Shown in pieces: positions 1 through 35,214 of a stretch of 35,214 nucleotides of DNA. The translations under genes and the position numbers were made by a program. The notes under the pieces were generated by a model. That model made no database searches. It was not told the origin of the DNA and was given only the letters and a program-made list of their open reading frames with translations. Numbering within the stretch: the first letter of the stretch is position 1; every line of letters starts with the position of its first letter. This DNA comes from Candidatus Vecturithrix granuli (GTDB lineage: Bacteria; Moduliflexota; Moduliflexia; Moduliflexales; Moduliflexaceae), in NCBI GenBank assembly GCA_000739535.1, contig DF820470.1:83049-118262 (forward strand). The letters are read 5' to 3'.

Positions 1-41
1 GGATCTGAACATGATCACAAGATATTTGTCAAAGAACTTTT

Positions 42-809
42 TTATCTACTGCGTAAAGTGAGTGAATCATAAAACGAGGGCGTGCCAAAAGGCTTAAGTT
101 CGTCGCGCACAAAGGCTTCTTCAAACAATTCTTTACGCGCTTCAGCCCCAATGGCTTTGAGTTGTTCAAGATCCGCGACCGGCATGGTTTTCGTGCCTTT
201 CACAGCAATTGCTTTCAGATTTTTTGATCCCATCAGCGCGCCTGCGCCGCCGCGCCCAAAAGCCCGATGTTTATCTGTCATGATGGCAGCAAACATGACT
301 TTATTCTCGCCGGACTGACCGATAGAGGCAATCTGCACTTTCTCTTCTTGCAAGTCCTGTTTGATGAAATCTTCAGTCGCATGTATCCCCTGACCCCAGA
401 CTTTCTCAGCGCAGCGCAGTTCAACCTGATCGTCTTTGATCGAAATATACACGGGTTTTTCGGATTTGCCAGTTACAATCAGCGCATCCCATCCGGCCTT
501 TTTCAATTCCGGCGCAAAATATCCGCCCGCATTTGACATTCCAAGCGTTCCGGTAGCCGGCGAACGAAATACAACCACACATCTTCCGCTGCAAGGCGCC
601 GGAGTTCCCGTGAGCGGACCGGTTGCAAAAATCAAGGGTTGTTCTTTGGCAAACGGCTCTGTTTCCGGGGTAATCAAATCGGCAAGATAGCGAACCCCAA
701 TTCCTTCGCCGCCAATGTAATCTCGAAGCCATTCCCCGGGAATTTTCCAACCTGCGCTGGCGCCTGTGGTCAAATCAACAACTAATGCTTTTCCCCAATA
801 CCCTTTCAT
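42..809 (-). pseudogene. Truncated aldehyde:ferredoxin oxidoreductase (AOR), N-terminal part only
   Basis: The 255 residues match the N-terminal domain of tungsten/molybdopterin aldehyde:ferredoxin oxidoreductases: the MKGYWGKALVVDL start, IGGEG near residue 33, the ATGPLTGTPAPCSGR stretch and GRGGAGALMGSKNLKAIAVKG near 185-205. The family is normally about 600 residues. Here the frame stops at 42-44 just after GTPSFYDSLT, where homologues continue toward the 4Fe-4S and cofactor ligands. None of the three frames downstream to the window edge resumes the family sequence. The ATG at 807-809 has a good AGGAAGGAG ribosome binding site, so the 5' end is intact. I infer a deletion or rearrangement breakpoint near position 60. 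The product would lack the cluster-binding cysteines and be inactive. Confidence 0.8.
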
Positions 810-850
810 ATCTCCTTCCTCCCCTGTAAGATTGAAGTGTCAAATTGAAG

Positions 851-871
851 TGTCAAAGCTCTGCTTTGACA
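851..871. repeat. Short perfect palindrome, TGTCAAAGC / GCTTTGACA
   Basis: The two 9-base arms are separated by TCT. Related copies occur at 23657-23675 and 23677-23695, so it belongs to a dispersed palindromic family. It could form a small hairpin upstream of the AOR gene. No function is evident. Confidence 0.7.
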
Positions 872-1109
872 CGCAAAAACAGAAGCTCTTGCACACCTGA
901 TGGAAAAGTATGACAAATCACACAGTTACAAGATATTTTACAGAGAGAGAAATTATGCAAGAAAAAAATATGACTGGAATAGCTTTATTTTTCAGGGAAT
1001 TTCGGAGAATTTTTTATATCAAATCTCTGAAGCAAAAAGTCATTTCAAGAATTTTTATGTTACCTATTTTAAAGTTTTTATTTCTTAGGAAAATTGTGAC
1101 TTAAATATT

Positions 1110-1350
1110 CATGTTACGCACTACCCCCCTCAATCCCCGCGCAAGCGGGGGGAAGCTCAACGTGAGCAGTGTAGTTGGACCATTGAACGTCCCCCCTTTG
1201 TTCCCCCAGCAAGCGGCAGGGCTGTTAAGTTCTCGCGGGGAAAAGCTGTGCCCCCCCCTTTTTATTCCCCCACAAGCGGGGGGGAGACGGATCGACCTCC
1301 CCCGCTTGCGGGGGACTGAGGGGGTAGAACTTCACAGCCCTGCCGCTTGC
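1110..1350. repeat. Dispersed C/G-rich repeat block (copy 1; inverted copy at 13560-13675)
   Basis: Tandem inverted units are built on a core of the form CCCC(G)C-AAGCG-GGGG. The first part, 1110-1165, is closely matched in inverse orientation by 13610-13675: a CACTACCCCCCTCAATCCCC stretch, then the core, then a CAACGTGAGCAG-like stretch. The phrase ACAGCCCTGCC also recurs in both places. It is non-coding and probably a REP-like or non-autonomous mobile repeat. Confidence 0.7.
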
Positions 1351-1491
1351 GGGGGAACAGAAGGGGGTAAACTTTTTGTCGTGCATACCACGACTTTGTT
1401 AGATTCGAAAACATGGCATGTTGCCCTTTCAGGGCTGTGAGATGGAGCGCCTTTCGAATTTAACAAAGTAGAAATACAGAAGGTAAAATTA

Positions 1492-1523
1492 AAAACCAGG
1501 TTTCTTCGAAGAAACCTGGTTTT
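1492..1523. repeat. 32-bp perfect palindrome of the GAAACC(A/G)GGTTTC family
   Basis: AAAACCAGGTTTCTTC is followed directly by its exact reverse complement. Related hairpins lie at 11070-11100 and 23538-23570, with a degenerate one at 30489-30520. It follows the 3' end of the DeoR-type gene but has no clear U-tract, so I call it a dispersed repeat that may also act as an mRNA 3' hairpin. Confidence 0.75.
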
Positions 1524-1565
1524 GGTCCATTTCCTGCCAATGTCAAAGCTGTGTTATCATGCACC

Positions 1566-2342
1566 CTATACGATCTGAATGTGTGCGCCGGCATTGGTGT
1601 AGGTATGAACGATTTCCGGGGCGATTCCGAAGTCTGTAAACACTGTATCAATCCTGTTCAGCGGCGCATAGGGAAGAAAGGAGGTTTTATTGAATTTTTC
1701 CGAATCCGCAAGAACATAGACTTTATCAGCGCGTTCGATCACCAGCTCACAGATCGTCGCAGTGCGTTCATCGGTGGTCATAAATCCTGATTCAAGATTA
1801 ATGGCATCCGCTCCGAGGAAGGCTTTGTCAACATGAAAGATCGTGAGCGTCTTTTCCGCAATCGGGCCGCAGACATCGCGGCGCTCGATTCGAATCTCTC
1901 CGCCAATTAAAATCACCTTACACCATTTTGCCAGGGTTTCGATATGCGTCAGCGAATTGGTCACCACAACAAGATTTTCCAAATGCCCGGCTTGAATCCT
2001 CAGTGATAGCGCTTCGGCCAATTTTAAAACGGTCGTGCCTGAATCGAGAAAAATGCGATCATGGCTTGCAACCATGCCGGCGACTACGGTTCCGATGTGG
2101 GTTTTCTCTTCGCTGCGGTGCAAGGCAGAGATTCTGAAGGAATAATCATGACCAAGCTGTGGAGCAAGCTGTACCCCGCCATGCACTCTGATCACATCTC
2201 CGTCGTTTTCAAGCTGTGCAAAGAGTCGTCTTGCTGTTGCTTCTGAGATTTCCAGAGCCTTTGTCGTCGTTTTGACATCAACTCTCTGATGAACCCGAAG
2301 CATTTCTAACAATTTTGTGACGCGTTGTTCGGTCTTTGTCAT
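1566..2342 (-). CDS. DeoR/GlpR-family transcriptional regulator
   Basis: This is a 258-residue DNA-binding repressor of the DeoR family, which usually controls sugar uptake and catabolism and senses a phosphorylated sugar. The N-terminal winged helix-turn-helix covers about residues 1-60, ending in the family's GDVIRVHGGVQL. The effector domain carries FLDSGTTVLKLAEAL, VVTNS, LIGGE and the terminal ADSEKFNK. I start at the ATG 2340-2342 (MTKTEQRV). The same frame runs open to 2498, but those 52 extra residues are translated inverted repeat (2384-2492). No strong ribosome binding site is seen. The gene diverges from the isomerase-like gene at 2677 and shares an operator-bearing intergenic region with it, which suggests autoregulation and control of the sugar genes. 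Confidence 0.9.
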   Translation of the reverse strand: MTKTEQRVTKLLEMLRVHQRVDVKTTTKALEISEATARRLFAQLENDGDVIRVHGGVQLAPQLGHDYSFRISALHRSEEKTHIGTVVAGMVASHDRIFLDSGTTVLKLAEALSLRIQAGHLENLVVVTNSLTHIETLAKWCKVILIGGEIRIERRDVCGPIAEKTLTIFHVDKAFLGADAINLESGFMTTDERTATICELVIERADKVYVLADSEKFNKTSFLPYAPLNRIDTVFTDFGIAPEIVHTYTNAGAHIQIV

Positions 2343-2383
2343 AAGCGTATATGAAACGTTTTTGCTAATTTCTTTTTTTTCGT

Positions 2384-2492
2384 AACCCCACCCCACCCCC
2401 CAACCCTCTCCCAGAGGGCGAGGGGAGTAAGCATCATGCCATTTGCATTCTTCCCCCCTCGCCCTCTGGGAGAGGGTTGGGGGGTGAGGGTT
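2384..2492. repeat. Long inverted repeat with C-rich and G-rich arms
   Basis: Arm 2384-2425 (AACCCCACCCC..., CCCTCTCCCAGAGGGCGAGG) pairs with 2455-2492. A related C-rich/G-rich inverted repeat, sharing the CCCTCTCCC/CCCCTCCC style, lies at 16224-16305. It sits in the leader of the DeoR-type gene and could form a strong hairpin about 40 bases upstream of its start codon. Confidence 0.75.
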
Positions 2493-2536
2493 CTGCAAGA
2501 TTATTTAGTTTCTAAAAAGATTACGATTATGTCAAC

Positions 2537-2614
2537 CATTTTAATCATATTTTTTATAAAAATGACTAAAATAATCAAATAATGCTTGACTTGATTAATA
2601 TGCTCTCGTACAAG
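2537..2614. promoter_or_regulatory. Divergent control region: candidate DeoR-type operators and a plus-strand promoter
   Basis: Two half-palindromic boxes lie here. Positions 2537-2548 read ATGATTAAAATG on the minus strand, and 2562-2577 read ATGACTAAAATAATCA. The 30 bases 2562-2591 match 12886-12915, upstream of the FGGY kinase, at 27 positions. The reverse complement of 10929-10945 has the same core. On the plus strand TTGACT (2586-2591), 17 bases, then TACAAG (2609-2614) could drive the isomerase-like gene at 2677. On the minus strand a TTGACA directly abuts the 2537-2548 box. Assignment to the neighbouring DeoR-type repressor is inference. Confidence 0.5.
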
Positions 2615-2676
2615 TGTTGCAAAACATCGCTGAATCAAAGCCCATATCAACCATCACACATCTATGAGGACAAAAT

Positions 2677-4074
2677 ATGAAATATCCTACAATAGGTCTC
2701 TTGCCTTTATATCTTAAACTGTACGATGACACAGTTCCGAGCACGAGGCAGCGTATAGAAACATTTTACAAAACAATCGCCGCTGAATTTGAAAAGAGGC
2801 ACATCACGGTGCTGACATCTCCCATCTGTCGGATCCAGGAAGAATTCGAAACAGCAATCACAACTTTTGAACGTTCAGGGGCAGATGCCATTGTCACTCT
2901 CCACCTGGCATATTCCCCCTCGCTGGAATCAGCAGAGAGCCTCGCACGCACGGCTCTCCCGATTATTGTCTGTGATACGACACCAACATTTTCCTACGGA
3001 CCTGAACAAGATCCGGCCGAATTGATGTATAATCACGGCATTCACGGGGTGCAGGATCTCTGTAATCTCCTCATTCGTCATGGTAAAGCCTTTCAAATCG
3101 AAGTCGGACACTGGGAACATTCCGACATACTTGATCGCGTGGCGATGAAGGTACAGTCCGCCGCTATGGCCTCTCATCTCAGAAAGGCGAACGTTGGCTT
3201 GATTGGCGAGCCTTTTACTGGGATGGGCGATTTTTATGTGCCTGCGTCACAGCTTAAACAAACAATCGGCATTGAGACGAAGGTTCTGGACCTGAAACAT
3301 TTTCAAGAGCTGATCGCCCTGATCACAGACAACGAAATGGCGCAAGAAGAGGAACAGGATCGTCGTCGTTTTGTGTTTGAAAATCTGGATCAGGATGTCT
3401 ATAGGCGGTCACTGCGGGTTGGACTGGCCGTGAAAAAGTGGATTGAAGCAGAGGGCCTCTCAGCATTTTCCTTTAACTTTGTCAATGTGAACAGGGCCGC
3501 CGGGTTTGAGACCGTTCCGTTTTTGCAGGCGACCAAGATGATGGCAGCGGGGATCGGTTATGCCGGTGAAGGCGATGTGCTCACCGCCGCCCTTGTCGCT
3601 GCCCTTTCACTGGCAAGTCCCGATACAAGTTTCACTGAGATGTTCTGCCCGGATTGGGAACATAACTCAATCTATCTGAGCCACATGGGAGAAATGAATT
3701 ATCGTCTTAGCGCAGATAAACCACAACTGCTGGAAATGGATTATCACTACAGCGATGCTGAAAATCCGGTATTTGCCGTGGGAAGATTCCGGCCGGGGGA
3801 TTTCCTCTTAGTGAACCTGGCGCCTGTGGGAGGCAATACGTATCGCTTAATTATCGCTCCTGCGGAAATGTTGGATGTGCCCGAACAGGATAACATGGCA
3901 AAGCGCGTCCACGGCTGGTTCAGGCCATCGCTTCCGATTGCAGATTTCCTGGCGTCCTATAGTAAATACGGCGGAACTCATCACCTGGCATTGACTTACG
4001 GCGCATCAATCCCTCTCATAGAAGCCTTTGGGCAGATGATGGGCTGGGAAACCGTTATTATTGATGCGGCCTGA
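2677..4074 (+). CDS. L-arabinose/L-fucose isomerase-superfamily protein
   Basis: This 465-residue protein has the architecture of AraA/FucI-type ketol isomerases, which interconvert aldoses and ketoses with a divalent metal. Candidate metal/catalytic residues are Glu298 in GYAGEGDV, Glu321 in TSFTEMF, His336 in LSHMGE and His435/436 in GGTHHLAL. Their spacing (23, 15 and about 100 residues) follows E. coli AraA (Glu306, Glu333, His350, His450). The N-terminal Rossmann-like part (GLLPLYLKLYD, VTLHLAYSPS) is also typical. The gene diverges from the DeoR-type regulator and is followed after about 150 bases by a UroD-family gene. The substrate cannot be told from sequence; the nearby kinase and ABC transporter suggest a pentose, deoxy sugar or related acid. 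Confidence 0.8.
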   Translation: MKYPTIGLLPLYLKLYDDTVPSTRQRIETFYKTIAAEFEKRHITVLTSPICRIQEEFETAITTFERSGADAIVTLHLAYSPSLESAESLARTALPIIVCDTTPTFSYGPEQDPAELMYNHGIHGVQDLCNLLIRHGKAFQIEVGHWEHSDILDRVAMKVQSAAMASHLRKANVGLIGEPFTGMGDFYVPASQLKQTIGIETKVLDLKHFQELIALITDNEMAQEEEQDRRRFVFENLDQDVYRRSLRVGLAVKKWIEAEGLSAFSFNFVNVNRAAGFETVPFLQATKMMAAGIGYAGEGDVLTAALVAALSLASPDTSFTEMFCPDWEHNSIYLSHMGEMNYRLSADKPQLLEMDYHYSDAENPVFAVGRFRPGDFLLVNLAPVGGNTYRLIIAPAEMLDVPEQDNMAKRVHGWFRPSLPIADFLASYSKYGGTHHLALTYGASIPLIEAFGQMMGWETVIIDAA

Positions 4075-4082
4075 ACATAACA

Positions 4083-4126
4083 CTTCGACTTCGCTCAGTG
4101 TACGACGATTGTCGAGCGAAGTCGAG
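4083..4126. repeat. Inverted repeat CTTCGACTTCGCTC / GAGCGAAGTCGAG
   Basis: The arms are 4083-4096 and 4114-4126. They are followed by an imperfect tandem repeat at about 4164-4196, in which ACTCCCAGAGTCTTT is echoed by ACTCCGAGAGTCTTG. It lies between the isomerase-like and UroD-like genes and may act as a processing hairpin in a shared transcript. Confidence 0.65.
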
Positions 4127-4224
4127 ACATGGACAATGTTTTTAGGAAAAAATTTGCTCGGAAGACTCCCAGAGTCTTTGAAACTCCGAGAGTCTTGGTG
4201 CAATGGTTCATGAGAGGAACAACA

Positions 4225-5346
4225 ATGATCGCGAACATCACAGCCCAATCATTTGACTATGAGAAATTTAATGCAATTCTGGAGCAGCAAAATCGGTTTA
4301 TTGCCGATTGGATGCAGAGTGAACATGTTGATGATGTGCCGCTCTGGATTGTTCCGAATCTTGACTTGTGGACGTTTGATACCTGCCGGAGACGAGAGGA
4401 GTTTTTACAAAGAAATCTGGAACTCCTGCATACCAGCATAGAATGGAAGAGCGACCTTGTTTTTCCCCACCTCCAACCCTGGTACGGCGTTGGAATCTAT
4501 GCGACCGCCTTTGGCGCGCACTATATCTGGGATGAAAATTATTGTCCTCAGGTTCGCCCGATTTTTTCCCGCACCGAAGAAATTGAACACATTGAAAAGC
4601 CGGCCATTGAAACCAGTGAACCGATGCGTGAAGTGCTGGAAAGAATCGAATGGTACCGCGAAGTTACGCATGATCAACTGCCGATTTGTTTAACCGACAC
4701 GCAAAGCCCTCATGACACAGCCTCCTTATTGATGGAGACCAATACATTTTTCGCGGAATGCAGTTGTTGTCACGAGAAGTATGAAAATTTCCTACAAGCC
4801 ATTACGGATATCATTATTGAGTTTTCTGAAAAACAGATGGAGGCTATTGGCCCGCGCCTGTCCCTGCCCGGACATCAGATGCTCTGTCATCCGCGTTTTC
4901 AGGGAATTTCAGTCAGCGATGATAATATGGTGATGTTATCGCCGCGCACCTATCAGGCCACCTCGCTGCCCTATCTGCAAAAAATCGCCGCTAATTTTGG
5001 CGGAATCGCGGTACATTCCTGCGGCAATGTCACGCATAATATCCCCAATCTCCTGAAAATTGAAGGGTTGGAACAAGTTGAACATGCGGCCTGTGTGATC
5101 AACAAAAGCGATCCCACCCCCACCCCGCCGGAAAACATCCAGGCCGGCTATGGGCGTTCCGGGGTGATTGCCAAAATTCGCCTGCATAAAAGCGAAGCCT
5201 GCCTCCTGAAAAAGCTATTGACAAAGGATTTCAAATGCGTCGTGCAGATTACCGGCGTGGAAAGCAAAGCTGAAAGTGAAGCCGTCTATCGTGAATTTAA
5301 AGAAGCCGTATCTATCGTACTTGAAGCCCAAAAAAGGTCTGTATGA
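4225..5346 (+). CDS. Uroporphyrinogen decarboxylase (UroD/HemE-like) family protein
   Basis: This 373-residue protein is of the UroD family, a TIM-barrel group that holds heme-pathway decarboxylases and also corrinoid-linked methyltransferases. Visible features are WIVPNLDLWTFDTC, a central LTDTQSPHDTASLLM stretch, the LSLPGHQMLCHPRFQGISVSDDN region and VHSCGNVTHNIPNLLKIEGLEQVEHA near the C terminus. The last resembles the HSCGN segment of methyltransferase-like members. I start at ATG 4225, preceded by GAGAGGAAC; the frame is open to 4129 but that part is repeat-derived. Its place behind a sugar isomerase argues against a heme role and fits the UroD-like proteins often seen beside carbohydrate ABC transporters, whose substrate is unknown to me. 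Confidence 0.75.
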   Translation: MIANITAQSFDYEKFNAILEQQNRFIADWMQSEHVDDVPLWIVPNLDLWTFDTCRRREEFLQRNLELLHTSIEWKSDLVFPHLQPWYGVGIYATAFGAHYIWDENYCPQVRPIFSRTEEIEHIEKPAIETSEPMREVLERIEWYREVTHDQLPICLTDTQSPHDTASLLMETNTFFAECSCCHEKYENFLQAITDIIIEFSEKQMEAIGPRLSLPGHQMLCHPRFQGISVSDDNMVMLSPRTYQATSLPYLQKIAANFGGIAVHSCGNVTHNIPNLLKIEGLEQVEHAACVINKSDPTPTPPENIQAGYGRSGVIAKIRLHKSEACLLKKLLTKDFKCVVQITGVESKAESEAVYREFKEAVSIVLEAQKRSV

Positions 5347-5386
5347 ATACACATATTGAAAATAGAGGCAATCATGAAATTTTCCC

Positions 5387-5414
5387 TTGACAAAATGTTA
5401 ATGCATATATTAAC
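5387..5414 (+). promoter_or_regulatory. Promoter and candidate operator of the toxin-antitoxin pair
   Basis: TTGACA at 5387-5392 is followed at once by an inverted repeat, GTTAATGCATATATTAAC (5397-5414), whose arms GTTAAT/ATTAAC flank six bases. A palindrome overlapping the promoter just before a toxin-antitoxin pair is the usual site for autorepression by the Xre-type antitoxin. The -10 element is not clear. Confidence 0.45.
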
Positions 5415-5422
5415 TATACAAT

Positions 5423-5833
5423 ATGGACAGTTCCCAGATTGAATTCAAACAACTCCCCATTCCAGCCCACTATGGGAAGGTGGTGTCCCGTATTTTTTAC
5501 GTCATAGAGCGTGGCAGATCGCCCGTTATGGAAATGTTTCAGAGCCTGGAACTGTCGGTGAAAGATGATATTAAAGATTTAATCTGTCGTATGGCGACAA
5601 TGAAAAATCTGAAATCACCCAAAATTAAATATCACTTAAAAGGCTATAGTTACGGAGAAATCCGGCCAATGCCCCATCGGTTCTTTTTCTTTCAACAGTG
5701 TGGGAAGAATATCATCTTTTTTGACTATCTTTAAAAAAAACAGGCGTCGTTTGACGACCGTATCTATCACGACATACAGCAGAAAAAGGAGCGTTATGCA
5801 GTCGCATTTGAACGATATGTACAGGGATGTTGA
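5423..5833 (+). pseudogene. RelE/HigB-like (Gp49 family) toxin interrupted by an in-frame stop
   Basis: The first 103 residues resemble HigB/Gp49-type mRNA-interferase toxins: RIFYVIERGRSPVMEMFQSL, then a helix, then KYHLKGYSYGEIR and FFFFQQCGKNIIFFDYL. These normally end in a basic tail. Here TAA at 5732-5734 ends the frame, but the same frame continues with KKQASFDDRIYHD, then QQKKERYAVAFERYVQGC and TGA at 5831-5833. That is exactly the kind of tail expected. A single T-to-A change at 5732 would restore Lys and the full protein. The tail overlaps the antitoxin start by 38 bases, as in normal pairs. No ribosome binding site precedes ATG 5423. Probably an inactivated toxin; readthrough or sequencing error cannot be excluded. 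Confidence 0.6.
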
Positions 5834-6179
5834 GGACTTTTTTGCCGCCCCTCCAACGGTGAATCAGAAGGCCTGGGGGATGATCAATGAATTTTATCAT
5901 CTTGTCTTAACTTATATGGAGCGTGAGGAGATTTCAAAAGCCGATTTGGCAAGACGCTTAGGAAAGTCGAGAGCCGCGATTACTCAAATGTTTCATAAAA
6001 CACCGAATATTACCATCAAGAAAATGGTCGAGATTGCTGATGCGATTGGGCTTGATCTGCATATTTCGGCGTCACAGGTGCAGGAGAATCCCCAAAGCGT
6101 CCAGTCCGCATATACCGATCGCCCAATGCCTATGGATGAAATGTATCTTCCGCAAAAAACTCGGAAGACAGGAACATAA
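5796..6179 (+). CDS. Xre-family helix-turn-helix antitoxin-like regulator
   Basis: This 127-residue protein carries an Xre/Cro HTH at about residues 38-92: YMEREEISKADLARRLGKSR, AAITQMF, then NITIKKMVEIADAIGLDL. It starts at ATG 5796, with AAGGAG eight bases upstream. The frame is open further upstream (to 5700), but that overlaps the toxin frame and lacks a binding site. Position after a HigB/RelE-like toxin makes it the antitoxin and likely autorepressor through the 5397-5414 palindrome. The residues before the HTH (FFAAPPTVNQKAWGMINEFYHL) and the short tail are not recognised. It seems intact while its toxin is broken. Confidence 0.75.
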   Translation: MQSHLNDMYRDVEDFFAAPPTVNQKAWGMINEFYHLVLTYMEREEISKADLARRLGKSRAAITQMFHKTPNITIKKMVEIADAIGLDLHISASQVQENPQSVQSAYTDRPMPMDEMYLPQKTRKTGT

Positions 6180-6228
6180 TCACGCGAGACAGACACTGAA
6201 CAGATATGTATATGGCTTCCAACGAGCG

Positions 6229-7269
6229 TTATAAAACGGACTCTATCAGTGATTTTCCATTATTATAAAAAATATCATTGATGTCGCTGGAGGTCATCCC
6301 TGTTCGCTCGGCGGCGCGTTTGAAGGCGAGAATCTCTTCATACATGAAAAAGGTGAGCCGGGTAGCCTCGTCTCCTGCAACTTCCCGCATGTTTTTGTCC
6401 CCGGAGACATTGCCGTACAAGCCTTGCGGCACGAGGTTGATGTATGTTCCCTGTTCGCAAATCCGCCGCATGCGCATTCGCAAAATCGGAAGATCGCTGC
6501 CAAACAAAATCCGTTTCGGACCGACCGCCTTGATCAATTGCTCAAAGACCCAGTCATTCGTATTGGCAGAAAAATCAAAGCGCAAGTGTTCGGCGTCTGC
6601 AAGTACCTCAAAGGCATTGCCGACGTCTTCAGGGCAATAGGCTCTGCCAACATGAGCAATGATCACCTGCGCGCCGGGATAGTTATGGTCAATTTCTCGC
6701 ATTTGGGCAAGGTTGACAGCATCCCGCAGGCGGCCGTTGCGCGGAATGTGTAACATTACGATCCAGCGATGCTGGTGTAAGACTTCTAATTGGTGAGGAG
6801 GCAGAAAATCGAAAATCCGAATTTCCGCGGCCGGAATGTAGGCCGGAGCTAAATTGAGATAGACTTTTACGCCGAGGAAACCGCCTGCGATCACCCGTTT
6901 TTCCAGTTCTGCGCCGCTCCACTCCGGTTTGGCGTACAACAGCGCCGGAATATGATATTTTTGAGCAGAGTCACGAATATAGTCATTTAACCCGTCAAAA
7001 TCATCGTCCGGCTTAATCGAAGAAAACATCAGCGGGGTGACTTGCTTATCAGGAAACATGAGTTTGTAGGTTTCGATTAAATCTTCAACCGGATTTTCTT
7101 TGGCGACTAACGAGGGCCATTGCACCACCCGCGAGAACGCCTCGTTGGAATGAGCTTTCAAACGATCAACCCATACATGAGTATGAATATCAATCAACTT
7201 GTCCGGTAAAAAATCTCTGATTTCCTGGTCATACACCTGTTGATCAACTTCTGTGACCTCAAATAACAT
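6229..7269 (-). CDS. Amidohydrolase-family (TIM-barrel) protein
   Basis: This 346-residue protein is of the Amidohydrolase_2 group, metal-dependent hydrolases and decarboxylases. Metal-site candidates are the HxH pair His29/His31 in LIDIHTHVW, the His in WIVMLHIPR, the His in VIIAHVGRAYC and the Asp in RILFGSDLPI. The ATG at 7267-7269 is preceded by AAAGGAGGC. It is the last gene of the minus-strand ABC transporter group, 87 bases after the second permease with a stem-loop repeat in the gap. It may act on the imported compound, for example as a lactonase or sugar-acid hydrolase. The substrate cannot be read from the sequence. Confidence 0.8.
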   Translation of the reverse strand: MLFEVTEVDQQVYDQEIRDFLPDKLIDIHTHVWVDRLKAHSNEAFSRVVQWPSLVAKENPVEDLIETYKLMFPDKQVTPLMFSSIKPDDDFDGLNDYIRDSAQKYHIPALLYAKPEWSGAELEKRVIAGGFLGVKVYLNLAPAYIPAAEIRIFDFLPPHQLEVLHQHRWIVMLHIPRNGRLRDAVNLAQMREIDHNYPGAQVIIAHVGRAYCPEDVGNAFEVLADAEHLRFDFSANTNDWVFEQLIKAVGPKRILFGSDLPILRMRMRRICEQGTYINLVPQGLYGNVSGDKNMREVAGDEATRLTFFMYEEILAFKRAAERTGMTSSDINDIFYNNGKSLIESVL

Positions 7270-7287
7270 ACGCAGCCTCCTTTGAAA

Positions 7288-7354
7288 ATGTAGCGCGAAA
7301 CTCCAGTTTCGCGGCAGTAGTAATGGTGCGCGAAACTTGAGTTTCGCGCTACAT
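7288..7354. repeat. Paired palindromes of the GCGAAACT-AGTTTCGC family (copy 1)
   Basis: Two hairpins (7289-7314 and 7327-7354), each GCGAAACT(CC or TG)AGTTTCGC-like, form a larger inverted repeat bounded by ATGTAGCGC and GCGCTACAT. The same unit pair occurs at 10624-10688. The copies thus sit before the amidohydrolase gene and before the binding-protein gene of the same transcription group. Confidence 0.8.
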
Positions 7355-7356
7355 CT

Positions 7357-8199
7357 CTACCCCTTGAGTCCGCCTGTGAGCATTCCCTCCATAATCTGGC
7401 GTTTAAAAATAAAAAAGAGGATCACCGGAACCGCAATATAGTAAAACACGCCGGCCATCAGCGGCCCGTATAAAATGTTCTGTTGCACGTCAACATAGGC
7501 GCCGTTTAATTTCACGGCTAAGGTGGTGGTTTTGGCGGTTAAAAACAGCACTGGCATAATATAATCCTGCCAGGTCCACTGAAACGCAAACATCGCCGCA
7601 ATCACCGTGCCCGATTTCACTAACGGCAGCATAATCCGGAAAAAAATTTGCCACCGATTCGCGCCATCTATTCTGGCAGATTCTTCAAAGGAAGCGGGAA
7701 TTGTCAGGAAAAATTGCCGAAAGAGATAGATCATAAAGGGCGCGCCGCTGATACCGTAAATCAGCCATAAAAAGTGATTATCCGTAAGAGCCAGATTTCT
7801 GATCAAAAGATAAAAAGGGATAATCGTGATAATGTACGGAATCATGATAGATGACAATACGATGGTAAAAAAGAGATTGGTTTCACGAATTTGGAATCTG
7901 GCAAAGGCATACCCGGCCATCGCGCTTGAGAAGGTACAGGAAATGGTGTAGAAAACAGAGACAATGACGGTATTATACAGATAACGCAAGTAATTGATGC
8001 TGGTCAGGGCAAACACATAGTTTGACCACTTTGGGTTTTGAGGCCATATCCCCGTCGAATAGTCAAAAATTTCGGCTTCAGATTTTAATGAGACCAGAAA
8101 CATGCTGATAATTGGCAAAAAAAAGACCAATAACATGAAGAGGATGATCATATATTTTATCGAAAACACTAATCGTCTTTTGAGGCGAGCGTTCATCAT
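7357..8199 (-). CDS. Carbohydrate ABC transporter permease, MalG/UgpE type
   Basis: This 280-residue inner-membrane permease has about six hydrophobic segments, the first at about residues 14-36. The cytoplasmic EAA loop is readable as FEESARIDGANRWQIFFRI, which contacts the ATPase subunit. The C-terminal GMLTGGLKG is typical of the MalG branch. Its start overlaps the stop of the upstream permease gene by four bases (ATGA), so the two are translationally coupled. No ATP-binding gene occurs in the set; such CUT1 transporters often share one ATPase encoded elsewhere. Confidence 0.9.
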   Translation of the reverse strand: MMNARLKRRLVFSIKYMIILFMLLVFFLPIISMFLVSLKSEAEIFDYSTGIWPQNPKWSNYVFALTSINYLRYLYNTVIVSVFYTISCTFSSAMAGYAFARFQIRETNLFFTIVLSSIMIPYIITIIPFYLLIRNLALTDNHFLWLIYGISGAPFMIYLFRQFFLTIPASFEESARIDGANRWQIFFRIMLPLVKSGTVIAAMFAFQWTWQDYIMPVLFLTAKTTTLAVKLNGAYVDVQQNILYGPLMAGVFYYIAVPVILFFIFKRQIMEGMLTGGLKG

Positions 8200-9131
8200 A
8201 ACTTCGTCTCCATTTCGGTATAGGTGGCTTTATTCAGGGTTTTCATAAAGAACAGGCTAAACACCAGGATAAAGAGAAAGGTGATCCAGAGCATGGCGAA
8301 GCCATAAGCCAGGCGTCCCTTATCAAACACTGTGCTATATCCTCTGGCCAGGATAAAAAAGGTTTGCTTTGGCAATCCGGTTTGTTGGGTTAGTTGCGCT
8401 TCTCTTAAAGGATTCGGATTCAAAATATAGGGAAGGATAAAGACCTGATAACTATAGATAAAACTCACGATCAGTTGAAATACTATAAACGGGCTTAAAA
8501 ACGGGAGCGTAATCACGCGAATCATCCTGAAGCGACCGCAGCCATCTACTTCAGCCGCGTCATACAGATCCTGCGGAATTGTTGATAAGCCGCCGATAAA
8601 AATTAAGAGACTCCAACCTACTCGCCACACATTCGCCAGTAAAATAGAAAGCAGCGGGAAGGTCCCCATCCAGTTCACCCTATCCGAAAAAAGGTGTAAA
8701 TACTCGAGGAAGGTATTCAACAGCCCGATATTTTTATCGAGAAACAGTCTAAAAATCCAGCCGGTCGCCACAATCGGAATCACGTAAGGCAGATAAAACG
8801 CTACCTGAAAAAAATCTTTGCCAAAGATGTTTTTTTCGAGCAGCAGCGCTAAAAACAGCCCGATAGCCACCTGAATGACGCTGTTGTAGATCGAATAGAT
8901 GAAGGTGGTATAAAGGGAATACCAAAAGCCCGCATCCGTCAATAATTTCTGATAATTCGCCAGCCCGACATATTTGACGTTGACCGTAAACGCCATTTGA
9001 TTGGTCAGGCTCACCTTAAATCCCCACAGAATGGGAATGATTTGAAAAAGCAAAAACCCGATGAACCACAAGCTGATGAAACTATAAAAAGAAATTCGCT
9101 GTTCCGTCTCAAGAAAATTTTTTCTACGCAT
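8196..9131 (-). CDS. Carbohydrate ABC transporter permease, MalF/UgpA type
   Basis: This permease of about 311 residues pairs with the MalG-type partner to form the channel. It has an N-terminal membrane segment (SLWFIGFLLFQIIPILWGF), further hydrophobic spans and an EAA loop, DLYDAAEVDGCGRFRMIRVI. I prefer the ATG at 9129-9131; a GTG directly before it (9132-9134) is possible. No strong ribosome binding site is visible. A 31-bp perfect stem-loop and a further hairpin lie between this gene and the binding-protein gene upstream. Confidence 0.88.
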   Translation of the reverse strand: MRRKNFLETEQRISFYSFISLWFIGFLLFQIIPILWGFKVSLTNQMAFTVNVKYVGLANYQKLLTDAGFWYSLYTTFIYSIYNSVIQVAIGLFLALLLEKNIFGKDFFQVAFYLPYVIPIVATGWIFRLFLDKNIGLLNTFLEYLHLFSDRVNWMGTFPLLSILLANVWRVGWSLLIFIGGLSTIPQDLYDAAEVDGCGRFRMIRVITLPFLSPFIVFQLIVSFIYSYQVFILPYILNPNPLREAQLTQQTGLPKQTFFILARGYSTVFDKGRLAYGFAMLWITFLFILVFSLFFMKTLNKATYTEMETKL

Positions 9132-9146
9132 CACCCGACGCGATGA

Positions 9147-9292
9147 AACTACAAGGATTTTGTGTAGGAAGGATTCTTAACGGCGAATGGGTACGCGTAA
9201 CACCGAATCATGCCTTTGAGAATCCTTCCTACACAAAATCCTTGTAGTTACATAGGATAACGAAAGGGGGGATAACCAGTAGGCCATCCCCC
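9147..9292. repeat. 31-bp perfect inverted repeat plus a GC hairpin between binding-protein and permease genes
   Basis: Positions 9147-9177 and 9219-9249 are exact reverse complements (AACTACAAGGATTTTGTG onward). A second hairpin, GGGGGAT/ATCCCCC, spans 9267-9292 directly after the binding-protein stop codon. In the minus-strand transcript these would fold 3' of the binding-protein message. That is the classical place for REP-like stabilisers that raise binding protein over permease. A degenerate copy of the 31-bp family is at 13721-13807. Confidence 0.75.
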
Positions 9293-9299
9293 AAATTTC

Positions 9300-10601
9300 T
9301 TACTCAATTTCCTCTTTGCCGAGAGCAAGAGCCTCATTCATGGCCTCGAAAAACATGTCAACCGCTTGATCCAGGTCAATATCTCCGGCTAACACCGCCT
9401 GCTTCGCCGCATTCCAGTTCGTCGAATAGACCTGTAATCTGACATAGGGAGACAGTTGCGGCGGTTTCATGTATTTGACTTCTTCCAGGGCAATCTGCTT
9501 TCTGACCTGATCAAATTCCGTCTCTTCCGGCAGGAGATCTTGCAGGGACTTCAGCGGAGGAATACCCCATCCGGTTTTGGCGCGTTCTATCCCTGGTTCG
9601 CCGCCCATATACCATTCAAACACTTGAAATGCCTCATCCGGGTATTTGGTTTTGGAGCTAATCACAAAGCCTGTGGCCCCCAGACTATTGGTCACGCGCT
9701 TGCCCCCTTTTTCCATGATCGGTGCAGGCGCCCAGCCAAACTTCTCGGCATAACCTTCAACCCCCGCAGAAGAAGCCCCAAACCAGTACCCCAGTTGAAC
9801 CATCGCAATATTTCCGGCCTGAAACGCGCTGCCGGCCCATCCACTGATCGGATGTTCGAAATTACTCGAGATGCCCTCTTGATGCAGCCGCAGGAAATAT
9901 TTCCAGATCTCTCGAATCTCCGGATCGTCATTCATCGTGAGGTAATCGTCGGAGTGGAGTTTTTTATCGATCATATAGGCCATGTCGCCAGCGATAAAAA
10001 ACGGCCAGTTGCCGTGCACTTCCGTGCCAAAAATGACATTGGGGCCGCTCGTATCCGTCAGTTTTTTGGCGAGTTCATAAAATTCCTTGTATGTCATCGG
10101 TTCTGTGGCGCTGGGAAAGGGCACTCCAGCCTTTGTAAAAATCTCTTTGTTATACGTAATTGCCGTGACGTTATTGTAATCTTTGGGCAGCCCATACCAC
10201 GATCCCTGCCCGCTGACTTCGCCGTCGAATCTGTACGCGCCGCATCCCTCCAGGTCAATATCGTCCTCTTTAATGTAACTGCTCTTTTTGAAATAGTCTG
10301 ACAAATCTAAGAGCATGCCTCTTTTGACAAAAAAAGGAATCTCTGCTCCGGCGCCAATATTCATGAGATCCGCCGGGTTGCCAGCCAGATAATCAGCCAC
10401 CCACTTGGCTTGATCCAGATCCTCGCGCACAAGCTGAATATCCGGATGAGCAGTGTTCCAGGATGTAATCCAGGCATCAGTGAAATCAGATTCCGGCGAC
10501 ATTATCCTCAGCGTCACTTTCGCCATGGCAGATGAGCCGCTGAGAACGCTTATCAGGATTGTTCCTACGACGATCAGACTGAGCATAACTCTTTTCTTCA
10601 T
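9300..10601 (-). CDS. ABC transporter extracellular sugar-binding protein (family 1)
   Basis: This 433-residue periplasmic binding protein has a signal peptide: MKKR, a hydrophobic core (VMLSLIVVGTILISVLSG) and probable cleavage after SSAMA. Family traits include VTLRIMSPESDFTDAWITSW, a GSWYGLPKDYN ligand-site loop, the ITYNKEIFTKAGVPFP signature and EWYMGGEPGIERAKTGWGIP. The start ATG is preceded by AGGAGG. It is the first gene of an operon with two permeases and an amidohydrolase. A long leader precedes it (10602-10980) with a TTGACA and a candidate DeoR-type box. The ligand is probably an oligosaccharide or sugar derivative; sequence alone does not say which. Confidence 0.92.
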   Translation of the reverse strand: MKKRVMLSLIVVGTILISVLSGSSAMAKVTLRIMSPESDFTDAWITSWNTAHPDIQLVREDLDQAKWVADYLAGNPADLMNIGAGAEIPFFVKRGMLLDLSDYFKKSSYIKEDDIDLEGCGAYRFDGEVSGQGSWYGLPKDYNNVTAITYNKEIFTKAGVPFPSATEPMTYKEFYELAKKLTDTSGPNVIFGTEVHGNWPFFIAGDMAYMIDKKLHSDDYLTMNDDPEIREIWKYFLRLHQEGISSNFEHPISGWAGSAFQAGNIAMVQLGYWFGASSAGVEGYAEKFGWAPAPIMEKGGKRVTNSLGATGFVISSKTKYPDEAFQVFEWYMGGEPGIERAKTGWGIPPLKSLQDLLPEETEFDQVRKQIALEEVKYMKPPQLSPYVRLQVYSTNWNAAKQAVLAGDIDLDQAVDMFFEAMNEALALGKEEIE

Positions 10602-10623
10602 AATCTGTTCCTCCTATGAATCA

Positions 10624-10688
10624 ATGTAGCGCGAAACTCCAGTTTCGCGCATTGTTGACAGCCGCGAAACTGGAGTTTCGCGGTACAT
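10624..10688. repeat. Paired palindromes of the GCGAAACT-AGTTTCGC family (copy 2)
   Basis: It is bounded by ATGTAGCGCGAAACT and AGTTTCGCGGTACAT and contains two internal hairpins. It is nearly the same as 7288-7354. It lies in the leader of the binding-protein gene, about 20 bases upstream of its start codon. Confidence 0.8.
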
Positions 10689-10928
10689 CGTATGTTCATT
10701 GCAATTGTAGAAACAACAATCGTTTCCCCTCATTTGCCTACGGCGAAAGAAGAGGGAGGGGTGGGCTTCCCTTGTTGCTACAATACTGTATCGCCTACGG
10801 CGAAAAGATGAGCTCCATAATTACCTTGAATCTATAAAATTACATATCCACTGTTCACGCTGTTTCGCCTTCGTGAGGATCATACCGCATCCTCTGGCGT
10901 TTAAAAAGTTCACCTCCTTATTGACATT

Positions 10929-10983
10929 ATGATTATTTTAATCATTTTCTGAAAATTCAAATCATAATATAACATACTGTCAA
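10929..10983 (-). promoter_or_regulatory. Promoter and candidate DeoR-type operator of the ABC operon
   Basis: ATGATTATTTTAATCAT (10929-10945) is a palindrome with 7-base arms around TTT. Its core matches 2562-2577 with one difference. On the minus strand TTGACA (plus-strand 10978-10983) lies upstream, with a TATATTATGAT stretch between. The box therefore sits just downstream of the promoter, a typical repressor position. The exact -10 hexamer is uncertain. Confidence 0.5.
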
Positions 10984-11027
10984 GTATTTTTTTCAATTTT
11001 GGGCGATTTTCTAATGGTCTTGCTCTC

Positions 11028-11134
11028 TATACTTGAGACCGCATAAATTTGTGAATTTGAGCAAGGCGAGAAACCGGGTTTTTCCGAAAAACCCGGTTTC
11101 TTTGGTTTCACAAATTTATCCGGCCTCAAGTATA
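11028..11134. repeat. Nested inverted repeat with GAAACCGGG core, running into the kinase gene end
   Basis: Outer arms 11028-11054 and 11108-11134 pair (TATACTTGAGAC / CTCAAGTATA, TAAATTTGTGA / TCACAAATTTA). The inner hairpin 11070-11100 is GAAACCGGGTTTTT / AAAAACCCGGTTTC. The right arm includes the last codons and stop of the FGGY kinase. The gene's 3' end is therefore part of the repeat. Confidence 0.75.
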
Positions 11135-12570
11135 TATGTCTCATAGAGAGAGGCATACAGATTCTGCGCTGATGCTGACGGTGATATGCAGCTTGCCTGC
11201 GCCCCCATTCGGGAAAAAGCGTCAATCTCATCACGGAAGACGCCTGCGCCGATTCCTGCTAAGATTGCCGCGCCGACAGCGCCGGCGTTTTGCCCGTTAA
11301 TCAATCGCAATTCAAGGCCGGTGATTTCAGCGACAATACGAGGCCAGATTGGGCTTTCGGCGGGGCCTCCGACCATGGCGATCCGTCTGGCCGGAATGCC
11401 TGCTTCCGTAAGCTCCTTGATCTTCCGTCGCATCTCAAAGGCTGTGCCTTCCATTACGGCTCTGGCAATCTCTTCGCGCGTATAACGTGTGTTAAGTGCT
11501 GCGATCTTTTCCGGTAATTCTGAAATATCGCGGCAGGGATTGATATACAACCCGTTCGCCCCCGGAGGAACTTGCTGCGCAAGTGCATTGAACACGCTGT
11601 GCCTGTCTGAAAATTTGTCACCTGGCTGCAAGATCAGGTGGTTGATATACCAATCTATTTTGGTTCCGATCCGCGCCAGCGAGAACATCGCTCCCCAGGG
11701 GCCATTGGGCGTGAGAAAAGGATCGATCAACATGGTTTGTGAAAGCGCAAGGTCGCGGTTCTCAAGCGGGTAAAATCCCACCCATGAGGTCCCGCATGAC
11801 AGCAGCAGATCGCCGGGTTGAAGCATTCCGGTGCCCCTGGCCGCGCAGGGATGATCAAAGGCGCCAAGCACAACCAGCATTTTTTCAGAGAGATTCGTAT
11901 CTTTGGCAGCCCGGGACGTCAACGCGCCAAGCACGGAACCGGATGGCAGCAGTGCTGATAAATTTTTTTCTGAGATTTTTAAGCGTTCAAGATAGGGGAT
12001 GTGCCAACGCCGTTTACATTGATCTTGCAAATAAAAGGTGGTGGCAGTGGAGGCATCCATACCCCATTTTCCGCTAAGGCGAAACAGGAGATAATCGCTG
12101 TTCATGCCATAATGCGAAGCGTTGTGATATGTTTCCGCGGCGTGAGCCTTGAGCCAGGCCAGATGCCCCAATGGGAAACTCCCGACCCAGGGCCAGCCCA
12201 CAATAGGGTGGACTTGCTTAAAATCAAAGTCCGGCAAAAGTTCATGGGCCTCTTGTACAGCCCGTGTATCTAACCAACTGATAATATTGGTCAAGGGCTG
12301 TCCTGCATCATCTGTCAAAAGCGTATTGCCGCTTGCTGCAGCCATGCTCAGAGCCGCAATCGAACTTCCCGGAGGAGCGCTGGAAGCCAGTTCTCGGATG
12401 AGATCGCACACCGACCGATAATGATCCTCCGGGGATAATTCTATAAAATCCGTTTGAGGATGTAAAAATTGCGTCAAGCGTTTTCCCTGGGCAAGGATGT
12501 CCCCCTCTTCTGACATGAGGACTCCCTTGACCGCACTTGTTCCCACATCAAGTCCTATGAACAGATTCAT
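11116..12570 (-). CDS. FGGY-family carbohydrate kinase
   Basis: This 484-residue sugar kinase is of the xylulokinase/gluconokinase type. The N-terminal phosphate-binding motif is FIGLDVGTSAVKGVL (Asp8). Substrate-side features include ISWLDTRAVQEA and a probable catalytic Asp in LGAFDHPCAARGTG. The C-terminal ATP-binding part shows IAMVGGPAESPIWPRI and NAGAVGAAILAGIGAG. The start ATG follows GAGGTCGGGG. The last residues (TYILEAG) are encoded inside the inverted repeat 11028-11134, so the C terminus may have been remodelled by repeat insertion. It probably phosphorylates the ketose made by the isomerase-like enzyme. It shares the same candidate operator upstream (12886-12899). Confidence 0.9.
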   Translation of the reverse strand: MNLFIGLDVGTSAVKGVLMSEEGDILAQGKRLTQFLHPQTDFIELSPEDHYRSVCDLIRELASSAPPGSSIAALSMAAASGNTLLTDDAGQPLTNIISWLDTRAVQEAHELLPDFDFKQVHPIVGWPWVGSFPLGHLAWLKAHAAETYHNASHYGMNSDYLLFRLSGKWGMDASTATTFYLQDQCKRRWHIPYLERLKISEKNLSALLPSGSVLGALTSRAAKDTNLSEKMLVVLGAFDHPCAARGTGMLQPGDLLLSCGTSWVGFYPLENRDLALSQTMLIDPFLTPNGPWGAMFSLARIGTKIDWYINHLILQPGDKFSDRHSVFNALAQQVPPGANGLYINPCRDISELPEKIAALNTRYTREEIARAVMEGTAFEMRRKIKELTEAGIPARRIAMVGGPAESPIWPRIVAEITGLELRLINGQNAGAVGAAILAGIGAGVFRDEIDAFSRMGAQASCISPSASAQNLYASLYETYILEAG

Positions 12571-12622
12571 ACCCCGACCTCATTCCTGAAATTTTCGCCA
12601 AAATCAACCTGGGAATTATTCA

Positions 12623-12763
12623 GCCCACGAAACACACGAAATACACGAAAATAAAGAACGCACAAACGTTTTCAATTTTTCCCCTGTTTGTGGCAGCATG
12701 AAATTCACATATAGGAATAGAGCATACAACGTTTTTTCGTGTCTTTTCGTGCGTTTCGTGGGC
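12623..12763. repeat. Inverted repeat with CACGAAA-rich arms
   Basis: Arm 12623-12651 (GCCCACGAAACACACGAAAT...) pairs with 12733-12763 (...TTTTCGTGCGTTTCGTGGGC). About 80 unpaired bases lie between. It sits in the kinase leader and has no relative elsewhere in the window. Confidence 0.7.
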
Positions 12764-12845
12764 ACTAAGATTAGTTACCCAACCTGAAATACTTGCCTGA
12801 TCTGCGCCATCATCCACAGTTCAACTAAAAGTATCCGATCAATTT

Positions 12846-12915
12846 TGTCAATATCTTTTCTGTTTCAATCAAAAATATTTTATTTATGATTAAAATCATC
12901 AAATAATGCTTGAGT
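12846..12915 (-). promoter_or_regulatory. Kinase promoter region with candidate DeoR-type operator
   Basis: ATGATTAAAATCAT (12886-12899) is a palindrome with 6-base arms and is part of a 30-base block shared with 2562-2591. On the minus strand a perfect TTGACA (plus-strand 12846-12851) follows toward the kinase. Its -10 is weak. The shared block suggests co-regulation of kinase, isomerase and transporter. Confidence 0.45.
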
Positions 12916-12974
12916 CAATTATCATTTCTTTCTACATTGGTTTTATAGTAATATTCAGCGGCGTTGACATCAGT

Positions 12975-13005
12975 AAAAACGGGGGTCGCCTTGAAGGCCA
13001 CCCCC
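12975..13005 (-). terminator. Intrinsic terminator of the small gene at 13050
   Basis: In the minus-strand transcript, GGGGGTGGCCTT pairs with AAGGCGACCCCC around a short loop, followed by GTTTTTAC. This is a clear rho-independent terminator 45 bases after the stop codon. Confidence 0.75.
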
Positions 13006-13049
13006 GCCAGGGACACTACCCATAAATACTCCCGTACTTCTTTCTGTTT

Positions 13050-13418
13050 TTACGCCGCGATTTTTTCGATAGAGAGAATATTTTCTAGTTCAATATGGCA
13101 CTGTTCGAGATATGGAAGTTGAACTGAGAGGATCTCGGAGTCCGGGATTCCGGCGATCTGCGTTCCATCCTGTAGCTCAAACAAAAAGTGCTTCAGCTTT
13201 CGTGAGACCATCCAGCCCGGATCATTCACGCGTTCGATTTTCACAATGTACGTGACAGCCAGATTCATTGGCATTCCGTTCAAATGTGAGGGTTTCACAT
13301 GAATCTCTGTTTGTGTAAATCGCGCCTGAAAGTGTGTTTCCCCCTTGAGAAAAAATTTGAAATAACCATCCGATTGTTGAACTCTTTGCCCAATTGCCCC
13401 ACCTTTATTGTTCCCCAT
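13050..13418 (-). CDS. Small protein of unknown function (122 residues) behind a sigma-54 promoter-like site
   Basis: I do not recognise the family. The protein is polar and probably cytoplasmic, with no signal or membrane segment. It alternates short beta-like stretches: GYFKFFLKGETHFQARF, LAVTYIVKIERV, LKHFLFELQDGTQIAGIP and CHIELENILSIEKI. The start is ATG 13416-13418 with a strong AAGGAGGAG. The open frame extends to 13478 without support. It has its own terminator and lies behind a near-consensus sigma-54 element at 13487-13501. It is next to the sigma-54 activator gene on the same strand, so it is a plausible target or effector of that system. Confidence 0.75.
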   Translation of the reverse strand: MGNNKGGAIGQRVQQSDGYFKFFLKGETHFQARFTQTEIHVKPSHLNGMPMNLAVTYIVKIERVNDPGWMVSRKLKHFLFELQDGTQIAGIPDSEILSVQLPYLEQCHIELENILSIEKIAA

Positions 13419-13486
13419 CAGGAATCTCCTCCTTTTAATATATGTTATCTGAGTGTTCCCAGGTGAACTCGTCAACAAACGTTATT

Positions 13487-13501
13487 GCAATCTGAATGCC
13501 A
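13487..13501 (-). promoter_or_regulatory. Sigma-54 (-24/-12) promoter candidate
   Basis: The minus strand reads TGGCATTCAGATTGC, against the RpoN consensus TGGCACG-N4-TTGC: GG-N10-GC spacing is exact and TGGCA and TTGC are complete. Transcription would begin near 13475, giving a leader of about 57 bases before ATG 13418. An RpoN activator gene lies directly upstream on the same strand. Confidence 0.7.
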
Positions 13502-13559
13502 AAGCGGAAATAGGCAATAGACATTGTTGCAGAACTACAAGGACTGAGTATACATGCCA

Positions 13560-13675
13560 GAACTTAACAGCCCTGCCCGCAAGCGCGGGGAAATGTTCAA
13601 TGGAACTCTGCGCTGCTCACGTTAGACTTCCCCGCGCTTGCAGGGGGATTGAGGGGGGTAGTGCATAACGTGAGA
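13560..13675. repeat. Dispersed C/G-rich repeat block (inverted copy of 1110-1350)
   Basis: It contains ACAGCCCTGCC, a CGCAAGCGCGGGG core and, near 13640-13665, a GGGGGATTGAGGGGGGTAGTG stretch that is the reverse complement of the start of the first copy. It may lie within the enhancer zone of the sigma-54 site. Confidence 0.7.
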
Positions 13676-13720
13676 TTGTAAAATGGGGTTTTCAATTGTA
13701 AACTCAATCCTTTGTATATT

Positions 13721-13807
13721 GAAACTACATGGATTTCATGTAGGGAGGATGAAAGCTGAGCTTCATTAGGAAACTCAATCCTTCTTAAATAAAATCTCTG
13801 TAGTTTT
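13721..13807. repeat. Degenerate copy of the ACTACAAGGATTT inverted repeat
   Basis: The arms GAAACTACATGGATTTCATG and AAATCTCTGTAGTTT, with AGGAGGAT-like and AATCCTTCTT inner parts, resemble 9147-9249 but have several mismatches. It is probably an older insertion of the same family. Confidence 0.55.
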
Positions 13808-13860
13808 TAAACGGGCAAACATAGAGAACAAGCCATTTAGACTTGACTTTCCGGATCAGC

Positions 13861-13968
13861 TTCAAGCCATTTTCTGGCTTGAAAGAGCCAGTGCTTTTGG
13901 ACAGAAGTTCTTACTGGCAAACCTTGTCCGACAGATTCTGTTAATAAGAATTTCTGTCCCAAAGCACT
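13861..13968. repeat. Hairpin plus inverted repeat abutting the activator stop codon
   Basis: A hairpin TTCAAGCCA/TGGCTTGAA covers 13861-13881. Arms 13890-13913 and 13945-13968 (AGTGCTTT, GGACAGAA, TTCTTA) pair with few mismatches. The right arm includes part of the TAG stop of the sigma-54 activator, so the gene ends inside the repeat. It could act as the transcript's 3' structure. Confidence 0.65.
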
Positions 13969-15547
13969 AGAGTACGTAATTGTTCTTTTCTTCCGGTTCA
14001 TTTTCTTCTGACAGCGGATTTGTTTTACGATAGATCTGCCAGTACCAGTCGCGTAATTCAGGGTCTACAGCCTGTTTGGTGTGGTCGAGGCCCAGCAGAT
14101 TTTTGAGGCGTCCACGCGAAGCGCCTTTGCTGTAGCCTGCTTGTTCGAGCAGCTTTACTGCTGACGCAATTTTCCCATGCGAGAGTTCCAGGGCGAATTG
14201 AATTTGTTGCCGATGATTCCGCGTGAGTTCGCTTTCATTCCGCGGATTGAGTTGTTGACGCAGATCATGAAAGGCTGAACTCTGATCCGAAGAAACAGAA
14301 ATACCCTGGGGTTGGTTGGTTTGCTGGTTGACTTTAAGATGTAAATCTTCGACCTGGATGTGATCCCGGTCGTGGATGTCACAGGAAATTAACGCGCGTT
14401 CGATCACCTGATCGAGTTCGCGGATATTTCCGGGCCAGGAATACTCCAAAAGCTTCTGTAAGGCATGGGGATCGATGCTTTTATAAAAGCTTCCTGCATG
14501 TGGAGCATTTTCAAGTAAAAAATGATCAATCAATATCATCAGATCGTTCTGACCCCTTTCACGTAACGGAGGCAGTTCGATCGGCCACCCGCTCAGGCGA
14601 TATAAGAAATCCTGCCGGAAATTTCCTTTGCTGATTTCTGCTTCCAAATTTTTCACCGTCGCACAGATAATACGAACATCAACGGGTATCGGTGAACTTG
14701 AGCCCAGCGGTGTGACCTCGCGTTCCTGAAGCACACGCAATAATTTCACCTGCATGGATACGGGCATTTCCCCGATTTCATCCAGAAACAAGGTTCCCCT
14801 ATCGGCCTGGACGATGTGCCCCGGACGGTCATGGTCAGCGCCGGAAAATGCTCCTTTTTTATATCCGAATAATTCGCTTTCGAACAGCGTTTCAGGGATA
14901 GCTGAGCAATTAATGGCAACGAACGGCCTTCTCGCTCGTTTGCCATGCACATGCAGCGCTCTGGCCACCAGTTCTTTGCCGGTGCCGGTTTCACCGGTAA
15001 TCACAATATTAGTATCGGTATCGCACAATTTATCAATATAGAGCTTGATTTCCTGGAGAGGAGAGGTTGGAGACATCACCATGCCATATTCAGCGTATAA
15101 TCGCCGCGCTTTGGCTCGTCTGGCTAAAGTCGCAATTTCTGTGCGTAATTGTTCGACGCTGCAAAAATGATAATCATCCGGGTAGTTTTCCAGCATCGAA
15201 TCCCAACGTCTGCGAATGTCAACAGATCCATGCGGCGATGCTACAAAAAAATCGATCATCGGCGATTTCGTAATTTTCTGCGTAGGCCAGGGTAATTGCT
15301 TACGCCATTCAATGGTTTCTCTCATCACGCTGCGTGGAAAGCGAGAATCTAGCAGCAGCAGGATGGGCGTTTGGGCGGTTCCATCGAATTTTGTCACGTG
15401 GTGCAAACGTTCGTGTAACTCGGTTTTGGAATCTCTGCCATTGATGACGACCGCGCGTAAACCGGTAGTTCTTTCAAAGTTCTTGATCAGAGCCGGAGGA
15501 AAGGTATTCTCCTGCTCGGCAATCCAAAAGCTATCAGCTGTTAGCAT
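13967..15547 (-). CDS. Sigma-54-dependent AAA+ transcriptional activator with degenerate receiver-like N-domain
   Basis: This 526-residue NtrC-type enhancer-binding protein remodels RpoN holoenzyme with ATP. The AAA+ domain covers about 155-400, with Walker A GETGTGKE (185-192), GAFSGA (232-237, variant of GAFTGA), Walker B LFLDE (253-257), and FRQDFLYRLSGWPIELPPLRER. The C terminus has a Fis-like helix-turn-helix (FALELSHGKIASAVKLLEQAG). Residues 1-150 are not a normal receiver but keep a receiver-like strand order (AVVIN, ILLLLD, IDFFVAS, YHFCS); I infer a pseudo-receiver. ATG 15545-15547 follows GAGAGGAGG; the gene overlaps the upstream response regulator by 14 bases, so they are coupled. 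Likely targets are the sites at 13487 and 22320. Confidence 0.9.
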   Translation of the reverse strand: MLTADSFWIAEQENTFPPALIKNFERTTGLRAVVINGRDSKTELHERLHHVTKFDGTAQTPILLLLDSRFPRSVMRETIEWRKQLPWPTQKITKSPMIDFFVASPHGSVDIRRRWDSMLENYPDDYHFCSVEQLRTEIATLARRAKARRLYAEYGMVMSPTSPLQEIKLYIDKLCDTDTNIVITGETGTGKELVARALHVHGKRARRPFVAINCSAIPETLFESELFGYKKGAFSGADHDRPGHIVQADRGTLFLDEIGEMPVSMQVKLLRVLQEREVTPLGSSSPIPVDVRIICATVKNLEAEISKGNFRQDFLYRLSGWPIELPPLRERGQNDLMILIDHFLLENAPHAGSFYKSIDPHALQKLLEYSWPGNIRELDQVIERALISCDIHDRDHIQVEDLHLKVNQQTNQPQGISVSSDQSSAFHDLRQQLNPRNESELTRNHRQQIQFALELSHGKIASAVKLLEQAGYSKGASRGRLKNLLGLDHTKQAVDPELRDWYWQIYRKTNPLSEENEPEEKNNYVL

Positions 15548-16169
15548 ATTTTTGCAGCCTCCTCTCAATCGTGATCACCTCTTTAATCTCCCAGTTCAAA
15601 AATTCAGCCGCTTTCTCAATATTTTGTTTATGGAGTTGCAATGCTCTGTGCACAATTTTCTCTTCAACCGCTCGAATGGCTTGCTCGCTCGGTGCTTGTA
15701 ACATCCGTACCGTCTGAAATTCCTGAATACATTGCAGTAAACGTCGTCCCAACACCTGCGGATTTTTATATTCTTCGGTTGTGATGAAATCACTGACACC
15801 GGCCTGAACCATTTCCTGTTTCTGCATGTAATCCTCTTTGCCGGTAAACCCAATAACAGGGGGGATGTCAACGCCATACGTTTCACAGGTTTCGGCAAGT
15901 TTGCGGATAATCAAGACGCCCTCCATCGCCGGATTTTCCCCAAGTACTTTATGAGGCGGGAAAAAATTCATATCAACGAGCACGATATCCGGGAGAACTT
16001 CACCCCGATTCATGCGTGTAGCAATAAGCTGATGGGCTTCATGCCAATCTCGCGCCCATAAGACCATAAATCCCTGGTTTTCAAGGATCTTCCGAAAGAA
16101 AATTCGATTATCACGTTCATCATCTATCACAAATATTTCAAGTTTTTTAGGAAAAATATTGTTCATCAT
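15534..16169 (-). CDS. Response regulator: receiver domain plus Fis-type C-terminal domain
   Basis: This protein has 211 residues. Receiver residues 10-140 have the acidic pair Asp16/Asp17 (FVIDDERD), phosphoacceptor Asp66 (IVLVDMNFF) and Thr109 (IGFTGKED). The usual KP motif is replaced by TTEEYKNP, perhaps with Lys135 in place. Residues 160-207 resemble the Fis/NtrC DNA-binding helix bundle (AVEEKIVHRALQLH, NIEKAAEFLNWEIKEV, IERRLQKY), but there is no AAA+ domain. It is encoded just before the AAA+ activator, which itself lacks a true receiver. The pair looks like a split NtrC, with the input and a DNA-binding domain here and the motor in the next gene. The start follows AGAGGTGAG. The likely phosphodonor is the kinase-like fusion protein upstream. 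Confidence 0.85.
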   Translation of the reverse strand: MMNNIFPKKLEIFVIDDERDNRIFFRKILENQGFMVLWARDWHEAHQLIATRMNRGEVLPDIVLVDMNFFPPHKVLGENPAMEGVLIIRKLAETCETYGVDIPPVIGFTGKEDYMQKQEMVQAGVSDFITTEEYKNPQVLGRRLLQCIQEFQTVRMLQAPSEQAIRAVEEKIVHRALQLHKQNIEKAAEFLNWEIKEVITIERRLQKYANS

Positions 16170-16223
16170 CTCACCTCTAGGCTATTAAAAACTATACGTG
16201 ATGTGCGACTTTCTGCTCCAAGA

Positions 16224-16305
16224 ACCCACCCCTAACCCCTCCCAGGAGGGGAATTGACCCTCAGAGGAGCACACATTCCCCTCCTGGGAGGGGTTAGGGG
16301 TGGGT
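16224..16305. repeat. Inverted repeat with C-rich and G-rich arms inside the signalling operon
   Basis: Arms 16224-16252 and 16276-16305 (ACCCACCCCTAACCCCTCCC and its complement) are almost perfect. It sits in the 187-base gap between the kinase-like gene and the response regulator. The hairpin may attenuate or process the shared transcript. A similar element is at 2384-2492. Confidence 0.75.
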
Positions 16306-16356
16306 AAAAAGGTCCATTTTGCAACGCATCTTCAAAAAATAACACATCGTGCACTA

Positions 16357-19200
16357 TTACTGAAATCTCAACCATATAGGAAAAAAGAGCACGAGTGCTT
16401 GATCTTCGATAGTATTTTCAATTCCAAGATGAATCAAACGCGTTCGAAAGGGAAGTAAATTCGCCTGATCCGGCATACCTCCTTTTCCGGAAAGCGTCAT
16501 CAATATGGTGTGACGCTCTTGTGCCAATCGAAATGTGGCGGTTATGGGATATGCAGATTCTTCCGGCAGCATAAACTCTTTGATCCCCCACATCAGCGCA
16601 TCTTTTACCAATGGATGTGAGGCCGGGTGAGACAGTCTATATGCGGGAAGATCGCCCGGAATGATCTGTATGACATCTTCTGGCATCAACGCAGTTTGTC
16701 CATAAACTCTCTCTGTCTGAAAATCTTTCCAGATTTCTTTTCTGATTTCCAATATCATATTCAGCAGCGATTGCTGGGATAATTGATCAAGCACATCGGA
16801 AATTTCCTGTAAAGCATAATGATCCTGTTTCTGAATCAGTTTGACAAGCTCATCGAAAAGAGCAAGGTGTGTTGCTCTCCTTTCAGCAAGGTGTAACATG
16901 GTGTATTCTCGTTCGAGATCGGTCCGGAGCTTTTGTAGATGCGATTTGGCGGCTTCAGGAGTCGAAGAGCTATTCAGAGTCTTCAAGAGCCGCCCCACAA
17001 AATCGGTACAGATCCCTTTTTGTTTCCGCTTCTCATATTCAAGTTCTTGTAAAGCCGTACATAATTTCAAGGCCGTGTGGACAGGGAATGCTTTTGAAAG
17101 CCAGACAGGAATCTCAAACACACAGGTGGTTCCAAATCCGATTTTGCTTGAAATTTGAAGCGTGATATAATACTGTTCAAGACGTTCTTGATGATCGCGC
17201 CAGCCGCGAGAACTTTGTTGAATCTGTTCAAACAGTTCCGGAGTAAGCGTCCCGTTATCTTGCAACCAGACTTTCACCGTTTGTCCATTGGGAACAAACG
17301 GAGGATCAAGAAAAATATCTATGCGTACGCCATGAGCCGATTGGGCATGTCGCACGCTATTATTCAGCAGTTCCTCAAGTCCATCCTGCAATACGGCTTC
17401 AATTGTTTGCGGCCTTTCGGCGACCTCGCCGGCTCGATAAAGAATCGGGAATTTTTCTACCGGATAATAATCCGTCTGTTGCGGAAGAAGATTATGTACA
17501 TAGGGTACGACGGCATAGAAGGGATTTGTGGAGCGTTGTTCGTATTCCCGAACTGTTTTATCAACGATGTTCCGAAGGGGTTGTGTGGTTCGTCTATTAA
17601 TCAGTTGTTTGAACTGTGTATAACGATTTTCAAGCTGGGTGCGTTTCAACGCAAACGTTTCAGCAGGCGTTTTTTCGATGTCTTGAAAGGCTTCAAGGAC
17701 TTGTGCTTTGACATCTCCAAGATGGCGCAGCACGACATCGAGCCAAAATTCCTCGTGCTGAGGGGAGGACTGTTTATTCAATGCTTTGACGGCTTCGATA
17801 AGATGATCAAAGGCTTGTGAGAATTTTTGGATATACGGCGCGGTTTTCAGTGGATGTTGAGGATCTTGAAATCGTAACATCTCCACATCTCTTTTTACAT
17901 CGTGAATGATGTGTTCGAATTCTCGCGTCAAAAAGAGATGTTCAGCGCCATCACCTGGGGTAAACTGTTTTTGATCAATTTGCATCAAGTGTTGAATAAG
18001 ATGGGTCGCTTCATATTCAAAAAACGCGACAATCCGGCCGACTGCCAATAAATTCTCATGCGATCGTGAGTGCGTTTTTCTCCAAAGAAGCACCCTTCCG
18101 GCATCAGGATCGTTCATGAAAGTTTCTACAGCGGATTTCCGAAATGTATGGATTTCAAGCGAGACTCTCTGACCAACCGACGTTTTGTCACCATGAAACA
18201 GGGCATGACAGGAATGGAGAAACAGTTGCCCTTCGCGGATGTGAGGGCCAAAAAACATCATCAAAAACTCTGTGGATCTGAGGTCATCCAGCGTCAGAGC
18301 ATCTCTGAACAGGGCGTCAATTTTGATCACGGTCGGATATTGGGCCATCGCCCTACTGCTCAGGACAGCCGATGATGGCGTTGGCAGCGTTCCTTTATGT
18401 AATTCAACCGAAAGGATGGCCGTATGATCGGTGCGTCTGTTCATTCGGATAATCCCGGAAAGCTCTTGCGCTTCCTGATCCATGCCTTCCGAAAGAAGAT
18501 ATATCGGCGTATTTTCAGTAAATATGCCTCGTGATGGTCTGTCCGTTTGTAACCAGAAGATGCGCTGATCATCCGTTGGGATCGCCTTTCCCACCACCCA
18601 GAGATCCTCGGAATTCTGCTGATAGACAGCAACAAGTTTTTCAAGCGCCTCGACCAGACACGGTCCCTGATACCATGATGACGTTTGCAGGATATTCAAC
18701 CAGTACCCACAGGAATTTTTTCCGATCGGAATACAGGCTTCAACGCGCAGATTTGACAGAGAGTAGTGTTCTTCCAGAATATGGGAGAATTCTTGAGAAG
18801 CGTCAGAAAACCAGTCAATCTGTTCCTGATTTGGATCATTCATCCGATTCACAAGCACCAGATAACGGTTTACTCCGAGCCAGCATAATTTCTCAAGCAT
18901 TTCAAAGAACTGCGGGTGTCTGCGGAAACGCTGCTTCTGACAAAGGGAAGTCATTTTCTCCGGAGTGACGACAATCATTCCTGCCCGTTCAGGCATCTCC
19001 AGGTTGAGAGACTCTAATTTTGAATAGATCGTCAGCACATAGCCATTCAATCTCGGATAATTATCAAGCGCCATTCTGTATCGCAGCGGTTCTCTGCGTT
19101 GGGCAGAATATCTTTCTCCGAGAAGGCGACAGATCGTCTTCTTTCCTGTTTGCAACTGTCCCAGCACGGCAACACTTTTCAAGGCCTCTATGCTATTCAT
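16357..19200 (-). CDS. EF-Tu-like pseudo-GTPase fused to histidine-kinase-type (GHKL) ATPase
   Basis: This protein has 947 residues. Residues 1-210 look like a worn EF-Tu G domain: P-loop GQLQTGKKT (14-22), G4-like LVLVNRMND, and NILQTSSWYQGPCLVEALE, matching the WYQGP-LLEAL end of EF-Tu/CysN G domains. The DxxG switch II is missing and G4 Asp is Asn, so GTP hydrolysis is doubtful. Residues 210-390 resemble beta-barrel domains 2/3. A helical part has IIHDVKRDVEML near 431, a possible phosphorylated His box. A GHKL ATPase follows at about 600-715: N-box EELLNNSVRHA, G1 DNGTL, G2 GFGTTCVFEIP. The last 100 residues look like a second, worn GHKL fold. ATG 19198-19200 overlaps the previous gene's stop; an in-frame TTG lies at 19227. 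Confidence 0.7.
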   Translation of the reverse strand: MNSIEALKSVAVLGQLQTGKKTICRLLGERYSAQRREPLRYRMALDNYPRLNGYVLTIYSKLESLNLEMPERAGMIVVTPEKMTSLCQKQRFRRHPQFFEMLEKLCWLGVNRYLVLVNRMNDPNQEQIDWFSDASQEFSHILEEHYSLSNLRVEACIPIGKNSCGYWLNILQTSSWYQGPCLVEALEKLVAVYQQNSEDLWVVGKAIPTDDQRIFWLQTDRPSRGIFTENTPIYLLSEGMDQEAQELSGIIRMNRRTDHTAILSVELHKGTLPTPSSAVLSSRAMAQYPTVIKIDALFRDALTLDDLRSTEFLMMFFGPHIREGQLFLHSCHALFHGDKTSVGQRVSLEIHTFRKSAVETFMNDPDAGRVLLWRKTHSRSHENLLAVGRIVAFFEYEATHLIQHLMQIDQKQFTPGDGAEHLFLTREFEHIIHDVKRDVEMLRFQDPQHPLKTAPYIQKFSQAFDHLIEAVKALNKQSSPQHEEFWLDVVLRHLGDVKAQVLEAFQDIEKTPAETFALKRTQLENRYTQFKQLINRRTTQPLRNIVDKTVREYEQRSTNPFYAVVPYVHNLLPQQTDYYPVEKFPILYRAGEVAERPQTIEAVLQDGLEELLNNSVRHAQSAHGVRIDIFLDPPFVPNGQTVKVWLQDNGTLTPELFEQIQQSSRGWRDHQERLEQYYITLQISSKIGFGTTCVFEIPVWLSKAFPVHTALKLCTALQELEYEKRKQKGICTDFVGRLLKTLNSSSTPEAAKSHLQKLRTDLEREYTMLHLAERRATHLALFDELVKLIQKQDHYALQEISDVLDQLSQQSLLNMILEIRKEIWKDFQTERVYGQTALMPEDVIQIIPGDLPAYRLSHPASHPLVKDALMWGIKEFMLPEESAYPITATFRLAQERHTILMTLSGKGGMPDQANLLPFRTRLIHLGIENTIEDQALVLFFPIWLRFQ

Positions 19201-20959
19201 AGGTTTGATATTTTGGAAACAATTCAATGGAATAGGCCCCTGGACCGGGCTTCATTTTCTTGACCGTATGATACAACAAGCTCATCTCTTCTGAGGTCGG
19301 ATGAGGCATGACAATATGCCACCGATCCTGTACGCTGGTAAAAATATCAGGGAGTGTATGCAGTTTTGCCAGGTGATAAAATCGCTGGAATGGTGTGAGG
19401 ATTTCCTCTTTCTCAGGAAAGGTCTCTGGTGTGTATGTCAGCATCATTTCACACCGTTCAATAAAATATAACCGTAATACCCGGCCGCCACAAAATGATG
19501 TATTTTGTCGTAAGACAACATCCTGGACATCAGCATCAATGATTCCATTGACCCCCGGATAATCAACAGGAAAACCCAGTAATAATTCCACTTCAACGAC
19601 ATCGCCAATCTCTTTCTCATCTTCACGTAATTGTTCCTCGCGCGGACATACTGACAATACCAGCGCATCTCCTTTTTTTTGTCCATATAAATAGACAAGC
19701 CATTGCTGCCCCTCAGCAATTTTGCGGCTATAGATCGGGACAAAGAGTTCGGCCATCACCACATTACCGCTTATCACGGCGTCGCCAGCGTTGGTAATGA
19801 TGCATCCTTTACGAAAATACAATGGATATTTTTCCGGAGAATATTTTGTCTTCCCGTGGGGATGGAAAGTCAGCCCGATAATATGGCCTGCTTCGAACTG
19901 CTGATCCTGAGCCGGAGATTCAAGTGGGATTTTCCCGATCCAGGGCAGTTGGGCTTTCTGGTCGCGCTGGCGAACATGCTTCACTCGTCCTCTGAGTTTC
20001 TCTGTATCATGGAATTCTTTGGCAGGGTCGCAGAGCGGAGAAATCTGAATTTCTTGATCTTTAGAGAGCGTCCCACGAATAATCCGACCAGTGACAATAC
20101 ATGGAGAACCCGGCACTCGTTTCAAATACATCTCTTCCACCGGAATAAGTAACGGCCCTTTTGAAGGTTGCAGAGCGGGAATTTGAGCGATCTGCTCGAC
20201 AACGGTAGGGCCTTGATACCAACTCATCGGGTGCTCAGATGGGACAGCGTGAATGACATTCATATCCGACCGCGCTTCAACCTGGATGCTCGTAGGGATC
20301 ACGTGAATCGCCTGTTGGGGAAGGTCTGAAAACCACGCTAAAAATGGCCGGAGTTCTTCAACAGACAGTTCATACACCAGTTGGTCGTACTGAACCAGAT
20401 CCATTTTACTGATGACCACAATCAATTGTTGGAAACCATACGTACGAACCAGAATAGGGTAAAAACAGATATTCCAAAAGCGTGAGTTTCTGACATGTTG
20501 TACAAGGGTTCCCTGGTTGTCGTAATAACGGTTAATCTCCTGGATCATATCTAAAAGAGGTTCTAAATCATTGGCCGCCAGCACCAGAACCGCAGCTTGC
20601 GCCTGAAAAATGCCTGTCGTTGCATTCGAAATGAATTTTTCGTGTCCCGGAACATCAATAAACAGATACGTTTTTTCACCAATCGTGCATTCTATGTATG
20701 TTGGGACAATGCTTGCGCCTTCGAATTTTCTCTTTCCCTCCTGACTCAAATGCCCCTTGCGTTCATCCTGAATTTTATCAAAAAGATAGGTATAGATGCG
20801 ATCTTTGCGATACCAATCGGGCTTTTCCTGTTCCCAGGCGGCGATTTGCTTCCAATAGTTCGGATCGTTCAGATGATGAAGGATAATATATCCGAATAAC
20901 GTGGATTTTCCAAAATCAGCCGGCCCCATTGAGGTAATTCTGATCGGAATATTCTGCAT
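19193..20959 (-). CDS. EF-Tu/EF-1A-like translational-type GTPase
   Basis: This protein has 588 residues and a complete-looking G domain: G1 GPADFGKST (12-20), G3 DVPGHEKF (102-109), G4 SKMD (184-187), G5-like IPTSIQ, and MSWYQGPTVVEQI closing the domain. The segment FDKIQDERKGHL resembles the EF-1A switch I helix (DKLKEERERGIT), but the switch Thr is not evident. Barrel domains follow (VEEMYLKRVPGSPCIVTGRI and GHIIGLTFHPHGKT), then about 150 unassigned residues. It is longer than EF-Tu (about 394) and is not in a ribosomal operon, so I infer a signalling role. Start ATG 20957-20959, five bases after the upstream stop with GGGGG upstream; it overlaps the next gene by eight bases. CysN or SelB are alternatives; the context fits neither. 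Confidence 0.8.
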   Translation of the reverse strand: MQNIPIRITSMGPADFGKSTLFGYIILHHLNDPNYWKQIAAWEQEKPDWYRKDRIYTYLFDKIQDERKGHLSQEGKRKFEGASIVPTYIECTIGEKTYLFIDVPGHEKFISNATTGIFQAQAAVLVLAANDLEPLLDMIQEINRYYDNQGTLVQHVRNSRFWNICFYPILVRTYGFQQLIVVISKMDLVQYDQLVYELSVEELRPFLAWFSDLPQQAIHVIPTSIQVEARSDMNVIHAVPSEHPMSWYQGPTVVEQIAQIPALQPSKGPLLIPVEEMYLKRVPGSPCIVTGRIIRGTLSKDQEIQISPLCDPAKEFHDTEKLRGRVKHVRQRDQKAQLPWIGKIPLESPAQDQQFEAGHIIGLTFHPHGKTKYSPEKYPLYFRKGCIITNAGDAVISGNVVMAELFVPIYSRKIAEGQQWLVYLYGQKKGDALVLSVCPREEQLREDEKEIGDVVEVELLLGFPVDYPGVNGIIDADVQDVVLRQNTSFCGGRVLRLYFIERCEMMLTYTPETFPEKEEILTPFQRFYHLAKLHTLPDIFTSVQDRWHIVMPHPTSEEMSLLYHTVKKMKPGPGAYSIELFPKYQTYE

Positions 20960-20964
20960 CTTTT

Positions 20965-22281
20965 TTACCCCCTTCCATCCCTGATAAATTGTAATACCTC
21001 GTGTGAACACACATATTGACCTAACATACGAACGGGAGCCACGGCTTCCCACTTGCCATCTCCTCTTTTGATAATGTTGATCGTATCATGTTTGAAACTC
21101 CGTTCAATCCAGGTTTGTTCCATCCGTTGCACCCACCCTTTCAGGCAATAACGTTTTGAGCCTTCACCAGGATGTAACAGATCTTGCACAATCGCAGCCG
21201 CCAGCGCGCCTGATCCTGAATTACTGCATAGAGGAGAGCTTGGATATTCAGGCTCAATGGTCATAAAATTCACTTGTGCTGAATCGGCCTGGCAGCGATC
21301 TTCTACAAACGTCCACCCTCCAGGATATTTTGTAATGAACGGTTCACCCCCAAAATAAGCCGTTTCTTCCCACTGATCGCGGAGAACCCCAAGATTTGTC
21401 AGCAGATCAAGACTTGTATCCGGATAATCAAATAATTCAGACAACCGATACGCCTGAAGGCATTCATCTGAGACTGTTTCTACGGCTTCCATGAAATAGT
21501 CTGAAGCAAAATCCCCGATTGGGACAGCATAATGTAATTCCCCGACAAATACCGGAATATACGGAATAATCAAGAATTTGCTTTCATAATGCATTTTTGA
21601 CCCGGATTGCTCTGGAATACAGGCAATATCGATCTGGTAATCCTGTTCAAGTGGTTTCTCTGAAAAAAGCAGGTGGAGTTTTCGCAAAATTCTCTCCCTT
21701 TCTTCTTCTAGAAAATAACCCTGCAACACATCCTGAGCCTGTTCGTAAACACAGAGAGGCGCCTGAAAATCTTCACGATGGCAGAGAACGCGAAAAAATC
21801 CATCGGGTTCTGCCATGGCCTCAAACGTTTCCCAACTTCCCTCTGCTTGACACCAGTCATGCGACCATGAAGCAAAGCGCCAGCAGAAGTCACTCTGGGG
21901 ATAGGCTTGCTGCATATACTTTGCTGCAACCATAACCCCGCCAATGCTTACAGAAGCCTCCTTCCAATTATCTCCCTGTCCCGTGATATCCGAAAACCAA
22001 AAGCGGAGAATAATATGGTCATCTGGCAGAGAATTGACATCTATTTTCTCGAAATTGCACGAAATATCTGAACATATCGGAGTATGATTTTTCAGATATT
22101 CCGGAGCAAAGAGCATAATGATTTGGTTCACTCGCAAAATGTGTTCAGGTAATCCTTGTAAAATTTCATAATAACAGATCTCGTCGCGGCAAAGCTGATT
22201 CATATCAATAATCGCGAATGTTGGTCCACAAATAGCTCCTATATGTACAGTGAGCTGGTTAGATGAGTTATGTGGATTCAC
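20965..22281 (-). CDS. Degenerate DapF-like (diaminopimelate epimerase fold) protein
   Basis: This 438-residue protein is not a clear family member but has landmarks of the DapF/PhzF fold in order: GAICGPTFAIID (15-26, cf. GLGNDFVVVD), ILRFWFSDITG...VSIGGVMVAAKYM (91-123, cf. RIFNADGSE..MCGNGARCFARY), QVNFMTIE (336-343, cf. NVEFVEV) and SNSGSGALAAAIV (353-365, cf. ACGTGACAAVV). At the two catalytic cysteine sites it has VSIGG and SNSGS, so epimerase chemistry is unlikely; a binding or sensing role is my inference. An extra segment (about 130-210) and several Cys/Trp residues are unusual. It starts at GTG 22279-22281 after TGGAGG and leads the cluster, behind a sigma-54-like promoter. Confidence 0.55.
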   Translation of the reverse strand: MNPHNSSNQLTVHIGAICGPTFAIIDMNQLCRDEICYYEILQGLPEHILRVNQIIMLFAPEYLKNHTPICSDISCNFEKIDVNSLPDDHIILRFWFSDITGQGDNWKEASVSIGGVMVAAKYMQQAYPQSDFCWRFASWSHDWCQAEGSWETFEAMAEPDGFFRVLCHREDFQAPLCVYEQAQDVLQGYFLEEERERILRKLHLLFSEKPLEQDYQIDIACIPEQSGSKMHYESKFLIIPYIPVFVGELHYAVPIGDFASDYFMEAVETVSDECLQAYRLSELFDYPDTSLDLLTNLGVLRDQWEETAYFGGEPFITKYPGGWTFVEDRCQADSAQVNFMTIEPEYPSSPLCSNSGSGALAAAIVQDLLHPGEGSKRYCLKGWVQRMEQTWIERSFKHDTINIIKRGDGKWEAVAPVRMLGQYVCSHEVLQFIRDGRG

Positions 22282-22319
22282 GGTTGTTGCCTCCAGTTCT
22301 CCACGTCTTTATGATGTTA

Positions 22320-22334
22320 GCATATTTTATGCCA
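22320..22334 (-). promoter_or_regulatory. Sigma-54 (-24/-12) promoter candidate before the DapF-like gene
   Basis: The minus strand reads TGGCATAAAATATGC: GG-N10-GC spacing is exact and TGGCA is complete, with TATGC in place of TTTGC. Transcription would start near 22308, giving a leader of about 27 bases with TGGAGG before the GTG start. The cluster itself encodes an RpoN activator, so autoregulation is plausible. Confidence 0.55.
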
Positions 22335-22406
22335 GATGATTCTGGCTCTCTCCCAATATGACACACCCTCATTTTTAGTGGAAATGTTCTTCGGATTCAG
22401 ATCACA

Positions 22407-22450
22407 CTAAGTCAAAAGAAAATGACCTGTCAAGCCAAAAAATGACTTAG
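22407..22450. promoter_or_regulatory. Candidate upstream activator (enhancer) site, CTAAGTCA / TGACTTAG
   Basis: Perfect 8-base inverted arms (22407-22414, 22443-22450) are separated by 28 bases, with a further GTCA/TGAC pair inside. The centre is about 100 bases upstream of the -24 element, a usual distance for NtrC-type activators. The IS982 element begins only 46 bases beyond it. Function is inferred from position only. Confidence 0.4.
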
Positions 22451-22495
22451 GGGGGATATTAAGAATGATAATGGGAGGAGTTTTTGTTATTATTA

Positions 22496-23485
22496 ACCTA
22501 ACTTGCGACCTATAACACTGACTGAATACCAAAGGCTAAGATGAACAAGACCACGTTCAGTTCAAATCCTTTAGGAGTGACTGCATGAATGTTTTTCGGG
22601 AAAAACCGGGTAATGTTACTGAACGAGCTTTCCACGTGTTTGCGCATCACCTGTTTATACCGTTCATCATGGTAACTGATCTGCCGTTTCGAATGCCGTT
22701 TGCAGCTCGGTTGCCTATCAATCCTGGTGGCCTCGCGCAACAGATCTTCATGCGTATAATCGTTGTCCATCTTATCAGAGAAACACGTTGCTCCAGCGGG
22801 GAGGTCGAAATGCAAGGCTTTATATACACTGACGTCACTCTCTGCGCCTGGACGGAGGATGAATTCGACCGGCTCGCCGCTCGCTGTTACGATCATATAC
22901 ACGCGCAACCCATAGAAATAGCGGCGTTTACTGGCAATATAGCCTCGATAGGCTTCTCCGCCATACAGGCGGCAGCGATCGATACGGATATTGTCACACA
23001 CCGGCACCGGAAAACTATCGACACCATACATCTGCTCTAGATTGCTCAGCTTAAAGGTGCTTGCCAGGCTCTGAAACAGGGCGCCCCAGAAGAATTCTGG
23101 AATGGCATGAAGGCGTCGGTTCAGCCGACTTTCACTGAGCATCCCCGGAATATAGCCATATTCCTTCAGAAATTTCCGAGCATTCTCAAGATGTCCACCG
23201 TACAAGTACGCCGCTGTCAACCCCGCGGTTATCACTTCGGCATCAGTCATCATGACCTGCGGGCCTTCTCTGTGGTTCATGGCGGTCAACAACTCATCAC
23301 ACAACACAAAAATCATGGTGATCACATCACGCATTTCAATGGCGTCTTCTCGGATAGTAGTAGTGTTCATGGCGGTCTCCTCCTCCTTTTTTTGGCGTTC
23401 CTCATTGGTTCAATGTCCAACATAATCATCAGTTTACACCGTCACTCTCCTCAAGACAAGAAAAATAATAAGTCGCAAGTTAGGT
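22496..23485. mobile_element. IS982-family insertion sequence, 990 bp, with 8-bp target duplication
   Basis: Terminal inverted repeats begin ACCTAACTTGCGAC on both ends (22496-22509 and the complement at 23472-23485) and agree again in the following TAT. Both sides are flanked by TATTATTA (22488-22495 and 23486-23493), an 8-bp target duplication in the range known for IS982. The single transposase gene is intact, so the element looks recent and possibly active. Confidence 0.85.
22510..23370 (-). CDS. IS982-family transposase
   Basis: This 286-residue DDE transposase catalyses cut-and-paste movement of its element. Family features: first Asp (118) in GVDSFPVPVCDNIRI, ASKRRYFYGLRVYMIVTASG, a second Asp in the FSDKMDNDYTHEDLL region, and Glu in MRKHVESSFSNITRFFP. 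Length matches complete IS982 transposases. ATG 23368-23370 follows GGAGGAGGAG. It lies wholly within the terminal inverted repeats, and the 3' end falls at the left repeat. Confidence 0.9.
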   Translation of the reverse strand: MNTTTIREDAIEMRDVITMIFVLCDELLTAMNHREGPQVMMTDAEVITAGLTAAYLYGGHLENARKFLKEYGYIPGMLSESRLNRRLHAIPEFFWGALFQSLASTFKLSNLEQMYGVDSFPVPVCDNIRIDRCRLYGGEAYRGYIASKRRYFYGLRVYMIVTASGEPVEFILRPGAESDVSVYKALHFDLPAGATCFSDKMDNDYTHEDLLREATRIDRQPSCKRHSKRQISYHDERYKQVMRKHVESSFSNITRFFPKNIHAVTPKGFELNVVLFILAFGIQSVL

Positions 23486-23537
23486 TATTATTACTACTAC
23501 AGATTTTCTGAAATAAGTATACATGAGGCACGGCGAA

Positions 23538-23695
23538 GAAACCAGGTTTTTTTCCTAAAAACCTGGTTTCTCGTGTATAGTTATTTCCAAAATCATGTAC
23601 TACTCTGGGACAAAAGTTTTTAGGATCGCTATAGTGAAAAATTGCAGGTGAGGAGTGCCAAAGCTCTGCTTTGGCGGTCAAGGCAGAGCTTTGAC
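23538..23695. repeat. GAAACCAGG hairpin and CAAAGCTCTGC palindromes beside the IS
   Basis: At 23538-23570 GAAACCAGGTTTTT pairs with AAAAACCTGGTTTC (family of 1492-1523 and 11070-11100). At 23657-23675 GCCAAAGC-TCT-GCTTTGGC, and at 23677-23695 a GTCAAGGCAGAGCTTTGAC element, together form a larger inverted repeat bounded by AGGAGTG and CACTCCT (family of 851-871). No gene lies between the IS and 23752. Confidence 0.7.
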
Positions 23696-23751
23696 ACTCC
23701 TGTTCCCCCCTTCTCTCGAAAGGCCTGTTACATAAACTTAAAAACAGTTTC

Positions 23752-24843
23752 TCAGGATTTCCAGACCACACCATTAATGTGTTCAAAGCCTAAACCCGCG
23801 GTATCTGGCAGACTGATGCGGGAATGTTCGAAGATCGCGCCGCCTTGAACCGGGTCTTCCCGGCACAGCACCGGCCCATCCAAATCAATCTTGGTAATTA
23901 TTTTCTTCGCACAGGCCAAATGTACGGCTGCAGTTATACTGACTTTGGCTTCGAGCATACAGCCGATCATGCACTCGACATCGTAAATTTCGGCCATGGC
24001 GCAAATTTTCAGGGCTTGATGAATGCCGCCGCATTTCATCAATTTGATGTTGATCATATCTGCTGCCCGCGTGTGCAAAATCATCAGTGCATCTTTGGGC
24101 GAAAACACACTTTCATCGGCCATAACCGGGATACTGACCTGATCCGTCACAAATTTCAGCCCCTCAATATCCTGGGCCTGCACCGGCTGTTCAACCAATT
24201 CGACCTGCAATCCTGAATCTTCCATGGCTTTCAATGTGCGTACCGCTTCTTTGGGTTTCCAGCCCTGATTAGCGTCAATCCGCAATTGTACATCATACCC
24301 TACCACTTCGCGAACGGCTTTCATACGCCGGAAATCTTGTTCGGCGTCAACCCCGACTTTGATTTTTAAGGTCGTATAACCCAATTTCACGGCATCAATG
24401 CTGTCCGCCGCCATTTTTTCAGGAGTATCCACACTAATCGTGATGTCGGTGATGATCTCCTTGCGGTATCCTCCCAGTAATTTATACACTGGTGCATTGA
24501 ACATCTGCCCGTATAAATCATACAGGGCAATATCAACGGCCGCTTTGGTTGAGGTATTGTGTACAAGGGATTTGTCTAAAGTCAGCAGAATCTCTTCAAA
24601 ATTTTCCAAATCCAGGCCAATTAAGCGTTTACGAATGTGCTCTTCGACCGCCCCGATAATTGCGCCTGTGGTATCGCCGGTAATCACACCGGTCGGCGGC
24701 GCTTCGCCATAACCGATATGGCCGGTATCGGTTTCAATTTTCACGATCACGTCTTCCACGCTGTTAACAGTACGTAAAGCCGTTTTAAACGGCTGTTTCA
24801 AAGGCACTGAAAGGTACCCCAAACGAATATCGGTAATTTTCAT
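23752..24843 (-). CDS. Dipeptide epimerase (L-Ala-D/L-Glu epimerase type), enolase superfamily
   Basis: This 363-residue TIM-barrel enzyme racemises the alpha carbon of a dipeptide, in known members L-Ala-D-Glu from murein. Catalytic pattern: Lys160 and Lys162 (TTLKIKVG), metal ligands Asp190 (RIDANQGW), Glu218 (LVEQP) and Asp243 (MADES), Lys267 (NIKLMKCGG), and the substrate-binding DxD Asp320/Asp322 (KIDLDGP). These fall within one residue of the positions known for Bacillus subtilis YkfB. ATG 24841-24843 follows AGGAGGTTAC. It is 26 bases after a small SpoIIAA-like gene, likely in one operon, and divergent from a TRAP transporter, which may import the substrate. Dipeptide specificity may differ from L-Ala-Glu. 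Confidence 0.88.
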   Translation of the reverse strand: MKITDIRLGYLSVPLKQPFKTALRTVNSVEDVIVKIETDTGHIGYGEAPPTGVITGDTTGAIIGAVEEHIRKRLIGLDLENFEEILLTLDKSLVHNTSTKAAVDIALYDLYGQMFNAPVYKLLGGYRKEIITDITISVDTPEKMAADSIDAVKLGYTTLKIKVGVDAEQDFRRMKAVREVVGYDVQLRIDANQGWKPKEAVRTLKAMEDSGLQVELVEQPVQAQDIEGLKFVTDQVSIPVMADESVFSPKDALMILHTRAADMINIKLMKCGGIHQALKICAMAEIYDVECMIGCMLEAKVSITAAVHLACAKKIITKIDLDGPVLCREDPVQGGAIFEHSRISLPDTAGLGFEHINGVVWKS

Positions 24844-24869
24844 GTAACCTCCTATTTTAACCCTGACGA

Positions 24870-25292
24870 TCAATCGTCAGGCTGACCTTCTAACCAGGCC
24901 ATCGCTTCTTCCGGATCGCTGAAAAATTTGGTAATGACTCCCTGTTCCACGCGCTTCCGGGCAATGCGTGTGATATTTAATTGACCAATGACGCTTTCCG
25001 GTTGGACAATGGCCCAATACTTCCATCCTGCCGCCTTTGTCTGCGGAAACCAATTGGTATCGGACCATTCCTGATCGTCTTTCGGGATAGCGCTATTCTC
25101 ACGATCATCGGACAACCATTTGTGGGCACCATATTTCTGTAATGCTTTGGTGCCCTCACTCAGAGCCTCTCGCAGCACTTTCCCATGCAAAAATTTGTGA
25201 AATTGATGATGGACAATTTTTTTGTCCGGGTAATACCATATCGCCACAAACTCATTATCAAGAATCGTGATTTTGGAAATATCTTTTTTCAT
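24870..25292 (-). CDS. SpoIIAA-like (STAS-type) small protein
   Basis: This 140-residue protein resembles SpoIIAA-like/STAS-fold proteins common in environmental bacteria: a FLHGKVLREALSEGTKALQKYG helix, HKWLSDDREN strand and turn, EWSDTNWFPQTKAAGWKYWAIV, and the ending ITKFFSDPEEAMAWLEG. No phosphorylatable Ser is obvious. ATG 25290-25292 follows AAAGGAGCGG; the frame is open to 25433 but without a start signal. A short palindrome, CCTGACGAT/ATCGTCAGG (24863-24882), straddles the stop codon and could couple or attenuate expression of the epimerase gene. Molecular role unknown. Confidence 0.7.
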   Translation of the reverse strand: MKKDISKITILDNEFVAIWYYPDKKIVHHQFHKFLHGKVLREALSEGTKALQKYGAHKWLSDDRENSAIPKDDQEWSDTNWFPQTKAAGWKYWAIVQPESVIGQLNITRIARKRVEQGVITKFFSDPEEAMAWLEGQPDD

Positions 25293-25652
25293 GATGGCCG
25301 CTCCTTTCCTTTGATTCCAGGCTACTGCGCCTTGTTTCAAGATAATTACCTGATGTTCGGTACAATTCCTCACACCCTTTTTGCTTAAGCATCCTTTTGG
25401 TGTCAGCATCCATGAATTTACACCACAGGTCAACTTTTTTCAACAGGAATTCCAGGATGAGCGTATCTCTTCTCTGGTAAAATCAGAAAAACCTTGAATT
25501 TCTTATTGACAATCATATTCTTTTGCCAGAATATGTCATATAGCAGAAAAAGGGTACGAGTACCTGGGAAAAGTTTGTAGAGAGAAAGAACGTATCAATT
25601 GTACCAGATAAAAGAGTGACATGCTCTTTTGCTATCAAAAGGAGGAAGTGTT
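25293..25652. other. Divergent intergenic region of 360 bases between the epimerase operon and TRAP genes
   Basis: On the plus strand TTGACA (25506-25511), 17 bases, then GAATAT (25529-25534) is a possible promoter for the TRAP binding protein. I see no long palindrome and no credible gene. Extended minus-strand frames here lack start signals. Confidence 0.5.
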
Positions 25653-26696
25653 ATGTTGAAAAAAATGTGTGTTCTTCTATTGATCATGGCATTTATACTC
25701 ATGGGAGCTCATGCGCTTTATGCGGCTCCGAAGGTGATTAAACTTGCGCATTTAAACCCTCAGACCCCATTTGACGTCGGCACAGCGGCAATTGCAGCGG
25801 TCTTTAAAAGTGAATTGGAAGCCAGAACTGGCGGACAGATCACGGTCGAGATTTATCCAAGCGGCACCCTGGGCAATGAACGGGAGACCATGGAACAGGT
25901 AAAGGCCGGCATTACGCAGAGTTATATTGCGTCGGTCGGCGGCGTGGCGCCCTTTTATCCGCTGATTGATATTACCAGTTTGCCCTTTGCGTACAGTTCC
26001 TATGAAGTCGGGTGCGCGCTGTATGATGGCCCCTTTGGCGAGGAATTTGCGGAAGATATTCGCCAAAAAACCGGGATGTACGTGTTAGGGTTTATCCCGC
26101 AGGGCTTCTTTCAGTTTACCAATTCGCAGCGTCCGATTAAGTCGCCGGCAGACCTGAAAGGGCTGAAAATGCGCACCATGAATAATCCGCTGCACATGGA
26201 ATTCATGAATTCTCTCGGCGCGGCGGCGACTCCTGTCGCCTGGGCCGAAATCTATACCGCGCTCCAGACCGGCGTGGTGGATGGTCAGCATAATCCGATT
26301 ACGGTGATCACCCTGGGCAAACTCGATGAAGTCCAGAAATATATGACGCTCTCGAATCACATGCCCGGCTTGTATGTCTGGGTCATCAACGACGGCTGGT
26401 TCAACGCCTTAACGCCTGAAGAAAAAACCGCGGTCCAGGGCGCGGCCGATGTAGCTGTCATCGCCGGACGAGGCATTGACCGTTTGGTAACAGCGACCGA
26501 AAAAGGGCTGCCGACCCTGGCGAAGAGCATGGAAATCTATACCCCGACGGCCGAAGAAATGCAGCAATTTCGAGATATTGCGATTCCCGCAGCGAAGGCC
26601 TTCTTTGCGCAAACCCTCGGCGAAGACGGAACAAAATGGGTTGAAAAATATCTGGCTGCTATCGAAGCTGTGCAACAAGAATTGAGCATGGAGTAG
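25653..26696 (+). CDS. TRAP transporter substrate-binding protein, DctP type
   Basis: This 347-residue periplasmic binding protein has a signal peptide MLKKMCVLLLIMAFILMG ending at ALYA-APK. DctP-family traits: KVIKLAHLNPQTPFDVG, SGTLGNERETMEQVKAG, FFQFTNSQRPIKSPADLKGLKMRT with the conserved Arg that binds the substrate carboxylate, and EIYTALQTGVVDGQHNP. ATG 25653 follows AAAGGAGGAAG. The small and large membrane subunits follow on the same strand, the latter after a toxin-antitoxin insertion. Substrate is probably an organic acid or acidic peptide-like compound; the divergent dipeptide epimerase may hint at the pathway. Confidence 0.92.
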   Translation: MLKKMCVLLLIMAFILMGAHALYAAPKVIKLAHLNPQTPFDVGTAAIAAVFKSELEARTGGQITVEIYPSGTLGNERETMEQVKAGITQSYIASVGGVAPFYPLIDITSLPFAYSSYEVGCALYDGPFGEEFAEDIRQKTGMYVLGFIPQGFFQFTNSQRPIKSPADLKGLKMRTMNNPLHMEFMNSLGAAATPVAWAEIYTALQTGVVDGQHNPITVITLGKLDEVQKYMTLSNHMPGLYVWVINDGWFNALTPEEKTAVQGAADVAVIAGRGIDRLVTATEKGLPTLAKSMEIYTPTAEEMQQFRDIAIPAAKAFFAQTLGEDGTKWVEKYLAAIEAVQQELSME

Positions 26697-26767
26697 CGGC
26701 AGCACAACACAAACAACACTTGGAGGGTGATTTATCGCCTTTCAGGTGTTGTTGATCAGAGTGTTTT

Positions 26768-27319
26768 ATGAAGGCAAAGCCAACGCAACAATCTGCAATT
26801 GCTTCCATAGCCACAACGTTGAGCAGATTTGTCGAACGTCTTGCGGCATATCCGTGTATTACTGCGACCGGGGCCATGACGATCGTCGTCCTGCTTGGCG
26901 TGGTGTTTCGTTATGTCATCCGACACCCCCTCTCCTGGTCTGAAGAAGTAGCGCGTTATCTTATGATTTGGGCAGCATCCCTGGCAGTGAGCATCGGGAT
27001 TATGCAGCGCGAGCATCTGGGGATCACCTTTTTGGTCAGTCGTTTGCCGCATTCGGCCCAAAAATATGTCGCCGTGCTGGTCAATTTGGCTGTCTTATGG
27101 TTTTTGTGGGTCTTAACCAAATTCGGATACTTCATGGCGCTTGACGGAAAAACGCAACTTTCCCCGATTCTGGCGCGTTATGGCATCAGTATGGTCTGGT
27201 CTCTCTCGGCCATTCCGGTTGCCGGCGCGTTAGCCATGGCGCAGACGATCCTGCAAATGCTGATTGATCTGTTTGGCACAAAAGAGGAACTGGATATTAA
27301 AGGTTCGGTGGACATATAA
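26768..27319 (+). CDS. TRAP transporter small membrane subunit, DctQ type
   Basis: This 183-residue membrane protein has four hydrophobic segments: ITATGAMTIVVLLGVVFRYV, ARYLMIWAASLAVSIGI, YVAVLVNLAVLWFLWVL and ISMVWSLSAIPVAGALAMA. The family signature LSWSEEVARYLMIWA is followed by REHLGITFLV. An in-frame stop at 26753-26755 limits the start to ATG 26768; the ribosome binding site is weak. DctQ normally adjoins or is fused to DctM. Here DctM begins 847 bases later, with a toxin-antitoxin pair between. Confidence 0.85.
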   Translation: MKAKPTQQSAIASIATTLSRFVERLAAYPCITATGAMTIVVLLGVVFRYVIRHPLSWSEEVARYLMIWAASLAVSIGIMQREHLGITFLVSRLPHSAQKYVAVLVNLAVLWFLWVLTKFGYFMALDGKTQLSPILARYGISMVWSLSAIPVAGALAMAQTILQMLIDLFGTKEELDIKGSVDI

Positions 27320-27335
27320 TCCATGAGTTTGCGTC

Positions 27336-27680
27336 ATGCGAAAAATTAATTTTTATCGTGATCGGTTAGGATATTGTCCTGTTGAGGAATTTTTAGACCG
27401 TCTCAACGCCAAGCAGGCGCAGAAAGTGGCATGGGTGTTACGCCTGATCGAAGAACAGGAGATCATTCCGAGCACCTATCTCAAAAAACTCGTCAATACC
27501 GACGAGATATGGGAGGTGCGAGTCCAATTCGGCAATGATATATTCAGGTTATTAGGCTTTTTTGAAGATCGCAACCTGATCATTCTGGCACATGCGTTTC
27601 AGAAAAAATCCCAGAAAACGCCGAAAAATGACATACATATTGCCGAAATACGAAGACAAGAGTATCTGAGGAGGAGGTAA
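27336..27680 (+). CDS. HigB/RelE-like (Gp49 family) toxin
   Basis: This 114-residue protein is likely a ribosome-dependent mRNA interferase. Family pattern: NFYRDRLGYCPVEEFLDRLN, the helix AQKVAWVLRLIEEQE, TYLKKLVNTDEIWEVRVQFG, DIFRLLGFFEDRNLIILAHA and the basic tail QKKSQKTPKNDIHIAEIRRQ. The frame is intact, unlike the related gene at 5423. It is 16 bases after the DctQ stop and one base before the antitoxin start, whose ribosome binding site lies inside this gene's end. Probably inserted into the TRAP operon by transfer. Confidence 0.85.
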   Translation: MRKINFYRDRLGYCPVEEFLDRLNAKQAQKVAWVLRLIEEQEIIPSTYLKKLVNTDEIWEVRVQFGNDIFRLLGFFEDRNLIILAHAFQKKSQKTPKNDIHIAEIRRQEYLRRR

Positions 27681-27681
27681 A

Positions 27682-27978
27682 ATGAGCGACTTACAACAAT
27701 ACATCAACAACAGAAAGGCACGGGAGCCTGAGTTTGCCCAAAACTTTGAGGAAGGGTATCAAGCTTTCAAAATCGGATTTCTTTTAAAACAGGCGCGAGA
27801 AGAAGCGAGATTGACCCAGGAGGAAGTGGCAAAACAACTTAACCTGAAAACAGCGACCATTTCAAGAATTGAAAATCATTCGGAAGAGATCAAGCTTTCC
27901 ACATTAGAGAGAGTCGCATCGGCCTTAGGAAAAAGAATAGACATCGCGGTCAATAATAGTCACCTCGCTCGACGTTAA
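27682..27978 (+). CDS. HigA-like Xre-family antitoxin
   Basis: This 98-residue protein has an Xre HTH at about 35-90: IGFLLKQAREEARLTQEEVA, KQLNLKTATISRIENHSEEIK, LSTLERVASALGKRIDI. A strong AGGAGGAGGTAA lies before ATG 27682. The N-terminal helix (residues 1-30) probably binds and neutralises the upstream toxin. Antitoxins of this type repress their own promoter, but no clear operator palindrome is seen before 27336, so the pair may depend on the TRAP promoter. Confidence 0.85.
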   Translation: MSDLQQYINNRKAREPEFAQNFEEGYQAFKIGFLLKQAREEARLTQEEVAKQLNLKTATISRIENHSEEIKLSTLERVASALGKRIDIAVNNSHLARR

Positions 27979-28166
27979 AGAGGGCGGTGAAAAAGTCCGC
28001 CGCTGTTTAGCGTGGTGTTTGCATCTCGTAGAAAGAAAGACCTGCATTTTTTATTGAGGCAGAAAGTGAAATGACAACGATTGATATACCAGAACCAACC
28101 TGGAGCACGCAATCTGTGCGAGCATAAGCATAAAAACTCTCGCACTGGTTGACGTAGAAAAGACCG
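27979..28166 (+). other. Gap between the antitoxin and DctM
   Basis: It has a weak GGCGG/CCGCC hairpin at about 27986-28005 without a T-run. A 19-codon frame from 28071 (MTTIDIPEPTWSTQSVRA) resembles the start of a small protein but has only a weak ribosome binding site. It may be a remnant brought in with the toxin-antitoxin pair. Confidence 0.35.
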
Positions 28167-29492
28167 ATGTTGTTATTCATGAGTCTTGTATTTTTCGGGT
28201 TGTTAGTGTTAGGGACGCCTATTGGGTTTGCTCTGGGTATTACAGCGGTTGTGTCGCTGGCAAAGATGTCGGGCGTCTCAGAGCTTCCGGTGCTCCTGAA
28301 TCCCGGCTCCGATGTCTTTATCTTTAAAATGGTCTCCCAGCGCTTTTACGCGGGACTCGATATGTTTACCTTAATGGCGATGCCGTTTTTCATCTTTGCC
28401 GGGGCCATTATGAATAAAACCGGAATTACCCACCGGCTCGTCAAGTTTTCGAACGTGCTGGTCGGGCATTTACGCGGCGGATTAGCCCATGCCAATATTG
28501 TGGCCAGCATCTTTTTTGCCGGAATGACCGGCGCGGCTGTGTCTGATACCGCTGCCATCGGCACGATGTTGATTCCGGCCATGGTAGAGGATGGTTATGA
28601 CAAAGATTTTAGCGCGGCCGTGACCGCTGCCTCCTCGATTATCGGCCCTACGATTCCGCCGAGCAACATGATGGTGATTTACGGCTCATTGATGAGCGTC
28701 TCGATTGCCGGATTGTTTGCAGCCGGTTTTCTCCCCGGACTATTACTCGGCCTCTTTTTGATGCTCCTGTCCGGCTATATCTCCATGAAACGCGGTTATC
28801 CGAAAAGCGCACGCAGCAGCCTGAAAGAGATTCTAATTGCCACAAAAGACGCGACGATCCCGCTATTAATGCCGATTATTATTCTGGGCGGTATTTTGAC
28901 TGGCATGTTTACCCCAACCGAAGCGGCAGCGGTAGCGGTGGGGTATGCCTTTATTATCGGTTTTTTTGTGCTGCGAACTCTACAATTACGAGATATTCCC
29001 GAACTCCTGTATCAAACCGGTAAAACCACTGGTGTCGTGTTTTTGATTATCGGGTCAGCCTCGATCATTGGCTGGATTTTGACCATGGAGCGCGTGCCTG
29101 AAGCGGTGGCGGCTGCATTTTTGACGGTCAGCGATAACCCACATATCATTTTGCTGCTGATTCTGCTCCTGATGCTTGTTGTCGGCATGTTCATGGATAT
29201 TGCCGCAGCGTTAATCATTTTAGGCCCGATCCTGCACCCGATTGCCGTCAATAATCTGGGAATTCATCCGATTCATTTTGGTATTATCATGGTGCTTTCG
29301 CTGAATATCGCTTTGATGACTCCTCCGGTTGGAGCCTGTTTATTTGTCGCTTGCGGCATCAGCAAACTCACGCTCGAACAGCTCAGCAAAGCGATCTGGC
29401 CTTTCATCGTGGTGGAAGTTATTGTCCTGTTTATCATCGCTTACTGGGCTGATCTGGTCTTATTGGTCCCGCGCTTATTGGGGTTGGGATAA
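28167..29492 (+). CDS. TRAP transporter large membrane subunit, DctM type
   Basis: This 441-residue permease has about 11-12 hydrophobic spans and carries the transport path. Signatures: FFGLLVLGTPIGFALGITAV near the start, PFFIFAGAIMNKTGITHRLV, AAVSDTAAIGTMLIPAM, SSIIGPTIPPSNMMVIYGSL, GIMTPTEAAA-like GMFTPTEAAAVAVGYAF, and GMFMDIAAALIILGPILHP. Length fits the family. The start has only a weak ribosome binding site. Its separation from DctQ by a toxin-antitoxin pair is abnormal; the subunits should still assemble if both are expressed. Confidence 0.92.
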   Translation: MLLFMSLVFFGLLVLGTPIGFALGITAVVSLAKMSGVSELPVLLNPGSDVFIFKMVSQRFYAGLDMFTLMAMPFFIFAGAIMNKTGITHRLVKFSNVLVGHLRGGLAHANIVASIFFAGMTGAAVSDTAAIGTMLIPAMVEDGYDKDFSAAVTAASSIIGPTIPPSNMMVIYGSLMSVSIAGLFAAGFLPGLLLGLFLMLLSGYISMKRGYPKSARSSLKEILIATKDATIPLLMPIIILGGILTGMFTPTEAAAVAVGYAFIIGFFVLRTLQLRDIPELLYQTGKTTGVVFLIIGSASIIGWILTMERVPEAVAAAFLTVSDNPHIILLLILLLMLVVGMFMDIAAALIILGPILHPIAVNNLGIHPIHFGIIMVLSLNIALMTPPVGACLFVACGISKLTLEQLSKAIWPFIVVEVIVLFIIAYWADLVLLVPRLLGLG

Positions 29493-29520
29493 GCCTTTTT
29501 CGCGCTCAAACATATAAACC

Positions 29521-29549
29521 CGCGTTGGAGTCCGGTTGACTCCAACGCG
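29521..29549. terminator. Hairpin between convergent genes (12-bp perfect stem)
   Basis: CGCGTTGGAGTC and GACTCCAACGCG flank a five-base loop, between the DctM stop and the MsrA stop. No T-run follows on either strand, so it may be a processing or rho-assisted end rather than an intrinsic terminator. Confidence 0.5.
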
Positions 29550-29567
29550 AGTGAAGCGATATAGCGT

Positions 29568-30197
29568 TTATTCTTGATTCTTTCTCCAAAGTTCCTCAAG
29601 GCGAGCATCGCGGCCGCAAACGGAACGGTAGTAGGCATAGCGCAGAGGGTTGTTCTGATAAAAATCCTGATGATAGTCTTCAGCCGGATAAAAAGTTGAC
29701 GCTGGGACGATTTCGGTAAAAATTTCTTTGAACTTCCCGGAATCCAACAACGCTTGTTTCGATTGTTCGGCCAGGCGTTTTTGTTCTTCATTGTGATAAA
29801 AGATCGCTGTGCGATACTGATCGCCGTAATCGCAAAACTGTCCATCTTTTTCCGTCGGGTCAATATTGCGCCAGAAAACCTCCAACAAGTCTTCATATCG
29901 AATTTTCCCCGGATCGTACGCGATTTCGACGGCTTCGATATGCCCGGTGTCCCCGGCAGACACTTCTTCGTAAGTCGGATTGTCTTTGTGCCCGCCAATG
30001 TAGCCGGACGTGGTTGAAATAACCCCTTCTAATTTATCATAGGGCGGTTCCATGCACCAAAAGCAGCCCCCGGCAAACGTGGCTTTTGCCAGTTGATCCG
30101 AGGGTAAGGTTTCAGCGTGAGCAGTGTTAAACGCCAAAAAGACGAGCAAGCCGGCCAGAACCACTCTATTACATAACGTCAACATAAGTTTTTTCAT
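29568..30197 (-). CDS. msrA: Peptide methionine sulfoxide reductase MsrA, exported
   Basis: This 209-residue protein reduces methionine-S-sulfoxide in proteins. The catalytic motif is GGCFWCMEPPYDKLEGV with the nucleophile Cys in GCFW. Other family traits are GYIGGHKDNPTYEEVSAGDTGHIEAVEI, FCDYGDQYRTAIFYHNEEQ and FYPAEDYHQDFY. A signal peptide (MKKLMLTLCNRVVLAGLLVF to AHA) indicates periplasmic repair. Start ATG 30195-30197 lies eight bases after GGAGGAT; a second ATG at 30216-30218 is less likely. It appears monocistronic. Confidence 0.93.
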   Translation of the reverse strand: MKKLMLTLCNRVVLAGLLVFLAFNTAHAETLPSDQLAKATFAGGCFWCMEPPYDKLEGVISTTSGYIGGHKDNPTYEEVSAGDTGHIEAVEIAYDPGKIRYEDLLEVFWRNIDPTEKDGQFCDYGDQYRTAIFYHNEEQKRLAEQSKQALLDSGKFKEIFTEIVPASTFYPAEDYHQDFYQNNPLRYAYYRSVCGRDARLEELWRKNQE

Positions 30198-30761
30198 AAA
30201 AGTATCCTCCGTAATCATCTATGAACGCTGTCGTTTCAGATACGGCGTGTTACCTACTGAAACGACAAGTTGTGATGTCAAATTATTGGTAAACGTGAGA
30301 CTCTTATCATTTATCAGGTCATTGAGTGGTTCTGTCAAGGGGGGGAGCTATTTTCTCATGGATAGCCTTCTCATGTCTCGACTTCCCTCGGTAATCGCCC
30401 AGTTGCTGTACGAAGATAGCCTGAGCGACAAGCCGAAAATTCGAAGCGACATGGCGTAAATCATTCAGAAAGCCTCTCTGATCCGATAGAAACAGGGTCT
30501 TTTGAGAAACCCCGGTTTCTAAAATTTCACGAATGAGAAAATTTTTGAGATCATCTAATAGCTTATAATTTCATATTTTCTATTTTTATTCGTATTTTAT
30601 TTTTAAATTAAACATAAAATATATAAATTTTATCTTGACATTATAGATATTTTCTAGTATTTTAGTTTCGATTCTTCTGGAAGGTTTAGAAAAACTCCAC
30701 GGATTGAAAATATACAAAGGATTGAAATCTCAAATACTCTTCGCGCGGAGGTGACTGCAAA
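30198..30761. other. Intergenic region of 564 bases with promoter of the 30762 gene
   Basis: It holds a hairpin TGTCGTTTCAG/CTGAAACGACA (30229-30239, 30257-30267), a degenerate GAAACC palindrome (30489-30520) and a strongly AT-rich stretch (30530-30660). No credible gene. Confidence 0.65.
30635..30663 (+). promoter_or_regulatory. Sigma-70 type promoter for the membrane-protein/ATPase operon
   Basis: TTGACA (30635-30640), 17 bases, then TATTTT (30658-30663), within AT-rich DNA. The leader to ATG 30762 would be about 90 bases. Confidence 0.6.
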
Positions 30762-31586
30762 ATGATACGTTTTAAAAAACTTCAGTCTCATGGTATTTCG
30801 GGAAGCAGGTGTACGAAATTTTTTATCAGAGTGGCCTGTATATTTGGCATCGTCGTTTCTTTTTTTATGGGAAATACTATTACTCTATCCGAGGTAACTT
30901 CTTCCCCATCTCAAGAAACAGCTTCTTCACAAGCATACGTCGATCCGGCCTTAATTCAAGCGGCGCAAGAGCAGGCGAAAGATTCCATGCGAGAAGCCTG
31001 GCGGCAAGGAGCAGAGAATAAAGTTCAACCGGTCAATACCCTGGTTGGACCGGATGGAACAGTGGTCATGACACAAAATGCTCCGAAGCAGATCGTGACA
31101 TATCCCGATGGTTCTCTGGGCCTGAGTAGATCGCAAACCATGATCACCGTGATTCAGCAACCTACACCACTTCCGATTACGACCATTGTGCCCCAGGATT
31201 CGCGTATTCAAACCATTGTGAATGGCATTGATCACATTGAAACCAAAGCCATTCTGCCCGAACATTTAGTGGTAGATCAACTGGATGCGATCAAAGAAAT
31301 TGCGGACAATGGCACCCTGATCGCCCAGCAGCGTTTTGTGGTCGAGCAATATAAAATCAATTCCGACGCTCAACTGGAATGGCTGCGCATCACGAAAAGT
31401 TTTGTGCTCTGGGGATTTTTGTTTTCGATTCCATTTATCCTGACATTCTACTGGATTACACGTAATATCGCTGTGGGCTGGCGGAACTGGCAAAAAGAGG
31501 TACTTGAATTCAAACAGAGAGAATTAGAGAGTGCGGAGCGGATTACGATGGGGGATCAGCATCACGTTTCTTCAAAAGAGAAGTAA
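30762..31586 (+). CDS. Membrane protein of unknown function, partner of the FtsK/HerA-like ATPase
   Basis: This 274-residue protein is not recognised. An N-terminal hydrophobic segment (VACIFGIVVSFFMGNTITL, about 23-41) may be a signal anchor. It is followed by an exported-looking region with AQEQAKDSMREAWRQGAENK, GPDGTVVMTQNAPKQIVTYP and paired TPLPITTIVPQDSRIQTIV stretches. A second membrane span (FVLWGFLFSIPFILTFYWI, about 216-234) and a charged cytoplasmic tail (WQKEVLEFKQRELESAE) close it. Topology thus puts about 170 residues outside. ATG 30762 follows GGAGGTGAC. The downstream ATPase gene starts 80 bases later; the two are probably one complex. Confidence 0.7.
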   Translation: MIRFKKLQSHGISGSRCTKFFIRVACIFGIVVSFFMGNTITLSEVTSSPSQETASSQAYVDPALIQAAQEQAKDSMREAWRQGAENKVQPVNTLVGPDGTVVMTQNAPKQIVTYPDGSLGLSRSQTMITVIQQPTPLPITTIVPQDSRIQTIVNGIDHIETKAILPEHLVVDQLDAIKEIADNGTLIAQQRFVVEQYKINSDAQLEWLRITKSFVLWGFLFSIPFILTFYWITRNIAVGWRNWQKEVLEFKQRELESAERITMGDQHHVSSKEK

Positions 31587-31666
31587 TCTCACTGCCAGAT
31601 GCTCTGGCAACAGATCAATGAATGTCAGATTGTGATGAGCGAAACACATATTGAGTCTCGATAATC

Positions 31667-33208
31667 ATGAAACACCTGGTAAAAATACTTGCGCTGGTCA
31701 TACCGGGCATTGCGCTCGTGTTTCTGCTTCTAAGCATAATCTGGAATACGATTGTTTCGAGCCATCTCAAACAGCTTGATAAAACCCTTTTGTCTCCAAC
31801 CACATTAGAAGCCACACAAGAAGCCCTGACCGAAAAAGCTTCATACCAGGCGGCTGAATTCCGGGCGAAACGCGTGAAGGAAGAAGCCGAGAGTCATTAT
31901 GAGATTGAACGACTTCGTTTAAAAATAGAGATGCTGCCGCGTTATGCCGCGTTGAATTTTTACAGCATCATTGGCATTATCAGTGTGTTCGCGCTCTCTT
32001 TGATTGTTCTGGCTTATGGCTATGCGAAAGCAAAAATTCAGCAATCCTCGATTTGCACTGCCCGAATTGGGCAGCACAGTGAAATTCCGGTGCACTATCA
32101 GGATCTCCCCAATTTTTATCCGATTGCTGTTAATCTTTCTCTGGCAGAAATTCAAGCCTCGATTAGCAACTCACATGAGAATGCGTATCAAATGTCGCGA
32201 CAAATGATCGAAGACATTACCAGTTACACTCGCGCAATTGCAGGAAAACGAGGTCTATGCTCCTCTGCAGTATCTTTCTCACAAGACCATCCCCCTGCGC
32301 TGGTGACAGCCACATTTCCTACACAAGTTGCCGAATTGCTGAAAAACGGCGTTATTGCTTCGGGGAAATCGCTTTTCCTGGGCTACAATCACCAGGGACA
32401 GGCGCAATACAGGACGCTGTACGAACTCAAAACTCTGGCTGTGGCAGGTTGGCAGGGCAGTGGAAAGACTCGTTCACTCGCCTATCTGGCAGCCTCAAGC
32501 GTATTAGCAGCAAATGCGCGAGCGTACATTATTGATCCGCATCAGCATCAGCCGGAAAGCCTGTCGTCGCTGCTCCAGCCACTTGTGAACACCTCGCATG
32601 TCAGCATAATCAATCCGTTTCACACGCCGAAATTGCTAAAAGAACTCCATGCGACGCTGAAACGGCGAATGAACGGCGATGAACCTGCAAATCCGGGCAT
32701 ATTGCTGGTTATTGATGAATTAGCCGGATTAGCCAGCATGGAATACTTCAACCTGTTGCTCGCCTTTCTTGAACAATGTACTGAAGAAGCGAGCAAAACC
32801 AATATGGTCTTTATGGGCAGTTCAGAGAAATGGACAATCCGGAATTTTCATGGACGGGAGGATATTCGGAACTACATGCGTTCCATGCTTATTCATAAAA
32901 CCAAATTGTCTCAAACAGAATTGCTGCTTGAAGATGCACAGGATAGACTTCTGATCAAACAATTACACCAGCCTGGCGAGGCGCTGCTGATGACAGATTA
33001 TCACGCGCCGACAGTTGTTACGCTGCCGATGTGCACACATGAAGACATCCAGTCCATCGCCTCGATCGTAGGCAACAACGAAACAGCAGACGATGACAGG
33101 CTATATGCTTTAGGAATGAAAAATGATGGACGCAAGAAGAATTCTGCCAAATCTTCGACGCAAGTAAAAATGATGACAGGCGGGATGAGAAAACTCTCGC
33201 AGGCTTAA
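31667..33208 (+). CDS. Membrane-anchored FtsK/HerA-like ATPase
   Basis: This protein has 513 residues. Two N-terminal membrane spans (ILALVIPGIALVFLLLSII, about 7-26; FYSIIGIISVFALSLIVLAY, about 97-116) flank a charged coiled segment (AEFRAKRVKEEAESHYEIER). A P-loop ATPase follows: Walker A GWQGSGKT (261-268), IIDPHQHQPESL, Walker B LLVIDE (346-351), then SEKWTIRNF and GEALLMTDYHAPTVV. This is the FtsK/HerA/TraD style of DNA or protein translocase motor, but no conjugation, relaxase or phage gene is nearby. No clear ribosome binding site precedes ATG 31667. A DNA-pumping, secretion-coupling or defence role are all possible; I cannot choose. Confidence 0.75.
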   Translation: MKHLVKILALVIPGIALVFLLLSIIWNTIVSSHLKQLDKTLLSPTTLEATQEALTEKASYQAAEFRAKRVKEEAESHYEIERLRLKIEMLPRYAALNFYSIIGIISVFALSLIVLAYGYAKAKIQQSSICTARIGQHSEIPVHYQDLPNFYPIAVNLSLAEIQASISNSHENAYQMSRQMIEDITSYTRAIAGKRGLCSSAVSFSQDHPPALVTATFPTQVAELLKNGVIASGKSLFLGYNHQGQAQYRTLYELKTLAVAGWQGSGKTRSLAYLAASSVLAANARAYIIDPHQHQPESLSSLLQPLVNTSHVSIINPFHTPKLLKELHATLKRRMNGDEPANPGILLVIDELAGLASMEYFNLLLAFLEQCTEEASKTNMVFMGSSEKWTIRNFHGREDIRNYMRSMLIHKTKLSQTELLLEDAQDRLLIKQLHQPGEALLMTDYHAPTVVTLPMCTHEDIQSIASIVGNNETADDDRLYALGMKNDGRKKNSAKSSTQVKMMTGGMRKLSQA

Positions 33209-33220
33209 TCTGAAAAAGTT

Positions 33221-33271
33221 TGTAGTTGCCGCTTCAGCGGCTAAAAACAAACGCTCAAGCGTTTACTACGA
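33221..33271. repeat. Tandem hairpins between convergent genes
   Basis: GCCGCT-TC-AGCGGC (33228-33241) and AAACGCT-CA-AGCGTTT are enclosed by TTTGTAGT and ACTACGAA. It is a palindromic unit common in bacterial intergenic DNA and may stop transcription from both sides. Confidence 0.65.
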
Positions 33272-33298
33272 ACTGCTCTAAACTTCTGTCATGCACCA

Positions 33299-35020
33299 CT
33301 ATGCATTGGAGAGAACATCACTCAGCATTTCAGCCTGTTTATACAAATCCTGGGTAGCTTGCAAAAGCTGTTGCGTATTCTTCACACCGCTGTGGACAAG
33401 GGCTGACATTTCTTCTGTGGCATTGATCACTTCGGCCGCGCCCTTTGTTTGCTCAATCGTCGCCCGGTGTACCTGGTCTGCCAGCGAGGTCATTTTGGCG
33501 ACCGCTTCCATCACGCGCGCTGCGCCCACTTCCTGTTCTTTCGTGGCTCTGGTATTTTCCGTCGCTACATACACAACATCCTGAATCGAATTCTCAATAC
33601 TCTGATTCATGGCGGTTTGTTCCTGAATGGCGTCGGCAATATCATTGGCGACATTGGCCGACCACTGCGCGCCCAGAATAATTTTTTCCAGAGCATCACC
33701 CGCCAGACGAGACAGTTTCAAACCCTCTTTAACCTGAATATTGCCTTCATCCATAGCTTTCACGGCATTCGCAGAGTCTTGCTGCACGGTTTTTACAATT
33801 CTTGAAATTTCTTTGGTTGATTCAGATACGCGATTCGCCAGATCTTTGATTTCATCAGCGACCACCGCAAAACCTCGCCCTTGTTCGCCCGCCTGCGCTG
33901 CAATAATCGAGGCATTTAACGCTAATAGCTGCGTCTGGTCAGCAATTTCATCAATCACATCCAGCACCGATCCGATTTCATCAGAACGCGCTTCCAACTG
34001 ACGAATGACCACCGTGGCCGACTCAACGGTTTTGCTGATAGCTTCCACACTTTCGCTCATCTTCTTCATGGCTTCCTGGCCTTTCGAGGCATCGCGCATG
34101 GTATCACTTGATAGATTCTTTGAGTTTTCGGCGTTTTCTGAAACCTTCTCCATCGCGCTCACGGCCTGAGCAATAATGCCTGACGTGGTTTCCACAAATT
34201 CAGAGAGTTTCTCAGAGTTCCGCGTGACCTGGCTAATGGATGATCCCATCTGGTTGATGGATGAGGATGTGGCTTCAATTGATGCGGCCAGGGCTTCAAT
34301 ATTCATCCCAACTTCTTCGACGCTGGCTTGCATTTCTGCCATCGAAGATGAAGTTCCTTCCGCTGAAGTAAGCAATTTCTCGATACCCTGAATTTCTGTT
34401 TTTGCGCCAGTAGTAACCATCTGACTGGTTTCTAAAATATGATTCACCGTTTCTCGCAAACGTTCACTAAGAAGCTGCTGATTTTCCACGACATTTTTCA
34501 ATGTCTGGCCGAGGATATCATTGTTTGAGTATGGCATGACCTCGTCTAAGGAGTGCCCCTCGTTGATTTTTCTGAGGATATTAGAGATATGCTGAGTATA
34601 ATCCGTAAGCTGGCCGCATGCCTGTCCCAATTCATCAGAGGATGAACGCGCCTGAAAGCTTTGATTAAAGTCTCCCTGGGCGAGCAGATGCACAAATTCT
34701 TTGATCTCTTTCAAATATTTCATTAATTCCTGATACGCCAGCAATAGATGTCCACGCTCGTCGCTAAGGTTTTTGGCAGAAAGTGATTGATTCAACTCTC
34801 CTCGCGCCGCCTTCCAGAATAAACTCGCGGCTAATGCGAGCGGTTGTGAAAACTTTTTCGCCACCAGAAAGGCAAGAATAAGTATTATTACAAATGAAAT
34901 AACGAATGCCCTGAGCATCACCGCCGCCGCTACGGGTATTGTCACGTAAAATACAACGACAGGAATCAACGAAAAAAGAAGAAACCAGAGGAATAATCTA
35001 TTTTGTACTCTTTTAAACAT
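33299..35020 (-). CDS. Methyl-accepting chemotaxis protein with tandem HAMP-like units and no periplasmic domain
   Basis: This protein has 573 residues. Two closely spaced membrane spans (about 10-27 and 30-52) leave almost nothing outside. Three HAMP-like repeats follow: [13 protein letters not shown]...[57 protein letters not shown]. The signalling hairpin shows [20 protein letters not shown] and [20 protein letters not shown], with Ile where most receptors have Glu ([13 protein letters not shown]). The start ATG 35018-35020 is preceded by GGTAGGAAT. It probably senses membrane state or cytoplasmic cues and controls a CheA kinase encoded elsewhere. No other che gene is in the window. Confidence 0.92.
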
Positions 35021-35214
35021 ATCTCATTCCTACCTTCACCTCAAAGGGATGTTCTCAATGCCTTTTTTTGCAGTCAATACCGAATAGAGTAAAATATGTC
35101 TCTTTAAATCATATTCCAATGATCACGTCAACTTTTTTCTACAAAATATCACTCGTGTCCGGTTAAGCTTTTAAAGATTTGCTATAACCTTTTAATTTTC
35201 AATATAATAGAAGA
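35021..35214. other. AT-rich end of window, upstream of the chemotaxis receptor gene
   Basis: It should hold the receptor's promoter, but I see no convincing element and no gene. Confidence 0.4.

Follow-up and report, generated by a model that had tools for sequence, protein, structure and literature searches.

The logic of two-component signalling and of sigma-54 transcription is known, and the systems closest to the locus analysed here share parts of it. In NtrC-family regulation, an AAA+ activator with a GAFTGA-like loop and a Fis-like HTH acts with RpoN at a consensus promoter. The present locus has such an activator (P0005, with the loop GAFSGA) and such a promoter, in a genome with RpoN, but its receiver is carried on a separate receiver-Fis protein (P0004), and the N-terminal region of the activator has no assignment. 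NarL/LiaS-type sensor histidine kinases share with P0003 a GHKL ATPase with an N-box, DNG and GFGT, whereas P0003 has a degenerate EF-1A-like domain and no recognised standard sensor, and the spacing from its candidate His to the N-box is odd. EF-1A, EF-Tu and CysN share with P0002 the GTP_EFTU fold, the order of motifs G1-G4, the start of domain II and the WYxGP motif; unlike them, P0002 has GPADFGKST rather than GHVDHGKST at G1, an insert before G4 and a C-terminal part of ~250 aa that matches no recognised family. HEF_HK/Response_reg_2 systems (PMC8011034) also pair a GHKL protein with a receiver, and the HEF_HK model falls on P0003 residues 436-481 below threshold (E 0.15). This match is not significant, however, no restriction-modification genes were recognised here, and the P0004 receiver fits the ordinary Response_reg model. 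In DO-GTPase/GAP1 conflict systems, too, a gene cassette encodes paired GTPases of the TRAFAC type, but nothing here matches DO-GTPase or GAP1 and, as far as the excerpts of PMC7159879 go, the GTPases there are not wired to sigma-54. What appears to be new in the present locus, and is seen once, is a translation-factor-class GTPase with a degenerate copy, fused to a kinase-type ATPase, ahead of known regulatory parts. Our preferred reading, which we hold tentatively and at somewhat less than even confidence, is a cytoplasmic circuit of the two-component/sigma-54 type in which parts of translation-factor-like GTPases make up the sensor.

The window, that is, the whole stretch of DNA analysed, comprises 35,214 nucleotides of Candidatus Vecturithrix granuli (contig positions 83049-118262), from an assembly of 8.38 Mb in 21 contigs that is 94% complete and 10.75% contaminated. 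P0001-P0005 and a small gene are numbered in window coordinates, and all lie on the minus strand. Five genes follow one another on the same strand (13967-22281), as a preliminary description of this sequence had claimed; they overlap or are spaced by a few nucleotides, except for one wider gap. P0001 and P0002 are 5 nt apart; P0002 and P0003 overlap by 8 nt, counted from the P0003 ATG at 19200; P0003 and P0004 are separated by 187 nt with a large palindrome inside (CCCACCCCTAACCCCTCCCAGGAGGGG, 16224-16306, minus strand); and P0004 and P0005 overlap by 14 nt, counted from the P0005 ATG at 15547. The small gene (13050-13418) lies 548 bp beyond the end of P0005. With codon usage trained on neighbouring genes, the coding signal for every gene was found only in its own frame. 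A second large intergenic palindrome, with a CCCCGCGCTTGCGGG-type repeat, lies at ~13575-13660, and both palindromes are probably repeated extragenic elements.

P0002 (19193-20959, minus strand) encodes an EF-1A-like GTPase of 588 aa. Its G domain matches GTP_EFTU (PF00009) over the Pfam cut-off, with 7.1e-14, and the protein matches archaeal EF-1A structures with 5e-23. All of the motifs G1-G4 are present in the alignment, with G1 (20900-20926), G2 and G4 (SKMD) partly altered and G3 reading DVPGHE; the insert ahead of G4 comprises ~20 residues. Scores against named members of the class fall far short: the NCBIfam EF-1-alpha model gives 4.9e-32 and 90 bits against a cut-off of 540, and the EF-Tu, CysN and SelB models give 44.9, 57 and 37.6 bits against cut-offs of 522, 590 and 242. 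The EF-Tu of this genome sits elsewhere (C15:93090). We therefore regard P0002 as a GTPase of the translation-factor class that is no known member of it. The intact-looking EF-Tu/EF-1A-like GTPase of the preliminary description is confirmed at that level, far under the EF-1-alpha cut-off, and it is neither the EF-Tu of the genome nor an ordinary CysN or SelB.

The resemblance of the P0002 G domain and domain II to EF-1A and CysN would also be expected if P0002 were a divergent metabolic or translation-related GTPase (a CysN- or EF-1A-like side branch), with P0001 an enzyme and sigma-54 merely controlling the operon, and the DapF-like motifs in P0001 described below would fit as well. This explanation appears quite improbable to us in view of how far P0002 lies below the CysN and EF-1A cut-offs. 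Moreover, judged by reading, no ORF in the window is CysD-like and no PAPS genes are among the neighbours of P0002; the catalytic cysteines are missing from P0001; and a broken GTPase copy is joined to a kinase-type ATPase in P0003.

P0003 (16357-19200, minus strand) is 947 aa long from the ATG at 19200, or 956 aa from a TTG at 19227. Its layout is one of degenerate EF-1A-like domains, a long helical region, an HK-type GHKL ATPase and a C-terminal region of no known kind, and the EF-Tu-like/GHKL fusion proposed earlier is upheld, with a weak match at the front and a solid one for the ATPase. Its first ~200 residues match EF-1A/CysN models with 0.001-0.002 over residues 100-209, a Gemmatirosa CysN with 0.008, and P0002 with an E of 5e-4, which relates this front to P0002. 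The front retains the P-loop (GQLQTGKKT), but DxxG is gone and NKxD has become NRMND, so GTPase activity is doubtful. The GHKL ATPase (residues 590-722 when counted from the TTG; 17062-17460, minus strand) has the motifs LLNNSVRH (N-box), DNG and GFGT and reaches z = 16.7 against the ATPase domain of a NarL-type sensor kinase. The HATPase_c match (E 0.0098, 16.8 bits) misses the curated cut-off of 26.4, and the match of the LiaS model is likewise under its cut-off. In a check for a DHp domain, no HisKA model matched. The candidates for the phosphoacceptor are H442, which with D443 has the look of an H-box and stands 180 residues before the N-box, and H502, 120 residues before it; their region forms long helices in a low-confidence AlphaFold model. 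Without an alignment, AlphaFold gave a pLDDT of 36 for P0001 and of 45 for P0003 residues 425-725. A second GHKL domain, suspected by eye at P0003 residues 855-956, was dropped (z = 0.3). Even taken alone, the fusion of a degenerate translation-factor GTPase to an ATPase of the histidine-kinase type is unusual.

Could the GHKL domain of P0003, instead of acting as a kinase for P0004, work as the ATP switch of a multi-protein NTPase machine that includes P0002, following a logic like that of GTPase-centred conflict systems? The GTPase-like proteins are paired, the phosphoacceptor His of P0003 is ambiguous and the P0004 receiver is without the conserved Lys, all of which would suit such a machine. 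On the other hand, the P0003 ATPase is closest to those of NarL/LiaS-type sensor kinases, and DO-GTPase, GAP1 and defence models do not match P0001-P0003; we consider this explanation unlikely. A reading of the locus as a defence system was rejected, as PADLOC matches P0005 only via its AAA/HTH part.

P0001 (20965-22281, minus strand; 438 aa from a GTG start at 22281) is an orphan that possibly has a DapF/PhzF fold without the catalytic cysteines. It has no match in Pfam, NCBIfam, PHROG, PADLOC or PDB, and its comparisons with DapF profiles from relatives of the genome, by hhalign, hmmsearch and glocal alignment, were no better than those of shuffles. Standard DapF motifs, tried after the profile tests came out null, gave five motif blocks in order that outscored all 1000 shuffles and each of 63 control ORFs (best of 64); the margin is narrow (8.7, with the best control at 6.6), and the scores of genuine DapF proteins are much higher. 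Both positions of the DapF catalytic Cys are Ser in the P0001 alignment, and DapF-type catalysis is therefore unlikely. The DapF-like label given to this protein earlier thus survives as a plausible guess at the fold, based on the motif blocks, but not as a family assignment, given the lack of a Pfam match, profile alignments at shuffle level and the change from Cys to Ser. Elsewhere, the genome has a normal DapF (C21:709541) and a divergent second DapF homologue of 296 aa (C5:66734-67561).

The two regulator genes are of more familiar kinds. P0004 (15534-16169, minus strand) encodes a receiver and a Fis-like HTH in 211 aa (Response_reg 5.6e-11, HTH_8 0.023, z = 6.3); the Response_reg score of 43 bits is over the cut-off of 30.2. 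It keeps the acidic pair DD, the Thr and D66 (15972-15974), and the conserved Lys is replaced in the alignment (ITTEE). P0005 (13967-15547, minus strand, ATG at 15547) is a sigma-54 AAA+ activator with a Fis-like C-terminus that matches Sigma54_activat with 1.4e-65 (220.6 bits, cut-off 20.2). Its Walker A (GETGTGKE) and Walker B motifs are intact, and it contains LFLDEIGE and GAFSGA (14837-14854), a variant of GAFTGA. The first ~140 residues of P0005 reach z = 1.4 against a receiver profile, and a pseudo-receiver considered for this region was set aside, the similarity not being established. Both the receiver-Fis protein, albeit with a weak Fis-like end, and the RpoN AAA+ activator had been recognised correctly in the preliminary description.

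An exact sigma-54 promoter (TGGCATTCAGATTGCA, 13486-13501, minus strand), conforming to TGGCAY-N5-TTGCW, is located 465 bp past P0005, with the ATG of the small gene 68 nt further downstream. An approximate sigma-54-like site (TGGCATAAAATATGCT, 22319-22334, minus strand), 37 nt ahead of the P0001 start codon, keeps GG-N10-GC and agrees at 9 of 12 positions, a level at which (at least 9/12) matches turn up ~11 times in the window. These two sites had been taken for promoters that bracket the genes; the first is exact, but the second is only a 9/12 match, and because the exact promoter faces the small gene and not the five genes, the sites do not enclose a single operon. We read the promoter at 13486 as the output side and the site at 22319 as possible self-control. 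Some 160 bp upstream of the latter, where an enhancer might lie, stands an IS982 element that is outside the system (22496-23485, minus strand; NF033520 4.6e-43; terminal repeats; 8-bp TSD TATTATTA) and may have changed the control of the operon. A search for an enhancer common to both promoters turned up no signal over shuffles strong enough to claim.

The genome has one rpoN and 48 sigma-54 activator matches, and exact TGGCAY-N5-TTGCW sites number 59 genome-wide, compared to 9 for the reversed control pattern. Based on distances computed over 43 listed activators, 15 of the 59 exact sites, including that of the P0005 locus, have an activator within 1 kb, where 0.8 are expected (P ~4e-15), and 25 have one within 5 kb (3.3 expected). 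Since exact sites cluster beside activators genome-wide, local wiring of P0005 to the promoter is credible, and this genome seems, as a rule, to keep activator and promoter together in local cassettes.

That local-target activators are common here also favours the strongest rival to our reading, namely that P0001-P0003 are a separate unit with another role and that P0004-P0005 with the small gene make up an ordinary local sigma-54 circuit that answers to a different kinase. The 187-nt gap with its large palindrome and the overlap of P0004 with P0005 point in the same direction. All of these genes share a strand, however, the gap contains no strong sigma-70-like promoter match, and the gene for the HK-type ATPase lies beside the receiver gene, an arrangement that usually marks a cognate pair. 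We consider a split into separate units somewhat unlikely.

The exact promoter drives a single gene (13050-13418, minus strand; 122 aa, ATG at 13418), closed by a strong intrinsic terminator (12970-13010, minus strand; a GC hairpin followed by TTTTT, from sequence and fold). By homologue comparison, relatives of the 122-aa protein occur in the same genome, its family and its order (best 2.3e-8). The domain that makes up this protein corresponds, with 24-28% identity in four sequences, to the C-terminal part of a family of divergent, ~360-residue sigma-54 AAA+ proteins (L125:5233-6318, L126:4801-5877, L118:1447-2526 and L120:1450-2526), in which no DNA-binding HTH was recognised. Judged by these alignments, the 122-aa protein is a stand-alone form of this beta-rich C-terminal domain, which is unnamed in the libraries searched. 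Because the domain is elsewhere fused to sigma-54 AAA+ proteins, the small gene has a link to sigma-54 biology that does not depend on its promoter. We also note that two RelA/SpoT-like genes (L126:1385-4691) adjoin the L126 gene for a divergent sigma-54 AAA+ protein and that a gene for a TIR-like protein adjoins the one on L125.

Searches for relatives of the first three proteins came back empty: none for P0003 in 385 genomes, none for P0001 in 289 and, beyond generic EF-1A/CysN G-domain matches, none for P0002 in 385, 195 and 338 genomes, although an empty search run without a positive control shows little. In the genome set, three other genomes belong to the same taxonomic order as this one. 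When 85,000 species genomes were scanned with P0002 patterns, no relative appeared either; such scans need near-exact short peptides and would miss distant relatives. The aids for the pattern searches (A1-A4) are partly artificial alignments that keep chosen P0002 motifs (GPxDxGKST, NATTG) and are not data. Among viral contigs, the P0002 patterns yielded only a phage-borne CysN-like protein (L127) and the P0003 pattern nothing, while tblastn against plasmids returned only EF-1A, CysN and ordinary receivers. Two candidates for P0003 relatives were rejected: the best-looking match, from Gemmatirosa, is an ordinary CysN, and L036 is an ordinary NarL-type kinase, which we used as a yardstick. As no relatives of P0001-P0003 were found, the gene linkage has been seen once.

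In the two-component/sigma-54 circuit that we prefer, P0001, the intact GTPase P0002 and P0003 would form the sensing module, the degenerate EF-1A-like front of P0003 would be the docking half, and the state of the GTPase would control the attached kinase-type ATPase. P0003 would in turn alter the phosphorylation of Asp66 in P0004; this receiver protein and the AAA+ motor P0005 would together open the exact promoter for the 122-aa beta-domain protein; the operon may control itself via the weaker site at 22319. We infer every arrow ahead of the promoter from the established roles of these families. Several observations argue for the circuit: the tight coupling of P0001-P0002-P0003 and of P0004-P0005; the presence, beside the P0003 HK-type ATPase, of a receiver and of an activator whose motifs are intact; the relationship between P0002 and the P0003 front; the presence of RpoN, the 48 activator matches, the excess of exact sites (59 versus 9) and the 15 of these within 1 kb of an activator; and the tie of the small output gene to sigma-54 AAA+ proteins through its domain. 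The circuit is weakened by a linkage seen only once, by the palindrome gap between the input and regulator genes, by the ambiguous His of P0003, the P0004 receiver without Lys and the z of 1.4 for a receiver in P0005, and by pLDDT values of 36 and 45. Of the signalling chain first proposed for this locus, three members (kinase-type ATPase, receiver, activator) hold up, and the genome-wide statistics have strengthened the case for a sigma-54 output, but the signal, the coupling of GTPase to kinase and the phosphotransfer are hypothetical. The same His, Lys and receiver features and the 187-nt palindrome gap weigh on this chain, and no second copy turned up to suggest that the genes form a set. 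That the translation-factor-like GTPase specifically reports translation or GTP state to the broken GTPase-kinase hybrid, and from there through a phosphorelay to the sigma-54 promoter, we regard as improbable; if true, it would give two-component signalling a kind of sensory input not known before.

In a small literature search, we found neither a route from a GTPase to sigma-54 nor a GTPase accompanied by a degenerate copy fused to a kinase-type ATPase, and no pathway is known to us by which GTP or translation state would reach sigma-54 transcription. The placement of activators beside promoters means that sigma-54 targets in this genome could be predicted from sequence. Should the coupling at this locus prove real, a translation-factor-class GTPase would either be or feed a sensor kinase, connecting GTP or translation state to sigma-54 transcription.

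Follow-up and report, generated by a model that had tools for sequence, protein, structure and literature searches.

Gene organization of the p122 locus

The window, that is, the whole stretch of 35,214 nucleotides that was analysed, belonged to Candidatus Vecturithrix granuli UASB270 of the candidate phylum KSB3, and the genome searched comprised 21 contigs and 8,384,694 bases. A protein of 122 residues (p122) was encoded downstream of a five-gene operon on the same strand, which contained the genes of p438, a GTPase, a kinase-like protein, a response regulator and a sigma-54 activator. The positions of these genes and of the regulatory features around them are given in Table 1.

Table 1. Genes and regulatory features at the p122 locus (window positions; arrows give the direction of reading).
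Feature	Position	Strand	Basis or remark
p122 intrinsic terminator	12975..13006	minus	hairpin and five U
p122, 122 aa, two tandem Sm/SH3-like barrels (predicted)	13050..13418	minus	open reading frame, homologues, model
Ribosome binding site AGGAGG	13428..13433	minus	sequence; 9 nt before ATG
Putative sigma-54 promoter TGGCATTCAGATTGC	13487..13501 (13501→13487)	minus	zero mismatches to TGGCA-N6-TTGC
REP-like GC palindrome pair CCCGCAAGCGSGGGGA	13576..13644	.	inverted repeat; dispersed
Dyad CAAGCCATTTTCTGGCTTG, proposed activator site	13863..13881	.	about 400 bp upstream of predicted p122 start
Sigma-54 activator (bEBP), 533 aa	13967..15568	minus	Pfam, NCBIfam, PADLOC, alignment
Response regulator, weak Fis-type HTH	15534..16169	minus	PF00072 5.6e-11; HTH_8 0.023, under cut-off
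Kinase-like protein, 956 aa	16357..19227	minus	weak EF-Tu-like stretch and weak HATPase (histidine-kinase-type ATPase)
Translation-factor-type GTPase, 619 aa	19193..21052	minus	GTP_EFTU 7e-14; EF-1alpha-like 5e-32
p438, first gene of the operon, unassigned protein	20965..22281	minus	no family match
Second sigma-54-like site TGGCATAAAATATGC	22320..22334 (22334→22320)	minus	before p438; one mismatch, GG and GC kept
Dyad CAAGCCAAAAAATGACTTA	22431..22449	.	about 130 bp upstream of p438 start

The original prediction had described p122 as a single-gene unit beside an RpoN activator, with a strong ribosome binding site and its own intrinsic terminator, and each of these points was borne out. The neighbouring gene encoded a bona fide activator (Sigma54_activat 1.4e-65) with the intact Walker A motif (GETGTGKE) and the loop (GAFSGA, a T to S variant) of a canonical bEBP, and its AAA+ and C-terminal region was RtcR-like. 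A defence role was considered and rejected; in PADLOC, the similarity of the activator to RtcR-like models was limited to its AAA+ and HTH part, with no match to their N-terminal CARF part. The terminator, located 44 nt past the stop codon, consisted of a stem from C13006 to G12980 and a U run at 12979-12975 (−27.6 kcal/mol, z −3.5). An alternative in-frame TTG at 13478 would extend p122 to 142 aa and coincided with the predicted transcript start. The GC palindrome pair CCCGCAAGCGSGGGGA upstream of p122 was rejected as an activator site because it was a dispersed REP-like repeat, found at 49 genome places with at most one mismatch, and not a specific operator.

No family was found for p438, which had no homologue in 96 other genomes, and the kinase-like protein had none in 58 other genomes. 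The EF-Tu/EF-1alpha-type GTPase adjoined the kinase-like protein, which also had a weak EF-Tu-like stretch (16357-21052). Elsewhere in the window, genes of a Gp49/HigB-type toxin and an HTH antitoxin were located between the TRAP transporter DctQ and DctM genes (27336-27978).

Probable sigma-54 promoter and the shared dyad

The complete TGGCA and TTGC elements with correct spacing that had been predicted were present at 13487-13501 as an exact match, on the minus strand, which the original prediction had left unstated. TGGCATTCAGATTGC was the sole exact TGGCA-N6-TTGC in the window and had GG at −24 and GC at −12 with the spacing of a sigma-54-dependent promoter. The published sigma-54 consensus is TGGCAC-N5-7-TTGCT (PMC12316311). 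Hence, the label near-consensus held for the TGGCA-N6-TTGC core, whereas the consensus C after TGGCA was replaced by T; the same T occurred in eight of ten sampled promoter-position sites of this genome. The −12 C at 13487 places the predicted transcript start near 13475, in agreement with the start given earlier, and the −12 element lay 69 nt from the p122 ATG (13418).

The genome-wide scan for TGGCA-N6-TTGC that the original prediction had called for was run and returned 202 exact sites, so the motif by itself is weak evidence. In the window, matches with at most one mismatch numbered 16 where 11.6 were expected, which is not beyond chance. The motif with spacings of N3 to N9 was found at 906 places in the genome, which gives an average of 117 for each of the six spacings other than N6; the N6 count was 1.7-fold over this average (202 against 117). 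The motif read backwards with N6 occurred at 38 places, a control that differs in base order, and the spacing control was relied on instead. A promoter position, defined as intergenic with a gene start on the same strand within 250 nt, was occupied by 10 of 40 sampled exact N6 sites and by 1 of 40 off-spacing controls; these samples were small, and the controls came from contigs C1-C6 only, mostly different contigs from those of the N6 sites. Moreover, 9 of 100 N6 sites, the p122 site among them, had an activator domain no more than 1.5 kb away, about five times the expected 1.8. The genome contained one RpoN gene (PF04552 2.8e-64) and about 45 canonical activator domains (PF00158, many copies).

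The p122 promoter is credible because of these spacing, position and neighbour tests, and it is very probably genuine on this sequence evidence. The promoter itself is routine and of ordinary type. It resembled known −24/−12 promoters with an adjoining bEBP gene in its TGGCA-N6-TTGC core, its intergenic position and its activator neighbour; it differed from them in the T after TGGCA and in a dyad unusually distant upstream.

The upstream regions of p122 and p438 were compared, and one strong common dyad, YAAGYCA-N5-TGRCTTR, was found. Among 1500 shuffled pairs, with several arm lengths, gaps and orientations permitted, 6 reached an equally high score (p≈0.004), a value that is only modest because the pattern was derived from these same two regions. 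The dyad before p122 adjoined the 3′ end of the activator gene, and the REP-like element lay between it and the start; about 400 bp is far for an upstream activator site and counts against the preferred explanation, as does the mismatch in the p438 site TGGCATAAAATATGC (where the TTGC element begins with A instead of T). The simplest reading of the two dyads is one putative activator-binding site per promoter, which would include autoregulation.

The exact dyad had only two further copies in the genome. Both were within CRISPR-like arrays with identical flanking letters, and they were rejected as regulon members on account of this location. The two arrays (L025, contig C3 at about 41.3-44.3 kb; L026, contig C4 at about 28.8-31.8 kb) had different repeats and the common stretch CTGACTTGCCAAGTCAACC beside the exact dyad. 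This stretch probably represents spacers against one target.

Relatives and predicted fold of p122

The 122-residue protein had been called unknown, a description that no longer applies: the homologue search and fold prediction proposed at that time yielded relatives, in which the domain forms the C-terminus of KSB3 pseudo-activators, and a two-barrel model. p122 had no match over the cut-off in Pfam or NCBIfam, and an Imm53 match under the cut-off (E 0.09) was dismissed as chance. With p122 as the single query, no homologue came up in the scans of genome_contigs, viral contigs, plasmids, phages and PDB. The p122 domain was present at the C-terminus of two proteins of 358-361 aa in its own genome and of one protein in each of three KSB3 relatives (G001, G002 and G003). 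The homology (E 2.3e-8 to 1e-4 in single-sequence searches) was confined to this domain, and R63, D66, K74, H77, G85, Q87 and I88 were invariant in a four-sequence alignment of the family. Profile searches gave matches only in KSB3 plus one in a distant genome, which was rejected as spurious (50 residues, a stop inside the matched stretch and an unrelated gene region). Within the phylum, p122 was the single stand-alone case observed.

The rest of the protein in the five relatives (L003, L004, L002, L018 and L019) was a sigma-54-activator-type AAA+ domain. In all five, the Walker-A lysine was changed to methionine and the GAFTGA (L1) loop was removed by a nine-residue deletion, so they lack the marks of a canonical bEBP. 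The fused relatives were classed as pseudo-activators because the intact activators of the same genome, unlike them, retain both the lysine and the loop, and they are inferred neither to hydrolyse ATP nor to contact sigma-54. Known bEBPs without GAFTGA are Rhodobacter capsulatus NtrC, Caulobacter NtrC and Vibrio cholerae VspR (PMC10274813). The KSB3 pseudo-activators are alike in the deleted L1 loop, and differ in that they additionally lack the Walker-A lysine and carry the two-barrel domain after the AAA+ part; p122 differs further in having no AAA+ part at all, either fused to it or as a remnant upstream.

A sigma-54-like site with GG and GC kept and at most two mismatches was present within 400 bp upstream of none of the five pseudo-activator genes, whereas p122 and p438 each have one. 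One paralogue in the same genome and the G001 protein were encoded divergently to STAS, MlaE-like, ABC-ATPase and MlaD genes, which form a lipid-transport-type operon. The other paralogue adjoined radical-SAM and TIR-domain genes (L010, 4954-12000). Further along this region, a possible STAND-like ATPase was noted by eye, and the set resembles signalling or conflict genes. The neighbour of the G002 and G003 genes encoded a response regulator-type protein. In its own genome and in the KSB3 relatives, p122 homologues were never linked to a signalling cluster of the kind found here.

The p122 model (pLDDT 81) consisted of ten strands divided between two similar halves; each half had five strands, the fifth preceded by a short helical turn, and the profiles of the halves aligned with each other (hhalign probability 94.6%). 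The same ten strands followed the AAA+ part in the model of a pseudo-activator, in which the mean pLDDT was 72 and part of the AAA+ domain was poor. p122 is thus predicted to fold as two tandem five-stranded barrels. The best structural match was the C-terminal half of the type VI secretion accessory protein HsiE1/TagJ (PDB 4uqy; Z 8.5, rmsd 4.0, 102 aligned), followed by VPA1032 (1zbp; Z 7.0, rmsd 4.3, 107 aligned). p122 differed from HsiE1/TagJ (ImpE) and VPA1032 in sequence, with 8% identity, no sequence match, no type VI secretion context seen and no Pfam match over the cut-off. Since the HsiE1/TagJ match was near the background for such models, the two-barrel fold is claimed for p122 and not family membership. 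Single p122 barrels matched Sm, LSm and Hfq chains (Z about 3.3-4.5) with no sequence similarity. Tandem Tudors stood first in the Foldseek list; their superpositions were poor (rmsd about 13), again with no sequence similarity.

Proposed regulation and role of p122

In the explanation that we favour with some confidence, local control through the dyads and the activator would extend to both promoters. The proteins of the upstream operon would sense a signal, and the activator, or the response regulator, would bind both dyads. The bound activator would then drive sigma-54 RNA polymerase at the p122 and p438 promoters, by which the operon would amplify itself and p122 would be switched on. The weakest step concerns p122 itself, which may be a small soluble adaptor whose barrels bind a partner, either protein or nucleic acid, similar to that of the pseudo-activators; the sigma-54 response would thereby act on that partner without an ATPase. 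p122 had no ATPase, HTH or recognised catalytic signature, and as a free-standing protein it is most likely a putative binding module.

It is very unlikely that TGGCA-N6-TTGC is a chance word here and that transcription of p122 has another source, such as a sigma-70-type promoter or operon read-through. The number of exact matches, the majority of the sampled ones intragenic, and a sigma-70-like pair at 13702-13675 are compatible with this reading; however, such pairs were at chance level (two found against 2.9 expected), and N6 sites in promoter position outnumbered off-spacing ones by 10 to 1 in equal samples. The promoter could also be real with another activator of the genome controlling p122, its adjacency to the cluster being incidental. 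Any of the many canonical activators could act from a distance, the dyad lies 400 bp off, and the p122 homologues are unlinked to such clusters. This reading keeps a minor share of our credence, because against it stand a dyad common to p122 and the activator operon and, by exact match, at no other promoter, and the clustering of sigma-54 sites by activator genes (9 against 1.8 expected).

The third alternative makes p122 a functionless relic, the C-terminal stub of a pseudo-activator gene left after loss of the AAA+ domain. The restriction of the homology to the C-terminal domain and the single stand-alone occurrence in the phylum would fit such a stub. Against it, the upstream sequence showed no AAA+ remnant, and p122 has its own strong ribosome binding site and terminator, an open frame and the conserved positions of the family. 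A relic is considered unlikely.

Under the preferred local control, p122 is probably one output of the neighbouring signalling cluster. The original prediction, that p122 may be the output of the system, gains from the sigma-54-like promoter of the activator operon itself and from the dyad common to both upstream regions. It loses from the missing linkage of the homologues to such a cluster and from p438 and the kinase-like protein, which were without homologue in the sampled relatives. The missing linkage weakens p122 as the output of a conserved unit and does not refute local control.

A partner shared by p122 and the pseudo-activators is proposed because the fused relatives carry the module where activators have the DNA-binding HTH; by this analogy the idea is tentative, and we would lean against it. 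Still more doubtful, and put forward as a conjecture, is that the sigma-54 response in KSB3 produces, as a detached protein, the C-terminal module of a dead-activator family; p122 would thereby compete with inactive activator-like rings, or replace them, at their partner under the control of a GTPase/kinase sensor. If this were true, a regulatory link would join active and inactive enhancer-binding proteins.

p122 is a free-standing version of a domain that elsewhere occurs fused to inactive activator-like proteins and, as such, a modestly interesting variant. Through it, a small protein family tied to pseudo-activators comes to light that has no Pfam or NCBIfam match over the cut-off. Ca. Vecturithrix granuli, a bulking filament of KSB3, has been recorded to invest heavily in sensors and response regulators (PMC4312070), and the two promoters described here would together form a testable regulon attached to one signalling cluster of this uncultured filament.
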